Source: Diacronema lutheri (taxonomy: Eukaryota > Haptophyta > Pavlovophyceae > Pavlovales > Pavlovaceae). From it: a stretch of 64,000 nucleotides of DNA. Below are positions 1-64,000 of the stretch, piece by piece (the stretch's first letter is position 1; each line of letters starts with the position of its first letter). The position numbers and the translations under genes are program-made. The stretch is from assembly GCA_019448385.1 (NCBI GenBank), contig JAGTXO010000060.1, forward strand, positions 141,606-205,605, in the 5' to 3' direction. The notes below the pieces were generated by a model that ran no database searches, was not told where the DNA came from, and worked only from the letters and a program-made list of their open reading frames with translations.

Positions 1-768
1 GTCGTCGACGCGGACGGAAACAAAGCAGCCGCCCGGCGCGCCCTGCCTGATCACGAGCACCTCCTCGTCCACGAAGAGCACGTCGAAGAAGGCGCCGCCC
101 GCCTCGGCCGCTGCGTCCGCGGGCGCGCCGCGCCCGAACGGGAACGGCAGGTCGAGCGGCGGCGGCGCGAGGGCGGGCGGGAGCGGCGCGCCGAGCAGCG
201 TGAGCGCGCGCCCGCCCACCTTGAGGAAGGAGAGCCCCGCGCGCGTCGGCGAGCGCCGGACCGCGCGCGTCGTCACCTCGAGCCGCGCGCGCGTGTCGAG
301 CGCCGGCCCGGCCGCGCCGAGCGCGCGCGGGCTGAGCTCGATGCAGTTGATGACGGTGGGCGGCCGGCGAATATCCTGGTAGATCGCGCCGACGATCGTC
401 AGCGGATTGAGCGAGAGCACCGCCAGGTCGGCCGCGTCCGTGTACGCGAGCTGCCACAGGCCGACGATTGGCCGCGCGCGCCCGTCGGCGGCCTCGCCGT
501 CGAGCCCCGCGGTGGCGTCGGCGCAGTCGGCGAGGCCGGCGAGGCGGTCGATCAGCGCGCGCACGCGCGTGCGCGTCGCCGGCGTCGCGGAGAAGCCGCG
601 GTCGCACAGCGCGCACGCGCGCAGCAGCTCGGCCTTTGCAGCGGCGGCCGACGCCGCCGGCGGCGGCGGCGCGGTCGCGGCGCCGCCGCTCAGCGCGTCC
701 GCCGGGCGCCACACGGGCAGGAGGACGAGCGCAAGCGCGAGCGATGCGGTCGCACGCGCGCCCACCAT
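1..768 (-). CDS. PAP/fibrillin-domain plastid lipid-associated protein (3' end outside window)
   Basis: The frame reads from ATG at 768 down to base 1 with no stop, 256 codons, and continues past the window edge. The first about 26 residues (MVGARATASLALALVLLPVW...) form a signal peptide, as in bipartite targeting to a secondary plastid. The rest matches the PAP/fibrillin pattern: an N-terminal helix (LLRACALCDRGFSATPATR), then LWQLAYTDAADL, SLNPLTIVGAIYQDI and INCIELSP, then SPTRAGLSFLKV, and near the end FDVLFVDEEVLVIRQG. Fibrillins sit on plastoglobules and thylakoids and bind lipids. The sub-family is not assigned. No intron is needed in the visible part. It is divergent from the secreted-protein gene starting at 883, 114 bp away. 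Confidence 0.8.
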   Translation of the reverse strand, partial: MVGARATASLALALVLLPVWRPADALSGGAATAPPPPAASAAAAKAELLRACALCDRGFSATPATRTRVRALIDRLAGLADCADATAGLDGEAADGRARPIVGLWQLAYTDAADLAVLSLNPLTIVGAIYQDIRRPPTVINCIELSPRALGAAGPALDTRARLEVTTRAVRRSPTRAGLSFLKVGGRALTLLGAPLPPALAPPPLDLPFPFGRGAPADAAAEAGGAFFDVLFVDEEVLVIRQGAPGGCFVSVRVDD

Positions 769-882
769 GCGCGGCGCGGCGTGGCGCTCGCCGGAGCGCT
801 CGCGCTCGCACACGGGCTGAGCCCCGGAAACGTAAGGACGCCCTGCTGCCCTCTTCACTTTGGCCTCACTTGGCCGCCTGCC

Positions 883-2113
883 ATGAAGCAGCGGCAGGTG
901 GTGCTCCGAGCGCTCGCGCTCCTCGCCGTGCTGCCGCTCGCAGCAGCGCAGGAGGCGTGTACGGGGCGCGCGTGTTCGTGCATCGGCTTCGCATACGGTC
1001 GCGCGCTCCTCCGTTTCGACGAGGCCGTCACGTGCCTCTTCATCGCTGGGCAGAAGGCCGTCTTCTACCCGCGCGTCGACGAGTGCGCGCGCCGCGGCGC
1101 CGCCGCACGACGGCGAGGCGGCGGCGGCGCGGCGCGCGGCGTGCATGCGCCGCGCGTGGCGTGTGCATTTGGCCGCCGCGCGTTGCCTTGACGCGCGCGC
1201 CCGCTCGCGCACCCGCGCCCGCGCCCGCGCGCACGCGCGCGCGCGCGCCCGCGGCTGCGTCCGCGCCACTCCCCGCGGCGCAGCTACGCGGTCCTCGAGC
1301 TGACCGGCTTGCCGAACACCACGGAGAGCGCGAGCAATCAGACGAGCGTGTGGCTGGCCGTGGAGGGCAAGGACACGGTCGGGCAGAACGACGCGCTCAA
1401 GTGGGTGCCGCACGACAAGCCGTGGAGCACCGATGCGTCCGTCGCGCCCTTCTTCACCGCCGTCGTGCAACTCGAGCGGGGCGTCGTGCAGCGCGTGCAA
1501 TGGGACTCGGGCTGCTCGACGTGCTCGCCGTCGGACGAGAACGCGTGCGTCTCCGACGGCTCGACCGCGCGCTGCTCTACTCTCGAACCGCCCCTCAATC
1601 AGTGCTACGACTGCCGCATCCCGCACTCCGAATGCAAGGCGGCCGGCCAGTGTGTCCCCCGCGTGTACGCGCCCGCGCGGCGCGAGAGCTTGGGCCCCGC
1701 GGAGCCCGCGCAGGCGCGCGCCGCGCGAGAGCGCGTCGACACAGCGCTGCTCATCCCTCCCCGCCGCCCCTGCGCCGCTCACCGGCCGCGCCGCTCGCAC
1801 CCGCCTCGGCTCGCGCTCTGAACCGCCGTTCGCCCCCCCCCCCCCCCCCCCCCTCCCCTCCCCCTCGGGTCCACCGGCAGCTATGTCGCGTGGCTCGGCA
1901 CCGACGCGCGCGGCAACCCATGCACGTCAGCGGGCAAGGTGATCTCACGCTTCCGCGGCTCGTCTTTCCGCGGTCTCTACGACTCGGGCTCGACGAGCAG
2001 CGTCACGCTCAAGCGCGTCGGCGGCGAGGATGTGCCGCAGGGCGCGAGCATCGCGCCGGACGGCGGCGCGGGCGACGGCGGCACGCCGTCGGCGGCGCCG
2101 ACGCCCTCGACGG

Positions 2114-2156
<43 letters not shown>

Positions 2157-2205
2157 AACGCCGGGGGCGTCGCCGTCAACAGCGCCAGCGTCGTCCCCAA
2201 AATGA
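883..2205 (+). CDS. secreted Cys-rich protein with Ser/Pro tail, 3 exons
   Basis: I do not recognise the family. ATG at 883 gives a clear signal peptide (MKQRQVVLRALALLAVLPLAAAQ); an in-frame start at 781 would bury it. Exons: 883-1082, 1284-1664, 1881-2205. Exon 1 joins exon 2 as ...FYPRVDD-YAVLELTGLP using donor GTGCGC and a CAG acceptor. The second donor is either GTACGC at 1665 (chosen) or GTGTGT at 1650; both keep frame. The mature part has about a dozen Cys (for example CSTCSPSDENACVSDGS, CYDCRIPHSEC) and probable N-glycosylation sites (NTTES, NQTS). The last about 40 residues are Ser/Pro/Ala repeats, like a cell-surface stalk. A C run lies before the second acceptor. It is convergent with the epimerase gene downstream. 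Confidence 0.6.
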
Positions 2206-2576
2206 GCCTGACTAGGGGACTCTGGAAAGGGGGGATGGAGGAGAGCTTCCTGTCTTCCGACTCTTCGACTTCACTGTCCGCCGCGTCCGGAGATCGGACT
2301 GGCAGGGCACGATCTCAGGCGAGAGCGCGCGCCAGCGTCCGGCTGTCGGGTGTGACTCGTGTGAGCGCACAGTGGCAGGTCGCGCGTGCTCGCCCCGTAA
2401 GCTGCGGACTGCCGGCACGGGGCCAGCCGGCGAGCCGCCAACATCGGCCGCAGTGCCCGACGCTGCGAGTGAGCGCGCTGCCCCGCGCGCTCTCAAGGCG
2501 GGAACTGCCCCGCCGAGCGCAGGCTGTGAGGCCTGCCACGCGTTGGCTTTGAGACCCCCCCCCCCCTCTCCTGTTC
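2206..2576. other. convergent intergenic stretch, no gene seen
   Basis: Lies between two convergent stop codons. It has a C10 run close to the epimerase stop and mixed sequence otherwise. I see no coding signal or RNA gene. Confidence 0.5.
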
Positions 2577-4599
2577 CTACTTGCGCGCCATGTCGCACTC
2601 CTTGGTCATCGTCTGCGTGACGACGGTGGAGTGCGTGTAGTCCTCGGAGGCGCCGCCTGCCGCGGCCTCGCGCTCGATTTCGCCCTTAATCCATTCGTAC
2701 CTTGCACGCAGTAGAAAGGTGGGTGAGTGGCGCGGGGGGGGGATCATGGCGTGAGGCGTGGGCGCAGCGCGCATGCACAGCGGGTGGCTCAAACGGTGCG
2801 CGTCACAGCCGTCACAGCCGTGACAGTCGGAGCTGCTGTGCACCGCGTGCGGTGTCGGCAGCATCCCCAGCCGCAGCCGCAGCCGGAGCGCAGCGCCGCG
2901 CGCCTCACGTGCGCGCGAGCCCGTCCTTGAGGGCAATGGTTGGCGCCCAGCCCAGGACCTGCTTGATGAGCGTGTTGTCCGAGTTGCGACCGCGCACGCC
3001 CTCCGGCCCCGGGATGTGCTTGATGGGCAGCTTCTTGCCGTCGATGGCGAGCACGATGGCCGCCATCTCGTTCATGGACACCTGCGCGCGTGACGCACCA
3101 CACAGCACACAGCACACCGCACACCGGACACCGGACCCCGGACACAGCGCGCGCAGGCGGGCGGGCGGGCGGGCGGCGGTTGAGCGGGGGCGGCGCGTGC
3201 GGCCGCAGCGGCGCGGCGATGGCTGCGGTCGCGGCCTGGGCGCAGTGTGGCATCCGCCGTTGCAGTGTCCATGCCATGCCCGGGCGGCAGCGGCAGCAGC
3301 AGCAGCAGCAGCAGCAGCGGCAGCGCGTGCCATCTCGTCCGAACCGATGTTAAGCGGCTTGGCGTAGTCGGAGACCATCAGCCGAATGATGCCCTCGACC
3401 GCATCGTCCACGTAGCAGAAGGAGCGCGTCTGCTTGCCGTTGCCCCACATTTCAAACTCGGTCGAGGCCGTGATCGCCTTGCGGCAGAAGGCGGCGGGCG
3501 CCTTCTCGCGCCCGCCCTTCCACGTGCCCTGCGGTCCGTAAATGTTGTGGAACCTGCCCCAAGGGGAGGGAGGGGGGAGGGGGGGGGGGAGGGGGGGGGG
3601 CACGCCGCGGCTCGGCACGGGCACGCAGGGGCCAGGCGCACGCGCGGCGCCGGCACGGAGGGGTGGGGCGACGGCGGGGCGACGGCGGGGCGAGACCCCC
3701 GCTTTCATCTCCCCAATCTCCCCAATCCCCTCCACCTTACCCCCCCCCCCCCCCCCTCCCCCCCTCCCTGCCGTCGGCTCCGCACCTGCCGATGCGGCAG
3801 GCCATGCCAAAGTCCTGCGCGTAGTGGATGAGCAGCTCCTCGGACACGAGCTTCTCGAGGCCGTACGCGTCCTGCGGCTGCGCAGGCCACGCGTCGCTCT
3901 CTTTGAGGCCAGCGACCTCCTCCTTCAACTGAAAAGGGGGGGGGGGGGGGGGGGGGGGGGGAGGGGGAGAGGGAGAGGGCAGGGGGTGAGCGCGGAGGCG
4001 CGCGGCCGAGCCCAGCGGCGACATGGCATCCGCCTCAGCGCGTGCCCGTGCGGCAAAGCGCGACACGAGCTAGCGCGCAACGAACCCCGCGCACGCATGG
4101 CGCGCGCACGGGAGCCGACGCGCCCGGCGCGCGCGGCCGGCGCGCACGGCGGTGGGCGGCGTGCGCGCTCGTGCCGACGCACCTGCTTGAACTCGGGGTA
4201 GATGCACGCCGACGAGGCGTACCAAAAGCGCTTGACGCCCGCGCAGCGCGCAGCCTCGGCCATCTGAAACGAGATCATCGCCGAGTTGTAGAGGATGCGC
4301 GAGTGGTTGGACTGGATGAAGCCCATGCCGCCCATGTCCGCGGCGAGATTGAAGACCCAGTCGCACCCCGCCACCGCCAGCTTGCAGTTCTCGAGCTCGC
4401 GCAGGTCCACCTTGACGAACTCGTCGCAAAAGTCCGCCTGCTCCATGTACTCGTTCTCCTTCCAATCGACCGCGCGCACCCAATGGCCCTCGTTCTTGAG
4501 CCGCTTGGCGAGATGCGAGCCAATGAAGCCGCCAGCGCCGGCGACGCAGATCTTCTGCACGCCGTGCCCCTCCGTCAGCTTAGTCGAGCCGTTGAGCAT
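2577..4599 (-). CDS. GME: GDP-mannose 3,5-epimerase, 5 exons
   Basis: Converts GDP-mannose to GDP-L-galactose/gulose, the entry to plant-type ascorbate synthesis; an extended SDR enzyme. Exons on the minus strand: 4599-4183, 3928-3786, 3553-3331, 3081-2909, 2700-2577, giving 359 aa (plant GME is about 377). The NAD-binding motif GAGGFIGSHLAKRL is near residues 20-33, AADMGGMGFIQSNHS follows, and the active-site segments SSACIYPEFKQ and DAYGLEKL (YxxxK) are present. Then come FHNIYGP, GGREKAPAAFCRKA, NIGSDEM and IPGPEGVRGRNSDNT, all close to plant GME. Introns 1, 2 and 4 are GT-AG (GTGCGT, GTGCGG, GTGAGG). Intron 3 (3330-3082) has GCACGC after the conserved NIGSDEM and no usable GT, so it is called GC-AG. 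Upstream in-frame codons back to 4764 exist, but ATG 4599 fits the family length. Confidence 0.95.
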
Positions 4600-5214
4600 G
4601 GCGCGAGACGCTGCGCGGCGCGTGGCGCAAAACGCACGCAGGGCGCGCGGCGCGCCGGCGAGGCGCGCGCGTGAGCGGGCGGCGGCGCGCGATGTGCGAT
4701 GGGCGGCGTGCGCTCGGCGATCCACGCGCGCGCTTGAGCGCATCGGCGGCGCGCCTCGCGACAACCCGCCGGCAGCCGCGCGCGAGCCCGGTCACGCGCG
4801 CCGAGCATCCGTACATTGAGAAGGTGTCGAGCACGTTTTTAAAATCCGGCGCGGAGGCATCGCGGAGGCCGCGCAAGACAATTTGCACTGCGCTGCCACG
4901 CAGCGCTGTTTCTGCGCGGCGCCGCAGAGTCGCCCACGGGTGTCGGCGAGGTGAGGGCCACTGTGCGCCCGTGGGCTGCGCGCCATGCTCAGATTGCGCG
5001 CAGGCCGAAGACGCTTGAGCGCATCGCTCTGGCAAGAGCGGGCGAAATGTTGCCACAGTCGAGCTCAACTGGCGGGGAGTGCAAGGCGCCTCCTGAGTCC
5101 TGACGCAACCGACGAAATTCTGGGGACAAGGCCTACGGGTATATGGTGCGCACATCTGCGCCGCGCCGCGCGCATGTGCGTTGCGCGCAAACGTGCTGAT
5201 CGCGCGCGCCCCTT
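4600..5214. promoter_or_regulatory. tandem intergenic region holding the probable GME promoter
   Basis: 615 bp between the GME start and the ValRS stop, both on the minus strand. No ORF with family resemblance. An A/T block (tttttaaaat, near 4836-4845), unusual in this GC-rich DNA, lies about 240 bp upstream of the GME ATG and could serve as a core promoter element; this is inference. Confidence 0.3.
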
Positions 5215-8200
5215 TCACGCAAACTGCGCGAGGGCGCGCTCGACCTGCGCGACCTGCGACGAGAGGTCGTCGAGCTTGGCCGCGTCCTCGGCCTGCTTGG
5301 ACAAGGGCACGCGCGTCGCGTACGCCGGCACGGCCATCGCACCGACGAGCTTGTCCTTGATGCCGCCGAGCCGGGCGAGCTCCTGCCGGGTGGCGGGAAA
5401 AAGAAGGGGAAAAGAAGAAGGGAAAAAGAAGAAGGGAAGGAGAAGGGAAGGAGAAGGGAAAAGGGGGCGCAGTATGGCGTGAGGCGGGCGGTGCGCACGC
5501 AGCTCAGACGCGCGGCGGCACTGCGGCGCGCGCCCGCGCGCCTCAGTGCGCGCTCGCCTTGTTGAGGCGCGTCGCCTCCGCCGCCAGGTCGACCACGCCG
5601 CTGAGCAGCACGAAGACGGTCGTGTCTTGAGAGACGGGTGCGAGCGCGCAGCCGCGCGGCGGCGTGCAGTCTGCCGGGATGATCGAGATGGACGCGGGCT
5701 CGGGCTGCAGCGACGAGCGGGCGAGGGCCGACAGAAGCCGCGCGTGGCGCACGAGCAGCGCGCGCGTGCTCGCAGACGCGACGGCCACAAAGACGTGCGG
5801 CGCGTAACGGTCGTGCTCGCCGCGCAAATATTCCGCGCGAACGGTGCGCACCGCCGCCTGCGCGCGCGGCGCGGGGCGGGGCGGGGCGGGGCGGATGGGC
5901 GGGGCGGGGCAGGGCGGGGCAGGGCGGGGCAGGGCGGGGCGGGGCAAATGGGCGAGGCGGGGCGGATGCCTCTCGGGCCAGGCGGGGCGGATGCCTCTCG
6001 GGCGGGGCCAGGCGGGGCGGATGCCTCTCGGGCGGGGCCAGGCGGGGCGGATGCCTCTCGGGCGGGGCCAGGCGGGGCGGGGCGGGGCGGGGAGGGGGGG
6101 GGGGGGGGGGGGGCGGGGCGGGGCGCACGGCGCGCGCAGTCTTCGCGGCAAGGACGCGGGTATGGCGGACGCGTGCCGCCGTGTGCGCGCTCGCCGCCGT
6201 GCGCCGAGCGCCGCCGTCACCGCCGTGCTGCGCGCGCACCGCAACGGCCTTGACCACGTCCATGGCGGTGAGCACGTGCGAGTTGGCCCACACGGCCGTC
6301 GCCTGGCCGTCGGGGTAGTCGGCGAGCATGACCGAGGTGTGCGGCCTGCCGCACAGCTGCAGCACGCGCTGGTAGCTGAGAAGGGGGGGGGGGGGGGGGG
6401 GAGGGGGGGAGGGGGGAAGGGGGGGAAGGGGGGGGGGGGGGGTGAGGGGCTCTGGGGAAATGGGGGGGGGGGGGGGGGGGGGGGGAGAGGGGCAAGGGTG
6501 GGGGGGGGGAGGAGGAGGGAGGGGGCAATGCGGGGAGGGGGGGGGGGGGAGGGGTAAGGGGGGGGGGAGCGGGGGCTGGCTGGGTATGGGCGGGGCTACC
6601 GCGCGCACAGCTCCTCGGTCACAAAGGGCATGAACGGGTGCAGCAGGCGCAGCCCATAGTGCAAGCAGGTGAAGAGCGTGAGACGCACAGCGCGCCGCGC
6701 CTCCTCGCTGTCGCCCTCGAGTGCGCTCTTGGCAGCCTCGATGTACGTCGAGCAGAAATCGTCATACCTGAGGCGCACGGACGGCGGTTGGAGGGACGGC
6801 GGTTGGAGGGGCGGCGGTTGGAGGGGCGGCGGTTGGTGGGGCGGCGGTTGGTGGGGCGGCGGTTAGAGGGGCGGCGGTTGGAGGGGCGGCGGTTGGTGGG
6901 GCGGCGGTTGGGGCGGCGGTTGGAGGGGCGGCGGTCGGAGGGGCGGCGGTTGGAGGGGCGGCGGTTGGAGGGAGGGCGGTCGGAGGGGCACACGCGCCGC
7001 GCGCCGCGCAGCGTGCGGGCGGGCGGGCGGGTGGTCGGTGGAGAGCCGGCGCGTGGCGTGGCGTTGCGAAGAGAACGGGCGGCATGCGGGGGTGGGTGTG
7101 GCTGTGCGTGCGGTGACGCGTTACGCACCACCACGCGTAGAGCGTCGCGACCGCCGCGCCAATCTCGTAGGTGGCAAGCTGCGCGTTGACGGCTGCGCAG
7201 GTGGCGTGCAGCCTGGCGAGGATCCAACCATCCGCGAGCGATTCAAATTGGGCTGCCGTTACAAGCGGGGAAGGGAAGGGGAGGGGGCGGAGAGTGTGCG
7301 TGGCGACGTGAGCGGATCGGTGCCTTCCCGCGCCCTGCGCGGCAGCGGCGGAGGCAACGATGGCCGCACAACGCCACGCCACGCCACGCAGCGTCACGCC
7401 ACGTCACGCAGCGTCACGCAACGTGCGTCACGCAACGTCACGTCACGCACCGGTGGGCCCGTGCGGCGTGGTGACGTCGAGTGCGCACGGTAACGGCTCG
7501 TCGCGCCAGCCGGGCGGGAACCTGCCCAGGACGAAGCGGGTGGCCTGCCACAGCTTGTTGCAGAACTGGCGGTAGCCGAGCACACGCAAGATGTCGAGGT
7601 TCACGTCGCGGCCCTGCGCCGTAAGGGGAAGGGAGGGGAAGGGGAAGGGGGGAGGGAGGGAAAGGGCGGGCAAGGGCGGGAAATGAGCGGACAATGCTCA
7701 GCTGAGGTCGGGCGTGGAGGGGCGAAGAGGAGGCAGGCTTCGCCTAGAACATCGCTGCCTGCTCCCTCCCCTCCCCGCCCCTGCCCTCCCCTCCCCCCAC
7801 CCCGCACCTGCATCGTGTAGGCGAGAAGGCCAAAGCGCAGCGCGTCGGAGCCGCACTCGGGGATCCCCGCGGGGAACTCCTTCGTCTGCGCCTCCTTGGC
7901 GCGTGCCACCTCCTTGGCGTCGAGGTTGCCCCCGTCCAGCTTTGCGAGCAGCTCCTCGAGCCGGATGCCCCCAATCACCTGGAGAGAAGGGGGAAGGAGG
8001 GGGAAAGGGGGGGGAGGGGGGGAGGGGGGGGGGGGGGGGGGTTGGGGGGGTTGAGCATCGTGCAAGCGTGCGTTGCCTCTGGCGCAGCGGCAAAGCCACC
8101 CCCCCCCCCCTCCCCTCCCCCTTCCTTTCTTTCCTCTCCTCACCTCGAGTGGGTCGATCACGTTGCCAAGTGACTTTGACATCTTGCGCCCGTGCTTGTC

Positions 8201-11200
8201 GCGAACCATGGCGTGCAAGTACACCTGCGCATGGCACAGGGAAGGGGAAGGGAAGGGAAGGGGGGAGGGAAGGGAGGGGAAGGGAAGGGGGGGGGGGGGG
8301 GAAGGGTAGGGAAGGGAAGGGAAGGGGAGAAGGAAAGGGGGGAGGGGGGGGCGGCCCCGCTGCGCTCAGCGCCGCGCCGTGCGCGCAGCGCCAGACGCGC
8401 GCGAACGCCACGCGCCGCGCCTCGCCGCGCGCGCCTGCGTGAAGGGGAGCTTGCCCGTGAGCTCGAGGGAGCACATGGCCATGCGCGCGACCCAAAAGAA
8501 GAGGATGTCGTGACCCGTCTCGAGGAGGGACGTGGGGTGCCAACCGGCACGTAGGTCAGCTGAGGCGCCGTCCGGCCAGCCAAGGCACGAGAAGGGGAAC
8601 AGGCCCGACGAGAACCACGTGTCAAGCACGTCCTCGTCCTGCTCGAGCCACGCCTCGCCCACGCACGCGCCCGTCGGGCCGCTGCCCGGCGCGCCCGTCC
8701 CGCCCGCGAGCCGCACGCCGTCCGCGTGCGCGCGTGCGCGCAGCTGCTCGAGCGCGGCGGCCTCGGAGCGCGCGACGATGGGCTCGGGCGCGGTGGAGAC
8801 GGAGCCGTCCGCTTCGAGGGTGCGCACGTAGTAGGCAGGGATGCGGTGGCCCCACCACAGCTGGCGCGAGACACACCTGACACCCGCGTTGGGGGGGGGG
8901 GAGGGGGGGGGGGGGGGGAAGGGGGGGGGGGGGGGGGTAACGATGGGCACGGGTTGATACAGACGACGACGGGCACGGGGCACGTGTGCTGCGCGGCGGG
9001 CTGCGGGCGCCGCGCGGCGTGTAGCGAGGGCTTACCAGTCTTGGATATTGTCAAGCCAGCGGAACCACGTGGCCTCGTGGAAGGAGGGGGTGATCTTGAG
9101 GTCGCCGCAGCGTACCGCGTCGGCTGCGCGTTTCGCCATGCCCTCGCAACGCACCCACCTGCGTAGAGGGAGAAGGAAGGGAGGGGGGGAAGGGGAGGGG
9201 GAAGGGAGGGGGAAGGGAGGGGGAAGGGAGGGGGAAGGGAGGGGGAAGGGAGGGGGAATGGAGGGGGAAGGGAGGGGAAAGGGAGGGGAAAGGGAGGGGG
9301 AAGGGAGGAAGGGGGGTCGGGGTCGGGGTCGGGGTCGGGGCGGGGGTGGGGCGGGGCGAAGCGGGGCGGGGGCGGGGGGGGGGGGGGGAGGGAGGCGCAC
9401 CACTGTGGTTTGAGCAGCGGCTCGATCACGTCACCCGTGCGCGAGCAGACACCGAGACGCATCGCGTTGTCCTCCTCGCCGCGGAAGAGCTGCTTCGCCT
9501 TGAGCGCAGCTAGGAGGGCGAAACGGCAATCGAAACGCTTTTGCCCGCAGAACTCGCCAGCCTCGGCTGCGCGCCGCAGGGCGGGCGGCAGCGGCGTGCG
9601 GGCGGAGCGGCGGTCGACGCGAGGGGCAAAGGAGGGGGCGGGGCGGGGAGGGGGGGGGGGGGAAGGGGGGGGAAGGGGAAGGGGAAAGGGGAAGGGGAAG
9701 GGGAAGGGGAAAGGGGAAAGGGGAAAGGGGAAAGGGGAAAGGGGGAAGGGGGAAGGGGAAAGGGGAAAGGGGCAGGCGCCGTCCGCGGACCATTCATGTT
9801 GCCGTCATCGTCGAGCACGGTGATCATGGGCAGGCCGTGCCGCTGCCCGCATTTGAAATCGTTCGGGTCGTGCGCGGGCGTCACCTTCACCGCGCCCGTG
9901 CCGAATTCCATTTGCACGAGCTGGTCGTCGCAGATCTGACAAGTATTGCATGAGGGGGGGGGGGGGGGGGGGGTCAGAGGGGGAAGGAAGGGTTTGAGGG
10001 CGAATGGGGGGGGGGGGGGGCAGGGCTGAGGGCAGAGGGCACACGGCAAAGGTGCAAATGACATCGCGGCGCGCGGCGCCGGCGCGCTGCGCGCGCAGCG
10101 GGCGGCACGCACCACGCGCATCTCGCGGTCGGGCAAGAAGGGGTGCACAAGGCGCTTGCCGTGGCAGTGCGCGTAGCGCGGGTCGAGCGGGTGCACGGCG
10201 ACAGCCACGTCGCCGAGCATCGTCTCGGGCCGTGTGGTCGCAACGACAATCTCGCCCGAGCCATCTGCAAAGGCATAGGCGAATGCCCAGATGACGCCAA
10301 ACGGGATCGTCTTCTCGTAGCTACGCGGGAGAGGGGGGGAAAGAGAGAAAAGGGGGGGAGGGGAGGGGAGGGAAAGGGAGGGGGAGGGGAGGGAAAGAGA
10401 GAGAGGGGAAAGAGGGGGAAAGATGGGAAGGGAAAGGAGAAGGTGAGCGCGGCGCGAGCACGCATGGGGACGGTGGCGTGGCTTAGCGGGGGCTGATGAC
10501 GAGGCACCCAATCGGAGGGGCCACGGGCGGAAGGCGGAGGGCGGAGGGGGGCATGGTGCACGCACCCGGGCACGGCGATGCGCGTGCGCGTGTCGAGCTC
10601 AAGGTGCTCCACCTCGATGTCCGAGATCGCGCTCTTGAGCTGCGAGCACCAGTTGGTCAGCCTAACGCCGCGATACAGGAGGCCGCGCTCGTGGAAGGTG
10701 ACAAAGGCCTCCGTCACCGAGAGCGCACGCGGTGCATCCATCGTGAAAACGGAACGGCTCCAGTCGAGCGCACAGCCAAGGCGGCGCAGCTGCATGTTGA
10801 TACGGTCGCCATACCTGCGAGCGCCCAACGCGCGGCGCGCGGCGCACGACGGGGCGCGCGGCGGGGCGCGCGGCAGGGCGCGCGGCGGGGCGCGCGGCGG
10901 GGCGCTCAGCGGAAGGCGTGGCCGCGGCGCGGCGCGCGCACACGCCGGCCTGCGCGCGATGCGCGCACTGCTCCTTCCACTGCAGCACGCGGCCGACGAA
11001 GGCCTCGCGCCCGAGGTCGTGACGCGTGATGCCCTCGTCCTTCTTGAGCTTCTTCTCGACGACCGTCTGCGTGGCGATGCCGGCGTGGTCGGTGCCGGGG
11101 ATCCACAACACGTTGAAACCGCGCATCTTGTGCCAGCGGATGAGCAGGTCCTGCACGGCGGCGGTGAGCGCGTGGCCGAGGTGGAGCGAGCCCGTCACGT

Positions 11201-11597
11201 TGGGCGGCGGCAGGCAGATCGAAAACTTGGGCCGCGTGTCGAGCGGGTCAGACGACGCCGTGTAGTAGCCCGAAGCCTCCCACCACGCGTTCCACGCGGC
11301 CTCGACCTGCGCGCCACCAAGCGCGAGAGGGCGCGCGTCAGCGCGACGCGCGCGGCCTCAGCGCAACGCGCCGCGCGCGCCGCCGGCGGCGCGCCACCCC
11401 GCGCGCGCCGCGCGCGCCTCGTGCGGGTGGTACGTCTGCGCCATCGGCTGGGCGAACGACTTGAACTCGCCGGGGGGCGTCGGGTTGACGTACTCGCGCG
11501 CGAGCTTGGACGGGTCCTCGACCGCGATCGCGGCCGCTTTCTTCGCCTTCTCCGCCGCTTTGTCCCTCTTCGCGGGCGCGGGCGCGGGCTCGCTCAT
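5215..11597 (-). CDS. valyl-tRNA synthetase, 16 exons
   Basis: Class I aminoacyl-tRNA synthetase charging tRNA-Val. Exons (minus): 11597-11418, 11306-10969, 10814-10566, 10320-10113, 9935-9791, 9566-9401, 9158-9036, 8876-8435, 8224-8144, 7978-7808, 7613-7451, 7252-7129, 6767-6600, 6375-6240, 5857-5558, 5382-5215. All phases agree and give 1053 aa. Visible motifs: HLGHA (HIGH), [13 protein letters not shown], editing-domain [78 protein letters not shown] (KMSKS), the anticodon-binding helices, and a C-terminal coiled coil ([15 protein letters not shown]) like the ValRS tRNA-binding arm. The Lys/Ala-rich N-terminus is eukaryotic in style; no clear organelle presequence. Three introns (11417-11307, 8434-8225, 5557-5383) are best joined with GC donors. 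Most acceptors follow long C runs. Confidence 0.96.
5858..6239. repeat. 30-bp minisatellite in ValRS intron 14
   Basis: Inside the intron between ValRS exons 14 and 15, a 30-bp unit (contains ggatgcctctcgggc) repeats almost exactly near 5983, 6013 and 6043 with a partial copy before them, flanked by ggcgg/gggca arrays from about 5875 to 6120. On the sense strand it is a pure C-rich pyrimidine block before the acceptor. Confidence 0.8.
6781..6990. repeat. 15-bp G-rich minisatellite in ValRS intron 12
   Basis: About 14 copies of a 15-bp unit (ggggcggcggttgga, with t for a in some copies) in the intron 7128-6768. It is G-rich on the printed strand and C-rich on the sense strand, and the G strand has strong G-quadruplex potential. 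A separate cgtcacgc array lies in intron 11 near 7370-7450. Confidence 0.85.
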
Positions 11598-11640
11598 GGT
11601 CGTGGCCAGGGACGACAATTCCGCCGCACGTGGCAGCGCG
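11598..11640. promoter_or_regulatory. divergent start region shared by ValRS and the methyltransferase
   Basis: ValRS starts at 11597 (-). The + methyltransferase has in-frame ATGs at 11596 and 11641. With the first, the two start codons overlap in a single CATG; with the second, 43 bp separate them. Either way the promoters and 5' ends must overlap. Confidence 0.5.
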
Positions 11641-13488
11641 ATGGCGGCCCACGCCGCGCGTGGGCACGTGCGCGACGTGCCGCTCGCCGCGTCGCTCTCG
11701 TCGGACGCGCCCGGCTTCGCGGGGGAGGGCGTGGGCGAGCTCGGACCGCTCTGCTGGAAGTGCTGCGCGCCCAAGCGCGCGCGCTCCGCCGCGCCGCCGC
11801 CCGCCGCCGCCGCCGCCGCCGCGCCGCCGCCGCCGCCGTGCGCCGTGCCCGGCCGGCTGCCCTTCGGCGGCGCGGCCGGCGGCCGGCAGTGCCCCGTGTG
11901 CGCGGGCGCTGGGCGGCTGCCACCGACGCAGCGCCGGCGTAAGCAGCTGAGCGCACCCGCCGTCCCGCCCTTCCGCGGCCGCCCCGCCGACTGGGTCTCG
12001 CGCGGCCCCGCGCCCGCCACGCCCGAGGCGGTGACGGCCGCATCGCTCGCGCGCGACGAGCAGCTCGTGGGCCTCGTCGGCGACTGGCGGATCATCCAGC
12101 GGCGCGCGGGGCATCGCTGGTCGACCGACGACCTCGTCACCGCGTGGGCCGCCGTCTGCGCCGTCCGCGCCGCGCGCGCCGCCGGCGCGCCCACCGGCAC
12201 GGCGACCGCTCCACCGCCGGCACGACCGCTCCGCTGTCTCGACCTGGGCACGGGCAACGGGACGGTGCTCCTCATGATCGCGCACACCTTCCCGGACGCG
12301 ACGTGCGTCGGCGTCGAGGCGCGCGCCGAGGCCATCGAGCTCGCCACGCGCTCGATCGCGCACAACGTCGGTGCGCCGCAGCACGCGCCGCTGCGCGCGC
12401 ACGGCGCGGTCGCGGCGCACGGCGCGTCGGGCGCGCCGTCGGCGGCGGCGGCGGTGGCGGCGGCAGGCGCTGGCGGCACGGCCGGGCGGGCCGGAGCACC
12501 GCGCGCGCGCGTGCGCGTGCTGCGTGCCGACCTGCGCGACGACGCGGCGCTCGACGCGCTGCTCGCGGAGGAGGGGGCGCGGGGCGACGGCGACGGCGAC
12601 GGCGACGGCGATGGTGATGGTGATGATGGCGGTGAGGGTGCGGGCGGCCGCGCGGGCTTTGACCTCGTGACGGGCACGCCGCCCTATTGGCTCGTGAGCA
12701 CAACCGAGGCGCTGCCCGCCGAGGCGGACGCGGGGGCGAACGAGAAGACGAACGCGAACGCGAACGCGAACGCGAACGCGAACGCGAACGCGGGCGCGGA
12801 GGCGGAGGCGGAGGCGGAGGCGGAGGCGGAGACGGAGGCGGAGGCGGAGGCGGAGGCGGGCGCGGACGGGGCGGCGGTGGCACCCGCGGACGGCCGCGCG
12901 CGCCGGCTCGTGACCGTCGCGGCGGAGGGCGCTCTGACCGCATCGGCGGAGGACGCGCCGGCGCGCTGCTGCTTCCGCGGCACCGTCGCCGCGTACTGCG
13001 CTGCCGCCGCGCGTTGCCTCTCGCGCTCAGTGTCTGCACGCTTCACTGTCTGCGACTCGGCGGCGCACGACGCGCGCGTGCTCGCCGCAGCCGTCGAGTC
13101 GGGGCTGGAGGTGGTCTCGCGCGTGAGCGTGCACGGGCGCGAGGGCAAGGACGCGCTCTTCCGCGTCTGGACGATGCGACGGCCGTTACGCGAGGCCGAC
13201 GCCGCAGCGACGGCCGCGGCCGCCGCGCTCGCGAGGCGCGCTCCGGGCGGCGCGCGCGGCGGGGACGCGGCGTGGGCGGCGGCGGCGGTGGCGGCGGGCG
13301 GCGCGGCGTGGCCATGGGCGGAGGAGGTGCTCTCGGTCCGTGGCGCCGACGGCCGTTGGAGCGCGCGCTACTGCGCACTCCTCGAGGCGATGGGCATTCC
13401 CTCCTCGCGTGAGGGTGGTCGCCACGCCACGGATTCGGACGATGGCGCGGACGCGACGAAGACGGGGCTCTCAGAAAACTTGAACTGA
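11641..13488 (+). CDS. TrmN6/YfiC-like SAM-dependent methyltransferase with low-complexity inserts
   Basis: Resembles tRNA1(Val)-adenine-N6 methyltransferase-type enzymes: WSTDDLVTAWAAV, the SAM-binding motif LDLGTGNGTVLLMIA, an acidic strand after it (CVGVEARAEAIELA), and the catalytic (N/T)PPY motif as FDLVTGTPPYW. An N-terminal extension has paired Cys (CWKCC and CPVCAGAGRLPP) that look like a zinc knuckle. Single exon, 615 aa from 11641 (630 from 11596). Three repeat inserts break the fold: a Gly/Asp run just before the catalytic motif (about 12588-12640), and Asn/Ala then Glu/Ala runs just after it (about 12750-12860). The substrate is not shown by the sequence. It ends 9 bp before the stop of the convergent minus gene. 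Confidence 0.75.
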   Translation: MAAHAARGHVRDVPLAASLSSDAPGFAGEGVGELGPLCWKCCAPKRARSAAPPPAAAAAAAPPPPPCAVPGRLPFGGAAGGRQCPVCAGAGRLPPTQRRRKQLSAPAVPPFRGRPADWVSRGPAPATPEAVTAASLARDEQLVGLVGDWRIIQRRAGHRWSTDDLVTAWAAVCAVRAARAAGAPTGTATAPPPARPLRCLDLGTGNGTVLLMIAHTFPDATCVGVEARAEAIELATRSIAHNVGAPQHAPLRAHGAVAAHGASGAPSAAAAVAAAGAGGTAGRAGAPRARVRVLRADLRDDAALDALLAEEGARGDGDGDGDGDGDGDDGGEGAGGRAGFDLVTGTPPYWLVSTTEALPAEADAGANEKTNANANANANANANAGAEAEAEAEAEAETEAEAEAEAGADGAAVAPADGRARRLVTVAAEGALTASAEDAPARCCFRGTVAAYCAAAARCLSRSVSARFTVCDSAAHDARVLAAAVESGLEVVSRVSVHGREGKDALFRVWTMRRPLREADAAATAAAAALARRAPGGARGGDAAWAAAAVAAGGAAWPWAEEVLSVRGADGRWSARYCALLEAMGIPSSREGGRHATDSDDGADATKTGLSENLN

Positions 13489-13497
13489 AGGTCGCTC

Positions 13498-14358
13498 TCA
13501 AAAGGCTGGCCCACTCGGCGCTGTTCCCGCCCCTCGCACGGCACCCCGCGCACTACGGCCGCCTCCACCGTCGCCAACACTGCCGCCGCCGCCGCCGCCG
13601 CGTGCGAGCGCGCGCCGCTGCGCGCGCCGGCCCCACCAGTCCTGCGCCTGCGCCTGCGCGAGGTTGATGGCGATGGCGAGGAGCTGCCAGGCGAGGCGGC
13701 GGTACCATTTCTCGACCACCATCTCCACCGGCGGCGTCATCGCCGGGCTGAGGCGCACGAGCCGCTCCGCCTCGGCGCCGAGCCGCGCGTCCACGTCGGC
13801 GGCCGCGCGCCGCACGGCCGAGCGTAGCCGCGGCGCGCGGAGCGCGCGCGGCACGCAGCCGCGCGCGGCGCGGGCGAAAGCGCGCTGCGCGCTGCGGCGT
13901 GCGCGAAGCAGCTCGCCCGCGTACGCCTCCGTCCCCGGCACGACGCGCAGCTGCGCCGCGTCAAAGTCGTCTGCGGCCGCGTCAGCGAGCACAGCGAGCT
14001 GCGCTCGGACCGCCGGCTCGAGCGCATCGGCGGTGCGCGCGGCGAGCTCGTGCGAGGCGGCGAGACGCGCCCAGAGGGTCGCACGCGCCCCGCCAGCCGC
14101 CACGCGCGCGGCGCACGCGCGCTCAAACTCGGCGACGCACGCGGCGCGCACGCCGTCCGCGCGCGCGCGGAACGAGCCGGCGGGCACGGCGAGCTCGGCG
14201 GCGGCGGCGTCATCGAGGAGGGTGGCGGAGAGCTCTGTGAGGCGATCTGAGGCGCACGCCAGCGCGTGCGCGCACACCGGGTGCGCCGCACCACGCGCGC
14301 CCGCGCCGCGCACGCCGACGGCGACGAGCAGCGCCCACGCGCCACGCCTTCCCGCCAT
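13498..14358 (-). CDS. hypothetical Ala/Arg-rich secreted or membrane protein
   Basis: Single-exon ORF of 286 aa; family not recognised. The N-terminus ([23 protein letters not shown]) looks like a signal peptide. The middle is helical and Ala/Arg/Glu-rich with three or four Cys in the first half. A hydrophobic stretch ([14 protein letters not shown]) lies before a Gly/Arg-rich tail. Support for being a real gene is its position: its 5' end faces the galactosyltransferase start 35 bp away, its stop is 9 bp from the methyltransferase stop, and its opposite-strand frames look like shadows. Confidence 0.5.
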
Positions 14359-14393
14359 TATTATTTACGATTGAAGCAAGCCCAACCGTATCC
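14359..14393. promoter_or_regulatory. 35-bp divergent promoter region
   Basis: Between ATG 14358 (-) and ATG 14394 (+). It contains an A/T-rich core (ttattatttac) that stands out from its surroundings and may be a bidirectional core promoter. Confidence 0.4.
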
Positions 14394-17300
14394 ATGGGGG
14401 GTAGCACGGCGGTGTTGGCGCTGGTGCTCCTCATCGTCGGCTCGACGACGGACGGCGGTGGTGAGCGCGGCGTGCGCCGGCGCGGCGCGGGCGCGCTGCC
14501 ACCGCCGGCGCTCGTGCGCGATGGCGAGATCGTCGTCACCTTTCCCATCGCGGACGGCCTCCAGCCCGGCGACTTTCCGACCCGCCGCTACCAGGAGCTC
14601 CTTGCAGGCTCGGGCCTCGCGCAGCCCGACGCGGCGGCGCCGGGCAGTGGCGGCGCGGAGGAGCGCAGCGCCAAGTCAGAGCGCTCCGGCACGCCCGATG
14701 AGCCGCGCGAGTCCGCCTCTGGCCCCAGCCTGCGCGCGCTCATGCGCGAGTGGGGCCAGGTGTGCGCGCGCTCGGCCGCGGCGCCCTCACGCGGCTCGCG
14801 CCCGCGCGCACGCGCCGCGCGCGTGGGAGCCCGTCGTCGGCTCTCGCGACGCCTCGCCTAATGACGCCACGCCCACGTACGCCGTCGCCTCCACGCGGCG
14901 CTCGTCCCGCCCGGCCGCGCCGCGCTGCCGCCTCGCGCAGATCAACTGGCTTGAGAGTCCGGGCCAATCCGAGGTGGCGACGATCGTCGCGGAGATGCTC
15001 ACGGGCAACAAGCACGTCGCCATCGTCACGACTGCCTCGCTCCCGTGGCTGACGGGCACCGCCGTCAACCCGCTGCTCCGAGCCGCCTACCTCGCGAAGC
15101 GCGGCGCGCGCGTGACGCTGCTCGTGCCGTGGCTGCACCCGTCGGACCAGGTGAATGCTCGCGCGGCGCGCGGCGCGCGGCCGTGCGGCACAGCCGGCAG
15201 CGCCGTCCGCCGCGGCGCACGCGCGCAAGCGCTCCGACGGCGTGTCAGAACCCCCCTCCCCCCCTCCCCCCCCCCCCCCTCCCCCCCTCCCCCCCTCCCC
15301 CCCCCCCCCTTTGCCCTTCTTGACGCGCCCTGTCGCCCCTCTCTCCCTCCGCCGCCCGCTCGCGCAGCGCCTCGTCTTCCCCGCCAACGTGACCTTTGGC
15401 AGCCCGTCGGAGCAGGAGGCTTGGATCCGCCGTTGGCTCCAAGACCGCGCACAGCTGCCGCCCGAGCTGCTTGGCGACAGACTCGCGATCAGATGGTGCG
15501 CCCTCGCCCCGCCCTTGTGCCACCCATCCTCCGCCCATACCCACCCGCTTTCCCAACCCTCCCAACCCTCCCAACCCTCACCCAGCCCAAACCCAAACCC
15601 AACCAACAACCCCCCCCCCCCCCCCCCCCCCCCCCTCCCCCCACTTTTAAAAAATGTCCACCAAAGGTACGCCTCGCGCTACCACCCGGAGAAGGGCTCG
15701 GTCCTCGCCCTCGGCGACCTGACCAAGTACCTCACGCGCGAGGAGCAGGGTGGCGTCTGCGTCCTCGAGGAGCCCGAGCACCTCAACTGGTTCCACAATG
15801 GTGCGCCCAGCGCAGCTCCGCGCGCTCTCTTAACGGCCGCCTGTGCCCCCTCAACGTGTCCCCCCCCCCCCCCCCCCCGCCCCTCGTACATAACCGTTTC
15901 ACCTGCAGGCGAGCACTGGTGCCAAAAATGGCAACTCGTTATCGGCATCATCCACACGAACTACTGGTCGTACGCGCCGCATTTTAGCAAGCATAGGCCC
16001 CCTTTCCCCCTTCCTCTCCCTTCCTCACGAGCCGAACAAGCCACACCCCTCCCCCCCCCCCCCCCCCCCCCCCCCAGCTACGCGCGCTCTCACGAGACAG
16101 GCGGCCTGATGGCTGCGGCTCTCACGCAGCAGATCAACCGTTGGATGTGCGGCGGTTACTGCCACAAGTCGATCAAGCTCTCGGGTGCGCACAGCACAGC
16201 GGGCGAGATCGGCCAGGCCCGGCCAGGCCGCGCAGCCCCTGGCCGTGTGCTGCACGCGCTCTGCTCCGCACTCACCCACCACCCCTCCCCTCCCCTCCCC
16301 TCCCCTCCCCTGCCCCTTCCCAGACGCCCTGCCCCCCCTCCCCCGCTCCGTCACGCAGAACACACACGGTGTGCGCCAAGATTTCATCGCCATCGGCCAG
16401 CGGCTCGCGCAGGCGCTGCGCGAGCGCTCGGACGCGCTCGGCGGCGTGGCGGACGCGCGCGCGCGCACGGCCGCCGATGCATCCACCGGCGCGGCGCGCG
16501 ACGGCGCGCTGCCGCCGCCACCGCCGCCCTTCAGTCGGAGCGTGTACTTTCTCGGAAAGTGCCTGTGGGCCAAGGGCCACAGAGAGCTCCTTGACCTGCT
16601 TGGCGCCTTTGCCGAGCAGATTGCCGCACAGCCCGGCAATGACGCGCGCGCCGCCGGCGCTGACGCCACCGGCGCCGACGGCGGCGGCGCGCGCGGCGGT
16701 GGTGCGCGCGGCGGCGGCGCGCATTGTCCGATCGAAGTCGACGTGTTCGGCTCGGGTCCGGACCGCGCGGCGATTGGGGCGGAGGCGGCGCGTCTGTGCG
16801 ACAGGTCGGGCGGTAGCGTGCGCGTGCGCCTGTTCGCGGGCATCGACCACGCGAGCGAGGAGGTGCAGGCGTACAAGGTGCGTTCGACGCACCTTCCTTC
16901 CCCCCTCCCTTTCCCCCTCCCTTCCCCCCTCCCTTCCCCCCTCCCTTTCCCCCTCCCTTTCCCCTCCCCTTTCCCCCTCCCCCCCCCCATCCATTTTCCG
17001 CTGTCCCCGCTCGTTAGGGCGCGGGCACCCAGCCGCGCCGGGCGGGCGCGGTGGGTGCGACGGCGGAATGCACGGCAGGGCGCAGACGGTGCGCTGGCGG
17101 GTCCGATGGAAGGGGGGGGGAAGGGGGCGTGGTGGCGGGGCACGGTCGGAGCTGCATGCACTCGCTCGTTTGCGCATCGGCCCCCGCCTTAACAGGCAGC
17201 CCCCTTCCCCCCCCCCCCCCCCCTTTCCCCTCCCCCCCCCCCCCTCTTATCCCCACGCCCGCCCGCCTGCCGCCTTCCCGCCCGCCGCCTCCCGCCCGCC

Positions 17301-18275
17301 CCGCGCTGCGCGCTTGGCATCACACCAGATCTTCGTCAACCCGTGCCGCTCCGACGTGCTCTGCACGACCACCGCCGAAGCCCTCGCCGCGGGCAAGTTT
17401 GCCATCATCGAGGACAACCCGTCCAACGCCTTCTTTAAAAAGTGCGCGAACGCGCTCTTCTACTCAACGGCCGCGCAGTTCTGCGCGCAGCTCGAGTACG
17501 CGCTGTCGGCGATGCCCAAGCCGCTCCTCCCGTCGCAGGCCTACCTCCTCTCGTGGGAGGCCGCGACCGACAGGCTCATCGACGCGATGCTCGTGCGCGC
17601 GCGCGCCCGCCATTCGCACCGCCGCGCCGCGCCGCCGTGCGCACCGTTCGGCACAAGGCCGCCGTGTGCACCGTTCGGCACAAGGCCGCCGTGTGTACAT
17701 CCTTCGCGGCGCGTGTGCCCGCGTCGCCCCCCACCCCGCCGCGCCCGCCGCCCCGCCCGCCCGCTCCGACCGCGCGCTCCGCGCAGACGCCGGTCGCCGG
17801 CGAGGAGGGCCTCAACCCGGGCGACAAGGCATTTGCCGCCTTCCATCAATCCCTCTTCCGGGGTCGTTTCGGCGACTGGTCGCGCGGCGTGCTCGGCGCC
17901 GGCCCGATCGCGCGCCAATTTGAATTGCGGCGCGAGCACGAGAAGGGCGACGGCGGCGTCGAGTCCGCCGCCGCGGATGTGCTCGTCGAGGCGAGCGTAC
18001 GCGCGCGCGAGGCGGCCGTCGCGGCGGACGCGGCGCGCGGCGCGCCAAAGGGCGAGCGTGCCGCCGGCGCGAGAGCACGCTCGGCGCACGCTCTTGCGCC
18101 GCCGTGGGCGCGCGCACTCGCGCCGTCGGGCGCCGCCCGCCTACCGTTGGCGCGAGCGCGCGGCGCCTTGTCGTCGGCGGTGCGCGAGGCGGAGGACTTG
18201 CCAGCGCACGCCGCGCAGTCAGCGAAGCCAAGCGACGCGGGCGGCAACGACGGCGATGGCAGCTGCACAACGTAA
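14394..18275 (+). CDS. DGD1: digalactosyldiacylglycerol synthase, 9 exons
   Basis: GT4-type glycosyltransferase that adds galactose to MGDG to make DGDG for plastid membranes. Exons: 14394-14759, 14941-15150, 15368-15495, 15667-15800, 15909-15969, 16078-16184, 16324-16877, 17329-17592, 17787-18275; 770 aa. Plant DGD1 landmarks are all present: [142 protein letters not shown]. The start [16 protein letters not shown] is signal-peptide-like, fitting secondary-plastid import. Donors include GTACGC and several GTGCGC; C runs precede several acceptors. The last about 130 residues are a low-complexity tail. Convergent with the next minus gene, 70 bp apart. Confidence 0.94.
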
Positions 18276-18345
18276 TCTGCTGCGCGGTCGGAACATCCGA
18301 GGTTCCGAGGTCAGTGGATTTATGTTCCGAGGCCTTCGATCGCCT

Positions 18346-19058
18346 TCAGACACGCGAGGCGGGCACGAGGCGGCGCTCTTGCAAGCAAAGGCCGAAGAGG
18401 TTGCACGGCGGGCAGATGAAACAGCCTGGGTCCAAGGGAGGATAGAAGGGGCGTGACTTGTGAAAGTGGTGGTCGCGGAGGAGCGACGGGCCATTGCGCA
18501 CCGTGCGCGAAAACGCGACACGCGCGTGCATACGCGAGCATGCCGCGTACAAGGTGCGCGCGCGGGCTGGGCAGCGCCCCCGGTGCATGCGCGCGTACCG
18601 ACAATGCAGATGAACCAGCCGAGGGGCGAGATGACCGACTCCTCGACCATGGGTACCTGGCTGGTATACACCACGCCCTGCCCGCCGTAGCTCGCGCCGC
18701 CGGCCGGGTAGCCGCCGCCACTTCCGCCGCCGCTATAGCCCATCGACGACGATCCGCCGACGCCGCCGGTGCTCGTCGCGCCGGCGTAGCCGGCGGCGGC
18801 GCCGTGCGGGTGGTGAGGCGGGTACACGGCTTGCGGGTAACCGCTCGGCAGCGGCGGCGCGCCGCTGCTCGGCGGTGGGCCGGGGATCTGCACCTCCATG
18901 CCCGACGACACGCCGGGCGGGCTCACGACGTTCATGAGCACGCCGTTCACGTTGGCCTGAAAGGTGTCGCCGGGCTGGACGCCGGGTGGCACGACAACGT
19001 TGTACATCTGCGCCGCCGGTGCGCCGCCCGTCGGGTACGCGGGGGGCTGGGAGTACAT
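18346..19058 (-). CDS. PPGV-motif, Cys-rich membrane-associated protein, 2 exons
   Basis: Exons 19058-18599 and 18425-18346, 179 aa. Donor GTACGC and acceptor CAG join GWFICIVG to CFICPPCNLFGLCLQERRLV, restoring one continuous hydrophobic Cys-rich tail, which strongly supports the splice. The N-terminal part has two PPGV segments (VVVPPGVQPGDTFQANV, NVVSPPGVSSGMEVQIPG) followed by a Gly/Ser/Tyr/Pro-rich linker. I recall similar proteins in algae, but no function is known to me. The tail is likely membrane-inserted or palmitoylated (inference). Confidence 0.7.
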
Positions 19059-19140
19059 GCCTTCCCGGTCGCCCGCGAGCGTCCGGCGCCCTCCCCCCTT
19101 CAAGCAGCTTTCCGACGCGTTTCCCTTTGCAGCGCGCACG
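19059..19140. promoter_or_regulatory. 82-bp divergent promoter region (PPGV protein / VAMP)
   Basis: Only 82 bp separate the two start codons. C-rich with a tttccctttgc block; no clear TATA box. Confidence 0.4.
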
Positions 19141-19479
19141 ATGGCGTCCGGGTCGGGCGGAGGCATCCTCCCCAACGAGTACCCCCGGTCGGACGACCGG
19201 GTGGGCGCGGTGCAGGCGGAGGTGGAGCAGGTGTCGGGCATAATGAAGCAGAACGTGCAGGCCCTCGTCAGCCAAGGCGAAGCTCTCCACGAGCTCAGCG
19301 ACAAGACGGACGACCTGCTCTCCGAGGCGCGCAACTTTAAGAAGAGCTCGACCGACATGAAGAACGCGTTGTGGTGGAAGGACATGCAGATGAAGCTGAT
19401 CATCGGCGGCGTTGTCTTCATCGTCCTGCTCATCATCTTCTTCAATGTCAAAAACGCTTTCCAGAGCGACGAGTATTGA
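19141..19479 (+). CDS. VAMP/synaptobrevin-type SNARE with Gln at the zero layer
   Basis: Short v-SNARE of 112 aa: a brief N-terminus, a SNARE motif (about residues 20-80), the conserved juxtamembrane Trp pair (LWWKDMQMK) and a C-terminal tail anchor (LIIGGVVFIVLLIIFF). It has no longin domain, so it is brevin-like. Gap-free alignment with synaptobrevin, fixed by the WW pair, puts Gln45 (codon 19273-19275) where R-SNAREs carry the ionic-layer Arg. Single exon; the start is chosen from family length. It mediates vesicle fusion by pairing with Q-SNAREs. Confidence 0.92.
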   Translation: MASGSGGGILPNEYPRSDDRVGAVQAEVEQVSGIMKQNVQALVSQGEALHELSDKTDDLLSEARNFKKSSTDMKNALWWKDMQMKLIIGGVVFIVLLIIFFNVKNAFQSDEY

Positions 19480-19726
19480 GCACTCATCATCTTCATCGTC
19501 CTGCCCACCCGGCCAGATCAGCGGCGCGCGGCCGGGCGCGCCACTGGCGGTCAATGCTGGGGAGCCGAGGCTGGGCGTTGCGCGTGTCAGGCACCCTGCC
19601 AGTGCGTGGCACGGGAGCCGGTGCGCTCTTTGCGCACAGAGGGGCCCTGTGACTCGCGCCTCCGCCGTCGGCAGCAAGAATTTCAAAATGCGACGAAACC
19701 GATGGCGCGTATTTCATGCACGAAAA

Positions 19727-20819
19727 ATGACGCTCCTCCTTGCCCTCCTGGTGCAGGGCTCGTGCGGCGTGGCTGTGCCTCGGGCCCGCGCGCCGGCGCG
19801 TGCGCGCGTCTCTGCGCTCCTGACCGCCGCTCCACTCGTCGCGCCCATCGCCGACGCGCGCGTTGCACCGCCGATCTCGCCGCTCTTCCCGTCGAGCGAC
19901 GTCCTCGCGTACGATTACCGCAGCGGCGAGAAGGTCGTCTTCAAGAAGCGGAACGCGGGCACGCCCGCGCCGCCGCTGAATGCGGACCCGACGGGCGCAC
20001 CGCCCTCGCCGCCCGCGTTTATTGCGCCCGCGCCACCGCCGCCGCCGCCGCCCATGCCGACCGCGAGCGCGGGCGACTCAGCAGCCGACCTGCGCGCTAA
20101 GGCGCAGGCGGCGCGCACCGACGGCGCGGCGCAGGCAAGCGCGCTGACGCGCGCGGCGGACGACCAGGCCGCCGCGTTGACGCGCTCGGAGGGCGCCAAA
20201 GCCGACGCGCTTGAGCTCGCCGCGCAGCGCGCGTACGACGCGGCCGCGGCGCGCGAGCGCACCGCGCGCTCGGAGCTCAAGTCCGCCGAGGGCAAGGCGG
20301 ACTCGCTGGCGGCCGAGTTGGCCGCGACGGAGAAGGAGCGCGATGCGACGCCGTTCTACCGCCTGGGCAAGAAGGTGTGTGCGCGCGCGCGTACGACCGC
20401 GCGCCTCGCCGCGCGCACGCTGGCGCCGAGCGGCTCAACCGCGCGAGGGGCCCGCCGCGCACGCGCACGCTCGCGCGCGTGGCGCGATGCGCGCGCCCGT
20501 GCCACCACTCCGCTTCGCGGTCGCGCGCCGCCGCCAGGCCGAGTTGAAGGACCGCGCGGCCGCGCTGAGCGAGCAGACGCGCGCGGCGAACGGCGCGGTG
20601 AAGGCGGCAGCAAAAGCAAGTACCGACGCGAGTAGCGCCGTGAGCAAGGAGACGGGCAGCCTCGCCAAGGCGCGCAGCGAGGCCGCCAAGGTGCGCGACA
20701 ACGCGAGTGCCAAGGCCGCCGCCATCCGCGCCGAAGCCGCCAAGCGCGCGGCCAAGGCAACGGCGAGCGCAGAGGGCGCTGCCGCCAAGCTCGACAGGGC
20801 GGCGGCCGCTCTCGAGTAG
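19727..20819 (+). CDS. Ala-rich coiled-coil protein with signal peptide, 2 exons
   Basis: Exons 19727-20374 and 20538-20819 (an in-frame ATG at 19688 is an alternative start). MTLLLALLVQGSCGVAVP is a signal peptide, followed by an Arg/Ala-rich stretch that could be a plastid transit peptide. There is a Pro-rich segment and then long Ala/Lys/Glu helices with heptad character on both sides of the intron (donor GTGTGT, acceptor CAG; GKK joins AELKDRAAALSEQ). It ends in repeated AKAAAIRAEAAKRA-type helices. Family not recognised; the shape is like apolipophorin-type or thylakoid-associated coiled coils. Confidence 0.6.
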
Positions 20820-20905
20820 CGGAAATGGTCTCCCGGGAGGGGCATCTCCGAACGGGGCCGCTGGCTATATATGGGTACGGCGCGGTCCGGGCCACTAGCA
20901 TGAGC

Positions 20906-22933
20906 CTAGGCGAAGCGATACACACACAATCTTCCAAACCCCTTCTCCTCCTCCTCACCGCCGCCCGGCGCGAGGCCCAGGCGCTCGCAGCGCGCGAATG
21001 TGCGGAGCAGCGCGACAGCGAGGAGCTGCAGCTCGACAAGCGCGAGCGTGGATGCCGGGCATCGCTTCGCACCGGCAGAGAACGGGAGCCACGCCGCGCG
21101 CTGGCTCGCGGCGCGAGGCGGCGCGGGCTGTGCGTGGCGCGCGGGATCGAACGAGCCGCCATCGTTGCCCCAGATTGCGGGCAGCCGCTGGAGCAGCCAT
21201 GGCGAGACGACGAGCAGCTCGTCTTCCCCGAGCGCCGGCCCGATGGTGTCGTCGGCACGCGCGTCGCCGTCGTCGCCAACGCCGTCATCGACACCATCTC
21301 CGGCAGCGTTGCCGCCGGCGGCCGTACATGGCGGGCCGGCCGCGCGGCGCGCGGCCCGCGCGCACGCGGGCAACGCCGCCGGCACGCCGCCGCGCGCGCG
21401 CAGGCGCAGGTGCAAGATGCCCGGGTGGAGGCGAAGAACTTCGGCGACAAGCGCGCACACGCGCGGCAGCGGCGCGCGCGCGTGCGCGGCGGGCGGCGCG
21501 CCGTCGTCGGGGCGCGCCGCGCGCGCGTGCGCGGCCGGGTTGGCGAACGCCACAAGTTCCGCGCGCGGGAAGTCGTCGCCGCTGTCGTCGTCGCCGCTCG
21601 CGCGCGGCGCGCCGCCCGCGCGCGGCGCGCCGCCCGCGCCGCGCCGCGCCACGCCATCGCGCCGTCCGCCATCGTGGTGCGCGGCCAGCGCCGCCGTGAC
21701 CTCTGCGCGCGCGAGGTCGACGGCTCTGGCGTGCGCGCCACGCGCGTCGCGCGCGCGATCCGCGCCGCCGTCCGGCACCGCCGCGCCGCCGCCGTCGACG
21801 CACAGCATGTCGATAAGCGCGGCGATCTCCGTCGCCGAGTTGAGCGAGGCGAAGATTAGGCCGATCGTCTGCGCGATCGCTTCGGCGCGCACGGTGTCGG
21901 CGGGCTCGTTCGACGCGCGCGCAGCAAGGAGCGCGCTCACAACGCCCGACGCGCGCGCAGCGCCGTCGCAGCCGTCCGCCGCCGCTACGCCCGCCGCGCG
22001 CGCGCGCGCGGCGTCGAGGCCACGCGTGCGCGCGTCGACCTCCGCCGCGGCCGCGCGCGCGAGCTGCGCGTCCACGCGTGCGCCAACGAGCTCGCGCAGC
22101 CTCGCACTCAACCGCGCGAGGCGCGCGGCGGCGTCGGCGCGCGCGCTCGTGGCGACGACGTCGCCGCCCGGCGCGCGCGCGCGCGGCTTTCCGCTCGCAG
22201 CCGTCGCGTCCGCCTCGGCGGCGATGGCCTGCAGCTCCTCGAAAAGCGCGACGGTGCGCAGCGCGGCACGCCGCGCTGCCGCGCGCGCAGCCTCGCCCTC
22301 GCCTCCATCAACGCCGCCGCCGCCGCCGCCGTCTCCGCCGCCACCGCCGCTGCGACCGCCGTCGCGTCCGAGAAGTGTCTCGGAAACTTCGAGCGCGAAC
22401 AGCTGGGCGAGGCGGTGGACGGCGCAAATGGGCACGCAGCGCAGCGGCGAGCGCGCTTGCGCGTCGACCAGCGCGGCGCACAACCGCGCGCAGCACCGCC
22501 GCAGCTCAGGCAGCGCCGCGCGCACGTGCGCGTCGCTGAAGATTGGCCGGAGCGCGGCGCGCGCGCGTGTGTGCTCCGCGCCGCGCTGGAGGAGAAGCGA
22601 GCCGCCGAGGAAGGGGCGGTAGCGCTCGTACGCGGTCAGGTCGCGCTCGAAGACGCCCGACTCGCATACCCGCCGCGCGAGCGTCGGGCACGTGATCAGC
22701 ACGAACGGCGCGGCGCCCGCCGGCGGGCGCACGCGCACGCACCGCTCCCGCGGGCATGCGGCGGCGGCGAGCAGCAGCGCGTCACGCGAGGGCGGCTGGC
22801 GCAGGACGAGCTCGTGCATCGGCGGCGCGCCATGTGCGTGTGCCGCGCGCGCGCGCGCGCGCCGCCGATGCGCGGCGTAAACGAGCACTGCGACGGTGAT
22901 GCCGAGCGCGAACGTCGTCGCCGTTCCCGCCAT
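20906..22933 (-). CDS. cytochrome P450
   Basis: Single exon, 675 aa, longer than the usual about 500 because of Gly/Ala/Asp-rich inserts. The N-terminus is a membrane anchor (TTFALGITVAVLVYAAHRRR). The heme-binding loop is WLPFSAGAKRCPASTLALVE with the thiolate Cys. The K-helix ExxR is VAEVLRLHP. The I-helix (IGLIFASLNSATEIAALI) lacks the usual acid-Thr pair. It is an ER-type haem monooxygenase; the substrate cannot be told. It starts 27 bp from the divergent GHMP kinase. Confidence 0.8.
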   Translation of the reverse strand: MAGTATTFALGITVAVLVYAAHRRRARARAAHAHGAPPMHELVLRQPPSRDALLLAAAACPRERCVRVRPPAGAAPFVLITCPTLARRVCESGVFERDLTAYERYRPFLGGSLLLQRGAEHTRARAALRPIFSDAHVRAALPELRRCCARLCAALVDAQARSPLRCVPICAVHRLAQLFALEVSETLLGRDGGRSGGGGGDGGGGGGVDGGEGEAARAAARRAALRTVALFEELQAIAAEADATAASGKPRARAPGGDVVATSARADAAARLARLSARLRELVGARVDAQLARAAAAEVDARTRGLDAARARAAGVAAADGCDGAARASGVVSALLAARASNEPADTVRAEAIAQTIGLIFASLNSATEIAALIDMLCVDGGGAAVPDGGADRARDARGAHARAVDLARAEVTAALAAHHDGGRRDGVARRGAGGAPRAGGAPRASGDDDSGDDFPRAELVAFANPAAHARAARPDDGAPPAAHARAPLPRVCALVAEVLRLHPGILHLRLRARGGVPAALPACARAARRAAGPPCTAAGGNAAGDGVDDGVGDDGDARADDTIGPALGEDELLVVSPWLLQRLPAIWGNDGGSFDPARHAQPAPPRAASQRAAWLPFSAGAKRCPASTLALVELQLLAVALLRTFARCERLGLAPGGGEEEEKGFGRLCVYRFA

Positions 22934-22960
22934 CGCCGTCGCGCTTTAAGTAGCAAGTCC
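22934..22960. promoter_or_regulatory. 27-bp divergent intergenic region (P450 / GHMP kinase)
   Basis: The two start codons are supported by N-terminal motifs on both sides (P450 membrane anchor; GHMP motif 1 at residue 16), so the spacer really is this short. Transcription must start inside one or both coding regions or from this spacer. Confidence 0.45.
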
Positions 22961-24857
22961 ATGATGGCGCACGTCGACGAGGAGCCGCCGGTGGAGCTCT
23001 TCGTGCCCGGGCGCATCTGTCTCTTCGGCGAGCATTCCGACTGGGCGGGCGGGTACCGTCGACACTCGAGCGCTATCCCCGTCGGCGCGTGCCTCGTCTC
23101 GGGCACCAACCAAGGGCTGCACGCGCGCGCGTGCCGCCACCCGACCTCGCTCATCGTCCGCTCGTCGTCGCACACGGGCGAGCGGCACGGCCCGTTCGAG
23201 GTGCCGATGGAGCCGGGCGCGCTCCTCGCCGTCGCGCATAGCGGCTCGTACTGGTCTTACGCCGCGGGCGTTGCGTGCGTCGCGCCAGCGCGCGCGCCGC
23301 GCGACGCCAGCGCGCGCGCCGCGCGCCGCGACCGCGCGCGCGCCGCACCGGCGGACGCGCGCCCGACGAGCACCGCGCGCGCGTGGCGCGCGCAGCTACG
23401 TGGTGCTTGAGCGCTTCGCCGTGTGCGGCCTCGAGCTCGACAACTACGCGACGACGCTCCCCGCGGAGAAGGGCCTCTCCTCCTCCGCCGCGCTGTGCGT
23501 GCTCGTCGCGCGCGCCTTCTCTGAAGCGTACGGCCTCCGGTTGAGCGTGCGCGGCGAGATGGAGCTCGCGTATCTCGGCGAGACGACCACACCGTCGCAA
23601 TGCGGGCGCATGGACCAGTGCTGCGCGTTCGGTGTCCAGCCCGTGCGCGCTCGGCACGCACGCGCGCCCCTCGGCTGCGCTGCGCCTCTGTGTCACCCGT
23701 TCGGCGCGCCGCCAATGCCCCGGTGCAGGTGCTGATGGAGTTTGATGGCGACCACGTGTCCTCGCGCGCCCTAACCGTCGGCGCGCCCATCCACCTCGTG
23801 ATCGCCGAGCTGCGCGCTTCCAAGGACACGGTGCGCATCCTGCACGATTTGAACAGCTGCTACCCACTTCCAGACACACCCGCCAAGGCGAACGTTCACT
23901 GGCTGCTCGGTGAGTTCAATCGGCAGGTCATCGCGCGCGCCGTCGGCGCGCTCGAGCAGGGCGACGCGCGCGCGCTCGGCGCGCTGATGGCGCAGGCGCA
24001 GGCCGAATTCGACCGGTGCGCCACGCCCCTCTGCCCGTCCGAGCTCTCCGCGCCTGTCCTGCACCGCGTCCTCGCCCATGCCGCGCTACAGCCGCACATC
24101 TACGGCGGCAAGGGCGTCGGCTCGCAGGTGCGCGCATGCGCGCGCGCGAGCAGTGCGCGCGCGCGCGCGCGTCCGCGCGGCACCCGCGCCCGCACGCGCC
24201 CGCACGCGCCCGCGCGCGCACAGCGTGGCGCGGCAGTCCGGCGCGGCAGTCCGGCTGATCCGCTCTCGCTGCCCGCGGCGCTGCCCGCGGCGCCGGCTGC
24301 GTGCGTGGCCGCGCGCGCGCCTCCGCGCACGCGCCCGCCCCTCCCCACAGGGCGACGGGTGCGCGCAGCTGCTCGCGCGCTCCCACGAGGACGCGGCGGC
24401 CGTTGCGGCGATCCTCAACGCCGATTTTCAAATGGACTGCCTCCATCTGACGCTCGGCGAGGAAAGCACCGATGGGCGCGCGGCGCCGGGCGCTGCCGAC
24501 GCGTCGGACGGCGCCGGCGCGAACGCCGACTCGGCCGAGCGTGGCGCGCGCGCGCGTGCGCCCCCGCGCGACGCTGCGAGCCAGGTGCCAGCCGTGCAGC
24601 CCGTGCGCGCGCCGGCCGGCGGCGTGGCCGCCGCGCTGCAACAGCCTGTGCCCGCGCACGCGCTCGCTGACGCACGGCTTGTCAACGAACGCGCGGCCGA
24701 GGTGGAGGCGGTCGCCGCGGCCGCTTGGCAGGCGAGCGCGTGGGCGCGCGGCGCGGCGGCAGGCGCGCTCGCCGCCGTGGCCGTCAGCGCGGCACTCGCC
24801 ATGATGTGTCGTGGCGGAAGCGCAAAGGTCGCCGAGGTGCCTGGTGCACGCCGGTGA
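22961..24857 (+). CDS. GHMP-family sugar kinase with C-terminal membrane anchor, 4 exons
   Basis: Exons 22961-23274, 23396-23642, 23729-24127, 24351-24857; 488 aa. Motif 1 is FVPGRICLFGEHSDWAGGYR, motif 2 is LPAEKGLSSSAALCVL, and motif 3 lies around YGGKGVGSQGDG. GRMDQCCAFG and FNRQVIARA also match a galactokinase/mevalonate-kinase-like group that I recall from bacteria and algae; the true substrate is unknown. All three introns are GT-AG (GTGCGT or GTGCGC). After the kinase fold comes an about 100-residue Ala/Arg-rich spacer and a hydrophobic segment (GALAAVAVSAALAMMC) close to the C-terminus, which looks like a tail anchor and is unusual for GHMP kinases. Confidence 0.85.
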
Positions 24858-24986
24858 CGGTCTCGGATCTGCCGGTTTGCCGGATCTCAGTTGACACGAA
24901 CCGTCTTTCGTCCCTCTTCAATCGATACACTGCAGCCGGGGAATGCCGTGGCGCCCGCAGCCGCTCCAGTCTTCACCCCGCGGCCA

Positions 24987-25310
24987 TCACGACCCGTCAT
25001 CCCCGTCGTTGAGGTGGACCTCGATGCCGTGCGCCGTCTGTATGGCCCTCGCGGCGTCCTCGAGCGACTCGCGCTCCCAAAGCAGCCAGCGCGACCAAAA
25101 GCCGGCCTTGCGCGGATCCTGCCAATCCTCGCCGCTTGAGCCGTGTCGCGCGATGTACGCCTCGCGCTTCGCCTTGTCGTGGTGCTGCGTGAAGTCCTTG
25201 TTTCCCTCGCCGCCAAAATGGATGTTGGCCTTCTCGCCGTCCGGGAACGTGACCGTCGCGTGCCACTTCTTCCCCTTCCGGCTGGAGCGGCTCACGCTGG
25301 CGCGAATCAT
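24987..25310 (-). CDS. small basic protein resembling a family shared by algae and large algal viruses
   Basis: Single exon, 107 aa. SSRKGKKWHATVTFPDGEK, IHFGGEGNKDFTQHHD, REAYIARH, DPRKAGFWSRWLLW and an acidic end match a short uncharacterised family I recall (probably Pfam DUF5754) from giant viruses and algae; this is memory, not a search. No signal peptide. Convergent with the GHMP kinase (129 bp) and divergent from SF3B6 (289 bp). Confidence 0.75.
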   Translation of the reverse strand: MIRASVSRSSRKGKKWHATVTFPDGEKANIHFGGEGNKDFTQHHDKAKREAYIARHGSSGEDWQDPRKAGFWSRWLLWERESLEDAARAIQTAHGIEVHLNDGDDGS

Positions 25311-25599
25311 GCCGCCTCCGCTGACCGGCGGAGAGTGGACGGGCCGGACGGGCTGACCAATGTAAAAGGTAAAAAGTTAAAAACCTAGATCCAGGCCTTC
25401 AAAAAGCCGCCATCGTCCGACCCGCGTGGCCGCGCTTGCCGCGCCCCGCGCTCGAGCAGGCGCGCGCGCGCGTCTCCGCGCACGCGAGCCCGCATCCACG
25501 GAAGGACCATTTATCCTCTTCGCTCACCGCCACGCTTGCCGCACCCTCTCTCGACCGCCCGGCCATCGCAGGCGACGCGCCGCTGGCCTCCGGCACGCC

Positions 25600-25980
25600 A
25601 TGGCGGGCGTGCGCGCGCGGCAGCAGCGGCTGGCGCCGGAGGTGAACCGCGTGCTCTACGTGCGCAATCTGCCATTCAAGATCACCGCCGACGAGATGTA
25701 CGACATCTTCGGCAAGTACGGCGCGATCCGGCAGATCCGTCTCGGCAGCGCAAACGACACGCGCGGCACCGCGTTTGTCGTGTACGAGGACATCTACGAC
25801 GCGAAGACGGCGCTCGACCACCTCGCCGGCTTCAACGTGTGCGGCCGGTACCTCGTCGTGCTCTATTACCAGCAGACGCGCATGCAGAAGAAGCTCGACA
25901 CGACCAAGAAGGCGCAGGAGCTCAAGCGCGCGAGGGAACAGCTCGGCCTCGACGAGGAGGACGACGCTGAAGATTCGTGA
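25600..25980 (+). CDS. SF3B6: splicing factor 3B subunit 6 (p14)
   Basis: 126 aa, the same length as the human protein. One RRM with RNP2 LYVRNLP and RNP1-like GTAFVVYED, the [14 protein letters not shown] strand, and the C-terminal basic/acidic helix ([19 protein letters not shown]). p14 contacts the branch-point adenosine inside the U2 snRNP. ATG 25600 is chosen because [20 protein letters not shown] matches the family N-terminus; upstream codons in the same frame are unlikely to be used. Single exon. Confidence 0.95.
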
Positions 25981-26212
25981 CGTAGCGATCACGGCGCGGC
26001 GGATGCGTCGCGCGGGTGGGGGTGGCGATGCGTGCCGACGTGGTCCGTGCTCGCGGGTTGGTGTACTCATGCAAAGCGCACCCGACGCTGCGTGCATACT
26101 TTCGCTCGCTCCGTTCGTCATGCCACCCCCCCCCCCCCCCCCCCACCACCTTAAGTATTTTCAACTGAACATTTCGACATTCCCCTCCGCCCGCCGCGCA
26201 CCGCAGCACTCA

Positions 26213-27001
26213 TCACACAAGTGGCAACTGCTGTGGTTCGCGCGCGCGCGCGCGTATTGCGCGCGCTGCTGCAAACGCGGCTGCAAAAGCTGCGAGAGAC
26301 GCTGTGCCGGCCTGCAGCTTGCCCGCGGCAAGCGGTGAAGCCGCCGTCTCGCTCACGCCTTCCGGCAGCAGCCTGCCTGTGCGCCGCGCCGCACCGTGCA
26401 GCTCGGCGCGTAGCCGCCCGGCCGAGCGCGACACCCCCCCGCCGTCGATGGCGGCGAGAAGGTCACGCACCTGCCGCGTGGCGAGCGCCTTGTCCGGATG
26501 GCGGCCGGCGCAGGTGAGCTTGATGTCATTGAAGAGGACCATCGTTTTGCCCGCGCTTCCCGCCGCGTGCGTCTGCGCCAGCTCGCGGTACCGGTTGAGG
26601 CACACCGCCGAGCCGCACGCCGACGCGAACGTCTGCTCGTCCGGGAAGGGCGGCGCGCCCGGCTCATCCATCGCAATGATGTGCGCGAAAATGGGCGCGA
26701 CACATGCGTCACACAAGAAAGTCAGCGTGTGCTGCGCGCTCGTGAGTTCGACGCCCTCCGCGCTCCCTTCCTCCTCCTCCGCGATCAGGATCTCGAGCAG
26801 GCTTGGGACCATCGAGCAGTCGACGCACTCGGCCGGCGGCTGGACAGCCGCGCAGTCATCGCGCCGGCAGATGGAGGCGAGCACCTCTTTGATCGGTGTT
26901 GACGTACTCGCCGAGATGGCGGGGCACGACTGCGCCGCACCGCTGTCGGCGAGGAGCAGGCAGCAGGCGAGCAGCCCGGGTCGTCTCAAGTGGCCGCCCA
27001 T
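26213..27001 (-). CDS. secreted Cys-containing protein, unknown
   Basis: 262 aa from ATG 27001 (an in-frame ATG at 27076 would hide the signal peptide). MGGHLRRPGLLACCLLLADSG is a signal peptide. The mature part has spaced Cys (CRRDDC, CVDCSMV, FLCDACV, SACGSAVC, KLTCAG) suggesting disulfides. The C-terminal about 60 residues are Ala/Arg-rich. Family not recognised; it could be a saposin-like or cell-surface protein. Single exon. Confidence 0.55.
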   Translation of the reverse strand: MGGHLRRPGLLACCLLLADSGAAQSCPAISASTSTPIKEVLASICRRDDCAAVQPPAECVDCSMVPSLLEILIAEEEEGSAEGVELTSAQHTLTFLCDACVAPIFAHIIAMDEPGAPPFPDEQTFASACGSAVCLNRYRELAQTHAAGSAGKTMVLFNDIKLTCAGRHPDKALATRQVRDLLAAIDGGGVSRSAGRLRAELHGAARRTGRLLPEGVSETAASPLAAGKLQAGTASLAAFAAAFAAARAIRARAREPQQLPLV

Positions 27002-27207
27002 GCTGAAATGCGGCGCTCCGCAGGTTTTTTTCGCGCGCACGAAATGCGATGGTGAATGGTGATGCGGCCGCGCCACTCACAAGTGGCTCCCGCTGACGAG
27101 CAGGGCGATACATTCGGGTCCCTTCACAATTGGACGGGCGCATTTTGGCCGCTCTCGGTAGGAGAAAGCCCTGCGTGGTTGACCCGACGTCGGAGCGAGG
27201 GAGCCGT

Positions 27208-27567
27208 TCAGGCTTCCGCCGCTGCCGGTGCGCCGCGCAGCTGGCCGTGCTCGTCGACGCCGAGGCGCGCTTGCTGCTCGGCCGTATAAACCGCCGCCGT
27301 CCACGTGCCCATGTCCCGCTCACCCGCCGGCTTCTCGCCCTCGCCGCGCGTCCACGCCGGCCCGATGAGGCCGACGCGGCCCTGCGGCTGCGGCGGCACG
27401 CCGTCGCCCGCGCCCGGCGCCGAGCCGGCGGGCTGGCCGTGCTCGTCGACGCCGAGGCGCGCTTGCTGCTCGGCCGTGTAGACTGAAGCTGTCCACGTGC
27501 CCATGTCCCGCTCGCCCGCCGGCTTCTCGCCCTCGCCGCGCGTCCACGGCGGCCCGAGAGCGCGCAT
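27208..27567 (-). CDS. two-repeat protein with GEKPAGERDMGTWT motif
   Basis: 119 aa consisting mainly of two copies of an about 45-residue unit, each with WTRGEGEKPAGERDMGTWTA, VYTAEQQARLGVDEHGQ, joined by a short Pro/Gln linker. The repeat is also visible in DNA: 27241-27368 and 27433-27560 align with few differences, 192 bp apart. I recall proteins with this motif in algal genomes but no function. No signal peptide or membrane segment. The start is uncertain because the frame stays open further upstream. Confidence 0.6.
   Translation of the reverse strand: MRALGPPWTRGEGEKPAGERDMGTWTASVYTAEQQARLGVDEHGQPAGSAPGAGDGVPPQPQGRVGLIGPAWTRGEGEKPAGERDMGTWTAAVYTAEQQARLGVDEHGQLRGAPAAAEA
27241..27560. 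repeat. direct repeat (2 x about 128 bp) encoding the repeat protein
   Basis: Copies at 27241-27368 and 27433-27560 share long identical blocks and differ at scattered positions, consistent with an internal gene duplication. Confidence 0.85.
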
Positions 27568-27673
27568 GGGACGCCCTCCTGCCGAACCTCGGGAGGACGC
27601 GGATAGGAAGATTTGATTTGGGTGAAGAGTTGCAAAAGCAACTCAAACCGAAGGCGCGAAACCAAACGTCGCG

Positions 27674-28675
27674 ATGCCCACTTCAGCGACGCCAAACACT
27701 CCGAAGACGGTGCCGGTCGTCTGCCGGAAGCTGTGGCTCACCGCGGGGCTTGCGTTCACGGCGGGGTACACTGACGTAATCTGCATTGCGCGCTACGGCT
27801 GCTTTGCCGCGATGCAGACGGGCAACTTGATCTACACTTCGCTGGCGCTCACGAGCAACGGCGCGACCGGCCTCTACCACCTCGTGCCCATCGCGGCCAA
27901 CTTTGCGGGCGTGGTGCTCCTTGGCGGATGGGTCGTACGCAAGCCGTGGCTGATCGCTCCGCTCGGCGCACCGCTCCTTCTCGCCTCCTTCCTCGCGTGC
28001 GACGCGCTCACGTGGGCCGGGTACGGCGGTGGGCTCGGAGGGAAGCTGCTCGTCTGCTTTCCCGCGCTCGCGATGGGCGCGCAGAACACGCTGACCAAGG
28101 AAGGCGAGCTGGGGCTGATGACGACGCTGCTCACGGGCAATCTGCAGCGCGTCGGCATCTCGGTCTCGATGGTCCTCCACGGCGACGAGATCGACTGGGA
28201 CGAGGTATGCTCATCCGGCGCACTCGCGCGCGCGCCCGACCCGCTCGGTGCAGCGCGCGCAGCGCGCGCGACGCCGGCGTTCCTCCTGACGCGCCGCCGT
28301 CCTGCCACCGCACCCACGCCTGCGCGCGATCTGGCCCCCGCGCTCACGTTCCCCCCCCCCCCCCCCCCCCCTCCCCGCCGGAGCGCACAGGTGCTCACGG
28401 TGGTCACATGCTTGACGGTGATTTTCTCGACACTGCTCGGCGCAATCATCGGAGCGTCCGCGTCGTTCTTCCTTGGTGCGTGGGCGCTCGTCCCTGCGGG
28501 TGCGATTCAGCTTTTCTGCGTGGTCGGCTATGCCAATGCGTATGCTCCTGCGTGCCTGCCGTGCGCGCGCACGGGCATTTCAGGCGCTGCCGCCGAGACG
28601 CGTGGCGTGGCGAGCGGCAACACGCAGCCGCTCCTCGCGGCCGGGCCGCCTGCGGTGGCCACAGCGGTCGTCTGA
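27674..28675 (+). CDS. DUF1275/YoaK-family membrane protein, 2 exons
   Basis: Exons 27674-28204 and 28391-28675, 271 aa. About six membrane helices. The family signature GYTDVICIARYGCFAAMQTGNLIY near residue 30, MGAQNTLTKEGELGLMTTLLTGNL and the last helix pair are typical. Donor GTATGC and acceptor CAG join GDEIDWDE to VLTVVTCLTV. The 186-nt intron is a multiple of three without stops, so retention would insert 62 residues rather than end the protein. Molecular function of the family is unknown. Confidence 0.85.
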   Translation: MPTSATPNTPKTVPVVCRKLWLTAGLAFTAGYTDVICIARYGCFAAMQTGNLIYTSLALTSNGATGLYHLVPIAANFAGVVLLGGWVVRKPWLIAPLGAPLLLASFLACDALTWAGYGGGLGGKLLVCFPALAMGAQNTLTKEGELGLMTTLLTGNLQRVGISVSMVLHGDEIDWDEVCSSGALARAPDPLGAARAARATPAFLLTRRRPATAPTPARDLAPALTFPPPPPPPPRRSAQVLTVVTCLTVIFSTLLGAIIGASASFFLGAWALVPAGAIQLFCVVGYANAYAPACLPCARTGISGAAAETRGVASGNTQPLLAAGPPAVATAVV

Positions 28676-28992
28676 GGCGAGGGCGCGGCGCCGTGCCCGT
28701 CCAGTCGGGGTCTTGTCGCTCAGAGCGGGTATTATTTTGTCTCCGACGATCTTCGGGCCTCGGCGTGCGCGTGCGCGTCGGCCGGTGGTGTGATTGACGG
28801 CAGCCACCGGTGCGGCGGCGCGCGGGCGGCGGCGCGCGGTGGCTAGGCGCGTGTGGGCCTTTGGGCCTGCTCCGCCTGGCGCCTCGCTGCGCACTTCCTG
28901 ACCCCATCCGTCGACCCGTCGGAAAGCGTCGTTAGTATTATTTTGTCTGGCTGGGCGGAATCGAGAGAACTCGGACTGACGCCGACATTCCT
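28676..28992. other. tandem intergenic region with repeated A/T motif
   Basis: No gene seen. The motif tattattttgtct occurs twice, at about 28731 and 28936: once about 55 bp after the upstream stop and once about 57 bp before the next ATG. It may mark 3'-end formation or a promoter; this is inference. Confidence 0.35.
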
Positions 28993-31900
28993 ATGAACGC
29001 CGACGACAGCTCGCTGCTCGCGGCTGCCGATGAGCTCGCAGCGGCGCTGGATGGGCAGCCGTGCGCCACGTCGGCGCCGTGCTCCGTCCTCTTTGAAATC
29101 GCCGACACGCGCTGGTTCGTCGTCTTCGACGGCGCGGTGGCGCGCGCGGCGCGCGCCCCGGCCACGCCGGCCGCGCCGCCGGCCGCGGACGCGTCGATCA
29201 CCTGCCGGGACGCGAAGCTTGCGCGGCGGCTGCTGGCGGGCGAGCTCAAGCCGGCAGCTGCGCTCCTCCGCGGCGGCCTGAAGGCGCGCGGCGACACGCG
29301 CCGCCTCCAGGCCCTCGGCGCCGAGCTGCAGCGCACGCTCGATACGCCGCGCTTCCGCGCCGCCGCGGCCGCCGCGGCTGCGCGCCTCGGCGTCTCCACC
29401 TCCTTCGACGCAGAGGTGGCCATGGCGGCGGCGCAGGATGACGCGAGCGCCATCGGCGCATCGCTGCTGCCGCCCGCACCGCCGTACCTCGCCGCGGGCG
29501 TGGTGGGCGCGCGCGGCATCGCCTTGCGGCGCGACGCGTCGGCCGGCCCGGTCCCAAACGCCCTGCTCGGCGCGTCTGTCCTCGTGACCATCGCATCGCC
29601 CGGCCCGCCGTTCGCCATCTACAACGTGGTCATCTCGCTTCCGCCGCCCGCGCGCGCCGCCCTCGGCCTGTCCGTCCCGCCTGGCGTCGAGTGTCCATCC
29701 GCTGCGCTTGCGCTCCTCCTCGGCGCACGTGTCGACGCGGAGTCCGGATCCGTCGTTGTCGGCCGGCGGTGCGCGCAGCGGGGCGTGCGGCGGCGGACAC
29801 CTTGGCGCCCTGTGCTACCCGCGCAAACCCTTTGCCAGGCTCGCGCGCACGCGCGCGCCCATTCGCCTGCCCGCCACGCCAAATCGCCCGTATCGTTGTC
29901 GCCCCCCCCCCCCCCCCCCGCCCCCCCCCCCCCCCCCCCCCCCCCTGTGCCCGTGGCGCCTTTGAACCTGCGCGGCGCAGCTACTCGCAGTTTCGTCGGC
30001 TGCACGCCGCGCTCGCCGAGCCGACGCTTGCCGAGGCTGCCGAGCTCGTCCCCATTGCTGACGCCCCGGGCGCGTCGCCCGCCGCCGCAGCCGCCGCTGC
30101 CACCTCCGCCGCGCCGCCATCGTCAACTGGCCTCGGCGCGCAACGGCTGCGCGCGCTGCCGGCGTTCCCGCCAAAACAGCCGGTCGCGTGGGCATTGGGC
30201 CGCGCTTCGGCGGAGGCGGCGCTCGAGACGCGCCGCGCTGCGCTCCAGGCGTACCTTCAGGCTATCCTCTCGCCCGCCGGTTCGCTCGTCGGCACGCCGC
30301 CGGCCGCGCCGCCGGCCGCGCCGCCGGCCGCGCCGCGGCCCGCGCCGCAGCCACGCGCGCCGCGCGCGCCGCCGGCGGCGGGCCCGCCATCCGCGCCGGG
30401 CGGCAGCCATTTCCCATCGGCGCACTGTGCGCAACTCGTGTACGCCTTCTGCGGCCTCTGCCCGCTCGAGTTGACAGCGCGCGCTGCCGGCTCCGCGCCG
30501 CTGGCGTCGCCCGCGCGCGCGCGCGCCGTCGGCGCCGGGCGCGCGCCGCACGCGGCGCCCACGCCCGCCCCGGCCTCGCCCTCAGCCGACACGGCGGCCT
30601 CGCCCTCCGCCACGGCCATCGCGCCCCTCAGCCGCGTGAGCGCGCACCACGCGCCCGCGCGGCGTGAAACCGCCGGTTCGACCGTTTCAACGCCACGTGC
30701 CCTCCACAGCCGCACGGGCACGGGCGTAACCGGCGCTTTCGCGCACGCGCCCGACGCAACGGTCGGCATCACGGCGGCGCGCGCGGCGGAGGTGGCGGCA
30801 GCGGCGGCGCGCGACGAGGCGCGCGCGTTGCGCGCCCGTCTTGACGCGCTCGAGGAGGCGAGCGCGCGCGGCGACGCCTTTGGCCTTGCGCTCGCGAATG
30901 CGGCCGCGCGCCTCCTGCTCACCCTGCGCGATGCGCTCGTGTGCGCGCTCGAGCTCGCGATCGTCGCGATGCTCACGCTGGGCGCACTGCGCTGCGCGGG
31001 CGCGCTGTGCGGGCTCACGCTCCCCGCGCCCACGAGCGCCGCGCTGCGCGCCGCCGCGCGCGGCCGGCCGTGGGCGATGGCGGCGCTGCGCGCAGCGGCA
31101 GTTGGCGGCGTCTTCGCGCCCGCGCGCACCATCGCCCTCTCGTCGACGATGGCAATGCCCGCCGCGGCGGCTAGGGGCACGCGGCTGCGCGCGCCCGCGC
31201 GAGCCACGCCCGCCGCCGCCGCCGCCGCGCCCGCCGCCGCCGCCGCCGCGCCGGCCGCCGCCGCCGCCGCCGGTGGCGCGCCGCCGGCGGCGTCCGCGGC
31301 GCTCGCGGGCGCGTGGGGCGTGCGCGCCTTCTTGCGGCTGTGCCATCGACAGCTTTTCGTCCTTGTCTCGTCGCTCATCGTGGGTGCAATCCTCTGGTGG
31401 ACAAGTGTGCTCACGAGGCGGTTACGCATTCGGGGCGGCCAGTTGTGGGACACGGCGTGAGCGCAGTGCGCGACGGCGCGCCGCGCCGCCGCTGCGCCCT
31501 GGCGCGCGGCGCGCACGCCGCGCCGCGCCGCGGCGCGCGCCGACCCCCCCTTCCCCCGACCCCCCCCCCCACCCCACTCCACCCCACCCTCTTGGTGCCC
31601 CCCATCCTTTTGGTGCCCGCCGCACTCTGCCCTCTCGCCATCCTTTTTGTCTGTGCGTGTCTGCCCGTGTCCACCCTGTGTGTCTCTCTCTCGCTTCCTG
31701 TCTCTCTTTGCCTGAGTAACCGTATGTGCCCGTACGTGTAACCGCCTGTGTAACCGCCTGCTTGCGTGCGTGTGCGAGCGCAGCTACGCAATCACCGCGC
31801 CGTTCATTTACGAGTCGATTGTGGGTCTGCGCGGCCTGTGGATCAAGACGGGCCAATTCATTGCAAGCAGGGCCGACGTGACGCCCGAGCCCTTCGTGAG

Positions 31901-34900
31901 CGCAGCGCCCAGCGCCCAGCGCCCATCGCGCGCCCCGCGCCCACCCTGTTCACGCGCACCGTTTGACGCGGCGTGCCGCTCAAATTAGCCGCGCGCTGAG
32001 CTCGGCGCCTCGCCCGTTGCGCAACCAGCCGCGCGCTGAGCTCGGCGCCTCGCCCGTTGCGCGGCCTTGCGTGCGGTGCTGCGGAGCGCGGCAGGTCCGG
32101 TCGCTCTCGAGGCTGCAGGACCGCGTGCCTTCGTCGCCCTTTGCGGACGTGGCGGCGGCGATTGCCGACGAGCTGGGCGCTGCCGCCGCCCACCTCGCGC
32201 CGACGTCGGGGCGCGCAACGCACGCGGCGGCCGCCTCCGACGACAGCGCAGCCGCCGCGCTCGGCGCGGACAGCGCACGTGTGCTGCGCGTGTGGCCCGA
32301 GGCCCTCGCGACCGCTTCCATCGCACAGGTCCACCGCGCAACCATCGTGCGCACGCGGCGGCGGCCGCGCGCGGGCGCGGGCGCCGCTGCGAGCGCGGGC
32401 TCGGGCTCGGGCGACGCCGCGAGCACGGGCGCGGGCTCGGCCGACGTCGGTGCGCAGGGCGGCGCGGAGGGCGCGGCGTACGACGAGGTGCTCGAGGAGG
32501 TCGTTTTTAAAGTGCAGCACCGCGGCATCGCGCCCGTGCTTCGTGCCGACTTGTTCGCCGTCTGGGCGATCACGTGGGTCACGGCTCAACTGACAGTGCA
32601 CGACCTTCGACCAATCATCGCCGAGTTTGTCCAGGCCGTGCAGTGCGCGCGGCGCGCGGCCCGCGAGGAGCGGCCCGCGTTGCGCGGCCATGCGCAACGA
32701 TGGCGGCGGTGCGAGCAGCGCGCGCCCTCAACGCACTCGACGCCTGCCCGCCCTCGCCCCCCTTCCCCCTTTTCCCCTTTTTTCCCTCTCCCTGCCATGG
32801 CGGCAGGCGCGAGCTCGATTTTCGCATCGAGGCAGCCAACCAGGAGCGCGCACGACTTGCCCTTCTCCGCTCGGGCATCGACGTGTCCGTGCCGCAAGTC
32901 GTCTGGCCGCTCTCGCGCCGCACCGTGTTGTGCATGCAGTACGTGCATGGCTTCAAGGTGCAACGCGCGAGGCCAACGCGGCGCACCGCACCGCGGCGCA
33001 CGTGCTGGCGCAGCGCGCGCGCTGATGCGGGGAGGGGGGCCGCCCGGCGCCGCGCGACGCGCGCAGGTCACCGACGAGTCTGCGCTGGGCGCGGCGCGCG
33101 TCGACAAGGAGGCGCTCATCTCATCCGTCTGCGCGGCGTTCGCCTACTGCGTGCACATTGACGGACATTTCTCGGGCGATGCGCACCCGGGCAACATCCT
33201 TGTTGTGCCACGCACGCGCGTTGGGACGGGCGAGCCGGCGGGCGGGCAGGCGGTCCTGCTTGACTGGGGCCTGGCCAAGACGCTGTCAACTCGTAACCGT
33301 CTTGCCATCTCGCGCGTCGTGTGGGGCGTGGCGACGAGCGACATGTCTGAGATGCTGCAGGGCTTTGAGGACGTGGGTGTCAAGCTCGGCCGCTTCGACC
33401 CGACCGAGGACCTCAACAACATGCAGCACATGGTGTGGGCGCCGCCCGCTGCAGCGCGGCGCTGTGTTGCGCGAGAGAGAGTGCGGTGTATGTGTCGGCT
33501 GATTGGGCCTGTCCCGCCCCGCTCACATCGCGGCTTCAACGCCGTCCCCTATTCTCAAATCCGCCCCCCGCCCCTTCCCCTTCTTTTTGCCGCCCGGCGC
33601 AACGAGCAGTTCCGCGACACGGCGCCAGCAGCCGAGGCGCGCGAGCGTAACCGTAAGCACATGCAGGGCTTCATCGCGAAGCGGCAGGCCGAGGCGGACG
33701 CCAAGCTGAGCGCCCCGCCCGTCGAGGTGCCCGGCGATTTGCTCTTCTGGGTGAGCATGCACGCGCGCGCGCGCGCGCGCGCCGCGCCCATTTGCGAAAG
33801 CGGGCGGCGGCTCTTTGCTGCCGGCATTGGCTGCGTTCGGACGGCCGCCATGTGTCCCATGGCCGCCATGTGTCCCATGGCCGCCATGTGTCCCATGCGT
33901 TCTTCTCCCTTCCCCGCTGAATCCCCCCCCCCCCTTCACCCCCTTTGAACGCGCTCAGGTGCGCACCACGGAGCTGATGCAGGGCCTCGCCTCGCAGCTT
34001 GGCTTGCGCCTGAGCTACATGAGCCTCGTCAAGCCCTTCGCACAGCAGGCCTTGCGCGACGCGACGCGCGGCCGCGGCGCGACGGTCGACGACGGAGCGG
34101 CGCAGGATGGGCACGGAGATGGAGATGGGGATGGAGATGGAGATGGGCACGGAGATGGGGATGGAGATGGAGATGGAGATGGGCACGGCGACGTCGCGGC
34201 CCCCGCCAACGGCGGCGAGGCGGCGCTTGCCGAGCCCAACCCGCCTTCCTCCGATCCGCCATCCTCGCCCGCTCGGCGAGAGACCGCAATCGTTACCGCG
34301 CGTAACGGGAACGGTGCCGCGCGCAACGCTGCCAAGGCCTACTCGCGCGCCGCGGCGGCCGTCGCGACCGCCGCGGTGCGCGGCGCGGCCGCCCTCTCTG
34401 CCGCGGCTGGAGGTGGCAGGGCGGCGCCGAACGGCGCCACCGCGCCGCCCGCGCGCGCGCTCGATTGCGCCGACGCGCCACCGGGCGCGCGGCTGCGTGC
34501 GCGGCTCGGCGCTCTCGTCGCCGAGATGCTGGCGCGCGGCGAGCTGCTCGGGGTGCAGGTCGCCGTCGTGCAGCGCGGCGCACCGCTGCTCGAGCTTGCG
34601 CGCGGCTGCCTCGGCGCCGCGGACGCGCGCGCGGTGACGGGTGAGACAATCTTCCCGCTCCTCGATCTTTCAAAGCTGCTGCTTAGCGCTCTTGTGCACC
34701 GTGCGGTTGCGGCTGGCGCCTTTGGGCCGCGTGGCTATGATGCGACGATTACGAGCGTCTGGCCGGGCTTTGCGGGCGGTGGTGGTGGCGGCGGCGGTGG
34801 CGGCGGTGGCGGGAAAGGCGACGCGCGCGAGGAGGCAAAGCGCGCGCTGACCGTGCGTGACGTGCTGCGCCATCGGCTTCAAGGCCTCGAGCATGCAATG

Positions 34901-35524
34901 CCGCCCAAAGTGTCCTTCGGATCGCTTGCGGATCCGCGCGCCGGTCCTGCCGCGCTCGAGGCCGCGCTCTGCCGCCCCGCTCGCGCCGAGCGGGGCGGGG
35001 CTGAGAGCGTCGATGACGGTGGCGGCAACGACGGTGGTGGCGACGGCGCTGCTCTGCCCTCCGCCGCCTACTCGTGGCTCGCCGGCGGCTGGTTGCTCGC
35101 CGAGGCGCTGCGCCGCGCGACGGGCCGCACCCTCGACGAACTGGCGCACGATGCCGCGCTGTGCGCGGGCGCGCGCGCGTCGGAGCTCTACGCGAGCGGC
35201 GTGGGCGACAGCGCGCGCCTCGTCGACGGTGCGCAGCTCGACGCGGCGGCTGCCGCCGACGAGGCCGAGGCGGTCGCGCGCGAGGCCGCGCGCGGCGGTG
35301 GAGAGGGGACGCAGGCGGGTGGCGCCGCTCGCCCAGCCGGCCCAGCCGCGCGCGTCGACGAGCCGCGCGCGCCCGACGGATGGCGCGGCGGGATCGCGCG
35401 CCTCGAGCTGCCCGCAGCGGAGGGTCTGTCCGCGCTCTTCGCCGCTGGCGCCGTTTCAAATCTCGCCTTGGACGATGGCGGCGTCGATGGTGGCGCCAAC
35501 GGTGATGGACCGGCCGGCGGTGCG

Positions 35525-35569
<45 letters not shown>

Positions 35570-36469
35570 GACGACGAGGCGAGCAGCGGCGGTGCCGTGG
35601 ACGCCAGCTCCGCGCGCGCCGCGCCCGCGCCCGCCGGCGCGTTGCACGCGCCACAGCGCCTCATGGCGCGCAGGCTGCGCGCCAGCCTGCGCGAACTAGT
35701 CGACGACGCCGCCGACCGCCGCGCGCTCGTGCGCGCGGCGCAGTCGCTCGTCCTGCCCGCGCCATTCCTCGCGGACCCGCGCGTGTGGAACGCGCGCGCG
35801 CTGCGCTGCGCGAGCGTGCCCGCCATCAACGCGCACGCGTCCGCGCGCGCGCTCTGCGCGCTGCTCGACGCGCTCGCAGCCGGAAAGTTCGCCGCGCCCG
35901 CCGCCGCTGCGCGCGCGCCCACGGACGTGGCGGAGGCGGCCGCCGCGTCGACTGCACTCGCGGCGGGCGATGGCAACGATGGCGACGACGCGCCCGCTGC
36001 CGAGCGTTCCCGCGCGCTGCTCGCCGATTGCCTCGCGCAGCCCGCGGTGGAGCGCGACTGGCTGCGTGCAATGCACCGCCTCGTCGCCCCGCCCGACAGC
36101 CACGGTGGCGAGCTGGCGGCCGCGCCGATCCGCTTCGCCGCCGGTGCGCAGCTTTTCCGCGTCGAGCCGCCGCTCGCCGGGCCGCCGGGAGGGCGCCGCG
36201 TCGCGCCGGTTGGCGCGCGCAATGGCGAGCATGGCGGCAGCGGCGCGTACGGCGCGACCTGCTTGCGTCTCTTTGGCGGGCACATTGCGCTGACTGACCA
36301 GAGCAGCGGTACATCGATTGTTGTGTTAACCAACCAACTCGCGCCGCCCGCCGGGCTCGGCGGGCTGCTCGGCGTGGCGAGCGGCGACGACGACGAGCGG
36401 ACGCCGGCCGAGCGGATCGTGCGCGCGGTCTGCGCTGAACTGGGCATCGGTGCGCCCGTGCTCTACTGA
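28993..36469 (+). CDS. SCP2 - PX - membrane - ABC1 kinase - beta-lactamase-like fusion, 8 exons
   Basis: Exons 28993-29768, 29981-31456, 31784-31895, 32095-32642, 32807-32957, 33067-33432, 33610-33750, 33959-36469; 2026 aa. Order: SCP2 sterol-binding-like domain (ITCRDAKLARRLLAGELKP, about residues 70-110); PX domain starting at the second exon (RRYSQFRRLHAAL, LPAFPPK); hydrophobic segments near 570-600 and 717-733; ABC1/UbiB kinase with KTGQ, ASIAQVH, VVFKVQH lysine, ELDFRIEAANQE, GDAHPGN and DWG; acidic Gly/Asp/His repeats; then a beta-lactamase/LACTB-like domain from about 1370. The kinase plus lactamase part matches the Arabidopsis At5g24810 type. Exon 2 ends GGQLWDTA at GTGAGC, whose TGA would otherwise be a stop; splicing on gives WDTAYAITAPFIYESIVGL, matching the plant kinase N-terminus. 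Alternative: two genes with the SCP2-PX protein ending at 31460. Confidence 0.8.
33842..33896 (+). repeat. 18-bp triplicate in intron 7 of the fusion gene
   Basis: Three consecutive copies of ggccgccatgtgtcccat within the intron 33751-33958. Confidence 0.85.
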
Positions 36470-36633
36470 GGCGAGGTTCGGGGGCGTGCACAACTCAGGG
36501 GTTTGGGGCCGTGACTGCGCGTGCTGTGGCAGACACCTCGTCAGTCTGTGCCGCTGCACACACCTCTGTCAGTCTGAGTCCAATTCTCACTCATCTCAGT
36601 CCGCCCAGGGGCCCAACCGCATACGCGCGCACG

Positions 36634-39098
36634 CTACGGCCGCGCAGGCGTCGGCGCCTCCGGCGCGGGCGGCGTCACCAGCGCGCGGCGGCGGAGCGCC
36701 GCGCGTCGCTCGGGCCCGACCAACTCGAGGCCGTCCGTCAAGAAGCCGAAGATTGACGCGCCGTCGCCGCACGCACGCGCCTCGGCCGCCGACTGCGCGA
36801 CGCGCGCGTCCGTTAGAACGCCGACGACATGGCCGATGACGATGAGTGTCGGCGAGCGCAGCCGCGCGGCGGCGACTGCGGCGGGCAGCGCGCCGAGCGG
36901 CGCGCGGACGACTCGCTGGCGCGCAGACGTGCCCTCCTGCACGGCGACGGCGGGGATGTCCGCAGGCAGCCCCGCGGCGACCAACCCCGCCGCGAGCTGC
37001 GGGAGCGTCGCGAGGCCCATGTACACGACAAGCGTCGTTCGCTCGCACGCAAGCCTGGAAGGCGGCGCGGAGGGCGGGCAGGACGGGAGGAAAAATGCCA
37101 GGGGGATGGGGGGTGTGCAGGTTGGGCGGCGGCTGAGCGGGCGCGCGCAGAGACGGCCGGCGCGCGCCGTCCGCGCGCGCCGGCGGCTCGCGCGCGCGGT
37201 GGGCGCTCCGCACTTTGCAAAATCGAGATCGAGCTGAGGGGGTGGGTGCGGCGACGTCGCCTCGCCGCCCTCAGGTCCGGTGCGCGCCAAATCCGCGTCC
37301 GTACTGCCCGCGCGCCGCGCGAGCGCGCGCCGCTCCGCGCGCGCGCGCGCAGCTGCCGCCTCGCCGCCGTCGCCGCCGTCCGCAGCCGCGCACGCCGCCG
37401 CCGTCGCCGCGCCGCCGTCGGCGGGCGGAGGGCGCGCGCGAGGCTCCACCGCCGCCGCCCCGGCCGACTGGCCGCCCGCAGCCGGCGCGCGCGGCGCCTG
37501 CAGACCAGCGTCGGCCGCCGCCGCGGCCTCGCGCGCGGCCACGGCGACCGCGTCGGCCGCGGCGGTCAGCGGCTCGTCGGCGGCGCGCGAGTGGCCAGTG
37601 ACGAAACGGACAGAGTCTGCAAAGTCGCGGTGAGTGAGGGGCACGCCAAGGGTCGCAGCGACACCAGCGGCCGCGGTGATCCCCGGCACGATGTGCACGG
37701 GCACGCCCCTCTCCTCGAGGTAGGACAGCTCCTCGCCGCCCCTCCCGAACACCGTCGGGTCACCGCCTTTGAGTCGAACGACCAATCTCCGTTGGCGCGC
37801 GTACCACCAGAGCAGCCTGTGAATCTCCTGGAGCAGCGCGGCGTGCAACGGCGCGAGCGGGACGGGCGGCGAGCGGCGAAGGGTGGGACACGGCACACGC
37901 CCGCGCGATGCGGACACGACGGTGGCGTGCGACGTGTGGCGGCCGGGCCGCGGCAGCGCGGCGATGGAGGCAGCCCGCGCCCAGGCCGGCGCCCACCGCA
38001 CCAGCCAACGGACGGGTGGGCGGCCATCGGCTGGGGGGGGATCCCGTCGGCTGGGCTCGACATCGCCACGCACACCCCGCGCGCCGCAGCCGCTCTGCTC
38101 CCGCCCGCGCGACCCCCCCCCCCCCCCCCCCCCCCACCCAAAAAAAAACGGCCCCCCCCAACTGACGCGGCCATTTCCGCCATGCTCACTCCGGCGCGCA
38201 TCGCACCGCATCGCAGCCCCCGCAGCGCGCCTCACGTGCTGCGTCCTCGAATGCAAGTCCCGCTCCTTGCCCACGTAGACGAGGGTCGCGCTGGGCGAGG
38301 CGCAGCGCAAGATGTCCGCCGAGACGAGGCGGTCGTAGAGCACGAGCTCCGCCGTCGCTGCGTCCGACAGAACGCGCGCCGACCGGGGCGGCGGCGCACG
38401 GGGCTCGCGCAGCGCGTGAGGCGAGGGGATGGCGGCGGCCCTTGGAACGCACGTGAGGCGCACGGGGCGCGCGCAGCGCGTAAGAGCGGCCGTGCACCGC
38501 GCGCGCTGGCACAGCCGGTGGGCGACCGCACCACGAGCCTCGCGCCGCGCGGCCACTCGCGCGCGCGCGCCGACGCTGCCGGGAGCCGCGCAGCGGCCGA
38601 GGCGCGAGCGGCGCCGGATCACTGCGCGCGCCCCACGCGCACGCCGGGCGCACCAAGGAGCCGGAATGCCTTGAGCGTGAGGAGCTCCGGGTCGCCCGGC
38701 CCGCAGCCCACGAGGTAGACTGACGACGGCCCCTCGAAGCCACGATCTCCGTTCGCGCCGCCGTCAACGCCTGGCGCGCGATCGCGGCGCTCGCTCGCAG
38801 CGTCTGCGGCCGCGGCCGCGCGCGAGAGCGCGGCGTCACGCGCGGCTCCAAAGCTGGCGAGGTGGTCGTCCGTGAGCCCAAAGCTAGCGCCATTGTCGTC
38901 CGCCGCCTCGCGTGGCGACGTCAAGGCCGTTATCGCGAACGCGCCGCGCGCGGCGCGCGCGCGCGGTGGGCAGCGAGTAGTTGGGCGCGGCGCGCGCGCA
39001 CGCGCGCCGACGCGGCCGGCGGCCATAGCGGACGCGGAAGCGAGCGTGGCGACGAGCACGCCGACGGCCAGCAGGCTGGCTAGCCGGACGGTGCGCAT
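36634..39098 (-). CDS. uroporphyrinogen-III C-methyltransferase (SUMT), 4 exons
   Basis: SAM-dependent methylation of uroporphyrinogen III towards siroheme. Exons 39098-38654, 38357-38236, 37827-37214, 37054-36634; 533 aa. Motifs: [121 protein letters not shown]. The N-terminus ([20 protein letters not shown]) is a signal peptide followed by an Arg/Ala-rich stretch, fitting plastid import. Between the VTGHS segment and TTLVVYMG there is an about 110-residue Ala/Asp-rich insert absent from bacterial SUMT. Introns are GT-AG (GTGCGC, GTGAGG, GTGCGG); a G run on the printed strand marks one acceptor. Convergent with the fusion gene (164 bp). Confidence 0.93.
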
Positions 39099-39269
39099 AC
39101 TGGCCGATGCTCGGTCGGCCTGGTCGACGTCTGCTCCGCGGCAGAGCGCCGCGCCTTCTCAAAACGACGCCACCGTCTGAGACAGCGCTCTGTGTCCCGC
39201 ACTGTGCCAACGGTGCGGTTCAATTTGCAGGTTTCGACTTTCGAGAGACGGTCGAACCCGTGGCGCGCG
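39099..39269. promoter_or_regulatory. divergent promoter region (SUMT / TPR protein)
   Basis: 171 bp between ATG 39098 (-) and ATG 39270 (+). A lower-GC segment near 39205-39245 (ttcaatttgcaggtttcgac) is the likeliest promoter core; inference. Confidence 0.35.
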
Positions 39270-40866
39270 ATGAGCTGCACGCAGCAGCTGCGCGAGCTCA
39301 AGGCGGAAGCGGACCGCCTCGAGGAGGCGGGCGATCTCGCCGGCGCCTCAGACAAGCTGCGCGCGGCGCTTGCTCTCCTCATGCCTGCCGGCGTCACGCA
39401 CGCCGTCGTGCCAGCCGGCGCGCAGCACGCCGACGCGGAGGAGGCGGCGCTCGTCGGGCACATGGCGGCGGTACTCGGCCACGAGCTCGCGCAGCTGGAG
39501 ATAGAGCAGGGCCACTTCGCGTCCGCCGCGGAGGTATCGCGCGCGGCGGTCGCTGCCTCGCCCGACTTTGCGCACGCGCACGCCACGCTCGGCTCGGCGC
39601 TCGTCGAGTTGCACGAGCATGCGGCCGCACGTACGCCGCGCCTCGTCGCGCGCTTCACGCGAGGGCAGTGCGGGGGCCGCGGCTTGAAGAGCTTGCGTCC
39701 TGCGCGTGCCGCGTGTCGCGCGCGCGCGCGCCCCGTGCCGTGGCGCTCGCCAGCTAGGCACTCAGCGCGATGGACAGCAGCGTCGTGCTTCGCGCACGCG
39801 CCGCACCGCGCGCGTCGCGCCCCGCGGCGCCGGTGGAGCCGACGCGCTGTAGCCATGCCGCACACCCGCCGCGCCCACGCCGCGCCCTGCCCGCAGGCAC
39901 GGCCTTCCTCCAGGCCGCTGACCTCGCCCAGCAGCCGCGCGAGCGCACGCACTGGGAGCGTTGTGCGATGGCTGCGCACGAGCTTCATCTCCGCGTCAGC
40001 GCAGCGGCGCAGAGGCAGGCGCGGCCGCAGCCACCCGAGGTCGCGCCGCGCACGCCGGCCGTCGTCAGCGCGCCCATCCGCACGTTGGTCGCGCTCTTCG
40101 TCGCCGCGTGGCGCTGGTGGGCGGCGATCGTCGGGCAAGTAGCGCCGTCGTTCTGTCGCCGCCATCTGGGCGTGCTCGCGCCGCGCGTGCCGTCGGGCGG
40201 CGCCGCGCTGCTCGACGGTGCGCTGGCGGCCGCGGCGGTCGACGGGCTCGCGAGCGGCGGGCGCGCGAGCACGGGCGTCGCGCTGCAGGCCGCCATGCTG
40301 CAAGCCGCCGCCACGCGCGCACACCAGCAGCTTCAGCGCGCACGCGCGCTTGCGCCGTCGGCCGAGCGGCCCGTGCGGCCGGCAGCGCTGCCGCTCAGCC
40401 TCGCGGCGCACGGCGCATCGGACATGGACGGCGTGCGCCTGCTGCTCCGCGTGCCGCTCCGCGCCGCGCCGTGCGCCCTCCGCCATCTCGTCGCCGCTCT
40501 CGCTGACGAAATTCGCCTCTCGGCGCCGGGCGCGCGCGCGCCCGGCGCGGACGCGCGGCGCTACGCGCGCGAGCGCGGCGCGGGCCTCGTGCTCGGTGCC
40601 GACCTGGACACGGACGTGCTGCGCCTGCTCGCGCGGCTCGTTGCCAGCGGCGCGGGCGCGAGCGCGGCGAGCGACGGCGCCGAGCTTTGCGTGCGTGCGC
40701 GGCTCGTTTGGCCCGCGCGCGCCGCGCAGGCCGCGGCCGGCGCACGAGCTGCAGCCGACAGCGGCGGCCCTGGCGGACGCGCGGGCCAGGAGGGTGGCGG
40801 CGGCGGCGGCGGTGGTGATTGCAGCAGGAGCGGCGTGGCCAGCGGCAATGCCGGCGACGCCAAGAG

Positions 40867-40900
<34 letters not shown>

Positions 40901-41782
40901 GACGCTGAGGGTGACGCCGACGGTGACGCTGAGGGTGACGCCGACGGTGACGCTGAGGGTGACGCCGACGGTGACGCTGAGTGTGACGCCGACGGTGACG
41001 CTGAGGGTGACGCCGACGGTGACGCTGAGGGTGACGCCAACGGTGACGCTGAGGGTGACGCCGACGGTGACGGCGAGTGCGAGGCGGGCGAAGGCGGCGC
41101 CGAGGCGGACGCGGCGGAGCTCGCGGACGAGTGCGCGCGGTTCGTGCGCGCGCTCGCACAGCTCGGTGCGGCGGTTGGGGGCATGGGCGTCGAGCACGGT
41201 GGCGTGGACGCCGAGCAGCTCGCGCAGCGCCTCGCCTCTTTTGCTTGTGACGTATTTCCCTGCTGGCCGCCATCACCGCTGGCGAGTGCTACGGCCGCTG
41301 GTGTGGCGCCGCGCGCGCCGTTCGACGCGGCTACCCTACTGCCGAGCGCAGGTGCGCTCGAGGCGCTCTTCGAGCACGCGTCCATGCCCGAGCGCGACGA
41401 GGCCTCTCGCGCCGGCGTCACGTCGTGCGAGGAGACCGAGCTCCGCGCATGGGAGCGCGCACTCGCCCTCGCCGCTCCGCTGCTCGATGGCGCGCTCGGC
41501 ACGTGGGGCCTGTGGGCGCCCGTCGCCGCGCTCGGCGCGCTCGCCGGCTCAGCGTGCGGCGTGGTCTCAAGCGCGGCGCCAGGGCCGTCAGCGATCTGGC
41601 TGGCTGTGCTCGTCAAGCGCGCATGGGAGCTCGGTGGCGCGGAGCAGCTGGTCGCGAGTGTGCGCAGCGCTCGAGGCATGGCCAAGCTGCACGCCGCCGT
41701 TGCGACGTACGCGGAGCTGTGGCGGCGAATTTCGCCGTTTCTCGGCGGCGCGAGCCTCGCTGCTCTCCACAGTCCACTTTGA
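39270..41782 (+). CDS. TPR-like membrane protein with acidic repeat, 2 exons
   Basis: Exons 39270-39630 and 39897-41782, 748 aa; donor GTACGC, acceptor CAG. The N-terminal about 150 residues are TPR-like helices (LKAEADRLEEAGDLAGASDK, GHFASAAEVSRAAVAASPDF, HAHATLGSALVELHEHAA then TAFLQAADLAQQ). A hydrophobic stretch follows (IRTLVALFVAAWRWWAAIVG). A Gly run and a (D/E)GDA repeat encoded by a 24-bp unit occupy about 40862-41080. The C-terminal 200 residues are Ala/Leu helical, with two hydrophobic parts (WGLWAPVAALGALAGSACGV, SAIWLAVLVKRAW). Overall family not recognised. Confidence 0.6.
40862..41080 (+). repeat. 24-bp coding minisatellite (EGDADGDA units)
   Basis: About seven near-identical 24-bp units (gacgctgagggtgacgccga...) preceded by a short gacgcc run, all in frame in the TPR-like gene. 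Confidence 0.9.
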
Positions 41783-41941
41783 ACGCGAGTCGCCAGACTG
41801 GCGCATCTTCACAAGCTCAGAGACGCGTCGACGGTGGCTCAGACCAGGGATCGAGCACGGCCCTGCCGCCGTTGCAGCAGTGCGTTCTGCTCTCGGCGCA
41901 CCAAAGCAATTTGCCGGCCGCTTGTGCCAACCGGCACGCCA

Positions 41942-41948
41942 TATAAAA
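41942..41948 (+). promoter_or_regulatory. TATA-box-like site
   Basis: A perfect tataaaa in a very GC-rich setting, immediately upstream of the 155-bp tandem duplication. No ORF with family support follows within 300 bp, so it may serve a non-coding transcript or be chance. Confidence 0.3.
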
Positions 41949-41950
41949 GC

Positions 41951-42252
41951 CGGCGTGCACAGGGTTGACGCCCTGATTTCGGCCCGTTGTTGCGTGCTCT
42001 CTTTCGCTCGCTCCGTTTGTCCAGCCTCGGCCCCGTGCACGCCCCCCGCCCCCCCCCCCCCCCCTGCTGACCCGCCCGTAAGCGTCGCCCGGCCGTTCCC
42101 GCTGCCGGCGTGCACAGGGTCGACGCCCTGATGTCGGCCTGATGTTGCGTGCGCCCTTTCGCTCGCTCCGCTTGTCCAGCCTCGGCCCCGTGCACGCCCC
42201 CCCCCCCCCCCCCCCCCCCCCCCCCCTGCTGACCCGCCTGTAAGCGTCGTTA
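41951..42252. repeat. tandem duplication, 2 x about 155 bp
   Basis: Copy 1 41951-42105 and copy 2 42106-about 42252 share cggcgtgcacagggt, ctttcgctcgctccg, ttgtccagcctcggccccg, a C run of different length and ctgctgacccgcc. Copies differ at a handful of bases plus C-run length. Function unknown. Confidence 0.85.
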
Positions 42253-42301
42253 GTCTATATACGGCGCGGTCCGGGCTGGTCCGGCCAGTGTAAGGCTGAG
42301 A

Positions 42302-42319
42302 GTACGACCCGGGTCGTAC
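42302..42319. promoter_or_regulatory. 18-bp perfect palindrome
   Basis: gtacgacccgggtcgtac is identical to its reverse complement. It lies 40 bp after a tatata motif and about 20 bp before ccaatgagcg. Could be a dimeric protein site or a repeat relic. Confidence 0.6.
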
Positions 42320-42789
42320 AATCAAGGGTTAAAAGCCAGCCAATGAGCGCTCGAGGGGTCGGGGCGAGGCTTATGACGAGCCTAGGACCGAGACACCCTC
42401 CTGACCGGCCGATTTGGAGTAGAATTCGGGGTCGAGCGGGCGCGGCGGACGGAGGGCCCGAGCCGGGCCGACGGAGGGTCCGACCCCGGAATGCGGGCGA
42501 CCGGAAGGGCTTGGGTGATTTACGCCTAGTAGAATAGAATGGCGGATTCCGGGGGGGCTCGCAACTGGCATCGCGCAAGCTGAGGCCCCCTGACTGACCG
42601 GACCGCGCCGAGTGCGCGTGCACCCCGTGGGGGGCGCGGCCAGTCGGACACTCTTCGCGACTGAGCTCGCCGCGGCATACCGTGCGCTGCGCCGGCGCGC
42701 TACTTGCCGTTGGCCGAGCTGCGGGTGTTGCGCACCGCCGTGTTGCGCAGCCAGCGGCTGGATGCGCCGGTGGCCGGAACCTTGGCGCG

Positions 42790-42973
42790 CTTTGGCTAAG
42801 CGACCTCGGCCTGCACAGACTCGAACGCGTGCGTAAACTCGAGGCGTTGCAGGTGGCGAGCACGTGAGTTCGCGTAGGAGGTCTTGTACTCGGTGGCCTG
42901 ACTGTCGACCGACGAGAGCTTGGGCGAGTTCGGCGGCACGTTGGCTCACTTGGGCTCGGTGCGCGGCTCTGCC

Positions 42974-43006
<33 letters not shown>

Positions 43007-43944
43007 CTTCGGACTCGCTGCCCGGCTCTGCCTGTGCGGGCGCGATGCACTCGGACTCGATGCCCGGCTCTGCCTTCGTGGGCGCGGTCGCGGGCACGGG
43101 CGCGCCCTCGACCCCGTCGCGGTTGAAGACATCGAACTCGACGCACACGCCGTGGTCCTTGAAGTCGGTGGCCTCGCTGTCGTTCGCGTAAGCCTCGGGC
43201 GAACTCGCAACGAGCGACGACATCTCGGCGTGGAGCCAGCACATCTCATGCTGCACCGCGTGTTCAGGTTCTCGAGCGCTCCGTTGAAAGAGTCACTCTC
43301 ACCGAGGCGCTCGCTGCACCACACCAGATAGCCATCGAGCTTGTGAGCGTGCTCGTGCGCCCGTGCGAGGTCCTTGGAGAGCGCGTCGGCGCGCGCGCAC
43401 ATGCCGTCGCATGACTTGGCCGGTGTCATGCTGTGCTTCCAAGGCCTGGTGCTCGGCGTTGAGCGTGTCGTGATCCTCGCGAACGAGCTGCAACCAGCTG
43501 CAGCAGCCGCGCGACGCCGCTGTCGCCGACGATGCGCTGGAGCATGTGGCCCATGAGGTGTGCGCGGCACGTGGCGAGCGCCACATTTTTGCGCAGCAGC
43601 GCGAGGATCCGGGCGCCGCGGACGAGCCGGCCCATGCACTTGAGCGCGTAGATTCGGCCGCACATGCACGCGCCGACGACCGAGTCGGCGGGCCCGCCGT
43701 CGAGCCAAAAGTTGGCCTCGGCCGCATCGCGGCGGCGGGCGACGCGCTGAAGGATGCGCACGCGGTAGTGCCGGTCGACGAGCAGCTCGTCGCCGAAGAT
43801 CTCGTCGGGCAGCAGCTCGGAGACGTTCTGGGGGTACATGCTGTGCGAGCGTGCACGCGACGAGATCTCGTCGGGCGTGCCGTCCGTTCGTTCAGAGCAG
43901 AGCGCGTCGGACCGGCAGACAGACGATGCAGCGCGCGAAGGCAC
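42790..43944 (-). pseudogene. frameshifted pseudogene of unknown, partly coiled-coil protein
   Basis: Protein-like segments run in one direction but switch frames. First YPQNVSELLPDEIFGDELLV through GDSGVARLLQLV. Then REDHDTLNAEHQALEAQHDT, then ARADALSKDLARAHEHAH through SDSFNGALENLNT, then QHEMCWLHAEMSSLVASSPE and a Pro/Glu-rich tail. The first switch is explained by a 10-bp tandem duplication at 43482-43501 (aacgagctgc/aaccagctgc). At least two more shifts follow at about 43415 and 43265, and stops appear further on. No splice signals account for them. Family not recognised. Confidence 0.55.
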
Positions 43945-44129
43945 CTGCGGCGCGCGGCGTGGCCTCGCGTGCCGTCACGAAGCCGCCTGCGCGCACTGCG
44001 GAGGCGGCGAGCGCGACGAGGGCGGGCGCGGACGAGGTGCTGAGCGGCGTCACGTACGCGCCCTCGCTCGCCGAGCTCGACGCCGCGGCGCTGACGATGC
44101 GCGCGGCGTACCACACCGACCGCCCCTGA
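43926..44129 (+). CDS. possible small protein or gene fragment
   Basis: 67-aa ORF opposite the 5' end of the pseudogene. Its C-terminal half (LSGVTYAPSLAELDAAALTM) looks protein-like, while the N-terminal half is Ala/Arg-rich. No family match and no splice evidence; it may be an exon or fragment of a lost gene. Confidence 0.2.
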   Translation: MQRAKAPAARGVASRAVTKPPARTAEAASATRAGADEVLSGVTYAPSLAELDAAALTMRAAYHTDRP

Positions 44130-44257
44130 GACGATGCGCGGCGCCCGCGGAGGACTGGTCCGTTGGCGCGCAAACCGTGGGCGAAAGGGCGCGAAGCCAA
44201 CGGCCGTCCGCGCACGTTCAAACGCGCGCATACGGGTGGCATCCTCCCACCTTCGGC

Positions 44258-44570
44258 GCCGCTTTCTAAAAGGGTGTAGGGTGTAGGGTGTAGGATGCAA
44301 AACAAGCCCTCCCCACATTTGGGCCCGACGTCATTCCTTCTTCGAAGCCGTGACGTTACTCACATACGAGTACCTTTACTTAGTGTAGGATGTATCTATT
44401 CTCTAGGTATTTGCATAGTGTAGGGTGTAGGATAAGTACGGTTATGAAAGTCCCATAGGGGGGAGAAGGAATGACGCTGTGACGAAAGAAGGAATGACGT
44501 CGGGCCCAAATGTGGGGAGGGCTTGTTTTGCATCCTACACCCTACACCCTACACCCTTTTAGAAAGCGGC
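44258..44570 (+). mobile_element. 313-bp MITE-like element, copy 1
   Basis: Bounded by an 85-bp inverted repeat (44258-44342 and 44486-44570) carrying gccgctttctaaaaggg, three gtgtagg units, gcaaaacaagccctcccc and gacgtcattccttctt. The inner about 140 bp is A/T-rich, unlike the rest of the window, and has no ORF. Target-site duplication not identified. Confidence 0.8.
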
Positions 44571-44808
44571 GGCGCCTCGGAGCATGGCGGCTCGACAGCA
44601 TGGCGCCTCGACAGCATGGCGTCGTCCAGCGTGGCGTCCAGGATGGCGACTGCGCCCGGGCCGTGACGCCGCGACGTCGTTCGGCTGCGTCACGGAGGAG
44701 CGCCATCCGTGCGCCACGGAGGAGCGGCAGGACCACGACGCGGCGTGACGCTGGACGACGCCATGCTGTATAGGCGCCATGCTGTCGAGCCGCCATGCTC
44801 TGAGGCGC
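44571..44808. repeat. inverted-repeat spacer between the two MITE-like elements
   Basis: The first about 62 bp (from ggcgcctcggagcatggcgg) is nearly the reverse complement of the last about 60 bp, so the 44258-45121 block forms one large imperfect palindrome. The sequence ggcgcctcagagcatggcg also follows copy 2 at 45122. No ORF is supported. Confidence 0.75.
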
Positions 44809-45121
44809 CGTCGCTTTTCAAAAGGGTGTAGGGTGTAGGGTGTAGGATGCAAAACAAGCCCTCCCCACATCTGGGCCCGACGTCATTCCTTCTTTCGTCA
44901 CAGCGTCATTCCTTCACTCCCTGTAGGACTTTCGTAACCGTACTTATCCTACACCCTACACTATGCAAATACTTAGAGAATAGATACATCCTACACTAAG
45001 TAAAAGTACTCGTATGTGAGTAACGTCACGGCTTCGAAGAAGGAATGACGTCGGGCCCAAATGTGGGGAGGGCTTGTTTTGCATCCTACACCCTACACCC
45101 TACACCCTTTTAGAAAGCGGC
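44809..45121 (-). mobile_element. 313-bp MITE-like element, copy 2 (inverted)
   Basis: Same structure as copy 1 in the opposite orientation: about 85-bp terminal inverted repeats (44809-44893, 45037-45121). The inner part (cgtatgtgagtaacgtcacg, tagagaatagatacatccta) is the reverse complement of copy 1 with few changes. The left repeat has a few substitutions (cttttcaaaa for ctttctaaaa). Confidence 0.8.
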
Positions 45122-45221
45122 GGCGCCTCAGAGCATGGCGCCCGCCCGCTCGAGCCGGACCTCCGCGCAGCCGGACTCGCCCCGCCCCGGGCTGCTCTGG
45201 CTGGGCGACGTCGTGCGCGCC

Positions 45222-45520
45222 TCAGAACGCCGCGCTCGCCACGCGCACGTAGCCCTCGTCCGGGTCCGGCTCGGGCGCCGCGTCGCGCACCGAGCGCGAC
45301 GCGGCCTCGACGCCCGGCGTTTCGGCACGCGAGGCGACGGATGCCTCGTCCGGCCGGCCCCACGGCAGCTGCAGCTCGAGCTGGCGCTGGATGATGCGCG
45401 GCGTCGCCACGCGCCCGTGCTGCACCTCGCGACGTCGCGCGCGCACGTAGAGCACGATCGCCACCGAGCCGCTGAGGCCCATCATCGCGCCGAGCAGCAC
45501 CGAGATTGTGGTCTCATTGT
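45222..45520 (-). CDS. 3' exon of a single-pass membrane protein (5' part not found)
   Basis: Reads from a CAG acceptor at 45521-45523 through NETTISVLLGAMMGLSGSVA with a membrane helix and stop-transfer (VLYVRARRRE) to a Glu/Asp/Pro tail and stop; 98 codons. The frame stays open upstream but runs antisense to the helicase start and lacks protein character. The 5' exon may have been displaced by the mobile DNA on either side. Confidence 0.4.
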
Positions 45521-45696
45521 CTGCTTGGGCGCGAACGGAAAACGCGCGAAGGGTGGCGACGAAGATCGTTGGGTTGGGTTGGGCCACCGGCTCCCGAGGA
45601 TTGCTTGTGGCGCTCGACTGACCGTTGGCCCAGCTTTTTTTTTTCTCGAACCTACTGTGGAGCCGCCTGCAGCGTGATCTCCCGCGCACAACGACC

Positions 45697-48070
45697 ATGG
45701 CCGCCATCGACCTGCGCGCCTTCGACGCGGCGCTCGTCAACTGCGAGATCGTGAGCACGCGGCCGGTCAAGCCGAGCGAGCAGGCGCGCACGGTCGACAA
45801 GCTGAGCTACGGGCCGTCGCGCCGCGCGCTCGCCTTCGTCTCGCCGCCCTGCGTCGTCGACTGGCCCGAGCTCACGGGCGACGGCAACTTTGGCACCATG
45901 TACGGGCCGACGGACGTCGACAAGGCGGCGTACACGGCCGGCGTGACCGACAAGGAGCTGCCGATTGAAGGCGCGCCGCTCGCGCAGATGGACGCCTACT
46001 TTGGCGCCCTGCGCGCCATCGACGATCAGCGCGTCGAGACGGTGCACGCGCGCCAGAAGGAGCTGCTCAACACGCGCGGCCTCTCGAAGGAGGAGGTGCG
46101 CGGCAAGCTCTCGCCCGCCGTCAAGCCCAAGTACGAGGACGACACGCTCGCGCACACGCGGCTGAACATGTCGACGCGCACGTTCACGTGGGCGGGCTCC
46201 GAGCGCGTCGTGCCGCTCGTCGACGCGCGGCGCGAACCGGTCGACGAGATCCGGCACGAGGACGTCTGCGCCATCGCCACGCAGCTCGACCGCGTCTACA
46301 CGGGGCTCACGGGCTCGATGTTTGGCACCAAGTGGAACGTGTGCGGGGTCATGCTCCTGAAGCGCGCCGAGCAGCGGCCGCAGCCCGGCTCGGACGCCTT
46401 CGCCTCGTACGGCGTGCCCGCCTGGGCCGACACGTTCGACTCCACGGGGCTGTACGTGCCCGACGAGCGCGAGCGCGCGGCGGCGCTCGCGGCGGTGGCC
46501 GGTCTGCGCACGGCGCGCGCGCCGGCCGGGCCGGGCGGGCGCGAGCTCGCGCGCGCGCAGGGCTACCATCGCGCCGAGCGGGCTGCGAGCGCGGCGGCGG
46601 CGCGCGCGGCGATGGCCGAGGGCGGCCAGCAGTGCGCGCTCCACGGCGCGGTCGTCAAATCGGCGCTGCGCGGCGTGGGCAACCGGCTGCATCTTTGCGA
46701 CGCGCCGGGCGGAACGGGCAAGACGTTCGTCGAGCGCGCCATTATCGCCGCCGTGCGCGCGGATGGGCACGCGGTCGTCGTGGGCGCGTCCTCGGGCGTC
46801 GCCGCCACGCTGCTGCCCGACGGCCGCACCTTCCACTTGACCTTCAAGGTGCCCGGCGGTGCCGACTCCGACGGGCAAGCCGTTCAATGGCGTGCCGCGC
46901 TCCGAGCGCGGGCGCTCCCTGGCCGCCGCGGCGGCTGGTCGTGTGGGACGAGGCGCCGATGCAGACGCGGTGCCACCTCGACTCGCCTGATCGGTGTTTG
47001 CGCGACGTGACGGGCGTCGACGAGCGCTTCGGCGGCGAGACGCTGCTGCTCGCCGGCGACTTTCGCCAGTGCTTGCCGGTGGTGCGGCGCGGCTCGCGCG
47101 CGCAGATCGTGCGCTCCTGCCTCAAGTACTCGGCGCCGTGGCAGCACGATCGGCAGCACGCCTTGGTCGAGAACGTTCGCGCCTCGAGCGCGGCGCGCGA
47201 CACGGGCGACGCGCTCGGCGCGGGCGAGTGGGCGGAGCTGCTGCGCAGCCCCGGCGACGGCGCCGTTCCCGCGGCGGTGCCGGCGGCCGGGGCCATGCCC
47301 GGCGCATTCCCGCTCGATCCCGTGCAGCTGCCCGAGGCCGTCGGCGGCGTCCCCATCCGCGTGGGCTCGGCATACCCGACGGAGCTCGTGACGACTTTGT
47401 CCACGGCGCGACGTGTTGGACCGACGACGGCTCGCTGTGCGACCGCGCGGTGCTCTGCGCCAAGCAGACGGACGTGGCGCGGATCAACTGGCTGGCGATC
47501 GGCCGCTTCCCGGGCGCGGCGGCGAGGTGCGCGTCGGCGGACGAGCTGGCGCGACGACGGGGCGGGCAAGCAGATTGCGCTGGCGTCGGTCGAATTCCTC
47601 GACTCGCTCGAGCACGCGCAGATGCCGCACCGCGTCCTCGACCTGAAGCCCGGGATGGTGGTGATGCTGCCGCGCAACCTCTCGCCCGGCGAGGGGCTGT
47701 GCGGCGGCACGCGGCTGATCGTGCGCGGCGTGCGCGCCGGCGGCCGGCTGCTCGAGTGCGCACGCCCCGGCGCGGCCGCCGGGCGCGACAGCACCGTGCT
47801 CGTCGCGCGTGTCGACCACCACTCGCCCGACGACGGCACGTTCGCGCTTGTGCGGATGCGCCGCCAGTTCCCCGGTGCGGCCGGCGTAACGAGGCGCAGG
47901 GGCAAGCGCTCGGGTGCGCGGGCGTGTGGCTCGCCGAGCCGTGCTTCACGCACGGCCAGCTCCACGTGGCCGCTTCGCGCGTCGGGCACACGTCGCGCGT
48001 CCGCTTTGCGCTCGGCGCGGACCTCGTGACGCGCAGCGTCGTCTTCAAAGAGGTGCTCCGCGCGGTCAGC
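45697..48070 (+). pseudogene. PIF1-type helicase with virus-like N-terminal domain, frameshifted
   Basis: ATG 45697 opens a frame whose first about 250 residues (PPCVVDWPELTGDGNFGTMY, DQRVETVHARQKELLNTRGL, VYTGLTGSMFGTKW) recall a putative nucleic-acid-binding family of algal large DNA or polinton-like viruses (memory, unchecked). The same frame then gives the helicase Walker A (CDAPGGTGKTF, about 46699-46730). Further PIF1 motifs lie in other frames: GKPFNGVPRSERGRS (about 46870), VVWDEAPM (46938), LLLAGDFRQCLPVV (47050), WTDDGSLCDRAVLCAKQTD (47415), PGMVVMLPRNLSPGEGLCGG (47650), EAQGQALG (47891), FTHGQLHVAASRVG (47946). About five frame changes without splice signals make a decayed copy likely. 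Such helicases occur in Helitrons, viruses and as cellular PIF1. Confidence 0.65.
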
Positions 48071-49597
48071 GGTGGCGAGGCGGCGGCGGCGGCGCTCGCC
48101 GCGGCCGCCGTCGCCGCCGCGCGCGAATGCGCGGCGGCGGCGCGCGGTGGCGGCGGGCGCGGACGGCGCGCGCGGCGCCGGCGGCGGGCGGCGCGCTGGC
48201 GGCGGGCGCGCCGCCGGCGCGCGGTGCTGGCCAGCACCCGCCGGCGCGACGCCCGCCGCGCCGCTCGCGCCGACGCGCAGCCGTCGGGTGCTCGCCAGCA
48301 CCGCGCGCCGCGCGACCGGCCCGCGTACCTGCGCGCCCTTCTAGGGCGCGCAGGGCGGCGCCAATGCGGCCGGCGCGCAGGGGCCTCACGCTGGCGCGCT
48401 GCCCGCCGCCGCGTGGGTCGCCGCTGCGCGCGTGCCGTCGGCGCTGCCGCCGCCCGGCGTCGCGCTCGCGCCGCAGCCGCAGCCGCCGCCGCCGCCGTCG
48501 CCGCCGCCTGCCGCCTGCCGGCAAGCTGGGCAAGTGCGCAGCGGCGGCGACGGCGGTGCGCGACCCGGCGAGCAGGCGGCGCGCCGCCGAGCCGGGGGCG
48601 GGCTCCGTGGGCGACGAGGCTCGCCCGCCACTCGCACTACTCGCGCGCCAAGTGCGCACAACGCGCCCCCCCCCCCCCCCCACCCCACCCCCCGATGAAT
48701 TTAATGCTCATACCATGGCGTCGCGCCACGGCAGTACGCCCGTGGCCCCGGCGGCCAGCCTCGCGCCGCTACGCCGTGTCGTCGCGGCCGGCGCACACAG
48801 CGAACTGTGTTTCCGCGGCACATGCCCGGCTGCTCGCGCGCTGCAAGCTTGCCGAACTGCTCGCGCTGGAATGGCGCGTTGCGGGCGTGCCCGCGCACCG
48901 CGCGTGTGCCATGCGCGTTCCGGGAGCGCCGCGCCGCGCGCCAAAGCGGCGCGCGGCGGACGTGCGGCCTCGGGCCGAAGAGGGGCCGGCGCGACCGGCC
49001 GCGAGGCGGGCGCAGACGCTCGGCGTGCCGGTCGATGCGTCGTCCAAATCCGCGTCGGGCGGATGCGCGCCTGGGCCGGCGCTGCGTGCAGTCGGCGGGG
49101 CCCGGCCACGCGCTCGGGCGTAACGTTCGCGCCTGTTCGGCCGAGGCGCACTCGCCGTCCCCTCGCGCCGGCAACGTGCGTGCGGGCCAGCACGCAGGCA
49201 GCGTACGATGCCACGGCAGCGGCGAGCGCGTCCCCGCCGGTGTGCCGCTCGGCGCCCCGTCACGCGCAACGTGCGCGCCGCCCGCTGCATGCGCACGCAT
49301 ACGCGCGCTGGCAGCGTGCGCAAAATTGCCCGGGCAAGATCGTCCCGCGCTCGCGCCGCCGACGCATCATTCCATGTGTCCGTTTCGGCATCTGCCACCA
49401 TCCACCAGCCCTCGAAAGCCGGCTTGCGCGTGGGCGCCCGTCCGGTGCGAGAAGCGGCTCGCGTCCTCGCGCGGGGCGCCTCCGCGCCAGGCGCCCGGCG
49501 CGCGCTCGTCTTGCCGCGCCACCACGCTGATCTGCGCCCAACCCTCGCTCGCCAATTCCCCCGTCGTCCCTGCTGCGCAGCCCGCAACAGCGCGCGC
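48071..49597. other. Ala/Arg-rich stretch without a recognised gene
   Basis: Long frames on both strands are low-complexity Ala/Arg shadows. A C run (about 48666-48690) is followed by aatttaatgctcatacc. I see no family motif, RNA gene or clear repeat. Confidence 0.4.
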
Positions 49598-51268
49598 ATG
49601 GCGCGTGCACGGCGCGGCGCCTTGAGCAAGTTTTACGTCGTCGGTCGGCAGCCTGTGGAAGACGCGTTTGACGGCCCGATGTGGCCGGTGAGAGTGCCCG
49701 GCGTGCCGCGTGGTGAGCGCCTGCACGGCTTGCCGGGCTCGGCGCGCGCCCAGCCAGCCTCCCTCCATCCCGCCGCAAACCGTGCGTGCGCACCCCGCAC
49801 ACCCGGCGCTGCGCGGCGCGGCGCAGGCGCGAAAAACGAGGGCAGCGCGTGCTACACGACCGTCCTTATGCAATCGCTCTTCGCCCTGAACATGCTCCGT
49901 GCGATGCTTCGCTCCGCTTCGCGCCGTGCCAACAGCGTCGAGAGGGCGCGTTTTCGGGACTTTGGCACGCTGATCGAGGACACCAGGGCGCCGACACGGC
50001 TGTGTCTTGTGTCCGTCATCGACGTCATCTCGGGCCGTGGCGCGCGAAGGACGCCGCAGGATGCCGCTGAGTTCTTCCGGTTGCTGCTCGGCCGAGTGCC
50101 CGGGCTCGCTGCGGCCTTTGAAGCCGACACACGCGTCGGGCCAGTGCTCGAGCAGATCGCCGTGCCTTCAGAGGCCGGCGAGGGCATCGCCGTACTCGTC
50201 AGCGTCGGCGGCGATGCGGCGCGCGCGCTTGCACACGCTCTGGGGGGCGCCGCTGGGCCGCCGCGGGATCGCCACACGAACGCGGGCCACTCGGGCGTGC
50301 TCACGCCAGCCAGCATTGCTGTCGAGGCGCCGCGCACGACGCGCGGCAATGGCTCGCAGTGCAAGAACAACCGCGCGCTCGTGTGCGCGCCGCGGCTGCT
50401 GCTCGGCGGGCGCGACCACCTCCCCGTCGCCGGCGTGGTGCACGTGGGCGAGGGGCCGATGAGCGGGCACCTTGTCGCCATCGTGCTCCGCAACGAGGCT
50501 TGGTTTCCGTGCGACGACTACAACGTGCGGCGGCGCGCACGGTCGCTCGGTGCCGCGACCGGCGGTCGAGCGCAGCCGCGACCGCCCCGTCCTCCCGCGC
50601 GGCACGCGCGCGTGGCCTGAAAGCTCGCGCGCGCGCCTGCCGCACGCACGCGCGTTGCCCGCGCAGATCTACAACGTGCCTGAGTCCGACGCGCTGGCGT
50701 GGGCAAGTGGTGCGAGCATGCTCGTTCACAGCCGGCTCGACGTGGAGCCGTTGGACCCGGCGCTGGGCTCAGCGTCACCGCCGTCGGCCGCATCGCCTGC
50801 GTGGCCGAGCTCGGAGCCCGACGCGCCGACCTTGCCGGCAGCCTGGCCGCGGGTGCGGCAGATGGCAGCGGTGCCAACAGATGCGACGATCGGCATCGCG
50901 GAGACGGCTGCAGACATCTCTACGGCGGCGATCGGCCCGGCTGCGTGCGAGGCCCGCCAAGTTGTCTCCGTGACGCGCGCATTGCCAACAGCGGTGAGTG
51001 CGTCCTCGTCTCCGGCGGCCGCTGTGCCCCCCCCCCCCCCCCCCCCCCCCCACACACACACACAACTCTCCCTACCTTCTTCCTCCTTTCGCACCTCGCA
51101 CGCGCACGCCGTCCGCTGTCCGCTGTCCGCGGCCCAAATTGCCTTGCGGAAGCCGAGCAGGCAGAGCCCTGCTTGGATGGCTCCAGCGCGCATCTTGTGG
51201 ATGGCGACGCTGTGGGCGAGCACGGACGCTCAAATGTGACCAGTGGCGCGCACGTGCACGTGCGCTAA
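49598..51268 (+). CDS. USP-type ubiquitin carboxyl-terminal hydrolase-like protein, 4 exons
   Basis: Exons 49598-49712, 49827-50524, 50667-50993, 51161-51268; 415 aa. Cys box: KNEGSACYTTVLMQSLFALN. His box: VAGVVHVGEGPMSGHLVAIV then WFPCDDYN, matching the USP pattern of H/SGH and a DD pair. Joining exon 2 to exon 3 gives DDYNIYNVPESDALAWASGA followed by SMLVHSRL, the usual C-terminal end of a USP fold. Donors GTGAGC, GTGCGG and GTGAGT are all GT-AG, with a C20 run before the last acceptor. The fold is shorter than most USPs and lacks an obvious zinc finger. The N-terminus is uncertain. Its intact structure contrasts with the broken frames on both sides. Confidence 0.65.
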
Positions 51269-54265
<2,997 letters not shown>

Positions 54266-54529
54266 ATGGAGGACTCCGTGAAGGACGCTTTGCCCGGCGG
54301 GCGGGGCGGCTCGGACAGTTTCTCGCTGGCCCTCAGCACCATTCTGTCGCCGGGAGATACCCACCCCCACGTGGTCCCATCCACTTGCCTCATCGCCCTG
54401 CTGCGTTACGCGGATTTCGGCACGAGCAGGGTTAGGGTGGGCGACACGGGGTGCTCGCAGCATGCGCTCAAGGTGGCGCTGCGCAACCTGCGCAAAGCAT
54501 GCGCGGATGCGGACCGGTTTGGGCAGGTG

Positions 54530-54850
54530 CTCGTGGTCGTGCTACCGCTCTGCCTCCGCGCGTCCAGCGGCCTCGTGCACTGGACGGCGGCGTACCTGCT
54601 CCTCGCGCCGCCCGCGCAGCGCGGCGCGCCGCCCGGCGCCGCGCTCGCCCTGCTCGCCGATTCGCGCACCTTGGGCAACGGCGAATCGGCGTACGCCACG
54701 GCGGCCGGCGTGCTCATCAAGAAGCTTGCGCAGCGCATCGGCAGAACAGCGCCGCCCATCGATGCCTTCAAGGCGCCCCCGCAGAGTGGGGCCGCGTGTT
54801 GCTTCGCCGCGGCAACAGTCGCGGCCGAGGTCGTGGCGAGCGCATCGACG
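54530..54850 (+). other. Ulp1/adenain-like cysteine-protease module 1
   Basis: HWTAAYLLL (His codon 54578-54580), ALALLADSRTLG (Asp 54659-54661), then APPQSGAACCFAAA with Gln 54782-54784 and Cys 54797-54802. The His-Asp-Gln-Cys order and spacing are those of C48/adenain proteases, but overall similarity is low. Confidence 0.5.
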
Positions 54851-57800
54851 CTCTACGGCCGCCGCGCGAGTGTCCTTGTCGACATCAAGAAGGCTTTGGA
54901 CGCGCGCCTCGCGCGCCTCACGACGGCCGCGTACGAGGAGACCCGCGCGCGCACGCTCCGCGCCGCCATCGGCGCTCTGCTCGGCGACCGCGCCAGGCGC
55001 TTCGGCCCGTTCACCCCGCGAGGCCGCGCGGCTCGCCGAGGCCGCGCGGCTCGCCGAGGCGTGCGATGCCAGTGTCGGCGGATCCGCGCCCGACGGGCTG
55101 CTGCAGGCCGTCGAGGCGGCGCTGCGCGCGCCCGACGACCGCATCGCACGCACGGCCGCGCTCGACGCGCTCACGGGCGCTGCAGGCCGCGCGCTGTCGA
55201 CGGCGGCCAGGCCGCGCGGCGCGGCGGCGCCAAGGCCGCCGTCGCGAGCGCCACCGCCGCGTGCGCCGCAGCGGCGCGCCGCCTCGGCGTGGGGGCCCCG
55301 ACCATTCAGCAGCCTCGGCGGGGGCGAGGGCGACGGGGACGATGGCGACGCCACCACCGCTGACGACGGGGAGGGCGCGGAGGACGGGGACGACGACCCC
55401 GCGGGCGCGGCGGCTGCGGCGGTGGCGACGGGCACGGCGGCGACGAGCGCGGTGGCGGCGGGCGCGGCGCCAACCTCGCCGGCGGCGGCGGACGGCGGTG
55501 GCTCGGCGCCGCTCGAACGCCGCTGCGTCTACACTGCGCCTGATGAGGGCGACGCGGACGCGCGCGTGTACGACGCCAAGGACCCCGAGCAGCTAAAAGC
55601 GGGCAGGGCGCGGCTACGGGCGAACAGCGGGCGCGCGCCCGCCGTGGTCGACACGCTTTTCGCGCACGCGACGGGCACGATCGTCACGCGGCAGCGCACG
55701 GAGGGCGTGACCGGCGCGGGCATGCACCACCTCGCCGCCCCGACGCAGGGCGCGGGGTACGGTACCGTCGTGCGGGCCGAGCTGGGCGAGCCCGGCTTCG
55801 CGGGGACGACATGGCACATGACGTCGGGCGTGGAGAACCAGCCGCGCGCGGTACGAGCGGCCGCGCGCGCGTACGCGCACGACGGCTGGGGCGGCGTGTA
55901 CAATGCGCACGAGGACTTTGCCGCCTTCGAGGGCTTGCCGCGGCTCGCCGCGCCCGAATCGCTCGCGGCCATCGCCGGCGGGTCGGCGGACGCGGTGTTC
56001 TGCTGGCGGTCCGGCCGGTCCGTCATCGGCGAGGTGACGACGGTTCACTTCAATGGCGACCGCGCCGCCGCCATCGACCACGCGCGGGCGCTGCGCGTCA
56101 GGCCCGATTGGCGCTCGCAGCCCAGGATCTACGAGGCGGCGTGCGGCGCGGAGGGCACGGTGCTGCTCGTGTGGGTCGTGCCCGACCGTCACAAGAACCC
56201 GCGGCTGGACTGGGCGCCGATTCTCGTCGTGATCCACCTGCCCGCCGACCCCGACTGGCTCGCGCGCGCCACGCCGGCGATCGCGAAGGCGCGGCGCGAG
56301 GTCGAGGACGGACGCGCGCGCGCGGAGGCGCGCGGCGTGCCGCAGCACCTCGCCTACACGCTGAGCCCACGCTTCCGAGGCACCGCGCCGCGCGGAGCCG
56401 CGCGCGTGCCGCCGCGCCTCGGCGCGAGCGACGCGCGCGAGGCGCGCGCGCTCGCGGCGCTCGAGCCGGCGCTCATGTTCGCGCCGGCCTGGCGGCGCGC
56501 GGTGCGCGCGGCGAGCCGCGCCCCCGGCAGTGGCGCCGCGGCCGTCGAGCGCGCGCTCGCGCGCCTGCACAACGCGCTCGAGCCCGATGACGAGAGCGCG
56601 CCCGAGTCGACGCGCGTCGCGCCGCTCGCCGCCGCGCTCGAGCAGTCGGCGGGCTGGCCGGCGGGCACGGCGCGCATGGCGGCAAGCGTGACCAAGGGCC
56701 CCGGCGTCGGAGATGGCGCAGGTGGCGACGAAGTGACCAAAGTGGAGGAAACGGCGAAGACGAGCGGCGACGGCTGCACCGGCACGCCTCCTCTGCGCCC
56801 GGCCGCGCGCGCGGCCGGCGCGGCGGACGACGGAGGGGCGGCGGTCGTGGCGGGCGTCGAGGGCGAGCGCGACGCACTCGCCAAGACGGGTGCCGGCGGC
56901 TGCGACGACGACGCTCGCGAGCCGCTGTCGGCCGGCAAGCCCGGCGCACTCGCCGCCGCGGCGACCGTCGGGGGTCTCGGCGAGCTCGTCGGCAGCCTAT
57001 GCGCGTGGCTGGCGCGCGGCGCGGCTGGCGGCGCCATCGCGGCCATCTCCCCCGGGACGGCCGCGCGCGGAGCAAACGGCACGCCGCAGCGCGCCGAGCC
57101 GCCGGCCGCCGGCGATCCCGTCGCTCCGCACGCGCGCGTCGCCGCTGCGGCGCCCTTGGCGGGCAGCGCGGCGGCGCCGTCGTCGGCCGCGCGCGACGCG
57201 CAGCGCGGCGTCGCGGGATTCGACGCGGCCGCGCACGCGCACGCGCGCGACGGCAGGCGGGCGGCACGGCGGATGCGCGAGCAGGAGGGGGCGGTGCACA
57301 GGGCCTTCCGCATGTCCCTCTGGCGCGACGCGACGTTTGTCGAGTTCGTTGAGAAGCTGCGCCCCGACGGCGGCGCGCAGCTGCTCGCGCGCGAGCCCAC
57401 GCGGCGCGCGGCGGCGGTGCTGTGCGAGCTCGCGCGCGGCCGCGACGGCGCGAGCGGCGCGGCCGGGCTGCTGCACGAGATGAGAGCCGCCGATGCGCGC
57501 GCGCGCGAGGCCGCCAAAGCGGCGGAGGCAGCGCGGCCTGCGCACGGGACGCTGCGCATCGTGGCAACCGTGGCGCTGGGCGGTGCGGTCTTCGCCGGCA
57601 TGTCAGCGCTGGTCGTTGCTTGCGCGGCGCGCACGGCGACCGGTGCGCTTTTTGGGGCCCGCCGCCCGCGGGCGGCCGCGCGCGGAGCCGACGACGCGCT
57701 CGGCACGCTGCAGCGCGCCAAGCCGCCGCCCGCCGACAAGGGCAAGCGCAGGCGCGCCAGAGCCAACGACGACCCCGTCGACGCGGCGCGCAAGGCCGTG

Positions 57801-60800
57801 GGCAAGGCGGAGGGCAACTGCCGCAAGGCAGCCCGCCGGCTGCACCTCGCTGCACTGGGCGAGGAGGAGGCGCAGCAGCGCGTGCTCGACGCCGAGGCGG
57901 CGGAGCAGCTGGCGCGCTCGCGCGAGCCGGCCGGCGGCTGGGTAGGCAGCGCGCGCGCGCGCGCGCGCGCGCGCCCCGCCGCGCGCGCGCCCGTCGATTG
58001 GCGTGCGCGCAGCGCAGAACGGCGCGCCAGCTCCGTCACCTGCGCGCCGCCGCGCCCGTGCCCCTCGCGCGCAGGGGCGCCCTGCGGACCTGCGGCTGCA
58101 ACAGGCGCACTTTGGCATGCGCGAAGATGCCGACGCGGATGTGCGCCGCGCGCACGAGGCGCTGCGCCGGGCGAGACAGGGTGTGGCGTGCGCCAAGGCC
58201 AGCGTGCGGCAGATGGAGGCGGCGTTGCTCAACGCGACGCGCTGCGCCACCGCGGTGCTCGCGCCGCGTGGCGTGCCGGAGGGTGACGAGCAGGCCGCGG
58301 CGAGAGAGCAGGCGGCGCTGGACCGGGAGGCGCCGCCGGCCGCGCAACGCGCGGCGCCGACGGCGCGCTCGCCCTCGGAGCCGCCGTCCGAGTGGGGCCC
58401 GCCAGCGGTCGGCCGGCGCCCGACGCCGCGTGCACTGTCGCACGCCGCGGGTCGCGGGGACGACAACCCGTTTGCGCCGCTCGCAACCGTCAGCGGCGAT
58501 TGGTCGCCCACGCCGAGCTCGCGCTCGCCGTCCTCGCCGCCGCGGCAGCCGCCGTCCGACCGCCGCAGCGCGCAGCGTCGCAGCGCGCGCGCGCGGCCGC
58601 CGAGGCCGACCGTTTCGCCCGAGGACGCGCTCGCAGCCGAGCGCCAGGCGCGCGCGCTGTCGGAGCAGGCGGAGCAGAGGCGCGCCAAAAAGGCCGCCGC
58701 CAAGGCCGCGCGCCGCGCCGCGCGCGCCGCCGACAAGCGGACGGCGCGCGTCGTCCACGCGTGCGTAAGCGCCGCCTTGCGGCGCGTCTGCACGAGCGTC
58801 GCCACGGGCACGCCGCTCGCCGTGCTCCGCGAGCGCGCCGAGGGGCCGCGCGCGCCGAAGCCCGCGCCCGCGCCGCCACGCCGCGCAGCGGACGGCGGCC
58901 GCGCGCTCCGCCACGCGCGCCGTGCGGCCGCCGCGGCGGCGGAGCGCGAGGCGGCGGTGGCGGCCGACGCCGACGAGCGGTTCGAGCGGCAGCCCTCCGC
59001 CGCCCGGTTCGACGGCGGCGATGGCGGCGGAGGCGGCCACGTCGAGGCGAGCGCGCGACCGCGCGCCGGCGAGGCCGGCGAGGCTGGCGCGCACGGCGCG
59101 CCTGGCGCAGCGGGGACCCCGGCGGCGTCGCTCGCGTCGCGCAGCCCGTGTGATGCGCGCCGCACGGCACGCCTCCCGCACGCACGCGCCGCAGCCACCT
59201 GCGCACGCAACGGCGGCTGGGGTGGCAACGTCGGCGGCGACGTGTGCGGCGGTTGTTTCGGCGGCGGCGGCGTCCGTCGCGACGCCTGCGGCGGCGGCGA
59301 CGCCACCTGCGGCTGCGGCGATGGCGGCGTCGGTGCTGGCGCTGGCGAGGCCCCTGCACACGGTGCGCCGGCGCGCGCGACGGCGTCGCGCTTGCTGCGC
59401 TTGCTCGGCGCGCCACGCGCCGTGCTCGGTGCGATGGCGCACGCCGCGGCCGTGTTGGCGCGCGGCGTGGCCGCAGCCGTCGCTGGCGTGCGCGCCGCCG
59501 CGCGCGCCGTGCGGCGCGCGCGCCGCCGAGCGCCTCGCGCGCGCCGCACGGCTGCGCGGCGGGCTCGCGGCCCGCCGATGCGCGACGTCGACGGCGCCCT
59601 GCGGCCCTCGCCGTCCTGGTTGCGCACACGCCTCGTCTGCGGCCGGCGCCTCGCGCCTCTGCGCCGCGCGGGCGCGCGCCCGCCGCCCGCACACGCCGCG
59701 CCGAGTTCCCGCGCGCGCGCTGCGCAACCCGACAGCGACGCGCCGGCGTGCGCGCCGCGGCGCTCGGCGCCTGTCGGTGCGCCGCCGCGCGCGCGTGGCC
59801 TGCGCGCGGCGCGCGCACGGCGCTTCCTCGACGTCGCCGGCCGCGCGGCGCGGAGCGCGCGCCTCGGCGCGCGCATCACGCGCCAGCGCACGCCGGGTTC
59901 GCCATCGGAGCCCTGCACGGCCGAGAGCGGCGACGGCGCGGGCGCCGGCGGCGTCGGCGCGGCGGCGCCTGGCGCGGCGACGATGCGCGCCACCGGCGCG
60001 CGCGCAGCGCGCGCTGCGGCGGCGGCGGTCGGTGGCGCCTCGCGTCTCGCGCGCCGCGCGATGGCAAGCGCCGCCGCCGCTGCCACCTCCATCGCCGGCG
60101 CTGCCGCCTCCACCGTCGCCGCCGCCGCCGTTGCCATCGGCGCGGCCGTCACGTCACCGGCGTTCGCCGCGGCGCGCGGCATGGCGGCCGCATGCGTCGC
60201 TGCCTGCGCCCGCCCCACCGCCGCGCAGGCGGCCGCGTCGCGCGCGCTCGGCGCGCTCTTCGTGCTCGTCGACGCGGCCGACGCGGCGGGCGACAGCGAC
60301 GCCGCGCTCGGCGCGCTCGCGGCCGCGGTCGACGCGACGGAGCTGCGCCCGCCGCCGGCCTTTTGGCGCGCGGGCCGCGCCGCGGCGTACGCACCGCGTC
60401 CGCCGCCCCTCGACTCGGCGCGGCCGCGCTACAACCGGCGCGCGCGCGCACCTAGCCCTCCCGTCGCGGCCGCGCGGCGCAATCTCGCGCGCGCGGTGCG
60501 CGAGCTCACGCGCGCCGCGCGCGCTGAGCGCGAGCGCGCGCCGGCGCCGCGCGGCGCGCGCGGCGGCGTGCTCCACGCGCTGCGCGCGTCGCTCCCCGTG
60601 CACGCGCGTGCCGCGCTCGGCACGGACGCGGAGCTGCGCGCGGACATCGCCGCGTTCGCGCGCGCGCGCCGCGAGCTGCACAGCCTCACCGACGCCGAGG
60701 TGGCGGCGCTCGCGCGCCCGGACGGGCCGCCGCTGCCCGTGCGGCTCGCGTGCACGGCGGTCGCGCGCGCGCGCGGCGTGACCGTGCTGCTCGACATCGT

Positions 60801-61899
60801 GCCGCGCGGCGGCGGCGCGCCCGAGCGGCTCGTGTGCCGCGCCCGTCGCCGCGGCGCCGCCACGCGCACGCCACGGCCGACAGCCGCCGTTATCGCGCGC
60901 GCGCCTTGCATAGCGGCGCGCGTTGGCCACACTGAGCCGGCGCGCGCGTGCGCGGGCGGATCGATCGGGGTCGCGCGCCTCCGTTCAGCGCGCCGCCGCT
61001 CTTGGCGTGGGGCGCGGCTCGACGTGCACACCCGCGAGCGGCTGGCCACACCGGTGCCAGGCCACGTCGTGGCCTGCGCCGCCGCCTCGGCCATCGGCGC
61101 GTGCGTCGCTCGCGCGCGGCTTGGGCTTGCACGGCTGGCGCGCGCGTGGCCCTGCGCCTCCGCTCCACTGGCCGCTGCTGCTGTCGCCTTCGCGCCTGCC
61201 GCCGACGGTGTTTTCTGCGCCCCGCTGGGCGCTCCTGCATCCGCCTTCGCGCCTGCCGCCGACGGTGTTTTCCCCGCCGCACTAGCCGCTGCTGCATCCG
61301 CCTTCGCGCCTGCCGCCGATTTTCCCGCCCCACTAGTTGCTCCTGCATTCGCCTCCGCGCCTGCCACCGACGGCGTTTTCCCCCGCCCCACTAGCCGCTG
61401 CCGCTGCCGCGTCCGCGCCCGCCGCCGCGGGCGCGTCTTCCGCCCCACCAGCCATCGCCGCCGCGCCCGCCGCCAACGCGCGCACCGCCAACGTGCCCGT
61501 TGCCAACGAGGCTACCGCCACCGAACCAGCCGCCCTTGAGCTTCCCCTCCAACCCGCCAACTCGGCGCTGCTTGCGTGGGCGGGCGACGCGGCTGCGCGC
61601 CGGCTGGCCGCCGCCGCCGCGAGCGCCGGCCTCCCGCAGGCAGAGGTGGAGCGCATCGCCAGCGGCGACATGCTCGCCTCAACCGTCGACGCGTGCTGCG
61701 AGGTCGTGCTGCGCGTGCACGGGCAGGCCGGCGGCGGGCATGTCTGCCACGTGCCGCTCGCCGCGCAACCCGCGGTGTTTCAGGACGACGCCGAGCGCGC
61801 CGCGCTGCTGCACCGCCTGCGCAGCGAGGCGACAACGCAGGCTGTCATCGGCGTGTGGAGCCCGTCGGACGAGCGCGGCGGCGCGGGCGGTGACGACGG

Positions 61900-62190
61900 C
61901 GCGCAGCTCGCCTCCGGCCATTTCACCGCGTTGCGCCTTGTGCGCGTCGCGCGCGCGGGCGAGCATCGCTACGACGCGGTGCTCGTCGACACGCTCGCGT
62001 CGCCCTGCAGGCAGGCGCTCATGCTCGCCAAGGCGATAACTGCCACGCTGCACGCGGCGGGTCTCGACATTTCGCGCGTGCGCCGCGCGCTGCTGCTCAA
62101 CGAGGCGGCGCAGCGTGGCGCGACGTGCGGCCCTCGCGATAGTGGGCGCGCTCAACGACGCGCTCGCCGCGGCGGGCTGCTCGTCCGCGC
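61900..62190 (+). other. Ulp1/adenain-like cysteine-protease module 2 (frameshifted)
   Basis: SGHFTALRLVRV (His 61919-61921), YDAVLVDTLAS (Asp 61988-61990), AAQRGATC (Gln 62111-62113, Cys 62126-62128), then in the next frame ALAIVGALNDALAAAG. The Gln-to-Cys spacing (5) equals that of module 1. One extra base beside the Cys codon breaks the frame. Confidence 0.5.
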
Positions 62191-62553
62191 CGCGCACGTT
62201 CAGCGTGGCGGACATGTACGCTGTCGGCGAGCGCCTCCGCGTCGCGCTGACCGGCGCGGCCGGCGATCGTGCGCCGGGCGGCGTCTGCGCGGTCACGAGC
62301 GCGGTGCGCGGCGGGGGCAGCCCCGATGGCGCCGAAACGCCGCCGCAGACGCGCGGCGCCAAGGCCGCCGCTGGCGTCACCGCCGCCGCCACCGCCGCCG
62401 CCACGCCGCCGCCGCCCCCGCGCTGGGCGCCGCCGCCGCCGCCACCGCCGCCGCCGCCGCTGCTGCCGCCGCCGTGGCCGCGCCGCCACCGCCGCCACCG
62501 CCGCCGCCGGCCGGCGACGCGGGCGACGCCGCCGCCGCCGCCGCCGCCGCCGC

Positions 62554-62603
<50 letters not shown>

Positions 62604-64000
62604 GCCGCGCGCACGTTCTTGAAGCTCGCGCCCAGGGCGCGCGCGGCCGCCTCGGCGCGTGAGGCGTTGCGCGCCGCGTGTGCGCGCGCGGACGCGGCGG
62701 CGTCGTCACACGCGTCGGCGCCGCACGCGCCCGCCGGTGCGCGCCGCCGGCGGCGCGCGGGCGCAGGCGAGCTGGCGCTCGCGGCTGCGCGCGCGCTCGC
62801 CTCGACGGAGCACGGCGATTTGACGGACGACGCGCTCGAGGCCGCCGTCGAGCAGGAGCTGGGCGACGAGCGCGGCCAACTGCTGCTGTGCACGCGGGGC
62901 GCAGCGGCGCAAAGGCCCGCGCTTTGCCGGCTCCTGAAGCACGCGTGCGCGTCGGCGCGCGCGGCGAAGCGCGCGCAATTCACGGTGTTCGTCGTGCGCG
63001 CGGCCACGCGCGGCGAGCGGGGGGGGCGCCGCCGCGAGGCGCGTGGACTCGGTGGTCGAGCTGTCGTGCGCGCTGCACGAGAAGGGCGGGCGCGCTCGGC
63101 GGCCTCCAGCGCGTCTGTGTGCGTGGCTTCGCCCTCGAGCGCCGCCGGACACTCGACGCTGGCGCCGAGGCCGGCGCGTCCGCCATCGGCCAGGACGAGC
63201 AGGTCGAGGCAGAGGCGGGCGAGGCGTGCGTCGCCGGCGTGACGATGGCCAAGCAGCTGCGTCAGTTTGCCGAGCAAGCTGCCCGCGACGACGTGCTCTT
63301 CCACGTCGCCGTGTCCGAGGCCGACGCCCACGCCCGGCTGGCGCGCGTTGCGGGTGACGATGTCGGCGCGTACAGCGTCGTGCTCGCAGTCGCCGGGCTC
63401 GTCTGGCTGGCCAAGGCCGACGAGGTTGCGCCGGCGGCCGCCCAGCCCGCCGCCGTGCCGCCCGCCGCCCCGCCTGCTGCCGCCACGTCCGCCGACGCCG
63501 AGCGCGACGCCTCGCCTTCCGACCGCCTGCGCGCGCTGACGCTCGCCGTGCGAGTCGCGCTAGCGCGCGGCGTGCTGCGCCACCTCCTCGCCGACGCGTC
63601 GCCGGGCGCGTCCGCGACCGCTGGCGGTAGTTGCGCGACGCCCGTCGAGGCGGCCGCGTCCGACGCCGCGCCGCCCGCCACGGGCGTCGTGACGAGTGGC
63701 GTTGCGGCGGGCGCTGTGGCGGCCGCACCGGCTGCTGCGGGCGGTGCGATGGCGGGTGCATCGCCCATCACGCGGCCGGCGAAGCGCGCGCGGCGCACGC
63801 TCACCGCCGCTCCAGCCGCCTCGGCCGTTGCGGCCGCTGGAGGCGCACGCGCGGGCGCACGCGGCGCGGCCGGCGCGCCTCGCGCGCGCGCCGCGCGCGC
63901 GCCGGCCGAGTACGTCTGGCTTGCCATCGCGCGCCGGATGCTGGCGGCGCGACACGCGGCGGGCCGCGGGCGGGGGCGACTTTGTCGCGTCGTGCGTCGC

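Follow-up and report, generated by a model that had tools for sequence, protein, structure and literature searches.

Described ABC1 Proteins Closest to the Diacronema Locus

In the plant ABC1-S12 proteins At5g24810 and LOC_Os06g48770, an ABC1 domain is followed by a class-C beta-lactamase-like domain, according to the portion of the report available (PMC1560137); a sequence-only reading of the DNA studied here had pointed to such a plant precedent, and the published description bears it out. In E. coli, where the genes ubiE, ubiJ and ubiB adjoin one another, the SCP2 domain of UbiJ is described as binding quinone intermediates and UbiB as an ATPase (PMC6747719, text available in part). In yeast, Coq8 may couple ATP hydrolysis to the extraction of quinone precursors, and Cqd1 and Cqd2 govern quinone distribution (PMC8346625; PMC10214851, both available in part).

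The gene reported here lies in a 64,000-nucleotide stretch of Diacronema lutheri DNA (the window). By Pfam, its predicted product carries ABC1 and then a beta-lactamase-like domain on one chain, as in ABC1-S12, but it adds SCP2 and PX and has lost the serine of the SxxK motif that is typical of the latter domain. As with UbiJ and UbiB, an SCP2 carrier is paired with an ABC1 domain; the E. coli pair, however, consists of two proteins from adjacent genes, for which the text available reports neither PX nor FYVE, and the UbiJ SCP2 is only remotely alike to that of the window protein. The kinase type is that of yeast Cqd1, Cqd2 and Coq8, with their roles in quinone handling and distribution, but those proteins are mitochondrial, and SCP2, PX and beta-lactamase go unmentioned in the text available. 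An open-access keyword search returned no paper on ABC1-beta-lactamase proteins or on ABC1 combined with FYVE, SCP2 or PX; the 2006 plant ABC1-S12 paper surfaced only via the gene name.

Gene Model and Splicing

Scripted splicing of the window gene gave eight exons (28993-36469, forward strand), with GT-AG borders throughout, and a 2026-amino-acid protein whose frame is uninterrupted up to the single stop at its end; the model of that length that had been read from the sequence was thereby reproduced. The features are as follows:

28993-29768, 29981-31456, 31784-31895, 32095-32642 (+): exons 1 to 4, GT-AG
32807-32957, 33067-33432, 33610-33750, 33959-36469 (+): exons 5 to 8, GT-AG
28993..29346 (+): SCP2-like lipid-carrier domain, aa 1-118, exon 1 (Pfam, family profile, AF2/Foldseek)
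29560..29768 (+): N-terminal half of the PX domain, exon 1, ending inside the Arg259 codon after its second base (Pfam, hhalign)
29769..29980 (+): intron 1, GT-AG, interrupting the Arg codon of the PX RRY motif
29981..30278 (+): C-terminal half of the PX domain, exon 2, with PPK (aa 322-324) and ETRR (341-344) (Pfam, hhalign, alignment)
30279..30767 (+): Pro/Ala-rich linker, weak coding signal
30768..30884 (+): Ala/Arg/Glu-rich stretch, aa 522-560, probable coiled coil, by eye
30912..31016 (+): hydrophobic segment 1, aa 570-604, Kyte-Doolittle maximum 2.34
31338..31415 (+): hydrophobic segment 2, aa 712-737, upstream of intron 2, Kyte-Doolittle maximum 2.12
31437..34063 (+): ABC1/UbiB-type kinase, aa 745-1225, end of exon 2 to start of exon 8, introns inside (Pfam)
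31457..31783 (+): intron 2, its donor GTGAGC including an apparent TGA stop (at 31458)
34466..36469 (+): beta-lactamase-like domain (class C/S12), degenerate, aa 1360-2026 and the stop codon (Pfam)

The TGA does sit, as had been proposed, hidden inside the intron 2 donor. Of the GT-AG pairs that donors in 31420-31519 can form with acceptors in 31600-31859, four preserve the frame; each of these uses acceptor 31783, and donor 31457 alone among them leaves the LWDTAYAITAPF stretch intact, in agreement with the earlier notion of a phase-correct splice that restores a plant-like kinase segment. In the domain search on the 2026-residue model, ABC1, Beta-lactamase and PX scored above their Pfam cut-offs, but SCP2 stayed below on the full chain. 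The order SCP2-PX-hydrophobic segments-ABC1-beta-lactamase is upheld by the spliced model and Pfam, and the fusion as first noted is confirmed at the level of sequence.

The Kinase and Its Membrane-Proximal Segments

The Pfam ABC1 match (PF03109; aa 922-1119) scored 133.2 bits against a cut-off of 22.9, and a PDB comparison returned ABC1 proteins, COQ8B with an E value of 0.004. The motifs K772-T-G-Q (KxGQ), ATAS (860-863), K927, D1059 and D1087-W-G are kept, which we take to be, beside KxGQ itself, the Ala-rich loop, the catalytic Lys, the Asp and the metal-binding DxG, the last reading DWG (1087-1089) in place of DFG. Judged by these features, the kinase is a member of the ABC1/UbiB (COQ8-like) atypical kinase family and would be an ATPase. 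Viral contigs gave 19 matches, and in six of these stretches ABC1 relatives are encoded, with 25-30% identity.

Ahead of the kinase lie the two hydrophobic segments; in the relatives P0004, P0005, P0006 and P0010, no such segment rose above threshold.

The SCP2 and PX Domains

The sterol-carrier-like domain of the sequence-only reading held up by family profile and by predicted fold, while the Pfam score of the window sequence is borderline (exon 1 alone reaches 21.6 bits against a cut-off of 21.3, the full chain 17.8). The family profile (A1) matched SCP2 structures in the PDB at E 3e-11, superseding a single-sequence search (best E 0.46), and the AF2 model, built on 12 aligned rows (pLDDT 79.7, pTM 0.68), matched in Foldseek SCP-2L, UbiJ-SCP2 and the portion of alkylsulfatases that resembles SCP2. 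The assignment is much firmer with the profile and the predicted fold taken together. Alignment A3, which misplaces exon 1 past SCP2, was unused. The domain is not among the two SCP2 matches of a whole-genome search (E 0.001).

Kinship with UbiJ by sequence is weak, with an hhalign probability of 12%, as compared to 96% over 45 columns for a D. lutheri SCP2; the family profile reached E 0.029 with 6h6n, and the Foldseek match to UbiJ-SCP2 was weaker than that to SCP-2L. Because the profile is closer to ordinary SCP2 than to UbiJ, UbiJ was retained, and a quinone cargo is suggested, by analogy only.

The PX domain clears its Pfam cut-off of 21.6 because intron 1 is removed, rejoining the split codon of Arg259: the spliced model scored 23.6 bits, exon 2 alone 19.1. 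The intron-split domain is not among the 20 PX matches of the whole-genome search (E 0.001). It bears long inserts, and PX was aligned as separate pieces since whole-length alignment misplaces it. By hhalign, it matched six D. lutheri PX domains with a probability of 95.5, and a profile of seven family members finds solved PX domains (Nischarin, E 1e-14). The residues R259 and Y260 (RRY), K324 (PPK) and R343 are kept; we assume for RRY, PPK and the following Arg the roles in phosphatidylinositol 3-phosphate (PI3P) contact that they have in p40phox. The domain would thus be of the PI3P-binding type and may bind this lipid.

A Family with PX or FYVE in One Slot

A second D. lutheri locus, deposited as KFE25_014324 (P0017, paralogue B), has SCP2, PX, hydrophobic segments and ABC1 in one open frame, in the same order as in the window protein, but lacks the beta-lactamase domain and the PPK motif, and its kinase falls in a separate tree group (support 100/100). 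Its AF2 model, a single chain, matched both COQ8A and human SCP-2L. The PX of this protein escaped Pfam; as AF2 confidence is low over it, the assignment relies on hhalign and on the name of its UniRef cluster, PX domain-containing.

In 10 of 13 relatives from algae and protists, PX or FYVE lies above cut-off ahead of ABC1. By Pfam, FYVE occurs in six of these 13, PX in four and SCP2 in five, and a beta-lactamase domain stands behind ABC1 in 12. These counts exclude P0014-P0016 (Closterium proteins that combine ABC1 with other domains) and P0017-P0019; P0020, one weak match from a search swamped by low-complexity sequence, is in no count and not in the tree. P0001 (Scytosiphon), P0002, P0008 and P0011 share order and kinase group with the window protein, with FYVE in the place of PX, and P0002 has a START domain in addition. 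The front is not universal, given that no SCP2, PX or FYVE was found in P0010 (Eimeria), no PX or FYVE in P0012, and that FYVE fell below cut-off in P0003. Three EukProt relatives carry transcript-assembly names, e.g., TRINITY_DN3841.

An ABC1 tree was drawn from the family rows, eight of the 58 ABC1 matches in the genome, and E. coli UbiB as the sole named outside reference. The 17 family rows stand apart from UbiB and from the eight D. lutheri ABC1 loci outside the family (support 96/94). The tree does not fix the place of the window gene within the family; by path it lies closest to P0009 and P0001, which have FYVE, and to P0010, which lacks the front, with the PX-bearing P0005 and P0006 next.

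The same order is thus found in related algae in part, with FYVE often in the place of PX, and the front had been mistaken for a novelty spliced on here, a similar one being present in relatives and in KFE25_014324. The window protein belongs to an apparently undescribed ABC1 family, recognised by sequence, in which PX or FYVE, two PI3P-type binders unrelated to each other, occupies one slot between the lipid carrier and the kinase, and is not a one-off fusion.

Endosomal or Organellar

Most ABC1 domains are associated with mitochondria or plastids. The plant ABC1-S12 proteins, too, are predicted to be mitochondrial (PMC1560137, text available in part), some relatives lack PX or FYVE, and the SCP2 and PX scores of the window protein are modest, all of which would suit a real protein that, like COQ8, serves quinone biosynthesis within an organelle, with SCP2 and PX as non-functional remnants or protein-protein modules. 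We regard this as rather unlikely: the contact residues R259, K324 and R343 of the window PX are kept, as is R(R/K)HHCR in six of seven FYVE-like domains; PX and FYVE interchange at one slot; and, by eye, no targeting peptide precedes SCP2, for which the AF2 model has the first helix starting at residue 3.

The Beta-Lactamase-Like Domain

The Pfam Beta-lactamase match (aa 1375-1602) scored 54.3 bits (cut-off 27), and matches in the PDB were weak (best E 0.004). The SxxK nucleophile motif has been lost, reading D1426-L-S-K with Asp1426 for Ser. Of the second and third motifs, of YxN and KTG/HxG type, YxN is YSW, without its Asn, which relatives aligned at that place lack as well, and the third motif is degenerate. 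The hydrolase part envisaged earlier is, by its sequence, unlikely to be a working one. It is improbable, then, that the domain is an active hydrolase on an SCP2-held lipid, regulated by the kinase: SxxK is intact in eight of the 12 relatives that have the domain, but the window gene combines DLSK with long low-complexity inserts, the degenerate third motif and the missing Asn.

One Gene or Two

In a codon-usage scan, the frame of the model was best in 27 of 33 wholly exonic 150-base blocks, the exceptions being blocks 30493, 31093, 32293, 34093 (a repeat), 34843 and 35293. L010 and L015, which form part of the window gene and paralogue B, were kept out of training, but the frame of paralogue B was added with its short intron retained. 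The scan says little on introns, as one of two wholly intronic blocks is not low (31543, 9.1 at best; 33793 is low). Coding signal is good in blocks 30793 and 30943 of the Ala/Arg/Glu-rich stretch and weak over the linker (30343-30790), which could conceal another in-frame intron.

No D. lutheri protein matching the window gene was found among deposited proteins of 1114-3545 amino acids, nor among those of about 453-1440, where low-complexity words swamped the search; therefore, the public annotation probably splits or omits the gene.

Two neighbouring genes, i.e., an SCP2-PX membrane protein ending at TGA 31458 and a separate plant-type ABC1-beta-lactamase downstream, would agree with the in-frame TGA that intron 2 removes, with plant proteins described as ABC1-S12 only (PMC1560137, in the text available) and with the seeming absence of the joined protein from deposited annotation, but are very improbable, since no in-frame ATG occurs from the preceding stop to exon 3 or in exons 3 and 4, hydrophobic segment 2 and LWD sit in exon 2, upstream of intron 2, and both halves share one chain in the second D. 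lutheri locus and in relatives. The search for in-frame starts and for alternative frame-keeping splices likewise disfavoured them; in-frame ATGs inside exon 2, at 30969, 31077, 31149 and 31155, are possible internal starts. The second locus, the layout in relatives, the absent starts and the position of the hydrophobic segment argue for one polypeptide, presumably transcribed as one mRNA.

A Proposed Lipid Handler

On balance, we lean slightly towards a real, single, membrane-anchored protein of a UbiB/COQ8 subfamily (SCP2, PI3P-type binder, hydrophobic segments, ABC1 and usually a beta-lactamase-like domain) that works as follows. PX (FYVE elsewhere) would dock the protein on a PI3P membrane, where the two hydrophobic segments would anchor it. 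ABC1 would hydrolyse ATP and, as proposed for Coq8, help a hydrophobic lipid, be it a quinone or another isoprenoid, out of the bilayer, and the SCP2 cup of the same chain would take this lipid to a partner membrane or enzyme. In D. lutheri, the beta-lactamase-like part may be a scaffold or sensor, as its nucleophile is gone. On endosomal membranes, the protein would use ATP to handle lipids, which may be quinones.

A wider proposal, possible but doubtful, is an ancient eukaryotic, cytosol-facing lipid-extraction machine, in which a UbiB-like ATPase and a UbiJ-like SCP2, joined in one chain and brought to PI3P membranes by PX or FYVE, would move quinones or other isoprenoids between organelles. 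How quinones exit the mitochondrion to other membranes is described as a longstanding mystery (PMC8346625, text available in part). If the proposal is true, the interchange of PX and FYVE would imply that selection has preserved PI3P targeting as such. An ABC1 protein with its own lipid cup and a PI3P-type address would link the ABC1 family to endosomal membranes and lipid transfer, and makes a compact object for testing.

Gene model and splicing

Re-splicing the eight GT-AG exons by script gave 6081 nt encoding 2026 amino acids with a single terminal stop, identical to the model proposed in the sequence-only reading. The gene and its neighbours are:

27629–28675, plus strand: DUF1275 (YoaK-like) gene (79.6 bits)
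28993–36469, plus strand: predicted SCP2-PX-ABC1-beta-lactamase-like gene
36637–38763, minus strand: tetrapyrrole methylase gene (TP_methylase, 105.7 bits, two stretches)

The last of these resembles uroporphyrinogen-III methyltransferase by eye and likely contains introns. A long poly-C tract (28351–28371) probably lies within an intron of the DUF1275 neighbour. Directly upstream of the fusion gene, TATTATTTTGTCT occurs at 28730–28742 and 28936–28948 (206 bp apart); by exact search these are its only two occurrences in the genome, and shuffles of the window contained no repeat of this type.

Reading on from the PX domain, the frame of exon 2 stays open across hydrophobic segment 2 and the LWD residues; the TGA that closes it at 31458 is, as had been claimed, hidden within the GTGAGC donor of intron 2. 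Four donors within the ranges tried keep the frame, in every case with the acceptor at 31783; only the one at 31457 keeps the kinase segment whole, in support of the phase-correct splice. No ATG in the kinase frame was found between the upstream stop and exon 3, nor in exons 3 and 4. Judging from the sequence, translation could possibly start inside exon 2, where in-frame ATGs lie at 30969, 31077, 31149 and 31155.

The intron 1 junction is supported by the PX domain, which scores 19.1 bits (Pfam) on exon 2 alone and passes the cut-off only once intron 1 is removed. This intron carries a long poly-C tract (29902–29945) interrupted by one G. Codon usage was scanned with 23 loci and the second D. 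lutheri locus, L026, as the training set, and the frame of the model ranked first in 27 of the 33 wholly exonic blocks; in linker block 30493 the opposite strand outscored it, and one of the two wholly intronic blocks scored low while the other did not. In exon 8, GATGGG/GATGGA-type repeats (about 34106–34189) encode a Gly-Asp stretch, and poly-Asp is encoded by a GAC-rich tract (about 35531–35579).

Domains of the predicted protein

Three of the four proposed domains exceeded their Pfam cut-offs in the spliced model, but SCP2 did so with exon 1 alone and not on the full chain.

Pfam scores of the window protein (bits; cut-off in brackets)
ABC1: 133.2 (22.9)
Beta-lactamase: 54.3 (27)
PX: 23.6 (21.6)
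SCP2: 17.8 full chain, 21.6 exon 1 alone (21.3)

Family profiles were also run against the genome at E 0.001 (43,492,796 bases, 103 contigs); the published assembly of strain NIVA-4/92 is given as 43,502,671 bp in 103 contigs with 73.25% GC (PMC8379373). These searches recovered the ABC1 (in two pieces) and beta-lactamase regions of the gene; its SCP2 was absent from the two SCP2 matches and its PX from the 20 PX matches. Other beta-lactamase-family loci included:

Contig 44, 19882–20292, minus strand: one match
Contig 71: three similar matches

Profile comparisons recognised both N-terminal domains. Compared by hhalign with a profile built from six PX domains of D. lutheri, the PX stretch matched at 95.5%; a second profile, combining seven PX domains of the family, retrieved solved PX structures, with Nischarin as the best (E 1.3e-14). 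Fourteen N-terminal domains from the family, combined into a profile, retrieved solved SCP2 structures (E 3e-11) and matched one SCP2 domain of D. lutheri (95.8%, 45 columns). The AF2 model of residues 1–118, built from 12 aligned rows (pLDDT 79.7, pTM 0.68), had 36 Foldseek matches at E ≤ 0.001, including the SCP2-like part of alkylsulfatases, human SCP-2L and UbiJ-SCP2. The kinase retains KxGQ, ATAS, K927, D1059 and D1087-W-G, and the PX domain R259, K324 and R343; the beta-lactamase part has DLSK instead of SxxK.

A second locus in D. lutheri

A single 1132-aa open frame was matched by both the ABC1 and the SCP2 genome searches:

Contig 12, minus strand: L026 (protein P0017), with SCP2 and PX domains followed by two hydrophobic segments, and ABC1 last before the stop

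None of the seven matches of the genome-wide beta-lactamase search lies on contig 12. SCP2 (25.6) and ABC1 (153.6) were detected by Pfam; PX was not detected by Pfam at E 1, and was recognised by hhalign (93.4%, three-sequence profile) and by UniRef cluster name. The deposited protein, KFE25_014324, is identical to the translated locus (100% over 96% of the query), and its length of 1042 aa vs 1086 aa for the raw frame is as expected for one short kinase intron. In the AF2 model of P0017 (14 rows, pLDDT 66.5) the PX region is poorly predicted; the model has matches to both COQ8A and human SCP-2L within one chain. P0018 is closely related (58% over 52%).

Relatives and kinase phylogeny

Of the 16 matches of the first protein search, three from Closterium, in which ABC1 is combined with other domains, were left out. 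The rows with host names among the remaining 13 are from Scytosiphon (P0001) and Eimeria (P0010); "Clim" in a row name presumably stands for Corallochytrium limacisporum, and a haptophyte origin of P0004–P0006 could only be guessed at. By Pfam, all 13 carry ABC1 and 12 the beta-lactamase domain, the exception being P0013, which has SCP2-PX-ABC1 ordered as in the window protein and a tail that appears frame-shifted by eye. FYVE was above cut-off in six of 13 (P0003 under it, 19.9 vs 27.8), SCP2 in five (P0012 under it, 14.3 vs 21.3) and PX in four; Pfam found no SCP2, PX or FYVE in P0010. At least one hydrophobic segment precedes the kinase in 13 of 17 chains examined, with none at the threshold used in P0004, P0005, P0006 and P0010. 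R(R/K)HHCR is retained in 6/7 FYVE-like domains, and SxxK in 8/12 relatives bearing the beta-lactamase part. The FYVE-type P0002 has an additional START lipid-binding domain (aa 1316–1481), apparently inserted in the beta-lactamase region.

In a midpoint-rooted kinase tree of 26 rows, several outside rows being on long branches, the 17 family rows form a cluster (support 96/94) that excludes E. coli UbiB and the eight further D. lutheri ABC1 loci in the tree. P0013, P0017, P0018 and P0019 group at 100/100; the beta-lactamase domain was seen in none of them, an absence that is firm in P0017 only, since P0018 and P0019 look incomplete and the P0013 tail is unreadable. The window gene takes no settled position inside the family in this tree and does not cluster with the PX-bearing P0004–P0006.

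Comparison with known systems and proposed working

The closest working precedent for an SCP2 carrier with an ABC1 ATPase is the bacterial pair of UbiJ, an SCP2 protein described as binding quinone intermediates, and the ATPase UbiB (PMC6747719). Their genes adjoin in E. coli; the sequence link of UbiJ itself to the family's SCP2 is weak. ATP hydrolysis by Coq8 is suggested to couple to quinone precursor extraction, and Cqd1 and Cqd2 are described as changing quinone distribution (PMC8346625); Cqd1 is also reported to form a contact site and to influence phospholipids (PMC10214851). ABC1-S12, the plant combination of ABC1 with a beta-lactamase-like domain, was reported in 2006 from Arabidopsis and rice (PMC1560137). 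For the wider combinations, domain-term searches of one open-access library found no paper; they also missed the 2006 ABC1-S12 paper, found by gene name. The combinations are already visible in database annotation, and therefore what is new is treating them as a single family.

PX domains of this type and FYVE bind PI3P. The window protein would thus dock on PI3P membranes, where its ABC1 part may extract a lipid, driven by ATP, for the SCP2 part to carry; the beta-lactamase part would be non-catalytic.
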